Source: Actinomycetota bacterium (lineage in GTDB: Bacteria; Actinomycetota; Actinomycetes; Mycobacteriales; HKI-0501). From it: a stretch of 58,080 bases of DNA. Positions within the stretch are counted from its first letter, which is position 1. Each line of letters begins with the position of its first letter. The DNA is taken from NCBI GenBank assembly GCA_030840805.1, contig JAVEDU010000052.1:1-58080 (forward strand), written 5' to 3'. The translations under genes and the position numbers were made by a program. Under the pieces are notes generated by a model, which made no database searches, had not been told where the DNA came from, and saw nothing but the letters and a program-made list of their open reading frames with translations. Shown here piece after piece: positions 1 through 58,080 of this stretch.

Positions 1-941
1 TGGACGGCCGGCAACCGGTGTCTGCTCTCGGCCGGCCGCGACCTCACCTACTGCCCCGGTCGGCGCCCGACGCTCCCAGCAACGTGCCAGCGTCGTCACA
101 GCGCACCGCAAGCGGCGGCGCGCGGCCTTGCTGTCGTCGCATTCGAGAAGAGGCGTTGTCCAAGGTTCTCCCGAAGGCTCACCAGGTACGACAACGTGAG
201 TTCCAGCAGCAGGGTCAGGCACCGCGACGGCAGCGTCCACAGCCCCGGGCCCCGGACCGCGGACGACCCCGGTGCCGGGAGCGGCCAAGGGGCCCGTCCC
301 GGCCGCGGTCTACGGGCAGGTCCCGCAGGGCGGGCATCCCGGGAGCGGGACGCCCATCACGGGAGTGGCGGCGGACAGCGGCCGCGGCGCTCGCCAGGTT
401 CTCGGGTGGGACGGTCGACCGTGTGCTGCAGCCGAGCGACGGCTCGTACGCCGCGGAACAGCGGAGGCCGCCGGGCGCCGATCGGGTCACCGAGACGTGA
501 ATGGGCCTCAGGACCGGGTCCTGATCACAAGCCGGAATGGTGGATCCGGGCTGGGGACTCGTCACTCGTCCATCAGGTTCTGAACCCAGCGGAGTGCGCC
601 ATGCGGAGCCAGCCGCCGGACGGCACCCACGGGCAGCGCGACGATGCGTCACCAGGCGCACGCGGGCGTACGCTGAGATCGTCGCTCGGGACCGCGGTGG
701 CCGACAGCCCGACGCGGACGAGTCCGTTCAGACGAGGTCGAGATGACCGCACAGTCGAGAACACCGGACCACGCGCGCGGCCCGAAGCCGGCTGTCTCCG
801 GCTCTCGCGCGGGCGCGGTGCAGGCGGCCTCCGTGCCGTTCGCCGACGTCCTGCTGCTCGTGGCTCGTCCCGGCACGGCGCGCGTCCGGCTGCTCGACAG
901 CCGTCGCCGCCGGCGCTCGGGCTGACGGCAGGGGCATCGGC
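1..941. other. Region without a recognisable gene
   Basis: Open frames exist in several registers, as expected at this GC content, but none gives a protein I recognise, a convincing ribosome binding site or conserved-looking motifs. The last 30 bases carry the leader of the pyrophosphatase gene. The window may start inside the 3' part of a gene that cannot be identified from what is visible. Confidence 0.4.
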
Positions 942-1442
942 ATGGACTTCGACGTCACGATCGAGATTCCCAAGGGGACCCGCAACAAGTACGAGATGGA
1001 CCAGCGGCTGGGCCGGATCCGGTTGGACCGCACCCTGTTCACCGCCACCCAGTACCCGGCCGACTACGGCTTCATCGAGGACACCCTCGGTGAGGACACC
1101 GATCCCCTCGACGCGCTGGTGCTGGTGCGGGAGCCGACGTTCCCGGGCTGCCTGATCTGTTGCCGGGCCATCGGCATGTTCCGGATGCGGGACGAGAAGG
1201 GCCCGGACCACAAGGTGCTGTGCGTGCCCAATGCGGACCCGCGCCTCCTGTACCTCTCCGACATCGCGGATCTCGAACCGTTCCACCGGCTGGAGATCCA
1301 GCATTTCTTCGAGGTCTACAAGGATCTGGAGCCGGGCAAGAGCGTGGACGTCAGGGCGGACATCTGGGCAGGCCGGACCGAGGCGGAGGCGGAGATCCGG
1401 CGCTCCCAGGAGCGGGCCCGTACGTCGGCGTTCGCGGGGTGA
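942..1442 (+). CDS. ppa: Inorganic pyrophosphatase (family I, soluble)
   Basis: A 166-residue cytoplasmic enzyme that hydrolyses pyrophosphate to two phosphates and so drives nucleotide polymerisation and activation reactions. The sequence shows the family I landmarks in order: KGTRNKYE near residue 12, YPADYGFI near residue 45 and the metal-binding [12 protein letters not shown] near residue 56, whose three aspartates bind magnesium. Length matches the usual 160-175 residues of bacterial family I enzymes. The ATG follows a GCAGGGG stretch that can serve as ribosome binding site. The C-terminal end is slightly extended and alanine/arginine rich. It stands alone, followed by two GAF-ANTAR regulators on the same strand with no evident functional link. 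Confidence 0.95.
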
Positions 1443-1574
1443 TCCGCGGTGCGGCGTAACGTACCGCGACAGCGTTCGCTCCGGACCCCGGCGGCGCGCC
1501 CGTACGTCGACCGCCGGGAGGGGTGGTGACCACCGTCTACCCGATTGCCGGGCCCGCTCGGTCACGGTTCCACC

Positions 1575-2261
1575 ATGGGCGATGACCTGGTCGCGCAGGT
1601 GTGCGCCGCCGCCGTGGCGGTCGTGCACGTGGACGGCGCGGCAGTGTCGATGATGGTCAGCCCCACCGTGCGTGACGCGCTCCACGCCACGGACCGGGTG
1701 TCCGGCGAGCTCGAGGAGTGGCAGCTGGCGTTCGGCGAGGGGCCGTGCGTGGACGCGTTCGCCGGCGGGGGACCGGTGCTGGTCGCGGACCTGTCCTCGG
1801 ACGGTTGTTCGGCGCGCTGGCCGGCGTTCACCCCGGCGGCGCTGGGCAGCGGGGCGAGAGCCGTGTTCACGCTGCCGCTGCAGGTCGGCGCGATCCGGTT
1901 GGGTGTCCTCGACCTGTACCGCACCCGACCCGGCCGGCTGATCCCGCAGGAACTGGCCGACGCGCTCGGGTTCGCCGACACCGCGGCCCTGGTGCTGGTC
2001 GACGGGGCGGCGGGTACGGACCGGGCCACCGCCGGGCTCGGCTGGCAGCGCGACGATCCGGCCACCCACCAGGCCGAGGTGCACCAGGCCACCGGGATGG
2101 TTCTGGCGCAGCTCGGGACCAGCGCGGAGTCCGCCTTCGCCCGGCTCCGCGCACATGCCTACGCCCGGGACCGGCAACTGTGCGAAGTGGCGCACGAGGT
2201 GGTCGATCGGCGGCTACGATTCGAGCCCGATCCGCCGCCGGACGACCATGATCAAGAGTGA
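1575..2261 (+). CDS. GAF and ANTAR domain-containing protein
   Basis: Predicted cytoplasmic RNA-binding antiterminator of about 228 residues. The first ~145 residues look like a GAF sensor domain; the motif FGEGPCVDAF is typical of the actinobacterial GAF-ANTAR group. The last ~60 residues carry the ANTAR helices (HQATGMVLAQLG, then RLRAHAYARDRQL and VVDRRLRF). ANTAR domains bind paired RNA hairpins and prevent termination; ligand and target are unknown here. The ATG at 1575 lacks a clear Shine-Dalgarno; an in-frame TTG at 1545 lies after GGGAGGGG and could be the true start. A second GAF-ANTAR gene begins 82 bases downstream, so the two may be co-transcribed. Confidence 0.85.
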   Translation: MGDDLVAQVCAAAVAVVHVDGAAVSMMVSPTVRDALHATDRVSGELEEWQLAFGEGPCVDAFAGGGPVLVADLSSDGCSARWPAFTPAALGSGARAVFTLPLQVGAIRLGVLDLYRTRPGRLIPQELADALGFADTAALVLVDGAAGTDRATAGLGWQRDDPATHQAEVHQATGMVLAQLGTSAESAFARLRAHAYARDRQLCEVAHEVVDRRLRFEPDPPPDDHDQE

Positions 2262-2343
2262 CACCGCGCCGAGCTCGCCTCCACAGAACGCAAGCGCTCC
2301 GGCCGGCTCTCGCCCCGAGGGCCGTCGTGGGAGGGAACGCGAC

Positions 2344-3045
2344 ATGAGCGAACGACAGCTGGCCGAGACATTCGTCGAACTGGCCGACACCCTCGTAGAC
2401 GAGTTCGACGTGGTGGATTTCCTGCACCAGGTGACTGTCCGGTGCGCCGAGGTGCTGGGGGTGTCGGCCGCCGGTGTGCTGCTGACCGACCAGCGCGGGG
2501 GCCTGCGGGTGGTGGCCGCCTCCACCGAGCGGACCCGGTTGCTCGGACTGCTCCAGCAGCAGACCGGCCAGGGCCCGTGCACGGAGTGCCTTCACACCGG
2601 CCGGCCCGTCGCGGTCGCCGATGTCGCCGCCGCCGCCGACCGGTGGCCTCGGTTCGCCGCCGAGGCGTGCCAGTTCGGCATCGCCTCCGTGCACGCCCTG
2701 CCGATGCGGCTGCGCACCGAGATCATCGGCACGCTGAACCTCTTCGGTACCGAGCCCGGCCTCCTCGACGAGGACACGATCTGGCTCGCCCAGGCCTTGG
2801 CGGACGTCGCCACGATCGGGCTCCTCCAGGCACGCTCCATCCGAGACCGGGAGAGCATCGCCGAGCAGCTCCAGACCGCGCTCAACAGCCGCGTCGTCAT
2901 CGAGCAGGCCAAGGGCGTCATCGCCGAACGTCGCCGGCTGGACATGGACGAGGCCTTCGCCCTGCTCCGCGGCGCCGCCCGGTCCGGCAACCGCCGACTG
3001 TCGGAACTGGCCCGCGCCGTCGTCGACGGAACGGAGACGATCTGA
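2344..3045 (+). CDS. GAF and ANTAR domain-containing protein
   Basis: A 233-residue regulator of the same class as its upstream neighbour but clearly a different subfamily. It begins MSERQLAETFVELADTLV, has a GAF domain over about residues 20-165 with the GQGPCTEC motif, and ends with an ANTAR domain beginning SRVVIEQAKGVIAERR. This is the standard layout of actinobacterial transcription antitermination regulators. The ATG at 2344 was chosen over upstream in-frame codons because GGGAGGGA stands just before it and the domain architecture starts there. Input signal and RNA target cannot be read from the sequence. Confidence 0.9.
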   Translation: MSERQLAETFVELADTLVDEFDVVDFLHQVTVRCAEVLGVSAAGVLLTDQRGGLRVVAASTERTRLLGLLQQQTGQGPCTECLHTGRPVAVADVAAAADRWPRFAAEACQFGIASVHALPMRLRTEIIGTLNLFGTEPGLLDEDTIWLAQALADVATIGLLQARSIRDRESIAEQLQTALNSRVVIEQAKGVIAERRRLDMDEAFALLRGAARSGNRRLSELARAVVDGTETI

Positions 3046-3262
3046 CCTGACGCACACCGCGCGGCGGGACCACACTGTCTACTGTGGATGGTGACCGCCC
3101 GCGGGGTGTCGTCGTCTTCCGCTTGCGTGGCCCTCTCCGGCGGTCGCCACACCGGGCCGAACCACTGCGGGTACCTGCCGGCGAGCCCTCCCCGACGGGG
3201 GATCGGACCGCCTGCGGCGCGACCGTCGCCCGGACGGCGCGCTTGTCCCGACGGCGGAGCAG

Positions 3263-4300
3263 TCAGTGCGTCGGCGTGACCTTGCGCAGCCCGGCCGGCC
3301 GGTCCGGGTCGACCCCGCGCGCCAGTGACGCCGCCAGGGCCAGCTGCTGACCGCGTACCACCGCGGGGATCGCCGCCAGGATCTCCGGCACCGCGGGGAG
3401 CGACACCGCGTCGCCCGGCTGCGCACCCAGCACCACCGCGCGGGCGCCGCGCGACCGGACCTCCTCCGCCAGCGCCCGGGCGTCCGTCTCCGCGGCGCCG
3501 GGGGCGGCCAGCACGACCACGGGTACGTCCGGCCCGGTCGCGGCGACCGGCCCGTGCCGGAGGTCCGCCGTGGACAGTCCCTGCGCGAGCATGCCGGTGG
3601 TCTCCTGCAGCTTCAGCGCCGTCTCCAGCGCGGCCGGCAGCAGGAGTCCCCGCGCGGTCACCACGACCCGGTCCGCCGCCGCCAGCGAGGCGCCGACCGA
3701 AGTGACCGTGTCCGCCTCGGACAGAAGGGCCGCCACGACATCCGGGAGCGCCGACAACGAGGCCGCGGAGCACGGCAGCGTGCCGAGGGCCGCCGCCACG
3801 GCGAGTACCCCCAGGAGCGAGGAGGTCACCGTCTTGGTCGCCGGTACGGCCAGCTCCTCGCCGGCCTCCAGTGGGACGGTGACGTCCGCGACGGCCGCGA
3901 GGGCCGACGAGGCGCTGTTGGTGATCGCCACCGTGGTGGCGCCCGCGCGGCGCAGCCGCTCGGTGACCGTGACGATCTCCGGCGTGCGCCCGGACTGGCT
4001 CAGCGACACGATCACCCAGCCGGTGTAGTCGATCGACGCCCCGTACACGGTGTGCGTGCTGGCCGCGAGCAGCGCGGACGGGACCCCGGCCGCGACCTCC
4101 ACGGCGTACCGGCCGAGGACCGCGGCATTGTCCGAGGAGCCCCGGGCGAGGAACGCCACCCCGGCCGGCCGCGCGGGCAGCGCCGACCGGAGCGCCGCGA
4201 CGTGCTCGTCGAACCGGGAGACGAACCGGCGCAGCACCTCGGGCTGCTCGCCCATCTCCCGGCGCATCATCGCGCCGGGGCCGGTGTCAGCGACCGGCAT
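3263..4300 (-). CDS. SIS domain sugar isomerase/deglycase (GlmS-C/FrlB/AgaS-like)
   Basis: A 345-residue cytoplasmic protein with two SIS (sugar isomerase) domains. The start region MMRREMGEQPEVLRR and the motifs LARGSSDNAA, SLSQSGRTPE, AVPATKTVTSSLL, KLQETTGML and LRHGPVA are those of the isomerase half of glucosamine-6-phosphate synthase and of related deglycases; the glutaminase half is absent. Such stand-alone proteins act on phosphorylated aminosugars or fructosamines. The ATG overlaps the end of the APC permease gene by 14 bases, so it is the last gene of a four-gene operon (ROK regulator, YhfX-like enzyme, permease, SIS). No sugar kinase is present in the operon. Exact substrate unknown. 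Confidence 0.85.
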   Translation of the reverse strand: MPVADTGPGAMMRREMGEQPEVLRRFVSRFDEHVAALRSALPARPAGVAFLARGSSDNAAVLGRYAVEVAAGVPSALLAASTHTVYGASIDYTGWVIVSLSQSGRTPEIVTVTERLRRAGATTVAITNSASSALAAVADVTVPLEAGEELAVPATKTVTSSLLGVLAVAAALGTLPCSAASLSALPDVVAALLSEADTVTSVGASLAAADRVVVTARGLLLPAALETALKLQETTGMLAQGLSTADLRHGPVAATGPDVPVVVLAAPGAAETDARALAEEVRSRGARAVVLGAQPGDAVSLPAVPEILAAIPAVVRGQQLALAASLARGVDPDRPAGLRKVTPTH

Positions 4301-5744
4301 GCTGCGGCTCGTCCGCCGGTACCGGGGCGTTGTCGGGCTCCCACACGCGACCCATGCCCTCGACCAGCCCGGGGCGACGGGACCGCAGGAAGCCGAAGTA
4401 GACGGCGCCGGCGACGATCCATGCCGCGATGAGGTACGGGACGAGCCGGTACGGCCAGTCCGGGATCGGCCAGACCTGGCCGTAGATCGGCAGCAGCATC
4501 AGCACGCTGCCCACGATCGGCAGGAGGCCGTGCCGGATCGGCGACCATTCGGCGCGGTGGTGCACCCAGAAGTACCGGATGAGCCCGATGTTCATGCTGA
4601 TGTACAGCACGATGATGCCGAGCCCCAGGACGCCGCCGAGGAAGAAGTACGTCTCCAGCGGGCCGATCACGGCGCCGAGCGTGAGGGCGACGATGCCGGT
4701 CAGCACGGCGTAGGCGGCCCAGGCGGCGACCGGGCTGTTCCGCTCGTCGGTGCTGGCCAGCCGCCGCGGCAGGATCCCCTCGCGGCTGAGCGCGAAGATG
4801 ATCCGCACGGCGCCGGTGGAGCCCGAGAGCACGTTCGCGAACTGGCTGTTGAGCACCGTCAGGGTGAGGACCCAGGCGACCTCCTTGCCCCAGTACGTGT
4901 CGGACAGCGCCGAGAAGGGGTCACCGCTCGCGGCGAGGTCCTGGACGGCGCCGGGGCCGAAGCCGACCGCGGCGGCGTACCAGGCGACGACGTACATGAT
5001 GCCGATCATGATCACGGCGGCGAACAGGGCGAACGGGACGCTGCGGCGCGGGTTGCGGGTCTCCTCGCCGAGGGTGCCCGCGGACTCGAAGCCGACGAAC
5101 ATCAGGATGCCCCACAGCATCGCGAAGCCGATGCCACCGAACCCGCCGAGGGAGTTGCCCGGGTCGAACGGGGCGAGCGAGTTCCCCTCGGCGCCGCCCT
5201 TGCCGATCACCGTGAACGCGAGCGTGAGGATCACCACCAGCTCGAGGACGAGAAAGATCAGTGCCGCCTTCACCGACTGGCTGATGCCCCGCGAGCCGAT
5301 CCACCACAGCGCCACCAGGACCACCGCGCTGATGACCCACCACGGCACGTCCCAGCCGAACTGGTCGACGAACAGCTTGTTCCCGTAGACGCCCATCGCG
5401 GCCACGACCATGGGCCCGACCACGCCGTACACCAGCGCCAGCGTCCAGCCTGACACGAAGCCCGCACCCTTGCCGTACGCGTGGGTGTTGAAGGTGTACG
5501 CGAAGCCGGCCGACGGGAGCTTCCGCGCGAAGGCGGCGATCGCCGAGGCGGTGATCAGGCAGGCCACCATGGACAGCAGGACGCCGACCGGGAGGGCGTA
5601 GCCGATCTTCGCGGCGGCGGCCGGGGTGTTGAAGACGACGCTGGTCGCCGGGCCCATGAACGCCATCGAGATGACGGCCGCGCCGAGGGCGCCGATGGCG
5701 TTGCCGCGGAGCCTGCCCGCGGGCTGGGGGCTGTTCTCGCTCAA
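4287..5744 (-). CDS. APC family amino acid permease
   Basis: Integral membrane transporter of about 485 residues, with roughly 12-13 hydrophobic segments across its length, of the amino acid-polyamine-organocation superfamily. The N-terminal stretch GNAIGALGAAVISMAFMGPA is typical of APC members, followed by a conserved segment with SAGFAYTFNTHAYGKG. I place the start at a TTG (5744) because GAGAGGGAG precedes it by six bases and the protein homology begins there; the frame stays open much further upstream by chance. It lies 29 bases after the YhfX-like gene and overlaps the SIS gene, so it presumably imports the substrate of this cassette: an amino acid, D-amino acid or sugar-amino acid conjugate. 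Confidence 0.9.
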   Translation of the reverse strand: MSENSPQPAGRLRGNAIGALGAAVISMAFMGPATSVVFNTPAAAAKIGYALPVGVLLSMVACLITASAIAAFARKLPSAGFAYTFNTHAYGKGAGFVSGWTLALVYGVVGPMVVAAMGVYGNKLFVDQFGWDVPWWVISAVVLVALWWIGSRGISQSVKAALIFLVLELVVILTLAFTVIGKGGAEGNSLAPFDPGNSLGGFGGIGFAMLWGILMFVGFESAGTLGEETRNPRRSVPFALFAAVIMIGIMYVVAWYAAAVGFGPGAVQDLAASGDPFSALSDTYWGKEVAWVLTLTVLNSQFANVLSGSTGAVRIIFALSREGILPRRLASTDERNSPVAAWAAYAVLTGIVALTLGAVIGPLETYFFLGGVLGLGIIVLYISMNIGLIRYFWVHHRAEWSPIRHGLLPIVGSVLMLLPIYGQVWPIPDWPYRLVPYLIAAWIVAGAVYFGFLRSRRPGLVEGMGRVWEPDNAPVPADEPQHAGR

Positions 5745-5773
5745 GATGTTCTCCCTCTCCGGGATCGGAAACC

Positions 5774-6967
5774 TCAGGGCCACAGGGCGGGGCGGCCGTC
5801 GGTCGCCCAGATGCCTTCGACGTGGGCCGAGCCGGTGCTGACGCCGCTCAGCGGGGTCACGTAGGCACGGGTGACGAACGCCTGGATGCGGAAGCCGAAC
5901 AGCACCGTGTCGCCGGTGGCGATCCGCCGGCCGGTGGGCGGCGTGAGCATCGCGTAGTAGTCGATGGCGGACGGGGGCGGGATCTCCGCGTCGGCGAGGA
6001 ACGCGGCATCGAGATCGCCGCCGGGTACGACCAAGGCCCGCACCGGGTAGTCCCCGAACACGGGGTCGATGTACAGGCCGCCGCCGAAGCAGTACGCCCG
6101 ACCGCCGTGCTCGTGCGACACCTCGCTGACGTACGCGACGGCGGGGATCTCGGGCAGGTCCTCGCGGCCGACGTGCAGCGGGGTCGTGCCGGTGAGGCCG
6201 TGGCCGGGTTCGACCTGGGTGGCGCCCGCCGAGGCCAGCTCGCCGAACAGTGCGCTGCTCGTCGTGCCCGGGGCGTTGACCTCCACGGTCCGGCCGGTGG
6301 CGGCGAGTGCGGCGGCCGCCCGCTGCAGCGTTCCGAGGTTGTGGGTCGGCACGACGGTCCCGGTGGCCCGGTCGAACAGCAGCGCCGGGAACGTGGTGAT
6401 GCCGGCGAACCGGCCGCCGTCGAGCGCGTCGAACCGGTCCGCCACGGCGAGGATGTCCTCGGCCGGGAAACCGCCCTCGTGACCGGTGTAGAACCGGTCT
6501 CCGGAGGTGTGGATCCGGGCCAGCAGGTTCTGGGTCCGGCCGGCGGCGGCCGAAGCGTGCGCGGCCTCGGCGGCCTTGTCGTCGCTGAACACCGTCCAGT
6601 GGTCCGGCGCCAGCGCGGCGGCCGCGGCGGCCTCGTGGCGCGGTACCTGGACGAGGTGGCCGAGGTGACCGATCCGCAGCCCGCCGGCCGCGGCGGCACG
6701 GGCGCACGCCATGTCGACGGCGACCGCGGCGTCGATCCCGCCGTCGCGGACGGCGCCTGAGAACGCGGGGTTGCGGCCGACCTGCTTGGTCATCGCGTAG
6801 ACCTTGAGGCCGTGCGGGTCGGCGGCGGTGCGCATGGCCCGGGCGTTAGCGGTCACGGTGTCGAGGTCGAGGACGTAGCTGTTCGCCGGTACCGAGCCGC
6901 CGGCGTGCAGGGCGGCGGCCGCGCGGAGGAACTCCGGGTTCCGGCGGTGCAGGGCGGAGAGGAACAT
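5774..6967 (-). CDS. YhfX family PLP-dependent enzyme (alanine racemase N-terminal fold)
   Basis: A 397-residue protein resembling YhfX and the alanine racemase/ornithine racemase/D-threonine aldolase group. YSLD-type start of the barrel is seen as SYVLDLDTV near residue 30, and the likely PLP lysine lies in KVYAMTKQVGRNP near residue 60. Other conserved features are EVNAPGTTS, VEPGHGLTG and a C-terminal GDTVLFGFRIQAFVTRAYV. YhfX members are poorly characterised; racemase or lyase activity on an amino acid is the best guess. Its ATG overlaps the stop codon of the upstream ROK regulator by one base (TGATG), indicating translational coupling, and the permease follows after 29 bases. Confidence 0.8.
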   Translation of the reverse strand: MFLSALHRRNPEFLRAAAALHAGGSVPANSYVLDLDTVTANARAMRTAADPHGLKVYAMTKQVGRNPAFSGAVRDGGIDAAVAVDMACARAAAAGGLRIGHLGHLVQVPRHEAAAAAALAPDHWTVFSDDKAAEAAHASAAAGRTQNLLARIHTSGDRFYTGHEGGFPAEDILAVADRFDALDGGRFAGITTFPALLFDRATGTVVPTHNLGTLQRAAAALAATGRTVEVNAPGTTSSALFGELASAGATQVEPGHGLTGTTPLHVGREDLPEIPAVAYVSEVSHEHGGRAYCFGGGLYIDPVFGDYPVRALVVPGGDLDAAFLADAEIPPPSAIDYYAMLTPPTGRRIATGDTVLFGFRIQAFVTRAYVTPLSGVSTGSAHVEGIWATDGRPALWP

Positions 6968-8169
6968 CAGGACTCCAGGGAAGGGATGCCGGCGGCGAAC
7001 GACAGCGCGGCCGGTGTGGTGGATCGCCGTTCGAGGGCGAGGGCGCCCGCGATCGCGCCGACCACGGTGGCGTTGGGCCCGAGCCGGGAGACGACTACCT
7101 CGGGTGCCGCGAACGTGGACCGGCCGACCAGCTCGGCGATGCGCGGGACGTACGGCTCCAGCGCCCGGCCGACGCTGCCGTCGAGGATCACCCGCTGGGG
7201 GTCGAGGACCGCGGTGATGTTCGCGATCGCCATCGCGACGTACTCGACGGTCTCGTCCAGGACGGCCGCCGCGACCGGGTCACCCGCGGCCGCCGCGGCG
7301 AAGACGTCGGCGCCGGTGGCGCCGGCGGGGTCCAGGACGGTCCCGGACGGATCCTGGGCGGCGAGCTCCCGGGCGCGGGCGGCGATGGCGGGGCCGGCGG
7401 CCCGGGACTCCAGGGCGGGGCCGCCCGTGCCCCGCCGCAGCTCGCCGGGGGCGCTGAGCAGGTAGCCGATCTCGCCCGCGGCGTTGTGCCGGCCGCGGAC
7501 GACCCGGCCGTCGAGGACGACGGCGCCGCCGATTCCGGTGCCCAGCGACAGCGTGACGAAGGAGGACGCGCCCCGTCCCTCGCCGCGCCACGCCTGCCCG
7601 AGCGCGGCGAGGTTCACGTCGTTGTCGACCGTGAACGGTTCCGCGAGCGCGGACTTCAGCACGCCGGTGAGGTCGAACCCGTCCCAGCCGAGGTTGGGCC
7701 CGGCGACCGCGAGGCCGGTGTCCGGGTCCAGCAGCGCGGGGATGCCGACGGCGACGGCGCGGACCGGCAGACCGGCCCGGTCGGCGGCGGCCCGCAGACT
7801 CGCGATGGACGCGAGCAGCGTGTCGGCGGCCTCCGGGTGCTCGAAGGTGCGGCGGTAGTCCTCGTCGAGGATCTCGCCGGCCAGGTCGGCCAGGGCGCCG
7901 TGGCATTTCGTGCCGCCGAGGTCGACGGCGAGGACCGCGCCGGCGCGAGCGTTGAACCGCAGGATGGCGCGGTTGCGGCCGGGGCCCTCGGTCTTGCCGG
8001 CGTACTCGGTGATCACATCATCGGCCAGCAGGCGCTTGACGATCCGGCTGACCGACGCCTGGGACAACCCCAGCCGCTCGCCGAGCTCGGGTCGGGTCAG
8101 CTCGCCGGCGGAACGGACGGCGTCCAGCACGAGGAACTCGTTGAGCTCCGTGACTCCTGTGGCGTCCAT
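6967..8169 (-). CDS. ROK family transcriptional regulator
   Basis: A 400-residue repressor-type protein. Residues 1-75 form a winged helix-turn-helix (RPELGERLGLSQASVSRIVKRL); residues 85-395 are a ROK sugar-kinase-like domain with the phosphate-binding DLGGTKCHGAL, the GIPALLDPDTG segment, and LSLGTGIGGAVV. The usual ROK zinc-binding Cys cluster is not seen: the region around GEIGYLLSAPGELRRGTGG lacks CxCGxxGC, so it may bind an effector without zinc or without kinase activity. The ATG at 8169 is chosen because AGAGAGAA stands before it and upstream codons do not look like protein. First gene of the cassette, likely autoregulating it in response to a sugar-like ligand. Confidence 0.88.
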   Translation of the reverse strand: MDATGVTELNEFLVLDAVRSAGELTRPELGERLGLSQASVSRIVKRLLADDVITEYAGKTEGPGRNRAILRFNARAGAVLAVDLGGTKCHGALADLAGEILDEDYRRTFEHPEAADTLLASIASLRAAADRAGLPVRAVAVGIPALLDPDTGLAVAGPNLGWDGFDLTGVLKSALAEPFTVDNDVNLAALGQAWRGEGRGASSFVTLSLGTGIGGAVVLDGRVVRGRHNAAGEIGYLLSAPGELRRGTGGPALESRAAGPAIAARARELAAQDPSGTVLDPAGATGADVFAAAAAGDPVAAAVLDETVEYVAMAIANITAVLDPQRVILDGSVGRALEPYVPRIAELVGRSTFAAPEVVVSRLGPNATVVGAIAGALALERRSTTPAALSFAAGIPSLES

Positions 8170-8291
8170 TCGTTTCTCTCTGGATGGAAGTGGTCCGGGG
8201 ACCGTAGCAGAACAGGTGACGCGTCCTGTACCCGTTGCCGCGGCGCGGCGCGGTGCACTAGACAAAGTGGGAGGAATCCGGGGGTAGTGCC

Positions 8292-8430
8292 GTGGCGATC
8301 ACCGTGGGCACCGACGGTCCGCTGACGGCCGTGACCCTCGACCGTTCGCAGGTCCGCAACGCCGCCGGCCTCCCGCGCGCGGCGGCCCGGGCCGACGCCG
8401 GTGGCCGGAGCCACCCGCCCGGCCCGGCCC
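8292..8430 (+). pseudogene. Remnant of an enoyl-CoA hydratase/isomerase gene (5' end only)
   Basis: A GTG preceded by GGAGG opens a frame whose first ~45 residues match the start of crotonase-family proteins: LTAVTLDRSQVRNA followed by the spacing NAxxxPxAAAxADA. Beyond that the reading frame, although open to 8690, no longer resembles a hydratase (no oxyanion-hole or GAGADL-like segment). It looks like the truncated start of a lost beta-oxidation or crotonase gene left upstream of the sigma factor gene. The rest of the 8170-8686 interval holds the divergent leader of the ROK gene and nothing else recognised. Confidence 0.4.
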
Positions 8431-8686
8431 GCGCCGGCGCCGACGTGGCACTGCGCAGCGGCCCGGTGAACCGGCGCGATGCGCCCGGCGGGACGCTCGC
8501 CGCGACCCGGAGCTCGCGTTCCCGGCGACCTGGCTGCGAACGGGCGGCACTCCGGCCGGGCCGTCCGCATCGCGGGCCGGCACCGAACTTGGGAGTTTTG
8601 ATGGTCGCTTCACCGAAACGGACCGCCGTCGCCGCGTTCGGCCCTAGTCTTGGCGGCACGAGGGGCACCTCTCCGCAGGGGCAGGC

Positions 8687-10189
8687 ATGAGGCATCGACG
8701 ACTCTCCGGTCATGGCGCCGCCGCGGATCCCGACGCGGAGTTGATCAGCGCCGTACGCGGCGGCGACTCGACGGCGTTCGGTGTCCTGTACCTGCGGCAC
8801 GTCGACGCGGCCCGCCGGCTGGCCCGCACGCTGGTGCGCGACCAGGCGGACGTGGACGATCTCGTCGCCGAGGCTTTCGCGAAGATCCTGCACGCCCTCC
8901 GCGGCGGACTCGGCCGGGACCTCGCCTTCCGCCCGTACCTGCTCACCAGCCTGCGGAACACGTTCTACGACCGGGTGCGGCGCGACAAGAGGGTGGACCT
9001 CACCGGGGACATCGCGTCGCACGACCCGGGCGTCCCGTTCGTGGACACCGCGCTGGAGGGGCTGGAACGGTCGCTCGCCGCCCGGGCCTTCGCCCGCCTG
9101 CCCGAACGCTGCCAGGTGGTGCTGTGGCACCTGGAGGTCGAGCGGGAGACGCCGGCCGAGGTGGGGCTGCTGCTGGGCCTGACCCCCAACGGGGTGTCCG
9201 CCCTCGCGTACCGGTCCCGCGAACGGCTGCGTCAGGCGTACCTCCAGGAGCACATCGCCGAACACTCCGGCGCCGACTGCGACTGGTCGGCGGAACGGCT
9301 CGGCGCCCACGTCCGGGGCGGCCTGAGTCGCCGCGACACCACCCGCGTGGAGGGGCATCTCGGCGGCTGCCCGCGCTGCCGGCTGCTGTACGTGGAGCTC
9401 GCCGAGGTCAACTCCAGCCTCCGTGCCGTGCTGGCGCCGATGGTGCTGGGCACCGCGGCGGCGGGGTACCTCCTCCAGCCCGCCAAGGCGGTGGCCGCTG
9501 TGGCCGCCGGAGCGGCGGGGACCGCGAGCGGCACGGCCGCGACGGGAACGGCGGGCTCCGGGGTCGTCGCGGGTGCCGCGGCGGGAACCGGGGTCGCCGC
9601 CGGTGGCGGGGCTGTCGCGGCCGGTGGCGCCGCCGCCACCGGGGCCGGGGCGACCGGAGTTGCCGCCACGGCAGCTCCCGCCCTCGCCGCGATGCAGGCC
9701 GGTGAGGGCGCGCTGGCCTGGGCGAGCGGCCTCCTCGTCCAGGTGCCGATCGGGGTCGCGGCGGGTTCCAAGGTCGGCGCGGCCGTCGTCGCCGTCGCGG
9801 TGAGCACGGCACTCGTCGCGGGCGCGGAGCCGGCGACCACGCTGCCGCCCACCGTCGTGGTGACCCCGCAACCGGCCGTCTCGTCCCCGGCGGTCCCGGC
9901 GGTCGCCCCCGGGATCCCCAGTCCGACCGCCGGGACCGTCGGCCCCAGCCCGGAGCCGTCCGGCCCGGCGCCGACCGGATCGAGCCCCGAGGCGGTGAGT
10001 CCGACCCCGAGCGGCTCCGGTACGCCCACCGCGTCGCCGACGACCTCCGGCGTGCCGGAGCGGGACGGGGTCACCCCCACCCCCCAGCCGACCCCCGCCG
10101 GTACGCCGACGGCGCCGCTGTTGCCCACGGACACGGACATCGTGCTGCCGTTCTCGACGTCCCCCACCGCGGAGCCGAGCCCCTCCTGA
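8687..10189 (+). CDS. ECF RNA polymerase sigma factor with zinc-finger and long C-terminal extension
   Basis: A 500-residue protein; ordinary ECF sigma factors have about 180-200. Residues ~20-95 are sigma region 2 (VDDLVAEAFAKILHAL), residues ~140-190 region 4 (ARLPERCQVVLWHLEVE and a helix-turn-helix). Residues ~205-240 form an anti-sigma-like zinc finger with HLGGCPRCRLLY (HxxxCxxC). A hydrophobic Ala/Val/Gly-rich part with possible membrane segments near residues 248-270 and 345-385 follows, then a Pro/Thr/Ser-rich tail of ~110 residues that could cross the cell wall. This is the build of sigma factors carrying their own anti-sigma-like membrane module. No separate anti-sigma gene is adjacent. 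ATG follows GGGGCAGG. Confidence 0.85.
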   Translation: MRHRRLSGHGAAADPDAELISAVRGGDSTAFGVLYLRHVDAARRLARTLVRDQADVDDLVAEAFAKILHALRGGLGRDLAFRPYLLTSLRNTFYDRVRRDKRVDLTGDIASHDPGVPFVDTALEGLERSLAARAFARLPERCQVVLWHLEVERETPAEVGLLLGLTPNGVSALAYRSRERLRQAYLQEHIAEHSGADCDWSAERLGAHVRGGLSRRDTTRVEGHLGGCPRCRLLYVELAEVNSSLRAVLAPMVLGTAAAGYLLQPAKAVAAVAAGAAGTASGTAATGTAGSGVVAGAAAGTGVAAGGGAVAAGGAAATGAGATGVAATAAPALAAMQAGEGALAWASGLLVQVPIGVAAGSKVGAAVVAVAVSTALVAGAEPATTLPPTVVVTPQPAVSSPAVPAVAPGIPSPTAGTVGPSPEPSGPAPTGSSPEAVSPTPSGSGTPTASPTTSGVPERDGVTPTPQPTPAGTPTAPLLPTDTDIVLPFSTSPTAEPSPS

Positions 10190-10261
10190 CCGGGAACTGT
10201 CGGTGACCGGTGCGAGACTTCTCCGCGTAGGGGGCTGGTTCCGGCAACGAGGAGTGGGTCC

Positions 10262-13200
10262 GTGCAGCGTGTCGAGGGTCGGCTGGTCCTCAGCCCGACA
10301 GACCTGACCAAGCACCTCGCGTGCGCGCACGCGACCACGCTCGACCTGGCGGTCGTGGCCGGTGCGGTCGTGGCGCCGCACGTGGCGGACGACGCGCTCA
10401 CGCTGATCTTCGAGCTGGGCCTCGAACACGAGCGGGCCTATCTGGCGTCGCTGCGGGCCGAGGGCCGCTCGATCACCGAGATCCCCACCGCGTTCGACGC
10501 GGACGGCCGGCGGCGCGCGGAGCAGCAGACGCTGGACGCGATGAGGTCCGGCGCCGACGTGGTCTACCAGGGCACCTTCTTCGACGGCTCCTGGGGCGGG
10601 CAGGCCGACTTCCTGCTGCGGGTGGACCGGCCGTCGCGCCTCGGTCCGTGGTCGTACGAGATCGCGGACACCAAGCTCGCGCGGCGGCTGAAGGTGCCGG
10701 CGCTGCTCCAGATGGCCGTGTACGCCGAGCGGCTGGAGCACCTGCAGGGCGTCGCACCCGAGGGCCTGTACGTGGTGACCGGCGACGGCGAGAACCGGCC
10801 CTGGCGGCTGGTGGACGTGGCGGCGTACGCCCGCCACGTCCGGGGGCGACTGCGGAGCTTCACCGAAACGCGGCCCGTCACGGAGCCGGTCCCCGTCACC
10901 CACTGCGGACAGTGCCGGTGGCTCGACCGCTGCGCGGCGCAGTGGCGGCGCGAGGACGACCTGTCGCTGGTGGCGTTCATGCGCGGCGACCACCGGGCGG
11001 CGCTGCGGGCCCACGGCATCACCACGCTCGCCGGGCTCGCCGCGTGCGCCCCGGACGACCTGCCGCGCGGCATCGGCCGGGCGTCGCGGGAGCGCCTGGT
11101 GCAGCAGGCCGCCGAGCAGCTGCGCGAACGCACGAGCGGGAAGCCGTCGTACCTCCTGCTCCCGCCGGTCCCGGGAACGGGCCTGCTCCGACTGCCGCCG
11201 CCCGATCAGGGTGACCTGTACCTCGACTTCGAGGGCGATCCGTACGCCGAGGGCGGGGAGGGCCGGGAGTACCTGGCCGGCGTCGGCGACCGCGGGGACG
11301 GCTTCATCGCGCTCTGGGCCCATGACCGGGACGCCGAACGGCAGCTGACCGCCGATCTGGTCGACCTGCTCCTGGCACGGTGGCGCGCCTACCCCGACAT
11401 GCACGTCTACCACTACGCGGCGTACGAGGTGACCGCGCTCAAGCGGCTCACCGCGCGGCACGGGGTGCGGGAGGCGGAGCTGGACCAGCTGCTGCGGGGC
11501 GAGCGGTTCGTCGACCTGTACGCCGTGGTCCGGCAGGGCCTGCGGATCAGCAAGCCGTCGTACTCGATCAAGAAGCTCGAGGCCTTCTACTGGCATGCGG
11601 AGCGCAACAAGGACGAGGACGTCGCCGACGCGATGGCCAGCGTGCTCGCCTACGAGCGGTGGCTCGTCGAGCGGGAGGGCGACACGCTCGCGCAGATCGA
11701 GGCGTACAACCGCGACGACGTCCGGTCCACCCATGCGCTCCAGACGTGGCTGGAGGGGCGCCGGGACGAGCTGGAGGACGAGCGGGGCGCGCCGGCCCGG
11801 CCGCAGGAGCAGAAGCCCGAGCCGGACCGCCCCCGGACCGAGGCGGAGCTGACGGAGCTGGAGCTCGTGGAGCGGCTCGCCGGCCACCCCCTGCTTGCCG
11901 ACCTGGTGCAGTGGCACCGCCGGGAGGCCCGCCCGGCCTGGTGGGACTACTACCGGCTGGGCGACCTCGACGAGGACGAGCTGGTGGACGACGGCACCGC
12001 GCTCGGCCCGCTCTCGACCCCCGAGCTGGTCGGCACCGACAAGCGCAGCAGGCTGTGGCGGTACACGTTCGCCCCGCAGGACACCCGGGTGCGCGTCGGC
12101 AAGACCGTGCACGACGTGGACGACCACGAGGCCGGCGGCACGGTGGTGGAGCTCGACGCGCTCGGTGGCACGGTGGTGGTGAAGCGGCAGGCGGAGCCGA
12201 AGTCGCCGCGGGCGTTCGGCCCGCCGGGGCCGATCGACGACAAGGTGCTCCGGGAGTCCGTCGCGGCGGCGGCGGAGGACCGGCTGGCGGGGCGGCCCGG
12301 GCTGGCGGGTGCGCTCCTGCACCGCCGGGCGCCCGCGGGGACGGCCGTGCGGCCGGGGGAGACGCCGGCGGACGCGGTGCTGCGGGTCGGCACGTCGCTC
12401 GACGGCACCGTGCTCGCCGTCCAGGGGCCGCCCGGCAGCGGAAAGACGACCGTCGGCGCGAAGCTGATCCGGGCTCTGCTCGATGCGGGCAAGACGGTCG
12501 GGGTCACCGCGACCTCGCACGCCGTGATCGGCCATCTCCTCGGCGCCGTCGGACGGCCCGCCCTGCACAAGTGCGACGAGGACCAGCACTCCGGTAACCC
12601 GGCCATCGTCCGGGCGGCCACCAACCCGGAGGTGGCCGCGGCGCTGGCGGACGGCAGCGCGCGGCTCGTGGGCGGCACGTCGTGGATGTGGGCGCGCGAG
12701 GAGATGGCGTCCGCCGTCGACGTGCTCGTGGTGGACGAGGCGGGCCAGTACTCCCTCGCCAACGCCGTCGCGGTGGCCCGGGGGGCGCGGTCGATGGTGC
12801 TGCTCGGCGATCCCCAGCAGCTGGCCCAGCCGTCCCGGGCGGAGCACCCCGGCGGCGCCGGCGCCTCGGTGCTGGAGCACCTGCTCGACGGGCACGACAC
12901 CGTGCCGCCGGACCGCGGCATCTTCCTCGACCGGTCGTGGCGGATGCATCCGGCGATCACCGAGTTCGTCTCCGACCTCGCGTACGAGGGGCGGCTGACG
13001 TCCGGCCCCGGCCGGGAGCGCCAGGAGGTGCGGGGTGCCGGATCGCTGTCGGGCAACGGGCTCCGGGTCGTGGAGGTGGCGCACGCCGGCAACGCCGCGA
13101 AGTCGCCCGAGGAGGCCCGGGCCGTCGCGGACCTGTGGACCTCGCTCCAGGGCGCGGAGTTCGTGGACAGCGACGGCGCGACCCGGCGGCTCGGCCCGGA

Positions 13201-13567
13201 CGACGTGCTCGTCGTCGCGCCGTACAACAACCAGGTCGCCGAGATCCTCGCGCTCCTCCCGGCCGGGGCGCGGGCCGGGACGGTGGACCGGTTCCAGGGC
13301 CAGGAGGCCCCCGTCGTCCTGTACTCGATGACCAGTTCGTCGGCCGCGGACGCGCCGCGCGGGGTGGACTTCCTGTACGACCTGCACCGGCTGAACGTGG
13401 CGGTCTCGCGCGCCCAGGCGCTCGCGGTGGTCGTGCTCAGCCCGGCCCTGCTCGACGCCGCCGTCCGGTCGCCCGAGCAGCTCCGCCGGGTGAACGCCCT
13501 GTGCCGGCTGGTCGAGCACGCGACCGGTTCGGGAAAACCGCCCCGGGATTCCGCACCTGCCGATTGA
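10262..13567 (+). CDS. TM0106-type RecB-like nuclease fused to RNase H-like domain and SF1 helicase
   Basis: A 1101-residue DNA-processing protein. Residues ~10-230 are a RecB/PD-(D/E)xK nuclease: GQADFLLRV, IADTKLA (the D-x-K of the active site) and QMAVYAERL. One cysteine near residue 21 plus CGQCRWLDRC near residue 217 can hold an Fe-S cluster, as in AddB/Cas4-like nucleases. Residues ~315-500 resemble an RNase H-like exonuclease (YLDFEGDPYAEGG). The C-terminal half is a superfamily 1 helicase: Walker A GPPGSGKTT near 721, Walker B VVDEAGQ near 823, DRFQGQEAP near 1015 and NVAVSRAQ. GTG start after GAGGAG. Role in DNA repair or defence is inferred; no biochemical function is known to me for this exact architecture. 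Confidence 0.85.
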   Translation: MQRVEGRLVLSPTDLTKHLACAHATTLDLAVVAGAVVAPHVADDALTLIFELGLEHERAYLASLRAEGRSITEIPTAFDADGRRRAEQQTLDAMRSGADVVYQGTFFDGSWGGQADFLLRVDRPSRLGPWSYEIADTKLARRLKVPALLQMAVYAERLEHLQGVAPEGLYVVTGDGENRPWRLVDVAAYARHVRGRLRSFTETRPVTEPVPVTHCGQCRWLDRCAAQWRREDDLSLVAFMRGDHRAALRAHGITTLAGLAACAPDDLPRGIGRASRERLVQQAAEQLRERTSGKPSYLLLPPVPGTGLLRLPPPDQGDLYLDFEGDPYAEGGEGREYLAGVGDRGDGFIALWAHDRDAERQLTADLVDLLLARWRAYPDMHVYHYAAYEVTALKRLTARHGVREAELDQLLRGERFVDLYAVVRQGLRISKPSYSIKKLEAFYWHAERNKDEDVADAMASVLAYERWLVEREGDTLAQIEAYNRDDVRSTHALQTWLEGRRDELEDERGAPARPQEQKPEPDRPRTEAELTELELVERLAGHPLLADLVQWHRREARPAWWDYYRLGDLDEDELVDDGTALGPLSTPELVGTDKRSRLWRYTFAPQDTRVRVGKTVHDVDDHEAGGTVVELDALGGTVVVKRQAEPKSPRAFGPPGPIDDKVLRESVAAAAEDRLAGRPGLAGALLHRRAPAGTAVRPGETPADAVLRVGTSLDGTVLAVQGPPGSGKTTVGAKLIRALLDAGKTVGVTATSHAVIGHLLGAVGRPALHKCDEDQHSGNPAIVRAATNPEVAAALADGSARLVGGTSWMWAREEMASAVDVLVVDEAGQYSLANAVAVARGARSMVLLGDPQQLAQPSRAEHPGGAGASVLEHLLDGHDTVPPDRGIFLDRSWRMHPAITEFVSDLAYEGRLTSGPGRERQEVRGAGSLSGNGLRVVEVAHAGNAAKSPEEARAVADLWTSLQGAEFVDSDGATRRLGPDDVLVVAPYNNQVAEILALLPAGARAGTVDRFQGQEAPVVLYSMTSSSAADAPRGVDFLYDLHRLNVAVSRAQALAVVVLSPALLDAAVRSPEQLRRVNALCRLVEHATGSGKPPRDSAPAD

Positions 13568-13602
13568 GGTGCGCGCGGCAAGCACTGCACGGGCGGAAGA
13601 AA

Positions 13603-14690
13603 TTGAACAGCTCGACCGCGCGAACCGCGACGACCCCTGCGTCGGTCACCGCATTGGTGGTGCCGGCGGGGCTCCTGACGCTGCCGCCGGTGGCGCAGGC
13701 GGCCACCAGTCCGACGGTCTCCAGCTTCGGCGCGGTCGCCGGGGATCCGGGCATCCTCCGGGTGGCCGCGACGTCGGACACCCCGATCGCCCCGGTCACC
13801 GCGATGCTGACGCCGTCGCAGGGCACCGGCGCGGCCGCGACCGTGACGACCTTCGAGCCGGTACCGGGCCAGGGTGGCGGGTGGCAGAGCGCGCGGGTCG
13901 TCCTGCCGGAGTACGACTTCTACCGGATGTCGGTCGACGTGGCGCACAGCGACGGTGACCACACCGTCACGTCGGCGCGTGACCAGGTCCTGTACTGGCC
14001 GACCGCGCCGACCGTCAGTGGCGTGATCGGACCGAACACCGTGGCCGCGGACACCACGTCGTGACGGCCGCCGGGGTGCTGAACCGGCTCGACCCGAAGA
14101 CCGGTGAGGTGGGCCCGTGGCCGGACCGGCAGGTGTCGGTCCGCGTGTCTTCCGACGTCGGCGAGCCGGTCCGCACCGGTCCCGACGGCCGGTACGAGGC
14201 CTCCGTCACGATCACGAAGGCGGACCGGCCCACCGGGGCGGTCGAGGTCAGCGCCCAGACCGACGTCGTGACGGCGGACGGCCGCCGCAAGGCCTTCCGG
14301 TACGTGGACTCCGGCACCGTCGCCATCACCCGTCGGCCACCCGGATCCGGCTCGACAGCACGACCGCGACGGCGAACGAACGCGCTCAGCCGACCGTCGG
14401 CGGCGTCGCCGGGTAGCTGTCCGGCGCGCGATGGAAGCCGCTCGTCGGCGCGAACGTCGTCTCCGACAACGGTGGCGCCTCCGGTTCGCCGACGTCGGCC
14501 ACCGGCGCGTTCTCGCTCAGCATCCCGGTGCCGCAGCGCGACGCCGTGCTGGACGTGCACCTGTCGAACTCCGATGCGCTGCCGGCACGGGCCACCGCGA
14601 GCGTGCAGGTCACCGTCGTGACCGAGACCCCGCTGAACTGGAACGAGTTCTGGGTCTCCGAGTACTCGGGCGTCTACATCGGCCCCGGCG
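13603..14690 (+). pseudogene. Broken secreted Ig-like/cell-surface protein
   Basis: Begins with a TTG after GGGCGGAAGAAA and a good signal peptide ending VAQA near residue 33. The protein then continues in three different frames. The first frame runs from 13603 to a TGA at 14064. The second runs from about 14061 to about 14330, with DPKTGEVGPWPDRQV. The third runs from about 14325 and is interrupted by a TAG at 14414-14416 inside VAG-stop-LSGARWKPL. The pieces read like one beta-rich extracellular protein, so at least two frameshifts and one nonsense mutation have inactivated it. Similarity fades near 14690, where a fragment of asnB on the other strand begins. Sequencing error is an alternative for individual shifts, but three lesions in one gene favour true decay. 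Confidence 0.7.
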
Positions 14691-14800
14691 GCGAACCCCT
14701 CGCCGTCCGGTCCGCGGTGCGCCTGCGCTGCCGCCATCCGGCGCAGCACGGGATCACCCGCCTCGCGGTCGAGTCCGACATACCCGGCGATGCCGCACAG
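14681..14800 (-). pseudogene. 5' fragment of an asparagine synthase (glutamine-hydrolysing) gene
   Basis: On the minus strand from 14800 the translation reads [15 protein letters not shown], then [16 protein letters not shown]. This is the start of the class II glutaminase domain of AsnB, with the catalytic cysteine at position 2 and the HRGPDGEG motif, about 36-40 codons in all. The initiator position is CTG, not ATG or GTG, although GGGGGA lies upstream. After GEGF the similarity ends abruptly and no downstream AsnB sequence is present. It is a gene fragment abutting the broken secreted protein gene, which suggests a rearrangement or deletion breakpoint near 14690. Confidence 0.65.
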
Positions 14801-15038
14801 GTACGGCGTCCCCCTGACTCCCCCTCGGCGGCCAGCGGACCTTGTGTTCCTGGGTAGGACAGCGAAGACCCGGCGCGACATCCGTTCGTGCCGGGACGTT
14901 CTCCAGCCGACGGTGCCCCAGCTCCGCAACCCCGCCTCGCGTGGCCGGGTCGCCGGACCCGACACTAGGGTGGGCCCCAGGTGCGCCGGGACGGCTGGTC
15001 GGCGGTGCTCGACTCGATCCCGAACGGAGCGGACCCTC

Positions 15039-16307
15039 GTGACGCTGTTCGGCCGAGGTTCCTGGGCCGAGGCTCGCCGCATCGCGGACGTGCTCCGCAA
15101 GGAGACGATCGGCGGGGTGCTGCTGCTCGCGGGCGCGGTGCTGGCCCTGGTGTGGGCCAACTCCCCGTGGGCGGACTCCTACGAGTCCCTCCGGCAGCTG
15201 CGGGTCGGCCCCGCCGCGCTGCACCTCGACCTCACCCTGTCGGCCTGGGCGTCGGACGGGCTGCTGGCGATCTTCTTCTTCGTCGCGGGGCTGGAACTGA
15301 AGCGCGAGTTCGTCGCGGGCGACCTGCGGGACCCGCGCCGCGCCGCCGTGCCGGTCGCGGCCGCGCTCGGCGGCGTCGCCGTCCCCGCGCTGGCGTACCT
15401 GCTCGTGGCCGGGGGAGCGGGTGGCGGTGCGGCCCGGGGCTGGGCGATCCCGACCGCCACCGACATCGCGTTCGCGCTGGCGGTGCTCGCCGTGATCGGG
15501 CGGAACCTGCCGCCGGCGCTGCGGACGTTCCTGCTGACGCTCGCGGTCGTCGACGACCTCGTCGCGATCGGCATCATCGCGCTCTTCTACACGCAGTCCC
15601 TGGCGCTCGCGCCGCTGCTCGCCGCGGTGGTCCCGCTGGCGGTCTTCACCGTGCTCGTCCAGCGGCGGGTGCGCTCGTGGTGGCTGCTGCTGCCGTTCGC
15701 CTTCGCGGTCTGGGCGCTGTTCCACGCCTCCGGTGTGCACGCGACCGTCGCCGGGGTGCTGCTCGGCTTCGCCGTGCCGGTGATCCGCCGCAGCCCCGGC
15801 GACGGACCCGGGCTGGCGGAGCATTTCGAGCACCGGTGGCGGCCGCTGTCCGCGGGCGTCGCCGTACCGGTCTTCGCCTTCTTCTCCGCGGGCGTCGCGG
15901 TCGGCGGCGTGAGCGGACTGGCGGACTCGCTCACCGACCGGGTGTCCCTCGGGATCGTGCTCGGGCTGCTCGTCGGCAAGACGGCCGGCGTCTTCACGGC
16001 CACCTACCTGGTCGCCAGGTTCACCCGGGCGCATCTCGACGAGGGCCTGGCGTGGATCGACGTGTTCGGCCTGGCGATCCTGGCGGGCATCGGGTTCACC
16101 GTGTCACTGCTCATCGGGGAACTGGCGTTCGGCGAGGGCAGCGCCCGCAACGACCACGTGAAGGTGGCCGTGCTCACCGGTTCGCTGGTGTCGGCGCTCG
16201 TGGCGAGCGTGGTGCTGCGGATGCGCGACCGGGCGTACCGGCGCATCCGGGCGCAGGAGACCGTCGATGCCGACCGGGACGGCATCCCGGACGTGTACCA
16301 GACCTGA
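15039..16307 (+). CDS. nhaA: Na+/H+ antiporter NhaA
   Basis: A 422-residue inner-membrane antiporter that exchanges sodium for protons, for pH and sodium homeostasis. Family marks: [19 protein letters not shown] near residue 30, [13 protein letters not shown] near residue 80, the [12 protein letters not shown] helix, and [16 protein letters not shown] with the paired Asp residues of the ion site. About 11-12 membrane segments are visible. The start is the GTG at 15039 with GGAG upstream; the frame is open further upstream, but that stretch is not NhaA-like. The C-terminus ends [12 protein letters not shown], a calcium-loop-like motif. Converges on the small membrane protein gene. Confidence 0.95.
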
Positions 16308-16381
16308 CCGGCCGATCCGCGGAGGCGACGCACGGGTCGGTGCGCCGGACGGGGTTCCGGGACGTGGCGCTCACCACCGTC

Positions 16382-16401
16382 GGCGGCCCACGGTGGCCGC
16401 C
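16382..16401. terminator. Weak hairpin between convergent nhaA and small membrane protein gene
   Basis: GGCGGCC and GGCCGCC arms flank a six-base loop in the 145-base gap between two convergent genes. There is no T tract. Such short GC hairpins are common by chance at this base composition, so this is only a candidate. Confidence 0.3.
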
Positions 16402-16452
16402 GGGCACGATCGTTGCGAGGACCCGCCACCGCACGCCGTCGCGTGGGCGGAC

Positions 16453-16707
16453 TCAGGCGCTGCCGAACAGGCTCGCGCTCAGCGTCGTGAGCCCGCTGCG
16501 CAACCCGTTGACGACCGTGACGGAGGTGTTCGCGAGGGGACCCGGCTGGCCCGCGATGGTGACCCCGAGGATCAGGGCCACCAGCACCGGGAAGATCGCG
16601 CCCCGGCTGCGCCAGCACATGATGATCAGCAGGATGAGGAGCACCGTTCCGAACATGGCGACGGTCATCGCAACCACTCCGTTCCCAGCGGTGGTCGGGT
16701 TGCTCAT
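16453..16707 (-). CDS. Small membrane protein of unknown function
   Basis: An 84-residue protein with two clear hydrophobic segments: residues ~12-31 (AMTVAMFGTVLLILLIIM) and residues ~37-52 (AIFPVLVALILGVTIAG). The loop between them is CWRSRG, and a polar tail follows. I do not recognise a family. Coding is supported by an excellent ribosome binding site (GAGAGGAGC immediately before the ATG) and by its own short interval between nhaA and the MHS transporter. Role unknown. Confidence 0.7.
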   Translation of the reverse strand: MSNPTTAGNGVVAMTVAMFGTVLLILLIIMCWRSRGAIFPVLVALILGVTIAGQPGPLANTSVTVVNGLRSGLTTLSASLFGSA

Positions 16708-16796
16708 GCTCCTCTCAGGATGCGCCGTACCGGGAACGGATCAAGTGGAAAGTCCGCCCTCCGCCGGAGCGGGCCCGACTGGGCCGCGAGGTCGGG

Positions 16797-18137
16797 TCAG
16801 GAGTCGGCGGTCTCCGCTGCCCGGGCCGGCGCCTCGTTCGGCATGGGCCCCTCCGGTGCCTGGCGCGGCATCAGCAGCAGCGCGGCCATCGCGATCACCG
16901 CGCACGCGACGATGTACCAGCTGATGTAGGTGCTCGACCCGGTCTTCTCCAGGATCGCGGCGGCGATCAGCGGCGCCGGGCCGCCCGCGATCAGGGACGC
17001 CCCGTGGTAGCCGAGGCCCGCGCCGCTGTACCGGACGTTGGGGCCGAACGACTCGGCGATCAGCGCCGCCTGCGGCCCGTACTGCATGTCGTGGAAGAGC
17101 AGGGACAGCAGGACGGCCAGCAGCACGAGGCCGGCGGACCTCGTGTTCAGCAGCCCGAAGTACGGGAACGCGTACAGCCCCGTGCAGACGATCCCGATGC
17201 CGTACATCCGCCGCCGGCCGATGACGTCGGACAGGTAGCCGAACAGCGGCACCGTGACCAGCCCCATGAGCGCACCGAGCATCGTGTAGTTCAGCACCTC
17301 GCTGCGGGGCAGGCCGAGGTGCTTGGTGCCGTACGTGAGCACGAACGTGATGAACAGGTAGAACGGCGCCTGCTCCGACATCCGCACCAGCGCCGAGGTG
17401 AGGACCGCGCGGGGCTGGCGGCGGATGACCTCCCACACCGGACGACGGGCGACCGCCCGCTGCGACTTGACGGCCGTGAACTCGGGGCTCTCCAGCACCC
17501 GCAGCCGAACGTACAGGCCGATCCCGACGAGCACGATGCTGACCAGGAACGGCACCCGCCAGCCCCAGGTCTCGAAGTCGGGACCGGCGACGCGGGACAT
17601 CAGCGCGATCATGCCGGTGGACGCGAGCAGCCCGAGCGGGACGCCGACCTGCGGCCAGCTCGCCATGAAGCCGCGGCGCTCCTTGCTGCCCCACTCCATC
17701 GACAGCAGGACCGAGCCGCCCCATTCCCCACCCACGCCGATGCCCTGGACGATGCGGAGCAGGATCAGGAGCACCGGCGCGGCCACGCCGATCGCGTCGA
17801 AGCCAGGGAGCAGGCCGATGAGGAACGTGCTGATCCCCATCATCACCAGCGTCGTGACGAGCGTGGCCTTGCGACCGACCCGGTCGCCGAAGTGGCCGAA
17901 GATCGCCGCTCCGATCGGGCGCGCGGCGAAGCCGACGAACTGCGTGCCGAACGCGGCGAGGACACCCGCGAACGGGGACGAGCCGGGGAAGAACAGCGCG
18001 GGGAACACCAGCGCTGCCGCGGTGCCGTAGAGGAAGAAGTCGTACCACTCGATCGCGGTGCCGACGGTCGCCGCGACGACCGCGCGACGGCGGTGGCGGC
18101 GTGCGTCCTGGTGGGACATGGTTCCCGTACTGGCCAC
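16797..18137 (-). CDS. MFS transporter, metabolite:H+ symporter (MHS) family
   Basis: A 446-residue, 12-segment membrane transporter. The N-terminal motif GTAIEWYDFFLYGTAAAL is characteristic of the MHS family (ShiA, KgtP, ProP and relatives); FGDRVGRKATL between segments 2 and 3 and RIVQGIGVGGEWGGSVLL in segment 5 are also family signatures. Members import organic acids, shikimate, osmolytes or aromatic acids by proton symport; substrate cannot be assigned here. GTG at 18137 is preceded by GGGAG; an internal ATG at 18119 is the alternative. Same strand as, and downstream of, the unknown secreted protein gene with a 93-base gap. Confidence 0.92.
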   Translation of the reverse strand: MASTGTMSHQDARRHRRRAVVAATVGTAIEWYDFFLYGTAAALVFPALFFPGSSPFAGVLAAFGTQFVGFAARPIGAAIFGHFGDRVGRKATLVTTLVMMGISTFLIGLLPGFDAIGVAAPVLLILLRIVQGIGVGGEWGGSVLLSMEWGSKERRGFMASWPQVGVPLGLLASTGMIALMSRVAGPDFETWGWRVPFLVSIVLVGIGLYVRLRVLESPEFTAVKSQRAVARRPVWEVIRRQPRAVLTSALVRMSEQAPFYLFITFVLTYGTKHLGLPRSEVLNYTMLGALMGLVTVPLFGYLSDVIGRRRMYGIGIVCTGLYAFPYFGLLNTRSAGLVLLAVLLSLLFHDMQYGPQAALIAESFGPNVRYSGAGLGYHGASLIAGGPAPLIAAAILEKTGSSTYISWYIVACAVIAMAALLLMPRQAPEGPMPNEAPARAAETADS

Positions 18138-18230
18138 AGCAGGCTCCCTAGTGGACGCAACACTCCGCCGCCGAATGGGTGAGGAGACTCCTCCGTCCGG
18201 GGGAGAGGCGTCAAGGCCCGCCGGCCACGG

Positions 18231-19616
18231 TCAGGTCGCGCGGCTCCACAGGGTCGCGGTGGGACTGTCCGCAGTGAGGTGGAGGTCCGCGGAGCGGACC
18301 GCCGCGAAGGACGGCCGGGGCAGCCAGGTGCGGTCCAGCAGGAACGCGCGCGAGAGGTCGGTCACCGTGACGGTCGCCCCGCTGTCGGTGTCTCCGGGGA
18401 CGCGGGTGACCGAGATCCGCTCGATGTCGCCGGAGCCGACGCCCTGCGGCAGCTCCACCGTGGTCGCCGCCGGGCCGTCGCGGGAGATCGACCAGCTCGC
18501 GATGCCGTGATCGGAGCGGTACGTCGCCGGGTCGCCGTGCAGCTTGACGACCACCGCGAGCCCGGGGCCGGACCCCGGCTGCCGCGCGGGCCCGGTGCTC
18601 CCGGCGATCTCGAGGTACAGGTAGTCCCGCTGGTCGCCCATCGCCGGAGTGGCCGGGTCGGACGGCTTCTCCACCCCGCCCTCGCGGACCATCTCGTCGG
18701 CCATCACCCGGTACGTCCACGGGTTCTGGTCCATCAGGTACTCGCGGGCCCGGTTTCCCGGGCGGCTGTCGTCCACGGGCAGGGCGAAGCGCATCGTCCC
18801 GTCCACGGTCTGGCACAGGTTGTTGTTGGTGGTGCAGGTCTGGAGCACCGGGTGGTCCCGCTCGTATCGGCCGGTGAACGGCACGGTCTGGTGGTCCGGC
18901 CCCTGGTAGAACGCCTGCCCGGGCACGCGGTGTCCGGCGGCGTCCACGACCACCGAGTAGGTCCACTCGATGTCGGTCGTGCGTCCCCACCGCGCCATCA
19001 GCGCGGGCCCGGTGGTGCCGCCGTCCTCGTTGCTCCACACCACCGAGTAGGTGATCCGGCGGCGGCCGGGGAGCGGACCGTCCCACACCTCGTGCCAGGC
19101 CAGCAGCGGGGTGTCGGTGCGAGCGTTCTGGGTCGGCCCGCCGAACGCGGGCAGGCTGCGGCCGAACAGCACCGGCGCGTGCTGCCGGATGATCGCCTCC
19201 ATCGTCCGGGGCGCGGCGACGGACATCCCGAGGTCGGTCAGCACCACGACCCGGGCGTGGGGTGAGCTGCGGTCGGCCGCGAGGCGGAAGCGCACCTGGT
19301 GCCGCCCGTGGCCGAGGCGGCCCAGGGCCACCCCGCGCGGGGTCGGGCGTCCGCTCATGACGACCAGGTCACCGGCGTACCGGCCGTCGACGTCGACCGA
19401 GACGACCGCGGACTCCCGGCCGGGGACGGCCCAGGAGATTCCGGGTGCCGCGGTGGTCAGGGTGAGCAGACCCTCGCCGCCGCCCGCGGTCACGGTGACC
19501 GTGACCGCGCGGTCCCGGGTCACGACGACACGCGTGTTGGCGACCGACGGGGTCACGGTGGAGAAGACGGACACGAGCGACACCAGGACGACGACGGCGA
19601 GCTGGTACCTGCGCAT
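18231..19616 (-). CDS. Secreted protein of unknown function
   Basis: A 461-residue protein with a typical Sec signal peptide (MRRYQLAVVVLVSLVSV, cleavage likely after PSVA near residue 26). The mature part is beta-rich. Between residues ~140 and 340 it has motifs HAPVLFGRSLPAFGG, DTPLLAWHEVWDG, YSVVWSNEDGGT and RYERDHPVLQTC plus a cysteine pair (TCTTNNNLC) that may form a disulphide. I recognise no enzyme family. The HAPVLFGR...YSVVWSNEDGG pattern suggests a conserved surface or binding protein found with other actinobacteria, but this is a guess. It is transcribed towards the MHS transporter. Confidence 0.75.
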   Translation of the reverse strand: MRRYQLAVVVLVSLVSVFSTVTPSVANTRVVVTRDRAVTVTVTAGGGEGLLTLTTAAPGISWAVPGRESAVVSVDVDGRYAGDLVVMSGRPTPRGVALGRLGHGRHQVRFRLAADRSSPHARVVVLTDLGMSVAAPRTMEAIIRQHAPVLFGRSLPAFGGPTQNARTDTPLLAWHEVWDGPLPGRRRITYSVVWSNEDGGTTGPALMARWGRTTDIEWTYSVVVDAAGHRVPGQAFYQGPDHQTVPFTGRYERDHPVLQTCTTNNNLCQTVDGTMRFALPVDDSRPGNRAREYLMDQNPWTYRVMADEMVREGGVEKPSDPATPAMGDQRDYLYLEIAGSTGPARQPGSGPGLAVVVKLHGDPATYRSDHGIASWSISRDGPAATTVELPQGVGSGDIERISVTRVPGDTDSGATVTVTDLSRAFLLDRTWLPRPSFAAVRSADLHLTADSPTATLWSRAT

Positions 19617-20129
19617 CCGGCGACCCCCTCTCGGTGGTTCCTGCCGATGGTGACGGCACGACGTGGCGGGTGTACCAACCCGAGGTGACGAACGGGGAAC
19701 CGGTTCGGTGCCCGTCTGCTCTGTCGATCACGGTTTCGTGCCGGACCTGTCGGCGTGTCGCGGCGACACCCGCACGATCGGCGGCGCGCCCGGCGGGTGA
19801 GGCGGTACCGGCGCCCGGCGAGCAGCAGCTGCCGAGGCCGGACGGCACGACCGACCACCGGGTACCGCTGGGGGACGCTCAAGGCCGTCGGCTGTCGCGG
19901 GACCGCGAGCATCGAGGCCACGGCAGCGGCGGCTGGCCGCTCGCCACGGTCACCGAGGAGCTGCGGGCCTCGGATGCGTACGTGCGGGACCGCCTGGCGC
20001 AGCTCTGACCGCGTCCGGCACCTTGCTCCGCGGACCCCGGGCTACTACACCGGAGCGTGTACCTCCCCGGGCGGTGCCTGCCGCGCCCTCCGTGTGGGAG
20101 CGTGTGCCGGGAAAATCGAGGGGGAAGCG
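19617..20129. other. Intergenic gap with no confident gene
   Basis: 513 bases between the divergently oriented secreted-protein gene and a GAF-ANTAR gene. A 124-codon frame on the plus strand (19634-20008) ends GGWPLATVTEELRASDAYV but has no clear ribosome binding site or recognisable family, so I do not call it. The perfect ten-base palindrome GAACCGGTTC lies near 19708. The final bases carry the GAF-ANTAR leader with GAGGGGGAAG. Confidence 0.4.
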
Positions 20130-20846
20130 ATGACGGAGACGAGCGCCGCGATCGGCGCCGACGCGCTGCTGGAGCTGGCGGCGATCGTGTACGGCGGGGA
20201 GACCCTGCAGTCCGTGCTGGACCGCGTCGTCGGGGTGGCCGTGCGTACCCTGCCGGGCGCGGACAGCGTGTCGGTGACGTTGATCCGCGACGAGGAGCCG
20301 TGCACCGCGGCGTTCTCCGGTCAGCTGGCGCTCGACGCGGACGAGATGCAGTACGAGCGCGGGTACGGGCCCTGCATGGACGCCGGCCGGGCGGGCGTGG
20401 TGCTGCGCGTCGACGACATGCGCACCGAGGAGCGCTGGCCGGACTACGCCGTCGCGGCGAGCGCCCACGGGGTGCTGAGCTCCCTCTCGGTGCCGCTGCC
20501 GATCCAGGACCGGTACATCGGCGCCCTGAACATCTACGCCACCGAGCCGGACGCGTTCGGGGAGAACGTGGTCGCGGCCGCGCAGCTCATCGCGTCGTAC
20601 GCGGCGGTCGCCGTGCACAACGCCCAGACGTTCACCCGGACCGCCGAGCTGGCGCAGGAGCTCACCAGGGCGATGGCGAGCCGCGCGGTCATCGAGCAGG
20701 CCAAGGGCATCGTCATGCACGAGCGCCGGTGTACCGCGGACGAGGCGTTCGCGCTGCTGACCCGGGTGTCCCAGCAGGCGAACATCAAGCTGCGGGACAT
20801 CGCCGCGGAGATGGTGGCGCAGACCGCCCGACCCTCCTCAGGGTGA
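20130..20846 (+). CDS. GAF and ANTAR domain-containing protein
   Basis: The third GAF-ANTAR regulator of the window, 238 residues. GAF domain at about residues 20-165, with the family motif YERGYGPCMDAGRAGVVL and SLSVPLPIQDRYIGALN. The ANTAR domain occupies the last ~60 residues, starting SRAVIEQAKGIVMHERR. The ATG at 20130 has GAGGGGGAAG upstream. The TGA stop codon is part of the left arm of a 54-base palindrome that separates it from the convergent IclR gene. Signal and RNA targets unknown. Confidence 0.9.
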   Translation: MTETSAAIGADALLELAAIVYGGETLQSVLDRVVGVAVRTLPGADSVSVTLIRDEEPCTAAFSGQLALDADEMQYERGYGPCMDAGRAGVVLRVDDMRTEERWPDYAVAASAHGVLSSLSVPLPIQDRYIGALNIYATEPDAFGENVVAAAQLIASYAAVAVHNAQTFTRTAELAQELTRAMASRAVIEQAKGIVMHERRCTADEAFALLTRVSQQANIKLRDIAAEMVAQTARPSSG

Positions 20847-20896
20847 TCACCACCGGTTTTTCGGGGCTCCAGCGCCGGAAAACCGGTGGTGATCAC
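20843..20896. repeat. Family B palindrome; bidirectional terminator candidate
   Basis: Two 22-base arms, GTGATCACCACCGGTTTTTC... and its near-perfect complement (one G-T mismatch), flank a ten-base loop. The left TGATCA contains the TGA stop of the GAF-ANTAR gene and the right one contains, on the other strand, the TGA stop of the IclR gene. The same GTGATCACCACCG arms recur at 37627 and 37727. A hairpin this long between convergent genes should terminate transcription in both directions. Confidence 0.85.
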
Positions 20897-21645
20897 GGGG
20901 CGGGGACAGGGGTGTCGGCCGCCGAGATGAGCGCCAGCTCGCCGTCGATCGCCGCCGCGGTGGCCCGCAGCGACGGCAGCACGCCGAGCAGGTCCTGACG
21001 CCGGAACCGGGCCGTCGGGGCGGCCACGGTGACCGCCGCGACCGCCCGCCCGTCGGCGTCGTGGACCGCGACGCCCAGGGCGACGACCCCGCGTTCGCTC
21101 TCCTCGACGTTCAGGCCGTAGCCGCGGCGGCGGGTGGTCGCCACGTCCCGCAGCAGTGCGTCCCGCGCCGGGTCCTCCTCGTAGAGCACCGACACGGTCG
21201 CGTCGGACAGCTCGGCGAGCAGCGCCTTCCCGCCGGAGGTGGTGTGGGCGGGCAGCACCATGCCCGTCCGCGAGCCGACCCGCAGCATCTGCGTTCCCTC
21301 CACCCCGTCGATGAACCGCACCTGGCGCCCCGCGCGCACCACCAGGTGGACGGTCTCGCCGATCTCGGCGTTGAGGCGTTCCAGCCGGTCGCGGACGAGC
21401 GGCGCCAGCCCCAGCACATACGCGGCCGATCCCAGCTCCGCGCAGGCCGGGCCCGGCCGGTACGCCCGGCCGCTGTCCTGCACGACGAAGCCGCGGTGCC
21501 GCAGCGAGGCCAGCAGGCGGTGCGCCGTGGAGTGGGCGACCCCGAGCTCCTCGGCCACCTGCGTCACGCGGAGCACGCCGTCCCGCCGCAGCAGGAGCAG
21601 CACCCGCAGCGCGTTGTCCACCGAGTCCAGCCCATCTTTCCGCAT
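20893..21645 (-). CDS. IclR family transcriptional regulator of the gentisate operon
   Basis: A 250-residue regulator: winged helix-turn-helix at residues ~8-65 (VTQVAEELGVAHSTAHRLLASL) and an IclR effector-binding domain beyond, with MVLPAHTTSGGKALLAEL near residue 130. It lies divergently from the gentisate dioxygenase gene with a 77-base gap, the usual position for the regulator of aromatic-acid catabolic operons. Likely ligand: gentisate or 3-hydroxybenzoate (inference). Its stop codon is inside the family B palindrome. Confidence 0.9.
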   Translation of the reverse strand: MRKDGLDSVDNALRVLLLLRRDGVLRVTQVAEELGVAHSTAHRLLASLRHRGFVVQDSGRAYRPGPACAELGSAAYVLGLAPLVRDRLERLNAEIGETVHLVVRAGRQVRFIDGVEGTQMLRVGSRTGMVLPAHTTSGGKALLAELSDATVSVLYEEDPARDALLRDVATTRRRGYGLNVEESERGVVALGVAVHDADGRAVAAVTVAAPTARFRRQDLLGVLPSLRATAAAIDGELALISAADTPVPAP

Positions 21646-21722
21646 GAAAGAACCCTAGGGCATTGCTCTGTCGCATGGCGGAACTCCGTCGTACGGTCCT
21701 GCCATCGACACGGAGGGACGCG

Positions 21723-22784
21723 ATGGACGAGGACGAGGCCCTGCGGCGGCTGTACGCCGACTTCGACGCCGCGGGCATGCAGCCGCTGTGGCGGGTCCGG
21801 GAGGGGCTGATGCCCGACCGGCCCACGCCCCGGGCCGTCCCGCACGCCTGGCACTGGAAGGACCTCTACCCGCTCGCGCGGCGCGCCGGTGACCTCGTAC
21901 CGGTCGGCCGCGGCGGCGAGCGTCGGGCGATCGCGCTCGGCAATCCCGGGCTGGGCGGCGAACCGTTCACCACGCCGACGCTGTGGGCGGCCGTGCAGTA
22001 CCTCGGCCCCCAGGAGGTGGCCCCCGACCACCGGCACTCACAGAGCGCGTTCCGTTTCGTGCTGGAGGGTGAGGGCGTGTGGACGGTCGTCGACGGCGAC
22101 CCCGTGGCGATGCGCCGCGGCGACCTGCTGCTGACGCCCGGGATGGCGTTCCACGGCCACCACAACACGCGCGACGCGCCGATGGCATGGCTCGACGGCC
22201 TCGACATCCCGATCGCGGGGTACCTCGACGCGCAGTTCTTCGAGTTCGGTCCCGACGACGTCGTGGACCGCTCGACGCCGGCCACGTCCCGGTCCGAACG
22301 CCTGTGGGGGCGACCCGGCCTGCGCCCGATCGGCGGTCCGGAGCCGAAGGCCAGTTCGCCGCTCTGCGCGTACCGCTGGGAGTTCACCGACGCGGCGTTG
22401 GCCGACCAGCTCGCGCTGGAGGCCGAGGGTCGTCCGTCCACGGTGGAACCCGGCCACGCGGCCGTGCGGTTCAGCAACCCCGCGACCGGCGGGGACGCCC
22501 TCGTGACGATGCGGACGGAGATGCACCGCCTCGCCGCCGGATGCACCACCACCGGCCGTCGTGAGGTCGGCTCGTCGGTGTGGCAGGTCTTCGACGGTGC
22601 CGGCGCGTTCGTGCTCGACGGCCACCGCACCGAGGTGCGGCGCGGTGACGTCGTCGCGGTGCCCTCGTGGTGCCACGTGGTGGTCGAGGCCGCCGAGCCG
22701 TTCGACCTGTTCCGCTTCTCGGACGCTCCGATCATCGAGCGCCTGAACCTCGCCCGCACCCAGCTCGACGGAGGCAACTCGTGA
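21723..22784 (+). CDS. Gentisate 1,2-dioxygenase
   Basis: A 353-residue bicupin, non-haem iron dioxygenase that opens the ring of gentisate to give maleylpyruvate. The first cupin has the iron ligands in APDHRHSQSAFRFVLEG (H103, H105) and GVWTVVDG; the second cupin lies at residues ~240-335 with QVFDGAGAFVLDG and PSWCHVVVE. Length fits the family (340-390). ATG at 21723 has GGAGGG nearby. First gene of a four-gene operon; its stop overlaps the next GTG start (GTGA). The three following enzymes complete the mycothiol-dependent gentisate route and the supply of gentisate from 3-hydroxybenzoate. Confidence 0.92.
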   Translation: MDEDEALRRLYADFDAAGMQPLWRVREGLMPDRPTPRAVPHAWHWKDLYPLARRAGDLVPVGRGGERRAIALGNPGLGGEPFTTPTLWAAVQYLGPQEVAPDHRHSQSAFRFVLEGEGVWTVVDGDPVAMRRGDLLLTPGMAFHGHHNTRDAPMAWLDGLDIPIAGYLDAQFFEFGPDDVVDRSTPATSRSERLWGRPGLRPIGGPEPKASSPLCAYRWEFTDAALADQLALEAEGRPSTVEPGHAAVRFSNPATGGDALVTMRTEMHRLAAGCTTTGRREVGSSVWQVFDGAGAFVLDGHRTEVRRGDVVAVPSWCHVVVEAAEPFDLFRFSDAPIIERLNLARTQLDGGNS

Positions 22785-23605
22785 AACTCGCCACCCTGCG
22801 CACCCCGGACGGCAATGTCGCGGTCCGGGTGGACGGTGACACCGGCATCGAGCTCGGCGTGACCGATGTCGGCCAACTGCTCGCGATGCCGGAGTGGGAC
22901 GCCCGGGTGCATGCCGCGGACGGCCCCCGCCACGCGATCGCCGAGGCCGACTTCGCCCCGGTCGTGCCGGCGCCGGGCAAGATCCTGTGCGTCGGGCTGA
23001 ACTACCGGAACCACATCCGCGAGATGGGACGGGACCTGCCCGAGTACCCGACGCTGTTCGCCAAGTTCACGCCGGCGCTGATCGGCGCGTACGACCCGAT
23101 CGTGCTGCCCGCGGTCTCCGACGCGATGGACTGGGAGGCCGAGCTGGCCGTCGTGATCGGACGGGCGGTCCGGCACGGCTCGGCCGAGGAGGCGCGCGCC
23201 GCGATCGCCGGGTATGCCGTCCTCAACGACGTCACCGCCCGCGACTGGCAGAACCGGACCCCGCAGTGGCTGCAGGGCAAGACGTTCGAGGGCACCACGC
23301 CGTTCGGACCGTACCTCGTCACCCCGGACGAGGCCGGCGAGGGGCTCGCGATCGGCTGCGACGTCGACGGCGAACAGATGCAGGACAGTGACACGGCGGA
23401 CCTCGTCTTCGACCCGGTCGAGCTGATCCGGTACATCTCCACGATCCTCACGCTCTCGCCGGGCGACGTCATCGCCACGGGTACGCCGGGCGGCGTGGGC
23501 CACGCCCGCGACCCCAAGCGGTACCTGCGGGACGGCGCCGTGCTCACCACCCGCATCGAGGGGCTGGGCGAGTGCCGCAACCCGTGCCGGTCGGAGAAGC
23601 CGTGA
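22781..23605 (+). CDS. Fumarylpyruvate hydrolase (fumarylacetoacetate hydrolase family)
   Basis: A 274-residue cytoplasmic hydrolase expected to split fumarylpyruvate into fumarate and pyruvate, the last step of the gentisate pathway. The FAH fold is shown by ILCVGLNYRNHIREMG near residue 67, the metal-binding DWEAELAVVIG near residue 112, and the C-terminal GDVIATGTPGGVG. The GTG start at 22781 overlaps the dioxygenase stop by four bases and has GGAGG upstream. The FAH family also contains other 2-oxo acid hydrolases; the assignment rests on the operon context. Confidence 0.9.
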   Translation: MKLATLRTPDGNVAVRVDGDTGIELGVTDVGQLLAMPEWDARVHAADGPRHAIAEADFAPVVPAPGKILCVGLNYRNHIREMGRDLPEYPTLFAKFTPALIGAYDPIVLPAVSDAMDWEAELAVVIGRAVRHGSAEEARAAIAGYAVLNDVTARDWQNRTPQWLQGKTFEGTTPFGPYLVTPDEAGEGLAIGCDVDGEQMQDSDTADLVFDPVELIRYISTILTLSPGDVIATGTPGGVGHARDPKRYLRDGAVLTTRIEGLGECRNPCRSEKP

Positions 23606-24261
23606 GGAGGTGGCTCACCGGCGGTGAGCGGTTCTTCCTGGCCCGGATCCCGGCCGACCTGACGGCCCCGTCGCTGCTCCCGGGGTGGACCCGCGCCCAT
23701 GTCGTGGCGCACCTGGTCGGCAGCTGTGAGGCACTGGGGAACCTGCTGCACTGGGCGCGTACCGGGGTCGAGACGCCGATGTACGCGAGCGTCGAGGTTC
23801 GCGCCGCCGACATCGAGCGCCGCGCCGCGCTCCCTGCCGCCGAGCTGACCGCCGCCGCGACGACGGGCTCCGAGCGGCTCCTCGCCGCGGTCGACGCGAT
23901 GCCCGCCGGGGCCTGGGACGCGACCGTCCGGACGATCCAGGGCCGGCCGGTCCCCGCGTCGGAGGTGCTCTGGATGCGGAGCCGGGAGACCTGGATCCAC
24001 GCGGTGGACCTCGCCGCCGGGGCCGGTTTCGGCGACCTCCCGGCGGAGCTGACCGACGCGCTGCTCACCGAGATCGCCGCCCGCAACGACGCGAACGACC
24101 AGTGCCCCGGCGTGACGCTGGCGCCGTCCGACCGGGACCGGACCTGGGAGTTCGGGCCCGGCGACCGCCAGGCCGTCCGGGGTACGGCGGGCGAGCTCTG
24201 CGGCTGGATGCTGGGGCGGCCGTCCACGGTGGACGGTCCCGTGCTGCCGAGGTGGCTGTGA
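23602..24261 (+). CDS. Mycothiol-dependent maleylpyruvate isomerase
   Basis: About 219 residues, DinB-like fold. It isomerises maleylpyruvate to fumarylpyruvate with mycothiol as cofactor in actinobacteria. The N-terminal PSLLPGWTRAHVVAHLVG and the later RSRETWIHAVDLAAG supply the His, Glu and His metal ligands typical of this family. I take the GTG at 23602 as start because GGAGAAG precedes it and it makes the same four-base GTGA overlap as its neighbours; a GTG ten codons upstream (23572) is the alternative. Third gene of the operon. The mycothiol dependence places the organism among the Actinomycetota. Confidence 0.88.
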   Translation: MRRWLTGGERFFLARIPADLTAPSLLPGWTRAHVVAHLVGSCEALGNLLHWARTGVETPMYASVEVRAADIERRAALPAAELTAAATTGSERLLAAVDAMPAGAWDATVRTIQGRPVPASEVLWMRSRETWIHAVDLAAGAGFGDLPAELTDALLTEIAARNDANDQCPGVTLAPSDRDRTWEFGPGDRQAVRGTAGELCGWMLGRPSTVDGPVLPRWL

Positions 24262-25412
24262 CGAGCGAGCACCTCGTCGTCGGCGGTGGCATCGGGGGGC
24301 TCGCCACGGCGCTCGCCGTCGCGCGTACCGGCCGGCCGGTACGGGTGCTCGAACGCGCTGCCGAGTTCGGGGAGGTCGGGGCGGGCATCCAGCTGGCGCC
24401 GAACGCGACCCGGGTCCTGGACCGGCTCGGCGTCCTCGACGAGCTGCGGGAGGTGGGGGTGCTGCCCCGGCGGCTCGTCCTCGCCGACGCGGTGGCGGGC
24501 CACGAGCTGACCGCGCTGGACCTGACCGACTTCCCGGGGCGGTACGGCGCGCCCTATGTCGTGGCGCACCGCACCGACGTCCACCGCATCCTGCTGGACG
24601 CGTGCCGGGCCGCCGGGGTGGCGCTGGAGACCGGCGCGGACGTGACGGACGTCCGGGACACCGGCGGCGGGGTGGAGGTGACCTGCGCCGACGGGCGGGT
24701 CCACCGTGGCGCGGCCGCCGTCGGGGCGGACGGGCTGCGGTCCCGGGTGCGGCGGCAGTTCTCCGACGACGAGCCGATCTGCTCCGGGTACGTCGCCTAC
24801 CGCGGCGCCGTGCCGATGGACCAGGTGAGCCGGCACGCCGACCTGCGCGATGTCGTGGCGTGGGTGGGGCCGGGGCTGCACCTCGTCCAGTACCCGCTGC
24901 GGTCGGGGTCGATGTACAACCAGGTCGCGGTGTTCCGCAGCGACGCCTACACCCGCGGCGAGGCGGACTGGGGCACCCCGGCCGAGCTGACGGAGAGGTT
25001 CGCGGTCTGCTGCGACCACGTGCGGGAGTCCACCCCGCTCCTCGGCCGGGACCAGCGCTGGCCGATGTACGACCGGGAGCCGATCGCGACGTGGGCGAAG
25101 GGCCGGGTGGCGCTGCTCGGCGATGCCGCGCACCCGATGGTGCAGTACCTGGCGCAGGGCGCCTGCCAGGCGCTGGAGGACGCCGCCGTGCTCGCGGATG
25201 CGCTGGAACGGGACGACGTGGAGCCCGCGTTCCTCGCCTATCAGCAGGACCGGGCGCCGCGGGCCGCGCGGGTGCAGCGGACCGCGCGGACCTGGGGCCA
25301 GATCTGGCACGTCGACGGGGTGGCGAAGCTGCTGCGCGACGAGCTGTTCCGGCAGCGCGGCGAGCGGGACCACACGCACGTGGAGTGGCTGTACGGCCCA
25401 CCCCCGCGTTGA
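24258..25412 (+). CDS. FAD-dependent monooxygenase, probable 3-hydroxybenzoate 6-hydroxylase
   Basis: A 384-residue class A flavoprotein monooxygenase. It shows the FAD-binding LVVGGGIGGLATALAVART at the N-terminus, GADGLRSRVR in the middle, and the second FAD motif LLGDAAHPMVQYLAQGACQA near residue 290. Together with the downstream gentisate genes this makes 3-hydroxybenzoate 6-hydroxylase (NADH, O2; product gentisate) the best assignment; salicylate 5-type activity is less likely for this single-component fold. Its GTG overlaps the isomerase stop by four bases. Its own TGA stop falls inside the left arm of a family A palindrome. Confidence 0.85.
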   Translation: MTSEHLVVGGGIGGLATALAVARTGRPVRVLERAAEFGEVGAGIQLAPNATRVLDRLGVLDELREVGVLPRRLVLADAVAGHELTALDLTDFPGRYGAPYVVAHRTDVHRILLDACRAAGVALETGADVTDVRDTGGGVEVTCADGRVHRGAAAVGADGLRSRVRRQFSDDEPICSGYVAYRGAVPMDQVSRHADLRDVVAWVGPGLHLVQYPLRSGSMYNQVAVFRSDAYTRGEADWGTPAELTERFAVCCDHVRESTPLLGRDQRWPMYDREPIATWAKGRVALLGDAAHPMVQYLAQGACQALEDAAVLADALERDDVEPAFLAYQQDRAPRAARVQRTARTWGQIWHVDGVAKLLRDELFRQRGERDHTHVEWLYGPPPR

Positions 25413-25468
25413 TCATGGGGCTTGCAACAGACACGCCGGCGTGTCGTGCCGAAAACCCCATGATCAAC
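25408..25468. repeat. Family A palindrome, copy 1
   Basis: Outer arms GTTGATCATGGGG and CCCCATGATCAAC are exact complements (13 bases). An inner perfect palindrome GACACGCCGGCGTGTC lies at 25430-25445. The stop codon of the monooxygenase is the TGA in the left arm. Related copies occur at 27697, 41602 and 58045. Nothing recognisable lies between it and the PspC gene at 25618. Confidence 0.85.
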
Positions 25469-25617
25469 CTCGAAGGGCGCGGGGGCACCCGAGGCTGTAC
25501 CGGGCGACCCTGAGCCGGAGTCTCGGGGTCGGACCGGGGTTGATCCCCGATGCCCCGGCGATGCCGCTCGCCGCATCCTGACGGGGTCGAGTTGCCACCC
25601 GAAGGGAAGACCCCCTC

Positions 25618-25863
25618 ATGGAGACCATCCAGATCACGTTCGCCCGCCGGGGGCTGGTCCGGCCGCGGCAGGACCGGGTCCTCGCCGGAGTCTGTGCCGG
25701 GCTGGGCCGGCGCTTCGGCATCGACCCGTGGCCGGCACGGCTGCTGTTCGTGCTGATCCTGCTCGTGGTCCCGGGCAGCCAGATCCTGCTCTATCCGCTG
25801 CTGTGGATCCTCATGCCGCCCGAGCAGCGGGTCGCGGAGCCGGTCTCCGCGCCGGGGTCCTGA
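25618..25863 (+). CDS. PspC domain protein
   Basis: An 81-residue membrane protein. The PspC signature RPRQDRVLAGVCAGLGRRFGI lies at residues ~14-35, followed by a hydrophobic helix (LLFVLILLVVPGSQILLYPL) and a short PPEQR tail. PspC-type proteins are linked to envelope stress responses; many actinobacteria carry stand-alone copies like this. The ATG has GAAGGGAAG upstream. Stands alone between the gentisate operon and the convergent dedA-like gene. Confidence 0.88.
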   Translation: METIQITFARRGLVRPRQDRVLAGVCAGLGRRFGIDPWPARLLFVLILLVVPGSQILLYPLLWILMPPEQRVAEPVSAPGS

Positions 25864-25879
25864 TCGTCCGGTCGCCGGG

Positions 25880-26524
25880 TCAGGAGACGCCGGCGCGGGC
25901 CTTGCGCACCCGCTTCACCACGAACCGGACGAGCAGCAGGGCGATGATCACGACCACGGCGTAGTTGAGCGGGTCGCTGTAGCGGCCGACGTTCTGCCAA
26001 CGGTCACCGAGCTGGTAACCACCCACGATGAAGATGCTGTTCCAGACCGCGCTGCCGAGCAGGGTGAAGAGGGAGAACTGCCACAGCGGCATCCGTTCCA
26101 CCCCCGCCGGGATCGAGATGAGGCTGCGGACGATCGGTACGCACCGTCCGATCAGGACGGCGGCGGGGCCGTACCGCCGGAACCAGTCCTCGGCCTTGTC
26201 CACATCGGAGACGTCCACGAGCGGCAACCGGTCGACGATCGTCCGCAACCGGTCGCGGCCGAGCCACGCGCCGAGCAGGTACAGGGCGAGGGCGCCGACG
26301 TACGAGCCGAGCGTCGCGCCGACGATGGCCAGCCAGAGGCTCATCTTCCCCTGGCTGGCGACATAACCGGCCAGCGGCAGGATCACCTCGCTCGGCAGCG
26401 GCGGGAACAGGTTCTCCGCGGCGACGAGCAGTCCGACCCCGGTCGCACCGAGGCGCTCCACCACGTCGACCGCGAATCCCGCCAGACCGGTGAGCTCGGA
26501 GCCGCCGGATGCCGCGAGTGCCAT
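25880..26524 (-). CDS. DedA family membrane protein
   Basis: A 214-residue integral membrane protein of the DedA (SNARE-associated/VTT) family, which includes flippases for undecaprenyl phosphate and phospholipids. Conserved features are ENLFPPLPSEVILPLAGY near residue 38, ATLGSYVGALALYLLGAWLG near residue 70, the DKAEDWFRRYGPAAVLIGRCVPIVRSLISIPAG block near residues 108-140, and four or five hydrophobic segments. Start ATG at 26524. It is convergent with the PspC gene, 16 bases apart. Confidence 0.9.
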   Translation of the reverse strand: MALAASGGSELTGLAGFAVDVVERLGATGVGLLVAAENLFPPLPSEVILPLAGYVASQGKMSLWLAIVGATLGSYVGALALYLLGAWLGRDRLRTIVDRLPLVDVSDVDKAEDWFRRYGPAAVLIGRCVPIVRSLISIPAGVERMPLWQFSLFTLLGSAVWNSIFIVGGYQLGDRWQNVGRYSDPLNYAVVVIIALLLVRFVVKRVRKARAGVS

Positions 26525-26682
26525 GATCCCCCGTCGTGTCGTTGCTGTGGGTCACCAACATCGTACCGATGGTTCGCATGCTGTCGGCTGACGATCATGC
26601 TGTGCCACGCTCGACCCGGCCGCATCCGGAGCCGTTTGACGCGGGCGGCGCCGGGCAGAGGGTCCGGTTGAGGAGGCGCATC

Positions 26683-27066
26683 GTGAACGAGGTCTGGGAT
26701 CTCTGGTACCCCCAGGGCGGCGCCACCGGGTTGTCGTTCGCCCGGTCGCTGGTCGACGGGCTCGTCGCCGGCAACCGAGTCCTCGTCCACGCCGCGCCCC
26801 CGCGGCTGGACGTGGCCGTGCGACTCGCCGAGAGCGGTCATGTCATCGACGAGGGCTACGGGCTGGAGCGGTCCGAGTCCGGCCCGATCTCGTTTCTCGA
26901 CCGCGAGGGCGGCTTCGTGACGCTCCAGGACGGCTGGCCCACCGACGACGACCTCGGCAAGCTGGTGATCCTGCCGGGCGGCGAGGCCGGGATCCTCCGG
27001 GCCTGGTGGCACGCCGACGACCACAGCGAATGGCGCTGGCAGGTGGAGTTCAGCAACCACGTGTAG
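26683..27066 (+). CDS. Hypothetical protein, conserved-looking
   Basis: A 127-residue protein beginning MNEVWDLWYPQGGATGLSFAR from a GTG with an excellent GAGGAGG ribosome binding site. It is acidic, with VLVHAAPPRLDVAVR, GPISFLDREGGF and a C-terminal WWHADDHSEWRWQVEFSNH. No signal peptide or membrane segment is seen, and I do not recognise the family. It precedes the methyltransferase gene by 13 bases and probably shares its transcript. Confidence 0.75.
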   Translation: MNEVWDLWYPQGGATGLSFARSLVDGLVAGNRVLVHAAPPRLDVAVRLAESGHVIDEGYGLERSESGPISFLDREGGFVTLQDGWPTDDDLGKLVILPGGEAGILRAWWHADDHSEWRWQVEFSNHV

Positions 27067-27079
27067 CACCCTGGGCATC

Positions 27080-27700
27080 GTGGACGCCGCCGACTGGGAT
27101 GCCCGCTACACCGCCACTGCCGAACTCGAATGGGGTGCCGAACCGAACCGCTGGGTCGCCGCCGAACTGGCCGACCTCCCGCCGGGGCGCGCGTGCGACC
27201 TCGGCGCCGGGGAGGGCCGCAACGCGCTGTGGCTCGCCTCCCGCGGATGGGAGGTGACCGCCGTGGACTTCTCCGGGGCCGCGCTGGACAAGGGCCGCCC
27301 GCTCGCGGAGGCCCGGTCGCTGCCGGTGAGCTGGGTGCGGGCGGACGTCCGGCGGTACGCGGTGGAGGCGCGGGCGTACGACGCCGTCGTGCTCGCGTAC
27401 CTGCACCTGTCCGGGGCCGAGCGGCGGACCGTGGTGCGGGCCGCCGCCGAGGGGCTCGCTCCGGCCGGGGTGCTGATCGTCGTCGGCCACGACACGACGA
27501 ACGTGGCCGAGGGCGTCGGCGGACCGCAGGACACCGCGGTGCTGTTCACGCCGGAGGATGTCGTCGCGGACCTGGCGGCGCTGCCGGGGCTCGCGGTGGA
27601 GCGGGCGGAGCGGGTCCGGCGGACGGTACAGCGGGACGAGGGACCGCGGGAGGCGATCGACGCCCTGGTGCGGGTGCGGCGGACCCCAGCCCCGAAGTGA
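27080..27700 (+). CDS. Class I SAM-dependent methyltransferase
   Basis: A 206-residue enzyme of the TehB/thiopurine methyltransferase-like type. SAM-binding motif I is RACDLGAGEGRNALWLASRGW at residues ~38-58, motif II lies in VTAVDFSGAALDKG, and VLAYLHLSG marks motif IV. Substrate unknown. The GTG start has only a weak ribosome binding site and probably relies on coupling to the gene 13 bases upstream. Its TGA stop lies in the left arm of a family A palindrome, and the convergent rubredoxin reductase gene stops in the right arm. Confidence 0.85.
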   Translation: MDAADWDARYTATAELEWGAEPNRWVAAELADLPPGRACDLGAGEGRNALWLASRGWEVTAVDFSGAALDKGRPLAEARSLPVSWVRADVRRYAVEARAYDAVVLAYLHLSGAERRTVVRAAAEGLAPAGVLIVVGHDTTNVAEGVGGPQDTAVLFTPEDVVADLAALPGLAVERAERVRRTVQRDEGPREAIDALVRVRRTPAPK

Positions 27701-27757
27701 CCATGGGGTTCTCGGCACGGCACGCCGGCGTGCCGTGCCGAAAAACCCATGATCAAC
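27697..27757. repeat. Family A palindrome, copy 2; supplies stops of both convergent genes
   Basis: Outer arms GTGACCATGGGG and CCCATGATCAAC are complementary with few mismatches. The inner 28-base palindrome at 27713-27740 is perfect (half-site CGGCACGGCACGCC). The TGA of the methyltransferase lies in the left arm, and the TGA of the rubredoxin reductase lies, on the minus strand, in the right arm. Likely bidirectional terminator. Confidence 0.85.
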
Positions 27758-28904
27758 GTGGAGGTGCCGCCGTGGCCAGCTCCTTGCGCAGCGCGCGGAT
27801 GTCGGCCGGCCGGTCGAACGCGATCGCCCCGGTCGGTACGCCGTTCCGCCGGAACAGCGCCGTGAACGGCCCACCGCCGAGCTCACCCTGCACCGACAGC
27901 TCGTCGTCGGGCGCCGGGTCGCCGCAGACCTGGATGTTGACGCCGTGCTGGTCCGACCAGCACCACGGCACCTCCGCCCACGGGGTGTCGGCACCGAGCA
28001 GGTTCCGGCCGACGGCCAGGCCCTGGTTCATCGCCGACTGCCAGTGCTCGCGCCGGCGAGGCCGGCCGGTCGCCGGGTCGGGGAACGCGGCGGCGTCGCC
28101 CGCCGCCCACACCCCGGGTGCCGCGGTGGCACCGCGGGCGTCGACCACGATGCCGCCGTCGACGGCGAGCCCGGCCCGTTCGGCCAGTGCCGTGTCGGGG
28201 TCCATGCCCACGGCCACCACGACGGCCTCGCCGGCCCAGACCGAGCCGTCGGTGCAGTGCGCGCGGACCGCCGCCCCGTGCCGCTCGACGCTGTGCACGC
28301 CGACGCCGGTCCGGACGTCCACGCCCCGGCTGCGGTGCATCTCGACATAGGCCTGCGCGACGGCGGGCGGCAGCAACCGGCCGAGCGGGGTGGCCGCGGC
28401 CTCCACCATCGTCACGTCGCAGCCGATCCCGCATGCGGTCGCGGCCACCTCGGCGCCGAGGAACCCGGCCCCGACGACGAGCAGACGTGCGCCCGGCCCC
28501 AGCAGGGACCGCAGCGTCGCCACGTCCGCGGCGGTACGGACGACGTGCGCGCCGTCGGTGCCGGGCAGAGTCCGGGGCCGGCCGCCGGTGGCGAGCACCA
28601 CGGCGTCCCAGCCGAGTCGCGCACCGTCCACAGTGACCGTCCGCTGTGCCACGTCGAGCTCGGTCACCGTCGTCCCGGTGAGGAGCTCGACCTGGTGCTC
28701 GGCGTACCAGCCCTCGGGCTTGATCCGCACCTGCTCCGTGGTCCGGTCCCCGCGCAGCACCTCCTTCGACAGCGCGGGACGGCGGTACGGGTCCTCCGGC
28801 TCGGCGCCGATCAGCACCAGCCGGCCGTCGTACCCCTGCAGGCGGAGGGTCACCGCGGCGGTGGTGCCGGCCACCCCGGTGCCGACGACGACGACGGTCT
28901 TCAC
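27753..28904 (-). CDS. Rubredoxin reductase-type NAD(P)H:FAD oxidoreductase
   Basis: A 383-residue flavoprotein that passes electrons from NAD(P)H to rubredoxin for alkane hydroxylation. The FAD-binding [17 protein letters not shown] is at the N-terminus, [13 protein letters not shown] near residue 47, the NAD-binding [16 protein letters not shown] near residue 140, and the second FAD motif [13 protein letters not shown] near residue 270. The GTG start overlaps the rubredoxin stop by four bases (GTGA). It is the last gene of the alkB operon. Generic ferredoxin reductase is the alternative; adjacency to two rubredoxins makes the rubredoxin role likely. Confidence 0.9.
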
Positions 28905-29074
28905 GCGGAAGCGACCTCGACCATCTCGAAGTCGGCCTTCGCGGCGCCGCAGTCCGGGCACGACCAGTCGTCCGGGATGTCCTCCCAGCGGGTGCCGGGG
29001 GCGATGCCGTCCTCCGGCCAGCCCTGCGCCTCGTCGTACTCGTAGCCGCACACCAGGCAGCGCCACACCTTCAC
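28901..29074 (-). CDS. Rubredoxin
   Basis: A 57-residue iron protein starting at a GTG ([19 protein letters not shown]). The two CxxC(G) iron-binding loops are CLVCG near residue 6 and CPDCG near residue 39. It carries electrons from the reductase to AlkB. The GTG overlaps the stop of the second rubredoxin gene, and its TGA overlaps the reductase start. Its spacing and [19 protein letters not shown] ending fit the AlkG2-like rubredoxins that can support alkane hydroxylase (inference). Confidence 0.92.
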
Positions 29075-29235
29075 GAGAGCTCCTCGAAGTCGATCTTGTC
29101 GCGGACCCCGCAGTCAGGGCAGTGCCAGCTGTCCGGCACATCGGCCCAGGACGTGCCGGGGGCGAAGCCCTCCCGCGGCGCGCCGGCGGCGGGGTCGTAC
29201 GTGTACTCGCACACGGGGCAGACGTACCGGGTCAC
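29071..29235 (-). CDS. Rubredoxin
   Basis: A 54-residue rubredoxin directly downstream of alkB, starting at a GTG ([19 protein letters not shown]) that overlaps the alkB stop by four bases. Iron ligands are in CPVC and in CPDCG. The first loop lacks the glycine after its second cysteine (CPVCEY rather than CxxCGY), a feature reported for AlkG1-type rubredoxins; the sister gene has the usual CVCGY. The tandem therefore probably pairs one functional and one divergent rubredoxin. Confidence 0.92.
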
Positions 29236-30431
29236 GCGGCGGCCCCGTACTTGGCGAGCATCTTGGCGCGCTTCCGCGGGTGGATGTTGCACTTCGTCAC
29301 GTCGCCGCCGTAGTGGGCGAGCAGCCGCGGGTCCATCACGCGCCTCCACAGGGGGGTGACGGAGGCCAGCACCATCATCGTCGCGTAGCCGCTGGGCAGC
29401 TGCGGGGCCTCGTCCATGTGCCGCAGGGCCTGGTACCGGCGCGTGGGGTTGGCGTGGTGGTCGCTGTGCCGCTGCAGGTGGTACAGCAGGATGTTGCTGG
29501 CGGTGTTGTTGGAGTTCCAGCTGTGCCGGGGCGCCGTCCGCTCGTACCGCTCACCGGTCTTCTGGCGCATCAGGCCGTAGTGCTCGAGGTAGTTCACGAC
29601 CTCCAGCAGCGAGAAGCCGAACACGGCCTGGATCAGCAGGTACGGCAGGATCTCCAGCCCGAACACGCCCAGCAGCACCCCGAACAGCACGACGGTCATC
29701 GCCCACGCGTTCAGCACGTCGTTGCGCAGCGTCCACTTGCTCCGGCCGAGGCGCTCGAAGCGCGCGCTCTCGACCTCCCACGCCGACCGCAGGCTGCCGA
29801 CGACCGACCGCGGCAGGAACGTCCAGAAGCTCTCGCCGAGCCGGCTCGACGCCGGGTCCTCCGGGGTGGCGACGCGGACATGGTGGCCGCGGTTGTGCTC
29901 GATGTAGAAGTGGCCGTACGCGCTCTGCGCCAAGGCGATCTTCGACAGCCAGCGCTCGAGCTCGTCCTTCTTGTGCCCCAGCTCGTGGGCGGTGTTGATC
30001 GCGATGCCGCTCACGCAGCCGATCGTCACCGCCAGCCCGATCTTGTCCACCGTGGACAGGTTGCCGCTGGTCCACAGCCAGCAGGCGAGCGGGAGCGACA
30101 GGTACTGGAGGGGGAGGTACGCGTAGGTGGCCCAGCGGTAGTACTTGTCCGCCTCGAGCCAGGAGATGGCCTCCTCCGGCGGGTTGAGCCTGTCGACGCC
30201 GATCAGGTTGTCGAGGGACGGCAGGATCACGAACACCACGACCGGGCCCCACCACCAGAAGATGCCGAGGCCGGTCGCCTCGACGAGGCCCCACGCCATG
30301 AACGGCAGCAGCGGGACGAGCAGCCCCATCAGCCACAGGTAGCGCTTGTGGTCGCGCCACTCGGTGGGCCGTTCCTGCGTGTGGCGGGCGGCGCCGGCGG
30401 CCGGTGTCTTCCGCACTCCCATTGTCGTCAT
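29232..30431 (-). CDS. alkB: Alkane 1-monooxygenase AlkB
   Basis: A 399-residue membrane di-iron hydroxylase that oxidises medium-chain n-alkanes to 1-alkanols. The eight-histidine ligand set is intact: HELGH at residues 149-153, EHNRGHH at 178-184 and HSDHH at 322-326, plus LEHYG near 284 and the AlkB signature NYLEHYGLMR. Six hydrophobic segments are evident. Start ATG at 30431 has GAGGAG upstream. First gene of the alkB-rubredoxin-rubredoxin-reductase operon, in which all junctions are GTGA overlaps. An inverted repeat about 60 bases upstream is a probable operator. Confidence 0.96.
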   Translation of the reverse strand: MTTMGVRKTPAAGAARHTQERPTEWRDHKRYLWLMGLLVPLLPFMAWGLVEATGLGIFWWWGPVVVFVILPSLDNLIGVDRLNPPEEAISWLEADKYYRWATYAYLPLQYLSLPLACWLWTSGNLSTVDKIGLAVTIGCVSGIAINTAHELGHKKDELERWLSKIALAQSAYGHFYIEHNRGHHVRVATPEDPASSRLGESFWTFLPRSVVGSLRSAWEVESARFERLGRSKWTLRNDVLNAWAMTVVLFGVLLGVFGLEILPYLLIQAVFGFSLLEVVNYLEHYGLMRQKTGERYERTAPRHSWNSNNTASNILLYHLQRHSDHHANPTRRYQALRHMDEAPQLPSGYATMMVLASVTPLWRRVMDPRLLAHYGGDVTKCNIHPRKRAKMLAKYGAAA

Positions 30432-30490
30432 GACGGGCTCCTCGTCCGGGGGACTGACTGCTTGACAGCACCGTGCCATACGGCAGCGTC

Positions 30491-30517
30491 GTTTACAAGT
30501 GTTGCGAATATGTAAAC
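30491..30517. promoter_or_regulatory. Inverted repeat upstream of alkB, likely TetR-type operator
   Basis: GTTTACA and TGTAAAC, perfect complements, are separated by 13 bases and lie 60-86 bases before the alkB start. The site is AT-rich in a very GC-rich background. It is the kind of site bound by a TetR-family repressor, but no regulator gene adjoins alkB. Confidence 0.6.
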
Positions 30518-30553
30518 AGCAGCCGTGACGGCGTGGAATTCGGGCCGACTCGC

Positions 30554-30960
30554 ATGGCCGACCTGGCCTCCTGCCTCGCCGTGGCGGCCGATCCGGACGC
30601 CGCGCCGGTCATCGCGCCCTGGTCCCGCGCAGCACCCGGCCGCGCCGACCGACCCCGACCGGCGCCACCTGCTGCTCGTGCGCGGCGCCGGGCCGGTCGG
30701 GTCCGTGCTGCTCGCGGGGCGGTCGCGGCCGGGCGCGTCGTGGAGTTCCGCCGCCTGGCCCTCGCGGCCCGCGGGCCGGGGCGGGGCGCGGTCGGGCCGG
30801 TCGCCGAGGCTGGGCGCGCAGCGGTCTCTGGTTCGGCGTGAAGCCGGACAACGACCAGGGGCGGCGGGTGTACGAGTCGGCGGGCGTCGCCGTGGAGCGT
30901 GCGGGCGACCTCGTCGTGATGAGCCGGGTCGGTTCCCGGGGGAGGACGCGCCGGACGGGG
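30554..30960 (+). pseudogene. Frameshifted GNAT acetyltransferase
   Basis: Segments of one GNAT N-acetyltransferase are found in order but in changing frames. They are PDAAPVIAPWSR, then PDRRHLLLVRGAGPVGSVLLAG in a second frame, then VVEFRRLALAARGPGRGA (the acetyl-CoA-binding region) back in the first. Last come LWFGVKPDNDQGRRVYESAG and DLVVMSR in a third. At least three frameshifts separate them, so no functional protein can be made. Lies downstream of the alkB operator on the opposite strand. Confidence 0.65.
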
Positions 30961-31037
30961 CGCGGCAGCACGGTGAGCCCGTGGCTCGTCACGCCGTAGA
31001 CCGCGGCAGGACCGGGAAGACCGCCATCGCGACCGGC

Positions 31038-31112
31038 GCCGCCACGATGCCGGCCGCCACGATGCCGGCCGCCACGATGCCGGCCGCCGTGGTGCCGGCC
31101 GCCGTGGTGCGA
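31038..31112. repeat. 15-base tandem repeat, five units
   Basis: Three exact copies of GCCGCCACGATGCCG are followed by two copies of the variant GCCGCCGTGGTGCCG, the last incomplete. They lie in the gene-free stretch between the GNAT remnant and the MaoC-like gene (30432-31298 overall). The unit length is a multiple of three, but no credible coding frame surrounds it. No gene is recognised from 31113 to 31298. Confidence 0.8.
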
Positions 31113-31298
31113 CAGCACAGCGGCTCGCGCACATCAGCGCGCCCAGCCGCGGTGACGGGCGGTGGGAACGGCGGCAGGGCCGGGTTGGACCGGATCCCGA
31201 GGTTCAGCCCGTGCGTGGCGCGGTTCGTCCACGCGACCGGGTACGCGCGGGGCGACGGTGCCCGGAGGCGGTCCGGGGTAGCACCGACCGGCTCGGTG

Positions 31299-32213
31299 TC
31301 ACCGGGGAGCCGGGAGCACCTCGTCCGCGGGCGGCCGGACCGTGCCCACCAGGTGCGCGCCCTCCCCGTTCGGCCGCAGCAGGGCGAAGTCCCACCCGTC
31401 GGCGGCGCGTCGCACCACGTGGTGGACGGTGGACGGCAGCAGCACGGGCTTGCGGAACGCCACGTCCACCGCGAAAGCGTCCGGCAGCCGCGCCTCGACG
31501 GCGGCGAGCGCGCGGGCCTTGCACCACATGCCGTGCGCGATGGCCCGGGGGAAGCCGAACACCCTGGCCGCGAGCGCGTTCAGGTGGATCGGGTTCACGT
31601 CGCCGCTCACCGCGGCGTACCGGCGACCGGCATCGGCCGGGATGCGCCACACCGCGGCGGCCGGATCGTCCGCGAGCTCGACGGCCGGGCCCGCGGCCAC
31701 GCCGTCCACTGTGGCCGGTGCCGTTGCGCCGTGCGCGCCATGGGCGTCAGAGCCCCGCGCGAGATAGGTGCTGCGACCGCTCCACACCCGCTCGCCCGAC
31801 ACCTCCGCCGTGGCGACCAGGTCCACCTGGGCGCCCTTGGGGTGCGCGACCAGTCGTTCCGCGTGCACCCGAAGGGTGAGTGGATCGTCCGTCGCGATCG
31901 GACGGTGCTGGGTACAGACATTGCGCAGGTGGACGAGCCCCGGCAGCGGCAGCGGGAACTTCCGGTCGGCGAGCAGCCGGACCTGTAGCGGGAACGCGAG
32001 CAGGTGCGGGTACGTCGCGGGCAGCCGGTCCCGCCGCGAACCGCCACAGACCCGGACGTACGCGGCGAGGTGTCCCGGGTCGACGACCTGGTCCGGGAGA
32101 ACCAACTCGGTGTCCGGCAGGGCGCCGCCACCGCCCAGCCGGGCGGTGACGACGGCCTGCAGGTACAGCTTCCCGAGCCGGGGGGCCTCGGTCACGGTCT
32201 GCGTCTGCATCAC
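31299..32213 (-). CDS. MaoC-like (R)-hydratase, HtdX-like
   Basis: A 304-residue double hot-dog fold protein. The C-terminal half carries the hydratase 2 motif YAAVSGDVNPIHLN with the catalytic Asp and His, followed by FGFPRAIAHGMW. The N-terminal half is a second, degenerate hot-dog. Such proteins hydrate trans-2-enoyl-CoA to (R)-3-hydroxyacyl-CoA. The gene order MaoC-FabG4-thiolase matches the mycobacterial htdX-fabG4-fadA2 locus. GTG at 32213 overlaps the FabG stop (an ATG follows at 32210). Last gene of the operon. Confidence 0.88.
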   Translation of the reverse strand: MMQTQTVTEAPRLGKLYLQAVVTARLGGGGALPDTELVLPDQVVDPGHLAAYVRVCGGSRRDRLPATYPHLLAFPLQVRLLADRKFPLPLPGLVHLRNVCTQHRPIATDDPLTLRVHAERLVAHPKGAQVDLVATAEVSGERVWSGRSTYLARGSDAHGAHGATAPATVDGVAAGPAVELADDPAAAVWRIPADAGRRYAAVSGDVNPIHLNALAARVFGFPRAIAHGMWCKARALAAVEARLPDAFAVDVAFRKPVLLPSTVHHVVRRAADGWDFALLRPNGEGAHLVGTVRPPADEVLPAPR

Positions 32214-33547
32214 GCCCCCAGCAGGCTCTGCCCGCAGACGCGCACCGTCTGCCCGGTGACCCCGGCGCTTGCGGTCTGGGCGAGCCAGCCGATCGTCTCG
32301 GCGACGTCGACCGGAAGGCCGCCCTGGCTGAGGCTGTTGATCCGGCGGCCCACCTCGCGGGTGCCGAACGGCATGGCCGCGGTCATCTCGGTCTCGATGA
32401 ACCCCGGGGCGACCGCGTTGATCGTGGCGCCGCGCTCCCGCAGGAGCGGTGCCGTCGCCTCGACCAGACCGATCACGCCGGCCTTGCTGGCGGCGTAGTT
32501 CACCTGGCCTCGGTTTCCCGCGATCCCGCTCATCGAGGAGACGCAGACGATCCGGGCGTTCTCCTTCAGCGCACCCGCGGTCTCCAGCAGTGCGGCGTTG
32601 ATCCGGAGCTGCGCCTCCAGGTTGACCGCGATGACGGACGCCCAGCGGGCCTCGTCCATGTTGGCGAGCAGCTTGTCCCTGGTGATCCCGGCATTGTGGA
32701 CGATCACGTCCGCGCCGCCGTGCCGCTCGACCACGTGCTCGGCGAGCCTGGCCGGTGCGTCCGCCGCGGTGATGTCGAGCTGCAGGGCCGTACCGCCGAT
32801 GCGATTGGCCACGGTGGACAGCGCCTGGCCCTGGGCCGGGATGTCGACGCAGATCACCGTGGCGCCGTCCCGGGCGAGCGTCTCGGCGATCGAGGCGCCG
32901 ATGCCGCGGGCGGCGCCCGTCACGACGGCGACCCGGCCGGCATGCGGCGTGGTCGGGTCCGCCGCGTCGGGCACCTCGGCGGGCGAGACCCGGACCACCT
33001 GGCCGGACACGTACGCGGACCGGCCGGAGAGGAAGAACCGCAGCGTCGACGCCAGTGCGTCCTCGGCGCCGTCGGACACCTGGATCAGGTTCGCGGTGGC
33101 GCCGCCGCGGGCCTCCTTGGCGACCGAGCGGGCGATGCCGACGAGCGCCTGCCGGGTGGCGGCGGCCGTGGGACCGTCGGCCTCGACCGGCGGGCGGCCC
33201 AGGATGACGACCCGCCCACTCGGGGCGAGCCGCCGCAGGGCGGGTCCGAGTGCCGTCCGCACCTCCTCCAGTTCGGCCGGCGTCTCGGCGCCGGTCGCGT
33301 CCAGCACCACGGCGGCGAGGCGCTCACCGTCGGCCTCGAAACGCACCTCGGCGCCGTCCGCGCGCAGGAGATCGCTGACGGCGGCGACGAGCGGACCCGT
33401 GCCGGCCGCGACGACCAGCGCGGGACCGGTCAGGAGCGGGTCGCCCGGGGTGTGCCGGCGCAGCACGGCGGGCCGGGGCAGGCCCAGCCGCCTGGTCAGC
33501 CCGCCGAGGACGGCGGAGTTCGTCATGTCCCGGTACCAGTCGCTCAC
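32210..33547 (-). CDS. High-molecular-weight 3-oxoacyl-(ACP/CoA) reductase, FabG4-like
   Basis: A 445-residue reductase, nearly twice a normal FabG. The N-terminal ~205 residues form a flavodoxin-like domain without a nucleotide motif. The C-terminal ~240 residues are a complete short-chain dehydrogenase: TGAARGIGASI for NADH, HNAGITRDK, the catalytic SSMSG, and Tyr/Lys in NYAASKAG. FabG4 proteins interconvert 3-oxo and 3-hydroxyacyl-CoA. GTG start overlaps the thiolase stop by four bases. It works with the hydratase and thiolase in fatty-acid oxidation. Confidence 0.9.
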   Translation of the reverse strand: MSDWYRDMTNSAVLGGLTRRLGLPRPAVLRRHTPGDPLLTGPALVVAAGTGPLVAAVSDLLRADGAEVRFEADGERLAAVVLDATGAETPAELEEVRTALGPALRRLAPSGRVVILGRPPVEADGPTAAATRQALVGIARSVAKEARGGATANLIQVSDGAEDALASTLRFFLSGRSAYVSGQVVRVSPAEVPDAADPTTPHAGRVAVVTGAARGIGASIAETLARDGATVICVDIPAQGQALSTVANRIGGTALQLDITAADAPARLAEHVVERHGGADVIVHNAGITRDKLLANMDEARWASVIAVNLEAQLRINAALLETAGALKENARIVCVSSMSGIAGNRGQVNYAASKAGVIGLVEATAPLLRERGATINAVAPGFIETEMTAAMPFGTREVGRRINSLSQGGLPVDVAETIGWLAQTASAGVTGQTVRVCGQSLLGA

Positions 33548-34824
33548 TTCGCCGCCTCCAGGATCGCCACGACGCCCTGGCCGCCGGCGGCGCAGATCGA
33601 GATGAGTCCCCGCCCCGACCCCCTCTCCGCGAGCAGCTTCGCCAGTGTCGCGACGATGCGCCCGCCGGTGGCCGCGAACGGGTGCCCGGCCGCGAGGGAG
33701 GAGCCGTTCACGTTCAGCTTCGCGCGGTCGATCGAGCCGAGCGGGGCGTCCAGGCCGAGCTTCTCCTTGCAGAACTCCGGGCTCTCCCAGGCCGCGAGCG
33801 TCGACAGCACCTGCGACGCGAACGCCTCGTGGATCTCGTAGAAGTCGAAGTCCTGCAGCGTCAGCCCGTTGCGGGCGAGCAACCGCGGCACCGCGTACGC
33901 GGGGGCCATCAGCAGGCCCTCCTCGCCGTGTACGTAGTCGACCGCCGCGGTCTCGGCGTCCACGAAATGCGCCAGCACCGGCAGGCCGTGGTCGGCGGCC
34001 CACTCGTCGCTCGCCAGCAGGACCGCCGAGGCGCCGTCGGTCAGCGGCGTCGAGTTCGCCGCGGTCATCGTCGCACCCTCGCCCCGGCCGAACACCGGCT
34101 TGAGCGTGGCCAGCTTCTCCAGGCTCGAGTCGGGGCGCAGGTTCTGGTCCCGGTTCAGCCCGAGATACGGGGTGAGCAGGTCGTCGAAGAACCCGCGGTC
34201 GTACGCGGCGGCGAGCCGGTGGTGGCTGGTCACGGTGAGCGCGTCCTGGTCCTCCCGGGTGACCTGCCAGCGGAGCGCGGTCGCGGCGGCGTGGTCACCC
34301 ATCGACATGCCGGTACGCGGCTCGGAGTTGCGGGGGATCTCCGGGACGAGGTGGTTCGGCCGGATCCGGGCCAGCGCGGCGAGCCGGGCACCGGTCGACT
34401 TGGCGCGGTTGGCGGCGAGCAGCGCCTGGCGGAGCCGCTCGTTGACGGCGATCGGCGCGTCGCTGGTGGTGTCGACGCCGCCCGCGATGCCGCTGTCGAG
34501 CTGCCCGAGCGCGATCTTGTTCGCGACGAGGATCGCGGCCTCCAGGCCCGTGCCGCAGGCCTGCTGGACGTCGTACGCGGGCGTCGACGGCGCCAGCGCG
34601 CTGCCCAGGACGGCCTCACGGGTGAGGTTGAAGTCCCGGCTGTGCTTGAGGACGGCACCGGCGGCAACCTCGCCGAGTCGTTCGCCCGCGAGACCGAAAC
34701 GCGACACCAGGCCGTCGAGCGCGGCCGTCAGCATGTCCTGGTTCGCGGCGTGCGCGTACGGGCCGTTCGACCGGGCGAACGGGATCCGGTTGCCGCCGAC
34801 GACGGCTGCACGACGGGGAGCCAT
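33544..34824 (-). CDS. Acetyl-CoA C-acyltransferase (thiolase), FadA2-like
   Basis: A 426-residue thiolase that cleaves 3-oxoacyl-CoA with CoA, the last step of beta-oxidation. The nucleophilic cysteine is C90 in VQQACGTGLEA, the histidine is in AAGHPFAATGGR, and the second cysteine is in SICAAGGQG near the C-terminus. Slightly longer than the common 390 residues, as in the FadA2/FadI-like group. First gene of the minus-strand operon thiolase-FabG4-MaoC. A palindromic operator shared with the divergent TetR gene lies just upstream. Confidence 0.92.
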   Translation of the reverse strand: MAPRRAAVVGGNRIPFARSNGPYAHAANQDMLTAALDGLVSRFGLAGERLGEVAAGAVLKHSRDFNLTREAVLGSALAPSTPAYDVQQACGTGLEAAILVANKIALGQLDSGIAGGVDTTSDAPIAVNERLRQALLAANRAKSTGARLAALARIRPNHLVPEIPRNSEPRTGMSMGDHAAATALRWQVTREDQDALTVTSHHRLAAAYDRGFFDDLLTPYLGLNRDQNLRPDSSLEKLATLKPVFGRGEGATMTAANSTPLTDGASAVLLASDEWAADHGLPVLAHFVDAETAAVDYVHGEEGLLMAPAYAVPRLLARNGLTLQDFDFYEIHEAFASQVLSTLAAWESPEFCKEKLGLDAPLGSIDRAKLNVNGSSLAAGHPFAATGGRIVATLAKLLAERGSGRGLISICAAGGQGVVAILEAAK

Positions 34825-34853
34825 GAGTCCTCCAAAAATATGCGGTACTTGAT

Positions 34854-34880
34854 GTACACGATACCGATGGTATCAGGTAC
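34854..34880. promoter_or_regulatory. TetR operator between thiolase operon and tetR
   Basis: GTAC-nn-GATACC-nnn-GGTATC-nn-GTAC: both pairs of arms are perfect complements, so the whole 27 bases are symmetric. It lies in the 66-base divergent gap, 10 bases before the tetR GTG, so binding would control both the thiolase operon and tetR with its acyl-CoA dehydrogenase gene. Confidence 0.75.
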
Positions 34881-34890
34881 TCTGCGTACC

Positions 34891-35580
34891 GTGACAAGTT
34901 CGACGGACGTCCAGGACGGGCGGAGCACGCGCTGGGAGGAACACCGGCGGGCGCGCCGCGCCGAGCTGGTCGACGCCACGCTCGCCGCCATCCGCCGGCA
35001 CGGCGCCGGCGTGGGCATGGACGAGATCGCGGCGCTCGCCGGCACGTCGAAGACCGTGCTGTACCGCCATTTCGCCGACAAGGGCGACCTGTACCTCGCC
35101 GTGTGCGCCAGTGTGGACGCGCTGATCTCGACCCAGCTCCGGGCCGCGATGGCCCACGTCGGCACCCCGCGAGAGATGGTCTCCGCGAGCATCGGCACCT
35201 ACCTCGCGATCGTCGAGGCGGATCCCGAGGTCTACCGGTTCGTGGTGCAGCGGCCGTCGCTCGACCGGCCGGTCGAGGCGGACCCCGTGTCGGGGCTCAG
35301 CGCCGCGATCGGTGACCAGGTCGCCGCGGCCCTCGAGGTGCAGCTGCGCGCCGCGGGGCGGGACACCGCCGCGGCCGGGCCGTGGGGTCACGGCCTGGTC
35401 GGCCTGGTCCGCGCGGCGGCCGACCACTGGCTCGGCCAGCCGTCCCGGATGGACCGCGAGGCCCTCACCGACCACCTCACCCAGCTCACGTGGGCGGCCC
35501 TCGCGGACGTCCTCACCACCGACCCAGCCGACTCCGACGGCGCCCCCGCACCACACCCGACGCAGGAGATGGACCGATGA
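34891..35580 (+). CDS. TetR family transcriptional regulator of fatty acid oxidation genes
   Basis: A 229-residue repressor. The helix-turn-helix (GMDEIAALAGTSKTVLYRHFADKGDLY) lies at residues ~45-72; the rest is a helical ligand-binding domain. The divergent position, the palindrome in the shared promoter and the direct overlap with the acyl-CoA dehydrogenase gene (ATGA) make an acyl-CoA-responsive repressor of this locus the best inference. GTG start at 34891; the frame is open for long upstream, but that part is antisense to the thiolase gene. Confidence 0.9.
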   Translation: MTSSTDVQDGRSTRWEEHRRARRAELVDATLAAIRRHGAGVGMDEIAALAGTSKTVLYRHFADKGDLYLAVCASVDALISTQLRAAMAHVGTPREMVSASIGTYLAIVEADPEVYRFVVQRPSLDRPVEADPVSGLSAAIGDQVAAALEVQLRAAGRDTAAAGPWGHGLVGLVRAAADHWLGQPSRMDREALTDHLTQLTWAALADVLTTDPADSDGAPAPHPTQEMDR

Positions 35581-37568
35581 GTTCACGCCCGTTGCCCACT
35601 GTCGCCACCGATGCCCTGCGCCACGTCCTCGACGGACGGTGGGGCGCCGCCCGCGACGCCGCGCGCGCCGAGTTCGGCGGCGCGCTGGCCGGTCCGGTGT
35701 ACGAGCTCGACCGCGAGGCCTACCGCGACCGGGTCAACGAGCAGATGCGGATGATCGCCTCCAGTGGCCGCGTGCACGAGACGTCGAACATCGCGGGCGG
35801 GACGCCGGACGTCGGCGCGGGCGTGACGCTGTTCGAGATGGTGAGCCACTTCGACCTGTCGCTCACCGTCAAGGCCGGTGTCCAATGGGGACTGTTCGGC
35901 GGCGCGGTCCAGGCGCTCGGTACCGAACGGCACCACGAGCGGTACATGAAGGCGATCCTCGACTTCGACCTGCCCGGCTGCTTCGCGATGACCGAGACCG
36001 GGCACGGCTCGGACGTCCAGTCGCTCGGCACGACCGCGACGTACGACGCGGCGACAGGGGAGTTCGTCGTCCACACCCCGCACGAGGGCGCCCGCAAGGA
36101 CTACATCGGCAACGCCGGCCGGGACGGCCGGATGGCCGCCGTGTTCGCTCAGCTGATCACCGAGGGCAGGTCCCACGGCGTGCACGCGCTGCTCGTGCCG
36201 ATCCGGGACGAGGCCGGGAACCCCTGCAAGGGCGTGACGCTGGAGGACTGCGGACCCAAGGCTGGCCTGAACGGCGTCGACAACGGCCGGATCACCTTCG
36301 ACCAGGTCCGCGTGCCGCGGGAGGCGCTGCTCGACCGGTACGGCTCGGTCGCCGCCGACGGGACGTACACCAGCCCGATCGAGAACCAGACCCGGCGCTT
36401 CTTCACGATGCTGGGCACGCTGATCCGCGGCCGGATCTCCGTCGCCGGCAGCGCCGGGAGCGCCACCAAGAACGCGCTCGCCATCGCGGTCCGGTACGGC
36501 GACGTGCGGCGGCAGTTCGCCAAGCCCGGCGCGGACGACGAGGTCGTGCTGCTGGACTACCTCGTCCACCAGCGCCGGCTGCTGCCCGCACTCGCGACCA
36601 CGTACGCGCTGCACTTCGCCCAGGGCCGGATGGTCGAGGCGCTGCACGACATCGCGACCGGCGCGGTCACCGACGACCACAGCCAGCGTGAGCTGGAGGC
36701 ACGGGCGGCCGGGATCAAGGCCGTCGCGACCTGGCACGCCACCCACACGATCCAGACCTGCCGGGAGGCGTGCGGTGGCGCGGGGTACCTCGCCGAGAAC
36801 GTCCTCCCGCAGCTCAAGGCCGACACCGACGTCTTCACGACGTTCGAGGGCGACAACACGGTCCTGCTCCAGCTCGTCGCCAAGGGGCTGCTGACCGACT
36901 ACCGCGACCAGTTCGGCGACCTCGACACGCTCGGGATGATGCGGTTCGTCGCCGGGCAGGTGGCCTCGTACGTGGTGGAGCGCACCGCCGCCCGCTCGCT
37001 GGTCGAGCGGCTCATCGCCGCGACCCCCGGTCGTGACGACGACACGGACGTGCTCGACCGCGGCTGGCACCTGAAGCTCTTCGAGGGCCGCGAGCAGCAC
37101 GTCCTGGAGGGACTCGCGCGGCGGCTGCGGCGGGCGACCGCGCCGGGCGCCGACGCGTTCGCGGTGTTCAACAGCGCGCAGGACCACGTGCTCCGCGCGG
37201 CGCGGGTGCACGTCGACCGGGTCGTGCTGGAGGCGTTCGTCGCGGGCATCGACGAGTGCGCCGACCCCGCGGTCGCCGAGCTGCTCGAACGGGTCTGCGA
37301 CCTGTACGTCCTGGCGAACATCGAGGCCGACCGGGCGTGGTTCCTGGAGCACGGGCGGATGTCGGCGGCCCGCTCCAAGGCGGTCGTCGCGGCCGTGAAC
37401 CAGCTCTGCGGCGAGCTGCGGCCGCACGCGGTGACACTGGTCGACGGGTTCGGCATCCCGGACGAGTGGCTCGGTGCGCCGATCGCGATCGGCGCCGAGG
37501 CCCGGCGGCAGCGCGCCGCGCAGGAGCACGACGCGACGCCCGCCACGGAGCCCGTCGCCCCGGCGTAG
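35577..37568 (+). CDS. Acyl-CoA dehydrogenase/oxidase family flavoprotein
   Basis: A 663-residue FAD enzyme, longer than normal acyl-CoA dehydrogenases (~380) and of the acyl-CoA oxidase layout. It has an N-terminal helical domain, then FAMTETGHGSDVQSLGT (substrate and FAD contacts), then CREACGGAGYLAENVLPQLK and TTFEGDNTVLLQLVAKGLL near residue 400, which are typical of peroxisomal-type oxidases. A C-terminal helical oxidase domain of about 200 residues follows. It introduces the trans-2 double bond in the first step of beta-oxidation; whether electrons go to ETF or to O2 cannot be told. ATG overlaps the tetR stop. Confidence 0.9.
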   Translation: MSSRPLPTVATDALRHVLDGRWGAARDAARAEFGGALAGPVYELDREAYRDRVNEQMRMIASSGRVHETSNIAGGTPDVGAGVTLFEMVSHFDLSLTVKAGVQWGLFGGAVQALGTERHHERYMKAILDFDLPGCFAMTETGHGSDVQSLGTTATYDAATGEFVVHTPHEGARKDYIGNAGRDGRMAAVFAQLITEGRSHGVHALLVPIRDEAGNPCKGVTLEDCGPKAGLNGVDNGRITFDQVRVPREALLDRYGSVAADGTYTSPIENQTRRFFTMLGTLIRGRISVAGSAGSATKNALAIAVRYGDVRRQFAKPGADDEVVLLDYLVHQRRLLPALATTYALHFAQGRMVEALHDIATGAVTDDHSQRELEARAAGIKAVATWHATHTIQTCREACGGAGYLAENVLPQLKADTDVFTTFEGDNTVLLQLVAKGLLTDYRDQFGDLDTLGMMRFVAGQVASYVVERTAARSLVERLIAATPGRDDDTDVLDRGWHLKLFEGREQHVLEGLARRLRRATAPGADAFAVFNSAQDHVLRAARVHVDRVVLEAFVAGIDECADPAVAELLERVCDLYVLANIEADRAWFLEHGRMSAARSKAVVAAVNQLCGELRPHAVTLVDGFGIPDEWLGAPIAIGAEARRQRAAQEHDATPATEPVAPA

Positions 37569-37582
37569 AGCCGCCCCGCCCG

Positions 37583-37624
37583 CCCCCGCCCGCGCGCCCC
37601 CGCCCGCGCGCCCCCGCCCGCGCG
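37583..37624. repeat. 14-base tandem repeat, three exact units
   Basis: Three perfect copies of CCCCCGCCCGCGCG directly after the acyl-CoA dehydrogenase gene and immediately before the first of two family B palindromes. Confidence 0.85.
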
Positions 37625-37626
37625 CC

Positions 37627-37688
37627 CCTCTGGTGATCACCACCGTTTATTCGCGCTCTGGCGACGAATTAGCGGTGGTGATCACGGG
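37627..37688. repeat. Family B palindrome, first of a duplicated pair
   Basis: Arms GTGATCACCACCGTTTATTC (from 37633) and the complementary copy ending at 37685 differ at two positions; the loop is about eleven bases. The 62-base unit is repeated without change 100 bases downstream. It lies between convergent genes and resembles the palindrome at 20843. Confidence 0.88.
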
Positions 37689-37726
37689 GGTGGGTGCGGC
37701 GGTGAGCGGCGACCACCGCGCCCACT

Positions 37727-37788
37727 CCTCTGGTGATCACCACCGTTTATTCGCGCTCTGGCGACGAATTAGCGGTGGTGATCACGGG
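37727..37788. repeat. Family B palindrome, second identical copy
   Basis: Exact 62-base duplicate of 37627-37688, separated from it by 38 bases of unrelated sequence. It ends eight bases before the stop codon of the iron ABC transporter ATPase gene. Likely transcription terminator for both sides. Confidence 0.88.
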
Positions 37789-37795
37789 AAAGAGA

Positions 37796-38872
37796 TCAGC
37801 GCGCGGCGGGCACCTCGGCGCTCGTGGTGACCGGGACGGCGCCCGTGGTCACCGGGAACGAGGGTGCGTCGCCGGTGACGGTCAGCCGCACCTCGGTACC
37901 GGGCGCCGGAAGGTCGTGGCCGTGGACGCGGGCGGTCACGGCCGGCCCGCCAGGGAGCAGGTCGAGGCGTACCGCCGCGTCGTGCCCGAAGTAGCTCACG
38001 TCGGTCACCCGCGCGCGGACGCCGGTGGCGCCGAGCAGGATCTGCTCGGGCCGCACCAGGATCTCCGCGGGGCCGTCCGGGGCGGGCTCACGCGCGGCCA
38101 CGTCGCCGAGTGCACACGAGGCCACTCCGCCGGAGATCGTGGCCGGCAACAGCACCGCCTCGCCGACGAACCGCGCCACGGCGGCGTCCCGCGGGGACCG
38201 GTACAGGGTCGCCGGGGCGTCGAGCTGGACCAGCCGCCCGGCCCGCATCACGGCGACCTGATCGGCGAGCGACAGCGCCTCGCCCTGGTCGTGGGTCACC
38301 AGCACGGCGGTGGCGCGGGCCGCCCGCAGCGCCTGGGCGACCGCCCGCCGGGTGCCCTCCCGCAGACCCGCGTCGAGGGAGGAGAACGGCTCGTCCAGCA
38401 GCACGATCGACGGCCGCGGGGCGAGCGCCCGGGCGAGCGCGACCCGCTGCTGCTGGCCACCGGAGAGCTGGTGCGGGTGGCGGCCGGCGACCGCCGCGTC
38501 CAGCCCGACGAGCTCCAGCAGCTCGGCCACCCGGTCCCGGGACGCCCGGGCCCGCCGCGGCAGCCCGAACGTGATGTTCGCGGCCACGTCCAGGTGCGGG
38601 AAGAGGGCGCCCTCCTGCGGGACGTACCCCACCCGCCGGCGCTGGGCCGGTACGGCACGCCCGTCCCCGTACACGGTCTCGCCGCCGAAGGAGATCGTCC
38701 CGCCGTCCGGGTCGTCGAATCCCGCGATCAGCCGCAGCAGCGTCGTCTTGCCGCAGCCGGACGGCCCCAGGACCGCGGTGAAGCTCTCCGCGGGGACGTC
38801 GAGGTCGATCCCCTCCAGGACCGGGACGGATCCGAAGGACTTGGTGACCCCTCGGACGGTCAGGGCGGTCAT
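37796..38872 (-). CDS. Ferric iron ABC transporter, ATP-binding protein
   Basis: A 358-residue ABC ATPase of the iron/sulphate/spermidine importer group (FbpC-like). Walker [12 protein letters not shown] near residue 38, Q-loop [10 protein letters not shown], signature [15 protein letters not shown], Walker [13 protein letters not shown] and switch [13 protein letters not shown] are intact; a TOBE-type regulatory domain fills the last ~120 residues. ATG at 38872 overlaps the permease stop by four bases. Third gene of the binding protein-permease-ATPase operon controlled by the iron box at 41511. Confidence 0.93.
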
Positions 38873-40455
38873 CGGGAGTTCCTCGCTTCGCGGGTGAGCA
38901 GGTAGGTCGCGGGGGCCGAGATGAGGACCATCAGCGCGGCATAGGGCGCCGCCGCACCGTATTCGATGTTGCTGCTGTTCGCCCAGAACTCCGTGGCCAA
39001 TGTCTCCGTACCGGTGGGGGACAGGAGCAGGGTGGCGGTGAGCTCGGTGACCGCCGCGAGGAACACCAGCGCGGCCCCGGCGCCGAGGCCCCGCGCGATC
39101 AGCGGCAGGGTGACCCGCCACAGCGTCCCGGTCCGCGTCGCGCCGAGCGCGTGCGCCACGTCGTCCAGCACCGGCGGTACCTGGGCGATCGCCGCGCGGA
39201 GGCTGACCATCGCGCGCGGCAGGAACAGGATCGCGTACCCGATGACCAGCAGCGGGACGGTCTGGTAGAGCGTCTCCGTGTACCGGATCGAGATCGTCAC
39301 GAGCGCGAGCGCGACGACGATGCCGGGGAGCGCGTTGCCGAAGTAGGTGCCGCGTTCCAGCAGCGTGCTGGCGCGGCCGGGGTGTCGGACGCAGAGCCAG
39401 GCGACCGGCAGGGCCAGCAGGCTGGTGACGAGCGCGGCGGCGGCGGCCAGGCCGACCGAGGTCGCGGTGGTCGTCAGCAGCGTGTCCACCGGGAACGCGG
39501 TCGAGCTGCCGGTGATCAGCCAGTGCGCCAGGCTGCCGAGCGGTACGCCGAGGGCCAGCGTGATCAGGGCGGCCAGGGCGAGCAGGACGGGCACGGTGAC
39601 GATCCCCAGCCGGGCGCGCGCCGCGGGGCGGGGCGAGCCGGCGCCGAGCCGCGCGTACCGCGCCTGCCCGCGCAGACGCAGCTCGCCGAGCAGCAGGAGC
39701 AGGCAGCAGAGGACCAGCACGCCGGCCAGCATGTTGGCGGCCGGGCCGTTGAACGTGGACCGGTACTGGTCGTAGATCGCCGTGGTGAACGTCGGGAACC
39801 GCAGCATCTGCAGCGCCCCGAACTCGGCGAGCAGGTGCAGCCCCACCAGCAGTGCGCCGCCGAGCATCGCCGGCCGGAGCTGCGGGAGGACCACCCTCGT
39901 GAACGTGCGCCAGCGGCCGTTGCCCAGCGCGTTCGCGGTCTCCTCCAGTGCCGGGTCCAGCCCGCGGAGCGCGGCCGAGACCGGGAGGTACACGAGCGGG
40001 AAGTACGACATGGTCACGATCAGCAGCGCGCCTCCGTACCCCTCGACCGCCGCGGTGACCGAGACCCAGCCGAAGCTGTTCACGAACGCCGGGATGGCCA
40101 GGGGGACGACGAGGAGCACGTTCCAGATCCGCCGTCCGGGCAGGTCGGATCGCTCGACGAGCCACGCCGCCCCGGTACCGATCACCGCGGACAGGGCCAT
40201 GCAGGCGAGGGCGAGGCGGGTGGTGTTCCAGAGCAGCTCGCCGATGCGCGGGCGGACGAGCAGCCGCAGCGCCTCGTCCCAGCCGACCCCGACGGTGTAC
40301 ACCGCGACGAAGATCAGCGGGATGAGCGCGATCAGCGTCACCAGGGTGGACGTCGCCAGCAGGGCCCGCGGGTAGCGCCGTCGCCGGCGCCGGGACGACG
40401 GCCGAGCACCGCCCCCCGGACGGGAGGCGGTGCTCGGGGCGGTCGTGAGGGTCAC
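38869..40455 (-). CDS. Ferric iron ABC transporter, permease protein
   Basis: A 528-residue membrane protein made of two fused permease halves with about 12 membrane segments. EAA loops of binding-protein-dependent permeases are seen twice: [21 protein letters not shown] and, in the second half, [21 protein letters not shown]. This is the FbpB arrangement. The basic N-terminus ([13 protein letters not shown]) is cytoplasmic. The gene lies one base after the binding-protein gene and overlaps the ATPase gene. Confidence 0.93.
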
Positions 40456-40456
40456 G

Positions 40457-41491
40457 TCAGAGCAGTCCGGCCCGCTGCATCAGCTCGACCACGCGGGGGC
40501 CGTTCAGCTTCGCGGGGTCCACCGCGGGCGGGTCGAGGTCGGCGATCGGCTTGAGGGCCGGGTTGTTCGTCGCGCCGTCGGCGATGGCGTACTCCATGGC
40601 GCCGCTGTCCGCGAGGATCTTCTGGCCGTCCTTGCCGGTCAGGTACGCGACCAGCTGCTGGGCCTCCTCCTGGTGCTTGCTCGCCTTCACGACGCCCGCA
40701 CCGGAGATGCTGACGAACGCGCCGGGGTCGGCGTTGCCGAAGTACCTCAGCTCGACGTTCTTGCTGTTGGCGCCGGACTCCGCGCGGTCCTTGTACCAGT
40801 AGTAGTGGTAGATCACGCCGGCCTGGATCTCGCCGGCGTTGACGGCCTTCATCACGGCCGTGTTGCCCTGGTACTTCTTGCCGTTGGTGTTCAGGCCCTT
40901 CAGCCACTGCTCCGCGGCGGCCTCGCCGCTGGTGGCGACGACCGCGCTCACGATGGCCTGGAAGTCTGCTCCGGCCGGGGCGAAGCCGATCTTGCCCTTC
41001 CACTTCGGCTGGGCGAGGTCCAGCAGCGACGCGGGGAGATCGGCCGGCTTCAGGGCCGTGGAGTTGTACGCGAGGACGGTGGACCGGGCGGCGAAGCCGA
41101 CCCAGTTCTTGTTCGAGGGCTCGAACGAGTCCGGGATCTGCGCGAGCGTGGTGTCGTCGACCCTGGCAAAGCCGCCCTTGCTGTCGACCAGCGACATGGC
41201 GGGGGAGTTCTCGGTGACGAACACGTCGGCCGGGGAGGCGGAGCCCTCCTGGACGATCTGGTTCGCGAGCTCGAAGTCGTCACCGGAGCGGACCTCGACC
41301 TTGATGCCGGTCTTGGCGGTGAAGTCCTTCGCCATGTCCTCGACGAAGTCGTGCTGGGCGTTGTACAGCGTCAGTGTCGGCTTGTCGGAACCCGACCCCG
41401 AGCCCGAGCCCGCGTCGCCGCAGGCCGCGGCCGACAGGGCGACGGCCACCAGTCCCGCGGCCACTGCCATCGATCGTCCCCGCACGCGCAT
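40457..41491 (-). CDS. Ferric iron ABC transporter, substrate-binding lipoprotein
   Basis: A 344-residue lipoprotein of the FbpA/FutA type. The signal peptide ends in the lipobox LSAAAC with the acylated cysteine at residue 24. The mature protein has LTLYNAQHDFVEDMAKDF and a tyrosine-rich IYHYYWYKDR segment; in this family paired tyrosines bind Fe3+. First gene of the iron importer operon. An IdeR/DtxR-type box lies 20 bases before the ATG, so expression should rise when iron is low. Confidence 0.93.
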   Translation of the reverse strand: MRVRGRSMAVAAGLVAVALSAAACGDAGSGSGSGSDKPTLTLYNAQHDFVEDMAKDFTAKTGIKVEVRSGDDFELANQIVQEGSASPADVFVTENSPAMSLVDSKGGFARVDDTTLAQIPDSFEPSNKNWVGFAARSTVLAYNSTALKPADLPASLLDLAQPKWKGKIGFAPAGADFQAIVSAVVATSGEAAAEQWLKGLNTNGKKYQGNTAVMKAVNAGEIQAGVIYHYYWYKDRAESGANSKNVELRYFGNADPGAFVSISGAGVVKASKHQEEAQQLVAYLTGKDGQKILADSGAMEYAIADGATNNPALKPIADLDPPAVDPAKLNGPRVVELMQRAGLL

Positions 41492-41510
41492 TCCGCTCCC
41501 CTTCGTAGGC

Positions 41511-41529
41511 TTAGGTGAGCCTTACCTTA
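41511..41529 (-). promoter_or_regulatory. IdeR/DtxR iron box
   Basis: TTAGGTGAGCCTTACCTTA matches the 19-base IdeR/DtxR consensus TWAGGTWAGSCTWACCTWA at all but one position. It lies 20 bases upstream of the iron-binding lipoprotein gene, where a repressor would cover the promoter. Confidence 0.88.
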
Positions 41530-41601
41530 GGAAACGGTGCCCCGGTCGCGCAAGCCGGGTGCCGGGGATGTACCCGATGGCGGCCGAAGTCCGATTCGGC
41601 C

Positions 41602-41668
41602 GCGTTGATCAGGGGGCCTTTCGTCAGACACGCCGGCGTGTCGTGCCCAAAGCCCCCATGGTCAACGC
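41602..41668. repeat. Family A palindrome, copy 3
   Basis: Outer arms GCGTTGATCAGGGGG and CCCCCATGGTCAACGC pair with one base unpaired. The inner palindrome GACACGCCGGCGTGTC (41627-41642) is identical to that of copy 1. It sits between the IclR gene (stop 16 bases away) and the iron operon promoter, both on the minus strand, so it may insulate the iron operon from read-through. Confidence 0.85.
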
Positions 41669-41683
41669 GGCGCGGGCGGGGCG

Positions 41684-42487
41684 TCAGGCCCGGGTGGCGC
41701 CGCGCAGGCCCTCGGCGGCGAACCGGTCCGCCACCTCCTGCATCTGTGCCACCAGCGGCTCGATCGCGACGCCGTCGAAACGCGCCGCGGGCCCGGACAC
41801 CGACATCGCCGCGATGACCCGTCCGCCGTCCCGGACCGGTACGGCGAAGCACCGCACGCCCGTCTCCTCCTCCTCGTCGTCCACCGCCCAGCCCTGGGCG
41901 CGCACGCGCACCAGCTCGGCGGCGAACACCCCGGGATCGCTGATCGTGTTCGGCGTGTGGACGGGCAGCCCGGTCCGGCGGATGACGTCCTCGGCCAGCT
42001 CGGCCGGGCGGTCGGCCAGGAGCACCTTGCCGACGGCCGTGGAGTGCGGCAGCACGTGGCGGCCGACCTCGGCGAACATCCGCAGCCGGTGCGCGGACGG
42101 CACCTGCGCGACGTAGACGACGTGGTCGCCCTCCAGCACGGCGAGGTTCGCGGTCTCGCCGCTGATCTCGACGAGGCGGGCGAGGTACGGCCGGGCGGGG
42201 GCGGCGATGGCCCGGGTGCTGGCGTGCCCGACCCGGAACAGCGCCGGCCCCAGCGCGTAGTCCCGGCTCGCCTCCTGGCGCACGAAGCCGCGCGCGGCGA
42301 GCGTGCGGAGCAGCCGGTGGATCGTGCCGACCGGAAGCCCGGTGGCGTGCGCGAGGGCGCTGACCCCGAGAGGGGTGGCCGCGGCGGCGAGGGCCTCGAG
42401 CACGTCGAGGGCCCGGTCGACCGCCTGCACGCCGCCGGACGGTGCGGCGGGCGGCGCATACCCGTCGGCTACTGCGTCCACTGGCAC
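41684..42487 (-). CDS. IclR family transcriptional regulator of the glycolate/lactate operon
   Basis: A 267-residue regulator: helix-turn-helix at residues ~28-75 (GVSALAHATGLPVGTIHRLLRTL) and an effector domain with HVLPHSTAVGKVLL. It lies downstream of lctP, separated by a strong hairpin. IclR proteins often respond to glyoxylate or related acids, and the aceB promoter has an IclR-like palindrome, so it probably controls that operon. GTG at 42487 follows GGGGAGAG closely; a second GTG two codons on (42481) has more normal spacing. Confidence 0.9.
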   Translation of the reverse strand: MPVDAVADGYAPPAAPSGGVQAVDRALDVLEALAAAATPLGVSALAHATGLPVGTIHRLLRTLAARGFVRQEASRDYALGPALFRVGHASTRAIAAPARPYLARLVEISGETANLAVLEGDHVVYVAQVPSAHRLRMFAEVGRHVLPHSTAVGKVLLADRPAELAEDVIRRTGLPVHTPNTISDPGVFAAELVRVRAQGWAVDDEEEETGVRCFAVPVRDGGRVIAAMSVSGPAARFDGVAIEPLVAQMQEVADRFAAEGLRGATRA

Positions 42488-42513
42488 CTCTCTCCCCGGG
42501 CCTGAGCGTACGG

Positions 42514-42553
42514 CCGACCTCCCCGCCCCCGGGAGCGAGGGCGGGGAGGTCGG
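42514..42553 (-). terminator. Strong hairpin after lctP
   Basis: CCGACCTCCCCGCCC and GGGCGGGGAGGTCGG are perfect 15-base complements around a ten-base loop, beginning five bases after the lctP stop codon. No T tract, as usual in actinobacteria. It should end the aceB-glcDEF-lctP transcript before the IclR gene. Confidence 0.85.
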
Positions 42554-42557
42554 GGGA

Positions 42558-44264
42558 CTACGGGACCATCCAGGACAGGACGGGCGTGGACTGCAGGTAC
42601 ACCAGCACGCACATCAGCACGAGGAACCCGATGCTCCACCAGAACACCTTGCGGAACAGGTCGCCCTCGCGCCCCCCGATGCCCACCGCGGCGGCGGCGA
42701 TCGCGAGGTTCTGCGGGCTGATCATCTTGCCGAGGACGCCGCCGGAGGAGTTCGCCGCCGCCATCAGGGTGTCGCTGAGCCCGGCCTTGTCGGCCGCGGC
42801 GACCTGGAGCGCGCCGAACAGGGAGTTCGACGACGTGTCCGAGCCGGTGACCGCGACACCGATCCAGCCCAGGATCGGCGACAGCAGCGCGAACGCGGCA
42901 CCCGCGCCGGCCATCCACGCGCCCAGCGTGGCGGTCTGGCCGCTGGCGTTCATCACGTTGGCGAGCGCGAGCACGGCCATGACCGTGAGGATCGCCGTGG
43001 CGAGCTGCCGGTACGTGGCCAGGTAGGCACGGAACGCCGGGCCGGGCCGGATGCCGACCACCGGGATGGTGATGAGCCCGGCGATGACCAGGAGCGTGCC
43101 GGCGGCGCCGAGCCAGTTGAAGGTGAACACCGGAAGGGTGGACTCCTTGCCGCCGGCCGAGACGATGTGCAGGCCCGGCCAGTCGAACTTCACGGTCACG
43201 GCGGCGAGCGCGGCCTTGATCGCCGGGATCTGTGCGACGACGAACACCGCGATGATGATGAGGTACGGCGCGTACGCCTTGAAGACCTCGCCGGGGGTGT
43301 CCCGCTTGCCGGTGTCCCGTCGCGCGTACTCGTCGACGTCGCCCGCGCCGAGGTCGGTCGCGTGCGTGCCGCCGTCGGCCGGCACCCCGCCGGCGGCGAC
43401 CGGCTGCCGGGCGTCGATGCTCTCGTCCGAGGCCGCCTCGACGTACCGCCCGGCCGGCTGCCAGACCCGCAGGAACAGCAGGGTGGCGGCGACGCTCACG
43501 AGGGCGGCGACGATGTCGGTGAGCGGGATGCTGATGTAGTTCGACGTGACGAACTGCGCCAGCGCGAACGAGATGCCGCACACCAGGGTCGCCGGCAGCG
43601 TCTGCCTGACGCCCCGCTTGCCGTCGATGAGGAACACGAGCGCGATCGGGACGAACACCGCGAGCAACGGGGTCTGCCGGCCGGCCATCGCGCCCAGGTC
43701 GCCCTCCGGGAGCCCGGTCACGGTGGCGAGCGTGGTGATCGGTACGCCGAGGGCGCCGAACGCGACGGGCGCGGTGTTGGCGACCAGGGCCACGGTGGCG
43801 GCCTTGATCGGCTTGAAGCCCAGCGCGATCAACATGACGCTGGTGATCGCGACCGGGGTGCCGAACCCGGCGAGCGCCTCCAGCAGCGCCCCGAAGCAGA
43901 ACGCGACGATGACGCCCTGGATGCGCATGTCGTCGCTGACCCGGGACATCGACCGCCGCAGCACGTCGAAGTGGCCGGTCGCGACGGTGATGTTGTAGAT
44001 CCAGATCGCGTTGATGACGATCCAGAGGATCGGGAAGAACCCGAATGCGGCGCCCTCGGCTCCCGCGAGCAACGCCTGACCGACCGGCATGGGGTACACG
44101 AACACTGCTACGCCGATCGCAATGGCCAGGGCGATCAGAGAGGCCATCCAGGCCTTCATCCGCACCGCGCCGAGCAGGACGAACAGCGCGATCAGCGGCA
44201 GTGCCGCGAAGATGGATGTGAGCCCGAGTGAACCCGCTATGGGGTCGAGGACCTGTTGGTACAT
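42558..44264 (-). CDS. lctP: L-lactate/glycolate permease (LctP family)
   Basis: A 568-residue transporter with about 13-14 membrane segments. Family marks include GAEGAAFGFFPILWIVINAI near residue 68, FCFGALLEALAGFGTPVAIT near residue 117, and AANSSGGVLGKMISPQNLAI near the C-terminus. LctP/GlcA proteins import lactate and glycolate by proton symport. A hydrophilic loop of about 60 residues lies near the middle. It is the last gene of the aceB-glcD-glcE-glcF operon, four bases after glcF, which favours glycolate as substrate. Confidence 0.93.
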   Translation of the reverse strand: MYQQVLDPIAGSLGLTSIFAALPLIALFVLLGAVRMKAWMASLIALAIAIGVAVFVYPMPVGQALLAGAEGAAFGFFPILWIVINAIWIYNITVATGHFDVLRRSMSRVSDDMRIQGVIVAFCFGALLEALAGFGTPVAITSVMLIALGFKPIKAATVALVANTAPVAFGALGVPITTLATVTGLPEGDLGAMAGRQTPLLAVFVPIALVFLIDGKRGVRQTLPATLVCGISFALAQFVTSNYISIPLTDIVAALVSVAATLLFLRVWQPAGRYVEAASDESIDARQPVAAGGVPADGGTHATDLGAGDVDEYARRDTGKRDTPGEVFKAYAPYLIIIAVFVVAQIPAIKAALAAVTVKFDWPGLHIVSAGGKESTLPVFTFNWLGAAGTLLVIAGLITIPVVGIRPGPAFRAYLATYRQLATAILTVMAVLALANVMNASGQTATLGAWMAGAGAAFALLSPILGWIGVAVTGSDTSSNSLFGALQVAAADKAGLSDTLMAAANSSGGVLGKMISPQNLAIAAAAVGIGGREGDLFRKVFWWSIGFLVLMCVLVYLQSTPVLSWMVP

Positions 44265-44268
44265 CTAC

Positions 44269-45684
44269 TCACCTCGTCGATCGGGGGGACGGTGCGGACC
44301 GAGCGGTGGTGCTGCCGAGGCTCTCCACCGGGAGGCCGCGGATCGAGGCGTCGAGCACCTCGACGGTGTGGGCGAGCGCGATCTGTCCCCCGAGGCGCTC
44401 GATGGAGCTGGCCACCTGCATGAGGCAGCCGGGGTTGGCGGTGACGAGGAGGGACGCCCCGGTCGTCAGGACGTTCCGGGCCTTGCGGTCGCCGAGCTCG
44501 CGGGCGGGCTCCGGGTTCAGCAGGTTGTAGATCCCGGCCGACCCGCAGCACAGCTCGGCCTCGGAGATCTCCCTGACCTGCAGGCCGGGGATGCCCCGCA
44601 GCAGCGCCCGCGGCTGGGCGCGCACGCCCTGTGCGTGCCCGAGGTGGCAGGCGTCGTGGTACGCGACGGTGACCGGCAGCGGGTGCCGCGTCGCCACGGT
44701 GCCCTGCTCGGTGAGGATCTCCGACACGTCCCGCACGCGATCGGTGAACCGGCGGGCCTTCTCGGCGTACGCGGGGTCGCCGGCGAGCAGGTCGGCGTAC
44801 TCCTTCATGGTCGAGCCGCAGCCGGCGGCGTTGACGACGACCCAGTCCACCCCGGCGGCCTCGAAGGTGTCGACGAGGGACCGCGCGAACGACTGCGCCT
44901 CCGCCTCTCGGCCGTTGTGGGCCGACAGCGCGCCGCAGCACCCCTGGGCCGCGGGGGCGAGGACCTCGAACCCCTCCGCGGCGAGCACGCGCGCGGTCGC
45001 GGTGTTGGTGCCGGGGAAGAACTCGCGCTGGACGCAGCCGAGCAGCATCCCGACGGTGCCCCGCTTCGGGCCCTGCGCGGGCGTCCGCTCGGGTACGCGC
45101 TCCATCTTCTCCAGCGGGGGAGCCAGGGACTCCATCGCGGCGAGCGTGGGCGAGATGCGCTGCAGCAGTCCGCCGCGGCGCAGCACCCTGGGGAGGCCGG
45201 TCGCCTGGTACGCCCGGAGGAACGGCCGCATCACCCGGAGCCGCTTCGGGTACGGGAACAGACTGAAGATGGCCCCCCGGAGGGCCCGGTCGCGCCTCGG
45301 CCGGTCGAAGTTGCGCTCGACCTGGGCGCGGGTCGCCTCGATGAGCCTGTCGTACTGGACGCCGGACGGGCACGCGGTGACACAGGCCATGCAACCGAGG
45401 CAGGCGTCGATGTGCTGCACCATCGTCGGCGTCATCGGGTCGCCCTCGAGCCCCTGGCCCATCAGGTAGATGCGACCGCGGGGCGAGTCCATCTCCTCGC
45501 CCCACAGGACGTAGGTCGGGCAGGTCGGCAGACAGAATCCACAGTGGACACAGTCACCGACGAGGGCGGCGTCCGGCGGGTTGTGGTCGTCGAAGGCGGG
45601 TCTGCCGGGCGGCGCCGGGGCGATCCGCTCCGGCTCCTCGCCGGCCCGCGTGCCGGTCGTCGAATCGACGCTGCGCTCGCTCAT
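44269..45684 (-). CDS. glcF: Glycolate oxidase iron-sulphur subunit GlcF
   Basis: A 471-residue Fe-S protein. Two 4Fe-4S ferredoxin motifs lie near the N-terminus, CVHCGFCLPTCP (~residue 44) and CLGCMACVTACP (~residue 94). They are followed by two CCG domains (GCCGALSAHNG and ELCCGSAGIYN) that bind further cofactor. It passes electrons from the flavin subunits to the membrane quinone pool. It lies between glcE (three-base gap) and lctP. Lactate-utilisation LldE-like proteins are related but lack the GlcD/GlcE partners seen here. Confidence 0.92.
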   Translation of the reverse strand: MSERSVDSTTGTRAGEEPERIAPAPPGRPAFDDHNPPDAALVGDCVHCGFCLPTCPTYVLWGEEMDSPRGRIYLMGQGLEGDPMTPTMVQHIDACLGCMACVTACPSGVQYDRLIEATRAQVERNFDRPRRDRALRGAIFSLFPYPKRLRVMRPFLRAYQATGLPRVLRRGGLLQRISPTLAAMESLAPPLEKMERVPERTPAQGPKRGTVGMLLGCVQREFFPGTNTATARVLAAEGFEVLAPAAQGCCGALSAHNGREAEAQSFARSLVDTFEAAGVDWVVVNAAGCGSTMKEYADLLAGDPAYAEKARRFTDRVRDVSEILTEQGTVATRHPLPVTVAYHDACHLGHAQGVRAQPRALLRGIPGLQVREISEAELCCGSAGIYNLLNPEPARELGDRKARNVLTTGASLLVTANPGCLMQVASSIERLGGQIALAHTVEVLDASIRGLPVESLGSTTARSAPSPRSTR

Positions 45685-45687
45685 CCT

Positions 45688-46890
45688 TCAGATCCCTCCG
45701 ACGAAACGTCCCGGCGCGAGCCGGTGCTCCGGGTCGAACTGGTCCTTGACCCGGCGCATGAGGTCGAGCCCCCGCACCGGTCCCCACGGGTCCACCTCGG
45801 GCGGTCCGTCGAGTACCACCACGTCGCCGCCCCAGGCGGCGGACGCCGTACGCAGCTCGGCGACGACCGCGCGGACCGCCTCGGCGTCCCCGGGCAGGGT
45901 GGCGTGCAGGATGCCGACCCCCGCCGACCCGCGGACGGCGGCGCGCCCGCCGTGCCGCGCGGTCGCGGTGTCGAGCGCGTCGAGCAGGCGTGGCAGCCCG
46001 GCGATCTCGTGGGTCAGCTTGAGCAGCGTGTCGCCAACCGGCGGCCGCCCCCACCAGCCGGGCGGCGTGTCGCGCACCTCGGGCGTACCGCCGAGCAGGT
46101 CCCGCAGGGCCGCCACGCGCGCGGCGACGCCCGCTTCGGTGCCCTCGACGAGGATCGCGAGGGTGGCCGGGTCGTCGGCGGGCCGGTCGAGCTCGACGGC
46201 GGACGGCACGGTCTGGGAGTGGACGACAGCCTGGACGAGCGCGTCCGCGTCCGTCGCGCCGTCCACCGGGGCCGCCACCCAGCGGGACGTGGCCGGGAGC
46301 GGGTGCAGCCGGAACGTCGCCTCGGTGATCACCCCGAGCGAGCCCCACGAACCGGCGAGCAGCTTGCCGAGGTCGTACCCGGCGACGTTCTTGACGACCT
46401 TGCCGCCGGACTTCGCCACGACCCCGTCGGCGCGCACGAGCGTGATGCCGATGAGCAGGTCCCGCACGGCGCCGTGGGAGTACCGCAGCGGCCCGGAACC
46501 CGCGGTCGCGATGAGCCCGCCCAGCGTGCCGGGGCACAGCGGGTCGAGCGCGAGCCGCTGCCCGGCGGGGGCCACCGTCTCCTGGAGTGCGGCGAGCGTG
46601 ATCCCGGCCTGGGCATGGACGATCAGGTCACCGGCGGCGTGTTCGACGACCGCGGCCATCCGGGTCGTGTCGACGACGAGGTCCACACTCGACGGTGGCG
46701 CGCCCCAGGTCTGCTTCGTCCCGGTACCCCGGGCGACCACGGTGAGCCCTCGCGCGGAGGCCTCCCGCAGCACCTCGGCGGTCTCCGCGGTGGACGCCGG
46801 TGACACCACCTGGCCCGGGGCCACGCCGGCGATGGTGTCGGCCGGCTCGGCCGCGCGGGCACGGCCCAGCAGGCCCTCGGTCGTGCTCAT
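45688..46890 (-). CDS. glcE: Glycolate oxidase FAD-binding subunit GlcE
   Basis: A 400-residue FAD-linked protein. The PCMH-type FAD domain is marked by VVARGTGTKQTWG near residue 52, LDPLCPGTLGGLIATAG near residue 115, and SGGKVVKNVAGYDLGKLL near residue 160, the last being highly typical of GlcE. Its ATG overlaps the glcD stop by one base (TGATG). It forms the glycolate oxidase complex with GlcD and GlcF, converting glycolate to glyoxylate. Confidence 0.92.
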   Translation of the reverse strand: MSTTEGLLGRARAAEPADTIAGVAPGQVVSPASTAETAEVLREASARGLTVVARGTGTKQTWGAPPSSVDLVVDTTRMAAVVEHAAGDLIVHAQAGITLAALQETVAPAGQRLALDPLCPGTLGGLIATAGSGPLRYSHGAVRDLLIGITLVRADGVVAKSGGKVVKNVAGYDLGKLLAGSWGSLGVITEATFRLHPLPATSRWVAAPVDGATDADALVQAVVHSQTVPSAVELDRPADDPATLAILVEGTEAGVAARVAALRDLLGGTPEVRDTPPGWWGRPPVGDTLLKLTHEIAGLPRLLDALDTATARHGGRAAVRGSAGVGILHATLPGDAEAVRAVVAELRTASAAWGGDVVVLDGPPEVDPWGPVRGLDLMRRVKDQFDPEHRLAPGRFVGGI

Positions 46891-48350
46891 CAGAACGCCT
46901 CCGCCAGTCCGGCTTCCTGCACGGGGTGCACGCCCTTGCGCCTGCCGGGGACCTCGCCGCACAGGCGGGGAGTCGGGAAGATCTTGCCGGGGTTGGACAG
47001 CCCGTGTGGGTCGAACGCGCAGCGGACCATCTGCATCGTGTCGAGGTCGTCGTCGGTGAACATGCGTGGCATGTACTTCGCCTTGTCCGACCCCACGCCG
47101 TGCTCGCCGGTGATCGAGCCGCCGTGCTCGATGCAGAGGTCGAGGATCGCCCCGGAGACCTCCTCGGCCCGTTCCGCCTGACCGGGTACGGAGTCGTCGA
47201 ACAGGACGAGCGGGTGCAGGTTGCCGTCGCCGGCGTGGAACACGTTCGCGACCCGGACCCCGCCCGACGCGGACAGCTCGGAGATCCGGCGCAGCACGAC
47301 CGGCAGCGACGTCCGCGGGATCACGCCGTCCTGCACGATGTAGTCGGGGCTGATCCGGCCCACCGCGGCGAACGCGGACTTGCGGCCCTTCCAGAACAGC
47401 GCCCGCTCGACGTCGTCGGCCGCGATCCGGATCTCGAACGCCCCGTTCGCCCGGCAGCGCGCCTCCACCTCGGCGAACTGCCGCTCGACCTCGGGGGCCG
47501 GGCCGTCCAGCTCCACGATCAGCACCGCGCCGGCGCCCTGCGGGTAACCGCACGCGACGGCCGCCTCGGCCGCCTCGATCGCGAGCGCATCCATCATCTC
47601 GACGGCGGCGGGGACGACTCCGGCGCCGATGATCGCGGACACCGCGGCGCCCGCCTCGTCGGTCCCGCCGAACGCCGCCAGCAGCGTCCGGACGCTCTCC
47701 GGCAGCCGGGTCAGCCGGACGGTCACCTCGGTGGCGATGCCCAGCGTCCCCTCGGAGCCGACGATCGCGCCGAGCAGGTCGTACCCGGTGGGATCCGGGG
47801 CATTGCCGCCGAGCCGGATCACCTCGCCGTCGGGTGCCACCCACTCGACGCCGGTCACGTGGTTCGCGGTGAACCCGTACTTCAGGCAGTGGGCGCCCCC
47901 GGAGTTCTCGGCGAGGTTGCCCCCGATCGAGCACACCTGCTGGCTGGACGGGTCCGGCGCGTAGTAGTAGCCCAGCGGCGTGGCGGCCCTGGTCACGTCC
48001 AGGTTGATCACGCCGGGCTGGACGACGGCGCGCTGGTTCGCCGGGTCCATCGTCACGATGTTCCGCATCCGGGACGTCACGATGAGCACGCCGTCGGCGC
48101 GGGGGAGCGCGCCGCCGGACAGCCCGGTGCCCGAGCCGCGGGCCACGAAGGGCACGCCGGTCTCGTGGCAGGCCCGGACCACCTCGGCCACGCCCCGGGT
48201 GTCCTCGGCGAGCACCGCCAGGGCCGGGGTCACCTTGTAGTGCGCGAGGCCGTCGCACTCGTACGTGCGGAGCTGGGTGTGGTCGTCGATGACGGCGTCC
48301 GCACCCAGTGCCGCGCGCAGCCGCGCCGCCAGCGCCGGGATGTCGGCCAT
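46890..48350 (-). CDS. glcD: Glycolate oxidase FAD-linked catalytic subunit GlcD
   Basis: A 486-residue flavoprotein of the FAD-linked oxidase/VAO family. FAD contacts are in FVARGSGTGLSGGALP near residue 70 and the NSGGAHCLKYG and GSEGTLGIATE segments. The C-terminal cap has NVFHAGDGNLHP and ITGEHGVGSDKAKYM, the catalytic region of D-2-hydroxyacid dehydrogenases. D-lactate dehydrogenase is a close relative; association with GlcE, GlcF and malate synthase makes glycolate the likely substrate. Starts five bases after aceB. Confidence 0.93.
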   Translation of the reverse strand: MADIPALAARLRAALGADAVIDDHTQLRTYECDGLAHYKVTPALAVLAEDTRGVAEVVRACHETGVPFVARGSGTGLSGGALPRADGVLIVTSRMRNIVTMDPANQRAVVQPGVINLDVTRAATPLGYYYAPDPSSQQVCSIGGNLAENSGGAHCLKYGFTANHVTGVEWVAPDGEVIRLGGNAPDPTGYDLLGAIVGSEGTLGIATEVTVRLTRLPESVRTLLAAFGGTDEAGAAVSAIIGAGVVPAAVEMMDALAIEAAEAAVACGYPQGAGAVLIVELDGPAPEVERQFAEVEARCRANGAFEIRIAADDVERALFWKGRKSAFAAVGRISPDYIVQDGVIPRTSLPVVLRRISELSASGGVRVANVFHAGDGNLHPLVLFDDSVPGQAERAEEVSGAILDLCIEHGGSITGEHGVGSDKAKYMPRMFTDDDLDTMQMVRCAFDPHGLSNPGKIFPTPRLCGEVPGRRKGVHPVQEAGLAEAF

Positions 48351-48355
48351 GACGG

Positions 48356-49933
48356 TCAGGGCATCCGCTCGTAGGCCGGCAGGGTGAGGAACTCGGCGAA
48401 GTCGTCGGCCACCGCGACCTCCATGAAGGTCTGCCGGGCCTCCGCGTACGCGGCCGGGTCGCCGGGCAGCTTCGAGATCTCCTCATCCGCCAGCCGTTCG
48501 ACCAGCTCGCGGGTGACCGTCTCGCCGTTGTCGAGCACGACGTCGTTGTGCAGCCACTGCCAGACCTGCGAGCGGCTGATCTCGGCCGTCGCGGCGTCCT
48601 CCATGAGGTTGAAGATCCCCACCGCGCCGGTGCCGCGCAGCCAGGCCGCGAGGTACTGGATGCCGACGCTGACGTTGTTGCGCAGGCCGGCCTCGGTGAC
48701 GTTGCCGGGCGTGGCCGCCACGTCCAGGAGCTCCTCGGCGGTGACGTGGACGTCGTCCCGCTTCTTCTCGATCTGGTTCGGCCGGTCGCCGAGCACGCCG
48801 TCGAACACCTCGCGGCAGATCGGCACGAGATCCGGGTGCGCGACCCAGGAGCCGTCGAACCCGTCGTTCGCCTCGCGGGTCTTGTCCTCGCGGACCTTGC
48901 CCATCGCCGTCTCGTTGACGGCCGCGTCCTTGCGGCTCGGGATGAAGGCCGCCATGCCGCCGATCGCGTGCGCGCCGCGCTTGTGGCAGGTCGCGACCAG
49001 CAGCTCGGTGTACGAGCGCATGAACGGCACGGTCATCGTCACCTGCGCCCGGTCGGGGAGCATGAAGTCACGGCCGCGGGTACGGAACTTCTTGATGGCC
49101 GAGAAGATGTAGTCCCAGCGGCCGGCGTTGAGGCCCGCGGAGTGGTCGCGGAGCTCGTAGAGGATCTCCTCCATCTCGAACGCCGCCGGGTACGTCTCGA
49201 GCAGCACGGTGGCGCGGATGGTGCCCGGCGGGAGGCCGATCGTCTCCTGGGCGCGGACGAACACGTCGTTCCACAGTCGCGCCTCGAGGTGGCTCTCGAT
49301 CTTCGGCAGGTAGAAGTACGGACCCCGGCCGGTGTCGACCAGGTGCTGCGCGTTGTGGAGGAAGTACAGCGCGAAGTCGAAGAGGCTGCCGGCGATCGGC
49401 TCGCCGTCGACGAGGACGTGCTTCTCCGGCAGGTGCCAGCCGCGGGGGCGGACCACGATCGTGGCCGTCTCCTCGCCGAGCGTGTAGGCCTTGCCCTCGG
49501 GCGAGGTGAAGTCGACCTGGCGGCGGTTCGCGTCGCGGAGGTTGAGCTGGCCCTGGACGAGGTTGTCCCAGAGCGGGGTGTTCGCGTCCTCGAAGTCGGC
49601 CAGCCACACCTTGGCGCCGGAGTTGAGGGCGTTGATCGTCATCTTCCGGTCGGTCGGACCGGTGATCTCGACGCGACGGTCGGCCAGGCCGGGCGCCGGG
49701 GGCGCCACCTGCCAGTCGCCCTCGCGGATGTCCTTGGTCTCGTCGAGGAAGCCGAGGGTGCCGCCCGCCGCGAGCTCGGCGTACCGCCGGTCCCGGGCGT
49801 CGAGCAGCTCCCGCCGCCTGCCGTCGAACGTCCTGTGCAGATCCGCGAGCAACTCGAGCGCCTCGGTGGTGAGGATCTCGTCGTACCGGTCGCCCATCGG
49901 CCCGGTGATCTCGACGCCGGCGGGAGTGGTCAT
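48356..49933 (-). CDS. aceB: Malate synthase A
   Basis: A 525-residue cytoplasmic enzyme that condenses glyoxylate with acetyl-CoA to malate. Typical segments: [60 protein letters not shown] (active-site arginine) and [16 protein letters not shown]. Length is standard for the A isoform. First gene of the operon aceB-glcD-glcE-glcF-lctP: imported glycolate is oxidised to glyoxylate and fixed into malate. The leader holds GAGGAGC and, 33-59 bases upstream, an IclR-type palindrome. No isocitrate lyase gene is present here. Confidence 0.96.
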
Positions 49934-49965
49934 GTGCGTGCTCCTCTGGGTGCGGTTCTGGATTG

Positions 49966-49992
49966 CAAGCTTTCCACTCAGTGGAAAACTTG
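49966..49992. promoter_or_regulatory. IclR-type operator in the aceB promoter
   Basis: CAAG-n-TTTCCAC-TCA-GTGGAAA-n-CTTG: a 27-base symmetric site 33-59 bases upstream of aceB. The TTTCCA/TGGAAA half-sites resemble known IclR-family operators (for example AllR/IclR). The IclR gene at the other end of the operon is the obvious candidate ligand-responsive binder. Confidence 0.75.
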
Positions 49993-50186
49993 TTCTGCCC
50001 GCTGGAACGGTAGGGGTGTCCTACGCCACAAGTCAACCGTTCGTAGGAGAATGGCCCAGGACTTTCGCGGACCTCATGCGCACGGTGTGGGCGGCCCGCG
50101 GAGGGACCGGACACCTCCGTCGACACCGGGATGCCTCGCCGCCTCGGCGGTCCCCGGGTGTCCGGCGGGATATGCGGTGGGCGCCC

Positions 50187-50603
50187 CGGGACGGTCGAGC
50201 CGTCGCTGGTTCGCGTGGGCTCACGGTTCACGCGGAGGGTGGGGCGCGGTGCCCCGGGTTCACGGCCGGACGCGGCCGGGACGCCGTCGTCGGGCCCCGA
50301 GCGCGGCCGCCGGGCCACCGGCGGGCAGCGCACCCGCGCCCGCGCCGTCGATCAGCAGCGGTGGGGCGCCCTGGGCGACCGGGACGGTCGAGCCGTCGCC
50401 GGTTCGCGCGGAGGGGTGGGGCGCTGTGCCCCAGGGTTCACGGCCGGGTGCCGTCCGGCGTCGGGAGTCGAGAAGGGCGGGAGCTACCGCGCGACGGTGG
50501 CGCCGGCGTCGGCCAGGTGGAACTGCGCGGCCGCGCGGGCCTCGAGCGCGGGCGCCGGGCCACCGACGCGCAGCGCGCCCACGCACGCGCCGTCGATCAG
50601 CAG
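50187..50603. repeat. Degenerate tandem duplication including the 3' end of the TetR gene
   Basis: Two related blocks lie in tandem: 50187-50360 and 50380-50603. Both begin CGGGACGGTCGAGCCGTCG, share GGTTCGCG and GGGTTCACGGCCGG stretches, and end CGCCGTCGATCAGCAGC. In block 2 the end codes for the C-terminal LLIDGACVGALRVGGP of the TetR protein. The matching part of block 1, read on the minus strand, gives LLIDGAGAGALPAGGP, a decayed copy. The remaining 49993-50186 interval contains no gene that I recognise. Confidence 0.75.
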
Positions 50604-51119
50604 CACCCAGCGCGCGGCGAGCTCGTCCGGTGCGGCGATGCCGGCCTCGGCGGCGAGCCCGGTGAGGTACCGCAGGAGGTCCGCCTCGTGGGCGAGGGCG
50701 GACGCGGCCACCCCGGGGGCGTCCCGACCGGCCTCGACGACGGCGTTGTGCACGGCGCAGCCGCGGTACTCCGGGTCGGTCAACAGCTCGGCCAGTGCGT
50801 CGAACACGGCGAGCAGCCGGTCCTCCGGTCGTTCCGCGCGCTCGGCGACGGCCTCGGTGAGCCAGCCGAGCCACGCGGTCCGGCGGCGGTCGACGTACGC
50901 GACGATGAGGTCGTTCTTGGAGGCGAAGTGGCGGTAGAACGTGGCCTTGGCGACCTCGGCGCGGCTGATCAACAGGTCGACCCCGACGGCGCGGATGCCC
51001 TCCGCGTAGAACAAGACGAACGCCTCGGCCAAGATGCGCTCACGGGCGCTGGGGGTCGGCGAACCGGGCTGCTGGACGATCGCGCGCATCCTCGACTCGG
51101 GTGGCTCGCTTGTTGACAT
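50484..51119 (-). CDS. TetR/AcrR family transcriptional regulator
   Basis: A 211-residue repressor. Helix-turn-helix at residues ~26-70 (ARERILAEAFVLFYAEGIRAVGV, then AEVAKATFYRHFASKNDLI). A C-terminal ligand domain follows, with DPEYRGCAVHNAVVEAG, typical of one TetR subfamily. Start ATG at 51119 lies inside the palindrome GACATGTC. Its target is not evident; the SnoaL-like gene upstream on the same strand is the nearest candidate. Its 3' end belongs to a degenerate tandem duplication. Confidence 0.9.
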   Translation of the reverse strand: MSTSEPPESRMRAIVQQPGSPTPSARERILAEAFVLFYAEGIRAVGVDLLISRAEVAKATFYRHFASKNDLIVAYVDRRRTAWLGWLTEAVAERAERPEDRLLAVFDALAELLTDPEYRGCAVHNAVVEAGRDAPGVAASALAHEADLLRYLTGLAAEAGIAAPDELAARWVLLIDGACVGALRVGGPAPALEARAAAQFHLADAGATVAR

Positions 51120-51218
51120 GTCTTTCAGTAGACGGCGTCGGGGGGCGTCCTGTCCATCGACCGGCCGTTCGAGCAGTCACATCTGTACGGCCGGGGGAGG
51201 ACAAACCGGGACAGTTCG

Positions 51219-51635
51219 TCAATCCTCCAGTTGCTGGAGAAGGTAAAGATGATCTTCGTTCCGCCACCACTCCCGGATCAACCCACGGTCGAAGCGGTAC
51301 AGATCCATCCCACCGAACCGGACGGGCCGGTGCGTCGCCGGGAACCCGAACCACTCGCTGGCGTGCGTGCCCTCGACCGTCCAGCGGACCAGGACGCGGT
51401 CGCCCTCCGCGACGACGTCGAGCACGGTGACGCAGTAGCCGGCAAGCACCTCGTGGGTGCGCCGCACCACGTCCGCCAGCTCGGAGATGCCCCGGATCTC
51501 GGCCGCCTCGGCCGGCGTACCGGCGTGGACGATGACGTCCCGTGCGACGAAATCGCCGAGCCGGTCGAGGTGGGGCCCGTTCAGGCACACCTCGTTGAAG
51601 TCCCGTGCGACCGACTTGTTCTCGGCGGCGCCCAC
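51219..51635 (-). CDS. SnoaL-like ester cyclase family protein
   Basis: A 138-residue NTF2-fold protein. FNEVCLNGPHLDRLGDFVARDVIVHAG, TPAEAAEIRGISELADVV and VRWTVEGTHASEWFGFPATHRPVRFGGMDLYRFDRGLI follow the pattern of SnoaL-like polyketide cyclases and related proteins of unknown substrate. The GTG start at 51635 has a strong GGAGGG site; the frame remains open upstream without family similarity. Most members outside antibiotic clusters have no known function. Confidence 0.85.
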   Translation of the reverse strand: MGAAENKSVARDFNEVCLNGPHLDRLGDFVARDVIVHAGTPAEAAEIRGISELADVVRRTHEVLAGYCVTVLDVVAEGDRVLVRWTVEGTHASEWFGFPATHRPVRFGGMDLYRFDRGLIREWWRNEDHLYLLQQLED

Positions 51636-51705
51636 GGCGCCCCTCCCTCCCGGCGAACCGGCAGGACGAGTGGACTCCCTCGGGGACCTCGGCGGCAAGA
51701 TGTGC

Positions 51706-54700
51706 TCAGGCCCTGGAGACGGACGTCGGGAATGCTCCCGCCGGTACCGCGGGGCTCCACAGGAAGCCCTGGGCCACATCGCAGCCGAGCGCCCGCAGCT
51801 CCGCGAGCTGCGCGGGCTCCTCGACGCCCTCCGCGACCAGCCCCATCCCGAGCGCCCGCCCGAGGCCGATGATCGCGCGCACGATCGAGGAGTCGTTCTC
51901 GACCACGCCGAGCCCGCGGATGAACGATTGGTCGATCTTGAGGGTGTCGATGGGGAGGCGCTTGAGATAGCTCAGCGAGGAGTACCCGGTGCCGAAGTCG
52001 TCCACGGCGAAGCTGATGCCCAGCTCCTTGAGCGAGGTCAGCGTCGCGATCGACTGCTCGACATCGTCCATCAGCACGCTCTCGGTGATCTCCAGGTGCA
52101 CCGTGTGCGGTGCGATCCCGCTGTTCCGCAGCGCCGCGGCCACCGTGTCGACCAGATCGGGCGCCGCCAGCTGCCGGGCGGAGAGGTTCACGCCGATGGC
52201 GAGCTCGCGTCCCTCGGCACGCCAGGCGCTGCCCTGCCGGAGCGCCTCGTCGAGCACCCACGCGCCGATCGGGACGATCAGGCCGGTCTCCTCGGCCAGC
52301 GGGATGAACTCCGCCGGACTCACGAGCCCGCGCCGGGGATGCCGCCACCGCAGCAGGGCCTCGCAGCCGATCACCGCCTCGGTGTCGACCCGGACGATCG
52401 GCTGGTACGCCAGCTCGAACTCCCCGGCCGCGACCGCACGGCGCAGGGCGGCCTCCAGCTCGAGGCGCTCGGCCGCCCGGCCGCGAAGGGCCTCGTCGAA
52501 CACCTCGACGCGGGCACGGCCGCGCTCCTTCGCGCGGTACATGGCCGTGTCGGCGTCCCGGAGCAGCGCATCGACCGTCGCGTCGGCCGCGGCGACCGCG
52601 ACGCCGATGCTCGCGGTCACCACGACCTCGCTCCCCTCGAGCATCATCGGTTCCTCGATCGCGCGCGCGAGGCGTCCGGCGATCGTGGACGCCTCACACG
52701 GGTCGACCAGCTGTTCGCAGACCACCACGAACTCGTCGCCGCCGAACCGCGCGACGGTGTCGCTCGGGCGCACCGTGTCCCGTAGACGTTGCGCGACGAC
52801 CGTGAGGAGCTCGTCGCCGGCCCGGTGTCCCATGCCGTCGTTGACGAACTTGAACCGGTCGATGTCGACGAACAGCACCGCCAGCTCACCGGCCCGCCGG
52901 CCCTGGCGGTCCAGCGCGTGCTGTACCCGGTCGGTGAGCAGGGTGCGGTTGGGAAGCTGGGTCAGCGCGTCGTGGACGGCGAGGTGCTCCAGCGCCTCCT
53001 CCATCGCCCGGCGGTCGGTGATGTCCTGGATCTGCGCGAAGAAGAACTCCGACGGCCCCTCGGCGTGGCGGAGCGGGCTCACGTTCACCAGCACCCAGAC
53101 CGTGCCGCCGTCGGGCCGCAGGTACCGGCGTTCGGCCTGGTACGAGTCGACCTCGCCGTTCACCAGTGCCGCGAACCGCCCCAGCGCCGGGCCGCGGTCG
53201 TCCGGGTGCAGGAACTCGTCGATCCGGTGGCCCACCAGCTGCTCGTCCGGCCGGCCGAGCAGCGAGCGCACCGCGGGGTTCACCATCGTCAGCTGGCAGT
53301 CGCCGTCGAGCATCATGATCCCGACCGCGGCGTTCTCGAACCCGGCCCGGAGCCGGTCCTCGGCCGCGCGGCGCTCGCCCTCGATGCGCCGCTGCTCGGT
53401 GACGTCGATGACCGTCCCGGTGGCGCTGGGTCGGCCGGCGTCGCCGCGGAGCTCCGCGCGGATGTGCACCCAGCGCAGGCCGTCGGCCCGGACGAGCCGA
53501 TGCACCCCGTCGGTGGTCTCGCCCCGGTCGATGACGGCCTTGAGCTGGCGGTTCACGGCGAGCAGATCGTCGGGGTGCACCTGGGTGAAGAGCTGTTCGA
53601 GGCTCGGCTCGACGGCGGGGTCGACCCCGAGGATCCGGTACAGCTCCGCGGACCAGCGGATGGTGCCGGCGGTGAGGTCCACCTCGAAGCTGCCGAGCCC
53701 GGCGAGCCGCTGTGCCTCGGCGAGGCGACGCCGGTCTTCCTGCGCCGCGGCCTCGAACAGCTTGCGCTCGGTGATGTCGCGGGAGATCGACGAGAAGCCG
53801 GTGTGGCGGCCCTGCCGGTCCTCGATCCGCGAGAGCGTGAGGGCGACGTCCACGAGCGTGCCGTCCTTGCGCCGGCGGACGGTCTCCAGGTGCTCGACCC
53901 GCTCGCCGGCGCGCAGCTGCGCCAGGACGTCCTCGAACGCCGTCACCCCGCCCGGTGGCTCGAGCATCGAGGCGTGGCGGCCCACCGCCTCGCCGGGCTC
54001 GTAGCCGTACAGCCGGCTCGCGGCGCGGTTCCAGCTGCGGATCGTGCCGTCGGGCGTCTCGCTGATGATCGCCGCGTCGGAGGACTCCACGATCGCGGAC
54101 AGCCGTTGCCTCTCGTCCTCGGCGCGGACCCGTTCGGTCAGGTCGGTCCCGATGCCGATGACCGCGAGCACCGTGCCGTCGTCGGATCGCATCGGGGTGA
54201 GGTTGCCCAGCATCCGGCGCGCGGCGCCGTCGCGGCGGTGGACGGTGTACTCCGCGGACCAGGTCCCCCCGGCGAGCAGCGTCGGCCGGATGTCGGGGGT
54301 CAGCAGGCCGGGCGGCAGCAGGGTGCCGATGTTGCGGCCGATCGACCTGCCCGGCTCCCAGTCGTGCAGCTGCTCGGCGGCCGGGTTGGCGTAGCGCAGC
54401 CGGCCGTCGAGGTCGGTCACGATGACGGCCTGCCCGACGGCGTGCAGCACCTCGGACTGGAGGCGCAGCGCCGACTGGCTGTTCCGTACGGCGTCCTCGG
54501 CCGTGCGGCGCGCGGTGATGTCGCGGAACGACGCCACGACGCCGTACGGCCGTCCGTCCGGCTCCCGGCGCAGGGGTGTCGCGTTGAGCTCGAGCCACGT
54601 GAACCCGCCGTCGGCGCGGGTCACCCGCAGGACGGTCCCGCTGACGGCCTCGCCGGTGCGGAGGCTCACCAGCGGCGGCAGCTCGTCCGCCGGCACCGGG

Positions 54701-55278
54701 GTGCCGTCCGCCCGGGCCAGTTGCCAGCGCGGGTCACCGGAGGCGAGCCCGGTCATCTCCTCGAACGGCACGTCGAGGATGCGCAGCGCGCTGTCGTTGA
54801 CGGTCTGGATCCGCCCCGTCGCCGAGTACACGACGACGCCCTCGGCCAGGGCGTCGACGACGGAGCGGTACAGGTGTGCGGTGCGGCGCAGCTCGGCGCG
54901 CGTGCGCTGCCGTTCGCCCGCGTACTCCATCGCGCGCCGCAGCAGCCGGCCGTCCAGCCCCGTCTCGGGGAGGTGGTCCTGGGCGCCCCGGCGGAGGGCC
55001 TCGTCGGCGAGGCCCTCCGCGCCGGGCGGGACCAGGACGATGACCGGCACGCCGAGGGCGGTGAGGGAGTCCAGCGCCCCGAGGTCACCGTCGGTGAGGT
55101 CGAGGAGCGCGCAGTCGAAGTCGCGGGCGGCGAGCTCGGTGGCGGCCTCGGCCGAGGTCCGCACCCAGGTCAGCACGAGGGCCGGATCGGTGTCCGTGGC
55201 GGTGAGCGCGGCGCGGACCAGCCCGAAGCAGGCGGGGCGATCGGAGACGAGCAGGGCCGCCGGCTTGCTGGTCTCCAT
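51706..55278 (-). CDS. Degenerate receiver-PAS-GGDEF-EAL cyclic di-GMP protein
   Basis: A 1190-residue signalling protein. Residues 1-125 resemble a response-regulator receiver with the Asp (D60 in CALLDLTDGD) but lacking the usual Thr and Lys (VLVPPG, LPETG). About five PAS sensor domains span residues ~137-765. The GGDEF domain (~770-930) has an intact RFGGDEFVV site; the EAL domain (~945-1185) has EALLRWRHP, DDFGTGYSSLSYL and KIDQSFIRG, so both synthesis and breakdown of cyclic di-GMP are possible. No membrane segment is seen. ATG at 55278 with GGAG upstream; divergent from the helicase gene. Confidence 0.92.
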   Translation of the reverse strand: METSKPAALLVSDRPACFGLVRAALTATDTDPALVLTWVRTSAEAATELAARDFDCALLDLTDGDLGALDSLTALGVPVIVLVPPGAEGLADEALRRGAQDHLPETGLDGRLLRRAMEYAGERQRTRAELRRTAHLYRSVVDALAEGVVVYSATGRIQTVNDSALRILDVPFEEMTGLASGDPRWQLARADGTPVPADELPPLVSLRTGEAVSGTVLRVTRADGGFTWLELNATPLRREPDGRPYGVVASFRDITARRTAEDAVRNSQSALRLQSEVLHAVGQAVIVTDLDGRLRYANPAAEQLHDWEPGRSIGRNIGTLLPPGLLTPDIRPTLLAGGTWSAEYTVHRRDGAARRMLGNLTPMRSDDGTVLAVIGIGTDLTERVRAEDERQRLSAIVESSDAAIISETPDGTIRSWNRAASRLYGYEPGEAVGRHASMLEPPGGVTAFEDVLAQLRAGERVEHLETVRRRKDGTLVDVALTLSRIEDRQGRHTGFSSISRDITERKLFEAAAQEDRRRLAEAQRLAGLGSFEVDLTAGTIRWSAELYRILGVDPAVEPSLEQLFTQVHPDDLLAVNRQLKAVIDRGETTDGVHRLVRADGLRWVHIRAELRGDAGRPSATGTVIDVTEQRRIEGERRAAEDRLRAGFENAAVGIMMLDGDCQLTMVNPAVRSLLGRPDEQLVGHRIDEFLHPDDRGPALGRFAALVNGEVDSYQAERRYLRPDGGTVWVLVNVSPLRHAEGPSEFFFAQIQDITDRRAMEEALEHLAVHDALTQLPNRTLLTDRVQHALDRQGRRAGELAVLFVDIDRFKFVNDGMGHRAGDELLTVVAQRLRDTVRPSDTVARFGGDEFVVVCEQLVDPCEASTIAGRLARAIEEPMMLEGSEVVVTASIGVAVAAADATVDALLRDADTAMYRAKERGRARVEVFDEALRGRAAERLELEAALRRAVAAGEFELAYQPIVRVDTEAVIGCEALLRWRHPRRGLVSPAEFIPLAEETGLIVPIGAWVLDEALRQGSAWRAEGRELAIGVNLSARQLAAPDLVDTVAAALRNSGIAPHTVHLEITESVLMDDVEQSIATLTSLKELGISFAVDDFGTGYSSLSYLKRLPIDTLKIDQSFIRGLGVVENDSSIVRAIIGLGRALGMGLVAEGVEEPAQLAELRALGCDVAQGFLWSPAVPAGAFPTSVSRA

Positions 55279-55356
55279 GGATTCGGCACATCTCCGCGGT
55301 CGGGAACGGCGGTGGCACCCCGGCCGGGGAACAGGCAGGCCTGGCTCGCCGTTGAG

Positions 55357-55370
55357 ACAGACCTGTCTGT
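55357..55370. promoter_or_regulatory. Palindrome in the divergent promoter of the GGDEF-EAL and helicase genes
   Basis: ACAGAC-CT-GTCTGT, six-base perfect arms, lies 79 bases before the GGDEF-EAL start and about 120 before the helicase start. It resembles small repressor sites, including some TetR-type operators. No regulator can be assigned. Confidence 0.4.
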
Positions 55371-55490
55371 GACCAACTATCAACCAGCGGTGACCAAAAC
55401 GCAAATCTTCCGGCCATCTGCGATTCGGGGCGCAAGGAAGTGCCCCGGGGCGAGCCCGCACCGGCCCGGCAGGGCACCATCGGGGTCACC

Positions 55491-57989
55491 ATGACGCTCA
55501 CCGAACGGATCCCTGCCCCCGCCGACCCCGATGCCGTCTTCGACGCGTTCGCGGGCTGGGTCACCGAGACCGGACTCGACCTGTACCCGGTGCAGACCGA
55601 GGCGCTGATCGAGGTCGTCTCCGGCGCCAACGTCGTCCTGTCGACCCCCACCGGGTCCGGGAAGAGCCTGGTCGCGACGGGCGCGCACTTCGCGGCGCTC
55701 GCCGCCGGGCGGCGCAGTTTCTACACGGCGCCGATCAAGGCCCTGGTGAGCGAGAAGTTCTTCGCGCTCTGCGCGGTCTTCGGCCCCGCCAACGTCGGGA
55801 TGGTCACCGGCGACGCGAGCGTGAACGCCGACGCGCCGATCATCTGCTGTACCGCGGAGATCCTCGCGAACATGGCGCTGCGCCAGGGCACGGCGGCCGA
55901 TATCGGCCAGGTCGTGATGGACGAGTTCCACTTCTACGCCGAGCCGGACCGCGGCTGGGCGTGGCAGGTGCCGCTGATCGAGCTGCCGGACGTCCAGTTC
56001 GTCCTGATGTCCGCGACGCTGGGCGACGTCACCCACCTCGCCGACGACCTGACCCGCCGTACCGGCCGGGAGACGGCCGTCGTCACCTCCGTCCAGCGCC
56101 CGGTGCCGCTGCACCACTACTACGTCACGACCCCGGTCCACGAGACCATCGAGGAGCTGCTGTCGACCGGGCAGGCTCCCGTGTACGTCGTGCACTTCAC
56201 CCAGGCCGCGGCCCTGGAACGCGCCCAGTCGCTGATGAGCGTCAACGTGTGTACCCGGGCGGAGAAGGACGCGATCGCGGAGCTGATCGGGAACTTCCGG
56301 TTCACCGCCGGCTTCGGCAGGACGCTGACCCGGCTGGTGCGCCACGGGATCGGCGTCCACCACGCCGGCATGCTCCCGAAGTACCGGCGCCTGGTGGAGC
56401 TGCTCGCCCAGGCCGGGCTGCTGAAGGTGATCTGCGGTACGGACACGCTCGGCGTCGGCATCAACGTCCCGATCCGGACGGTGCTCTTCACCGCACTGTC
56501 CAAGTACGACGGAGTGCGGACCCGGCACCTGAAGGCGCGGGAGTTCCACCAGATCGCCGGGCGGGCCGGCCGGGCCGGGTACGACACGGCCGGCACGGTG
56601 GTGGTCCAGGCGCCCGACCACGACGTCGAGAACGCCAAGGCGCTCGCCAAGGCCGGTGACGACGCCAAGAAGCGCCGCAAGGTGGTGCGCAAGAAGGCAC
56701 CGGAGGGCTTCGTCTCGTGGGGCGAGCCCACGTTCGAGCGGCTGGTGGCGGCCGAGCCGGAACCGCTGACCTCCAGCTTCGCGGTGAGCAACGCGATGCT
56801 GCTCAACGTCATCGACCGTCCGGGCGATGCCTTCGCCGGGATGCGGCACCTGCTGGAGGACAACCACGAGACGCGCCCCGCGCAGCGCCGGCACATCCGG
56901 CGGGCGATCGCGATGTACCGCGCCCTGCTCACCGCCGGGGTGGTCGAGAAGCTGGACGAGCCCGACGCCGAGGGCCGTACCGTCCGGCTCACCGCGGACC
57001 TGCAGCTGGACTTCGCGCTGAACCAGCCGCTGTCCCCGTTCGCCGTCGCCGCGCTGGGGCTGCTGGACCCCGAGTCGCCGTCGTACATCCTCGACGCCGT
57101 CTCGGTCATCGAGTCCACCCTGGACGATCCCCGGCAGGTGCTGTCCGCCCAGCGGTTCAAGGCCCGCGGCGAGGCGGTCGCGGCGATGAAGGCGGACGGC
57201 ATCGAGTACGACGAGCGGATGGAGCTGCTCGACGAGGTGACCCACCCGAGGCCGCTCGCCGACCTCCTCGGGCACGCGCTCGCGAGCTACCGGAAGGGCC
57301 ACCCGTGGGTCGCCGACCACGAGCTGTCGCCGAAGTCGGTCGTCCGTGACATGTACGAGCGCGCGATGACGTTCACCGAGTACGTCGGGTACTACGGGCT
57401 GGCGCGCTCGGAGGGGCTGGTGCTGCGGTACCTCGCCGACGCGTACAGGGCCCTCGACCGGACCGTGCCGCAGGAGGCCAAGACCGAGGAGCTCACCGAC
57501 CTCGTGGAGTGGCTGGGCGAGCTGGTCCGGCAGGTCGACTCCAGCCTGCTGGACGAGTGGGAGCAGCTGCGCAACCCGGCCGCACCGGACACCGTCGCGC
57601 CCGTCGACGACACGCCGCCACCGGTCACCCGCAACCGCCGGGCGTTCCGGGTGCTGGTGCGCAACGCCCTGTTCCGCCGGGTGGAGCTGTTCGCGCTGCG
57701 CCGGTACGACCTGCTGGACGAGCTGGACCCGGACTTCGGGGGCTGGTTCGAGGCGCTGGAGGGGTACTACGCGGAGTACCCCGAGCTGGGCACCGGCCCG
57801 GACGCCCGCGGCCCGGCGCTGCTGGTCATCGACGAGCAGCCGGGGCGGTGGGTGGTGCGGCAGGTCTTCGACGACCCGGCCGGCGACCACGACTGGGGGA
57901 TCGCGGCGGAGGTGGACCTCGCGGCATCGGACGAGGCCGGTATCGCGGTGGTGACCGTGACCTCGGTGGGCCCGCTCAGCTCGCGTTGA
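55491..57989 (+). CDS. DEAD/DEAH-box helicase with DUF3516 C-terminal domain
   Basis: An 832-residue superfamily II helicase. Motif I STPTGSGKSLVATGAHFA near residue 50, motif Ia TAPIKALVSEKF, motif II VMDEFHFY (DEFH), motif III LMSATLGD, then HHAGMLPKYRRLVELLAQAG, GTDTLGVGINVPI and motif VI FHQIAGRAGRAGYD near residue 360. The C-terminal ~430 residues are the DUF3516 region found in Ski2/Mtr4-like actinobacterial helicases, with ALGLLDPESPSYILDAVSVIESTLDDPRQVL. Probably an RNA helicase; substrate unproven. ATG at 55491 lacks a strong ribosome site. The stop TGA belongs to a GTTGA repeat unit. Confidence 0.92.
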   Translation: MTLTERIPAPADPDAVFDAFAGWVTETGLDLYPVQTEALIEVVSGANVVLSTPTGSGKSLVATGAHFAALAAGRRSFYTAPIKALVSEKFFALCAVFGPANVGMVTGDASVNADAPIICCTAEILANMALRQGTAADIGQVVMDEFHFYAEPDRGWAWQVPLIELPDVQFVLMSATLGDVTHLADDLTRRTGRETAVVTSVQRPVPLHHYYVTTPVHETIEELLSTGQAPVYVVHFTQAAALERAQSLMSVNVCTRAEKDAIAELIGNFRFTAGFGRTLTRLVRHGIGVHHAGMLPKYRRLVELLAQAGLLKVICGTDTLGVGINVPIRTVLFTALSKYDGVRTRHLKAREFHQIAGRAGRAGYDTAGTVVVQAPDHDVENAKALAKAGDDAKKRRKVVRKKAPEGFVSWGEPTFERLVAAEPEPLTSSFAVSNAMLLNVIDRPGDAFAGMRHLLEDNHETRPAQRRHIRRAIAMYRALLTAGVVEKLDEPDAEGRTVRLTADLQLDFALNQPLSPFAVAALGLLDPESPSYILDAVSVIESTLDDPRQVLSAQRFKARGEAVAAMKADGIEYDERMELLDEVTHPRPLADLLGHALASYRKGHPWVADHELSPKSVVRDMYERAMTFTEYVGYYGLARSEGLVLRYLADAYRALDRTVPQEAKTEELTDLVEWLGELVRQVDSSLLDEWEQLRNPAAPDTVAPVDDTPPPVTRNRRAFRVLVRNALFRRVELFALRRYDLLDELDPDFGGWFEALEGYYAEYPELGTGPDARGPALLVIDEQPGRWVVRQVFDDPAGDHDWGIAAEVDLAASDEAGIAVVTVTSVGPLSSR

Positions 57990-57990
57990 C

Positions 57991-58050
57991 CACCCCCACC
58001 CCGCCTAGTTCACCCCCACCCCGCGTAGATCAGCCCCACCCCGCGTTGAT
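57991..58050. repeat. 20-base tandem repeat leading into a palindrome
   Basis: Three 20-base units with few changes: CACCCCCACCCCGCCTAGTT, CACCCCCACCCCGCGTAGAT and CAGCCCCACCCCGCGTTGAT. They progressively match the GCGTTGATCATGG left end of the family A palindrome that follows. Confidence 0.85.
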
Positions 58051-58080
58051 CATGGACTTTGCAACACGACACGCCGGCGT
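58045..58080. repeat. Family A palindrome, copy 4 (cut by the window end)
   Basis: GTTGATCATGGACTTTGCAA, then CGACACGCCGGCGT up to the last base of the window. It shares GATCATGG, TTGCAACA and the GACACGCCGGCGT core with copy 1, so the missing right half probably lies just outside the window. Confidence 0.8.

Follow-up and report, generated by a model that had tools for sequence, protein, structure and literature searches.

The question raised by this locus is what a short minus-strand stretch resembling the beginning of a glutamine-hydrolysing asparagine synthase (AsnB) represents: a relic of a gene that once stood there, a partial copy of another gene of the same genome, a product of the assembly process, or something still in use. 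The window, i.e., the whole stretch of DNA analyzed (58,080 nucleotides), is at the same time a complete contig of a 4.46-Mb assembly that consists of 111 contigs and is estimated to be 95.18% complete. We consider it probable that the stretch (the “stub” hereafter) is what remains, no longer functional, of a formerly complete asnB-type gene, which was cut by a deletion or rearrangement and left lying against a broken gene of the plus strand. The features involved are collected in Table 1.

Table 1. Features at and around the asnB-like stub (positions within the window).
Feature	Position	Strand	Remarks
Protein of 1101 residues with RNase_H_2 and AAA helicase domains	10262-13567	+	Domains from Pfam
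First open piece, probable secreted-protein pseudogene	13603-14061	+	Third-position G+C 92% (count begun two bases upstream); TTG start and signal peptide guessed by eye
Second open piece, other frame	14061-14330	+	Third-position G+C 97% (over 14061-14324)
Third open piece, third frame	14340-14690	+	TAG at 14414-14416; third-position G+C 94% (over 14417-14686); left end approximate
Inferred junction	14678-14696		End of AsnB similarity; composition not decisive
asnB N-terminal remnant	14681-14800	-	Good match over 36 residues (14693-14800); may extend to AAG at 14681
CTG at the start position	14798-14800	-	Five relatives in the order: ATG (4), GTG (1)
AGGGGGA, resembling a ribosome-binding site	14809-14815	-	8 bases before CTG; spotted by eye; carries little weight in G+C-rich DNA
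Intact nhaA, Na+/H+ antiporter (PF06965)	15042-16307	+	Divergent from the remnant

Read from 14800 down to 14693, the minus strand encodes 36 residues of an AsnB-type N-terminus (LCGIAGYVG…HRGPDGEGF), and the same frame followed to 14681 adds AAG, giving 39 residues, with retention of both the HRGPDG motif and the cysteine that immediately follows the start position (Cys2). When 56 residues were submitted to the NCBIfam model TIGR01536 (asparagine synthase, glutamine-hydrolysing), residues 2-44 matched positions 1-45 of the 517 in the profile with an E-value of 1.2e-5, although the 24.5 bits reached are far below the curated cut-off of 267.1 bits and the complete glutaminase and synthetase domains are absent; Pfam-A returned no family with E <= 1. 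A profile made from seven AsnB N-termini, the stub itself being left out, gave it 58.3 bits, as compared to 6.9 bits for the next-best place in the window and 13.2 bits for the best of 60 dinucleotide-preserving shuffles, which rules out chance similarity. The sequence-only reading had already proposed an asnB N-terminal fragment on the minus strand, and both profiles, together with a close relative found in another genome, bear it out.

That relative comes from a sample of 397 genomes of the order, only 6 of which (own genome included) match the stub at E <= 1e-8. The five other loci show 72, 69, 67, 64 and 57% identity, the best of them over 36/36 residues with an E-value of 2.4e-13, and one of the two other genomes of the same family has a 57% relative at a different locus (none other of the same genus being among the genomes compared). 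The one relative with GTG before the cysteine (L092) is truncated by its contig edge, whereas the four others extend well past the point where the stub breaks off: their open frames span 641, 926, 946 and 644 residues, they pass TIGR01536 with 386-391 bits on the stretch given, and their mutual alignments cover 618-912 residues at 60-64% identity. The stub thus shares its first 36 residues, Cys2 and HRGPDG with an AsnB that is sporadic in the order, but differs from it in the CTG at its start position and in lacking the rest of the glutaminase domain as well as the synthetase domain. Plasmid and phage records provided no lead: at E 0.1, the stub had matches in 107 of the 72,556 plasmid entries and in a single one of the 50,697 phage entries, with 60.5% as the best identity, and 15 of the 20 plasmid matches listed (out of the 107) were annotated as asnB.

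The same reading had pointed to a CTG where the start codon should be, and this holds, given that all five relatives use one of the two usual start codons before the catalytic cysteine. Codon usage within the stub deviates as well, its third-position G+C being 83% as compared to 96% in both the helicase gene (10262-13564) and nhaA (15042-16304); A or T occupies the third position in 6 of its 36 codons (P 0.003 if 4% is expected), and relaxed constraint and foreign origin are both compatible with that. Should the stub still be in use, as a short peptide or a leader read from the CTG or from an upstream start, the AGGGGGA ahead of it and a frame that stays open for 261 residues would fit, but past about residue 40 this frame runs antisense to a strong plus-strand codon signal, and an amidotransferase of the AsnB kind requires its entire glutaminase domain; we therefore regard such a use as very improbable. 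Still less credence is given to the narrower version, in which reading from the CTG would still yield a leader or small product that has its own role and would have been kept, since Cys2 and HRGPDG are intact.

As for where the similarity stops, intact relatives continue past GPDGEGF with a short variable stretch and then a GLAHRRLAVID-like block, which is missing after the stub, so the abrupt end noticed at first sight is genuine. The AsnB similarity breaks off between 14693 and about 14681: the AAG following the phenylalanine is common to the stub and L092 and partly to L093, while in tblastn with correctly oriented relatives the alignment stops at 14696 for L089 and at 14678 for L093, and the one with L091 extends to 14465 at 39% identity overall. 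A deletion or recombination junction near 14690 had also been suggested, and of this the position is sustained by the end of the similarity, whereas a deletion, an inversion, an insertion, arrival as a fragment or a mis-join of the assembly could each account for it, and base composition supplies no independent proof. A change-point fit on codon-phase G+C was carried out with three sets of right-hand parameters, two of which agree on 14681: the hand-set values (positions up to 14759 lying within 2 log units) and the stub's own values (14667-14696 and 14782 being possible as well). Because the helicase gene's values move the change point to 14781, it is unusable as independent evidence, and the junction is placed by similarity alone, composition being unreliable for placing it. 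The longest inverted repeat nearby (14389-14415/14781-14807; 27 bases, 78%) touches the start of the stub, but 28 of 30 shuffled versions of the region contained one that was as good or better, and it was dismissed as chance.

A partial duplicate of an asnB located elsewhere in the host would be another source of such a fragment. The host does carry other AsnB-like genes: searched with the protein of the closest relative (L090), its genome yields four loci at 32-36% identity in addition to the stub itself (68% over residues 1-38), and three of these four pass the TIGR01536 cut-off with 455-497 bits on the stretch given, while the fourth (213 residues given) stays under it. For the 36 residues, the next-best place is only 53% identical over 35 residues (E 5.5e-4), and 13 other matches listed have E-values of 0.149 or worse, with the short ones of higher identity (up to 63% over 19 residues, E 5.4) being taken as chance. 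With no close remainder in an assembly of this completeness, a recent partial duplication of a host asnB is ruled out, and the check for a full-length counterpart that had been proposed along with the initial observation came out negative. The fragmented state of the assembly does leave room for the rest of the gene to be unassembled, in which case unrelated pieces might have been joined at about 14690 and the real genome would possess a complete asnB. Against such a mis-join stand the stub's own signs of decay (the CTG and the lower third-position G+C), the failure of the search with the L090 protein to find any remainder of the stub's AsnB type in the assembly, and a steady G+C of 0.71-0.75 in each 300-base step from 13400 to 15199, and we deem it unlikely. 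The matches of the two flanking genes were uninformative in this respect: the helicase protein has matches in 8/21 genomes and NhaA in 17/21 (own genome included in both), neither has its best match in the same family, and the helicase protein gave no match at E 1e-30 in the two other same-family genomes.

On the plus strand, the region between the helicase gene and the stub (13603-14690) seems to be a second broken gene, the coding-like signal of which changes frame at about 14061 and again at about 14330-14340, is interrupted by a TAG, and finally runs into the stub. Because no homologue was found in the other sampled genomes, this likely status is derived from the codon signal: at E 1e-5, the first piece (against 397 genomes of the order) and the third piece (against 394 genomes of the class) matched only the window, with limited first-look candidates scored per genome in both cases, and elsewhere in its own genome the third piece found nothing better than E 0.2. 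None of the three pieces had a Pfam match above the cut-off; the first had no family at E <= 1, while the second (E 0.14) and the third (E 0.085, the best) remained sub-threshold. The “secreted” or “Ig-like” character of these pieces is a by-eye impression.

The opposite side of the stub is occupied by nhaA, and out of 547 nhaA loci found in named genomes, 80 were kept for comparison. Eight queries from the own genome and the order (AsnB-like proteins and the GlmS-like L006) revealed no AsnB at E 1e-10 in these 80 loci, 14 of which are short of 8 kb upstream (4 of these even of 600 bases), so that a neighbour could escape notice there; a conserved asnB-nhaA pair is hence unsupported elsewhere. 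The 36 residues of the stub had a single weak match there (L058, E 0.007), which falls within the nhaA match and was taken as chance, the three plus-strand pieces had none at E 0.05, and besides frames in or antisense to nhaA, the genes of the window shared only weak matches with these loci. The lack of an asnB next to nhaA, along with the sporadic matches in the order and the lower third-position G+C, would also suit a stub that arrived already truncated (e.g., by lateral transfer) and was never whole here, though it would be a dead remnant either way. The window contains no tRNA, no transposase was seen by eye among the open reading frames of 8000-24000 or by Pfam in ten neighbouring genes, and in one of the two other genomes of the family a relative resides elsewhere, all of which speaks against arrival as a fragment; we deem it unlikely as well, if slightly more plausible than a mis-join.

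The preferred explanation, a gene truncated in place, is in agreement with the significant AsnB similarity being confined to the N-terminus. A whole asnB-type gene would have stood here divergently from nhaA, an arrangement that was not found in the genomes compared, until a deletion or rearrangement took everything beyond roughly codons 36-40, so that the stub came to abut the 3' part of the broken plus-strand gene. Later decay may then have turned an ATG or GTG into CTG and partially eroded the codon bias, with the plus-strand neighbour drifting too, although this order of events is itself our inference. Most likely, the stub is a dead fragment, real but ordinary. Like the usual pseudogene remnants of bacteria, for which tools such as Pseudofinder (PMC9336565) search, the stub is truncated, short, devoid of its start and located beside a probable broken gene, and nothing notable sets it apart from them, save that two unrelated remnants face each other here. 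An exact-phrase full-text search for a published asnB pseudogene gave, going by titles and the opening lines of abstracts, only human studies. Taken as such, the stub suggests that one more AsnB, of the type sporadic in the order, was formerly present in the lineage or reached it in part; the significance of the stub extends little beyond annotation, in which the stretch between the helicase gene and nhaA should be depicted as harboring two probable dead genes, and the label of a functional asnB should be withheld from the stub.

Two further observations concern the AsnB loci of other genomes. The AsnB frames at L104 8190-10970 (926 residues) and L106 8062-10902 (946 residues) are about 300 residues longer than those of L103 and L107 (641 and 644 residues), and when genes were called in L103-L107 and compared at E 1e-15, the only pairs shared were asnB itself and a single pair at 31% identity (L104 and L106). 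In L105, from another genome of the order, an AsnB N-terminus that begins with GTG and is truncated at the contig edge (1-165) is divergent from a calcium/sodium antiporter-like gene (727-1755; TIGR00367 73 bits, below the cut-off of 179.65), which is reminiscent of the stub beside nhaA, but the antiporter families differ and the likeness is probably a coincidence.
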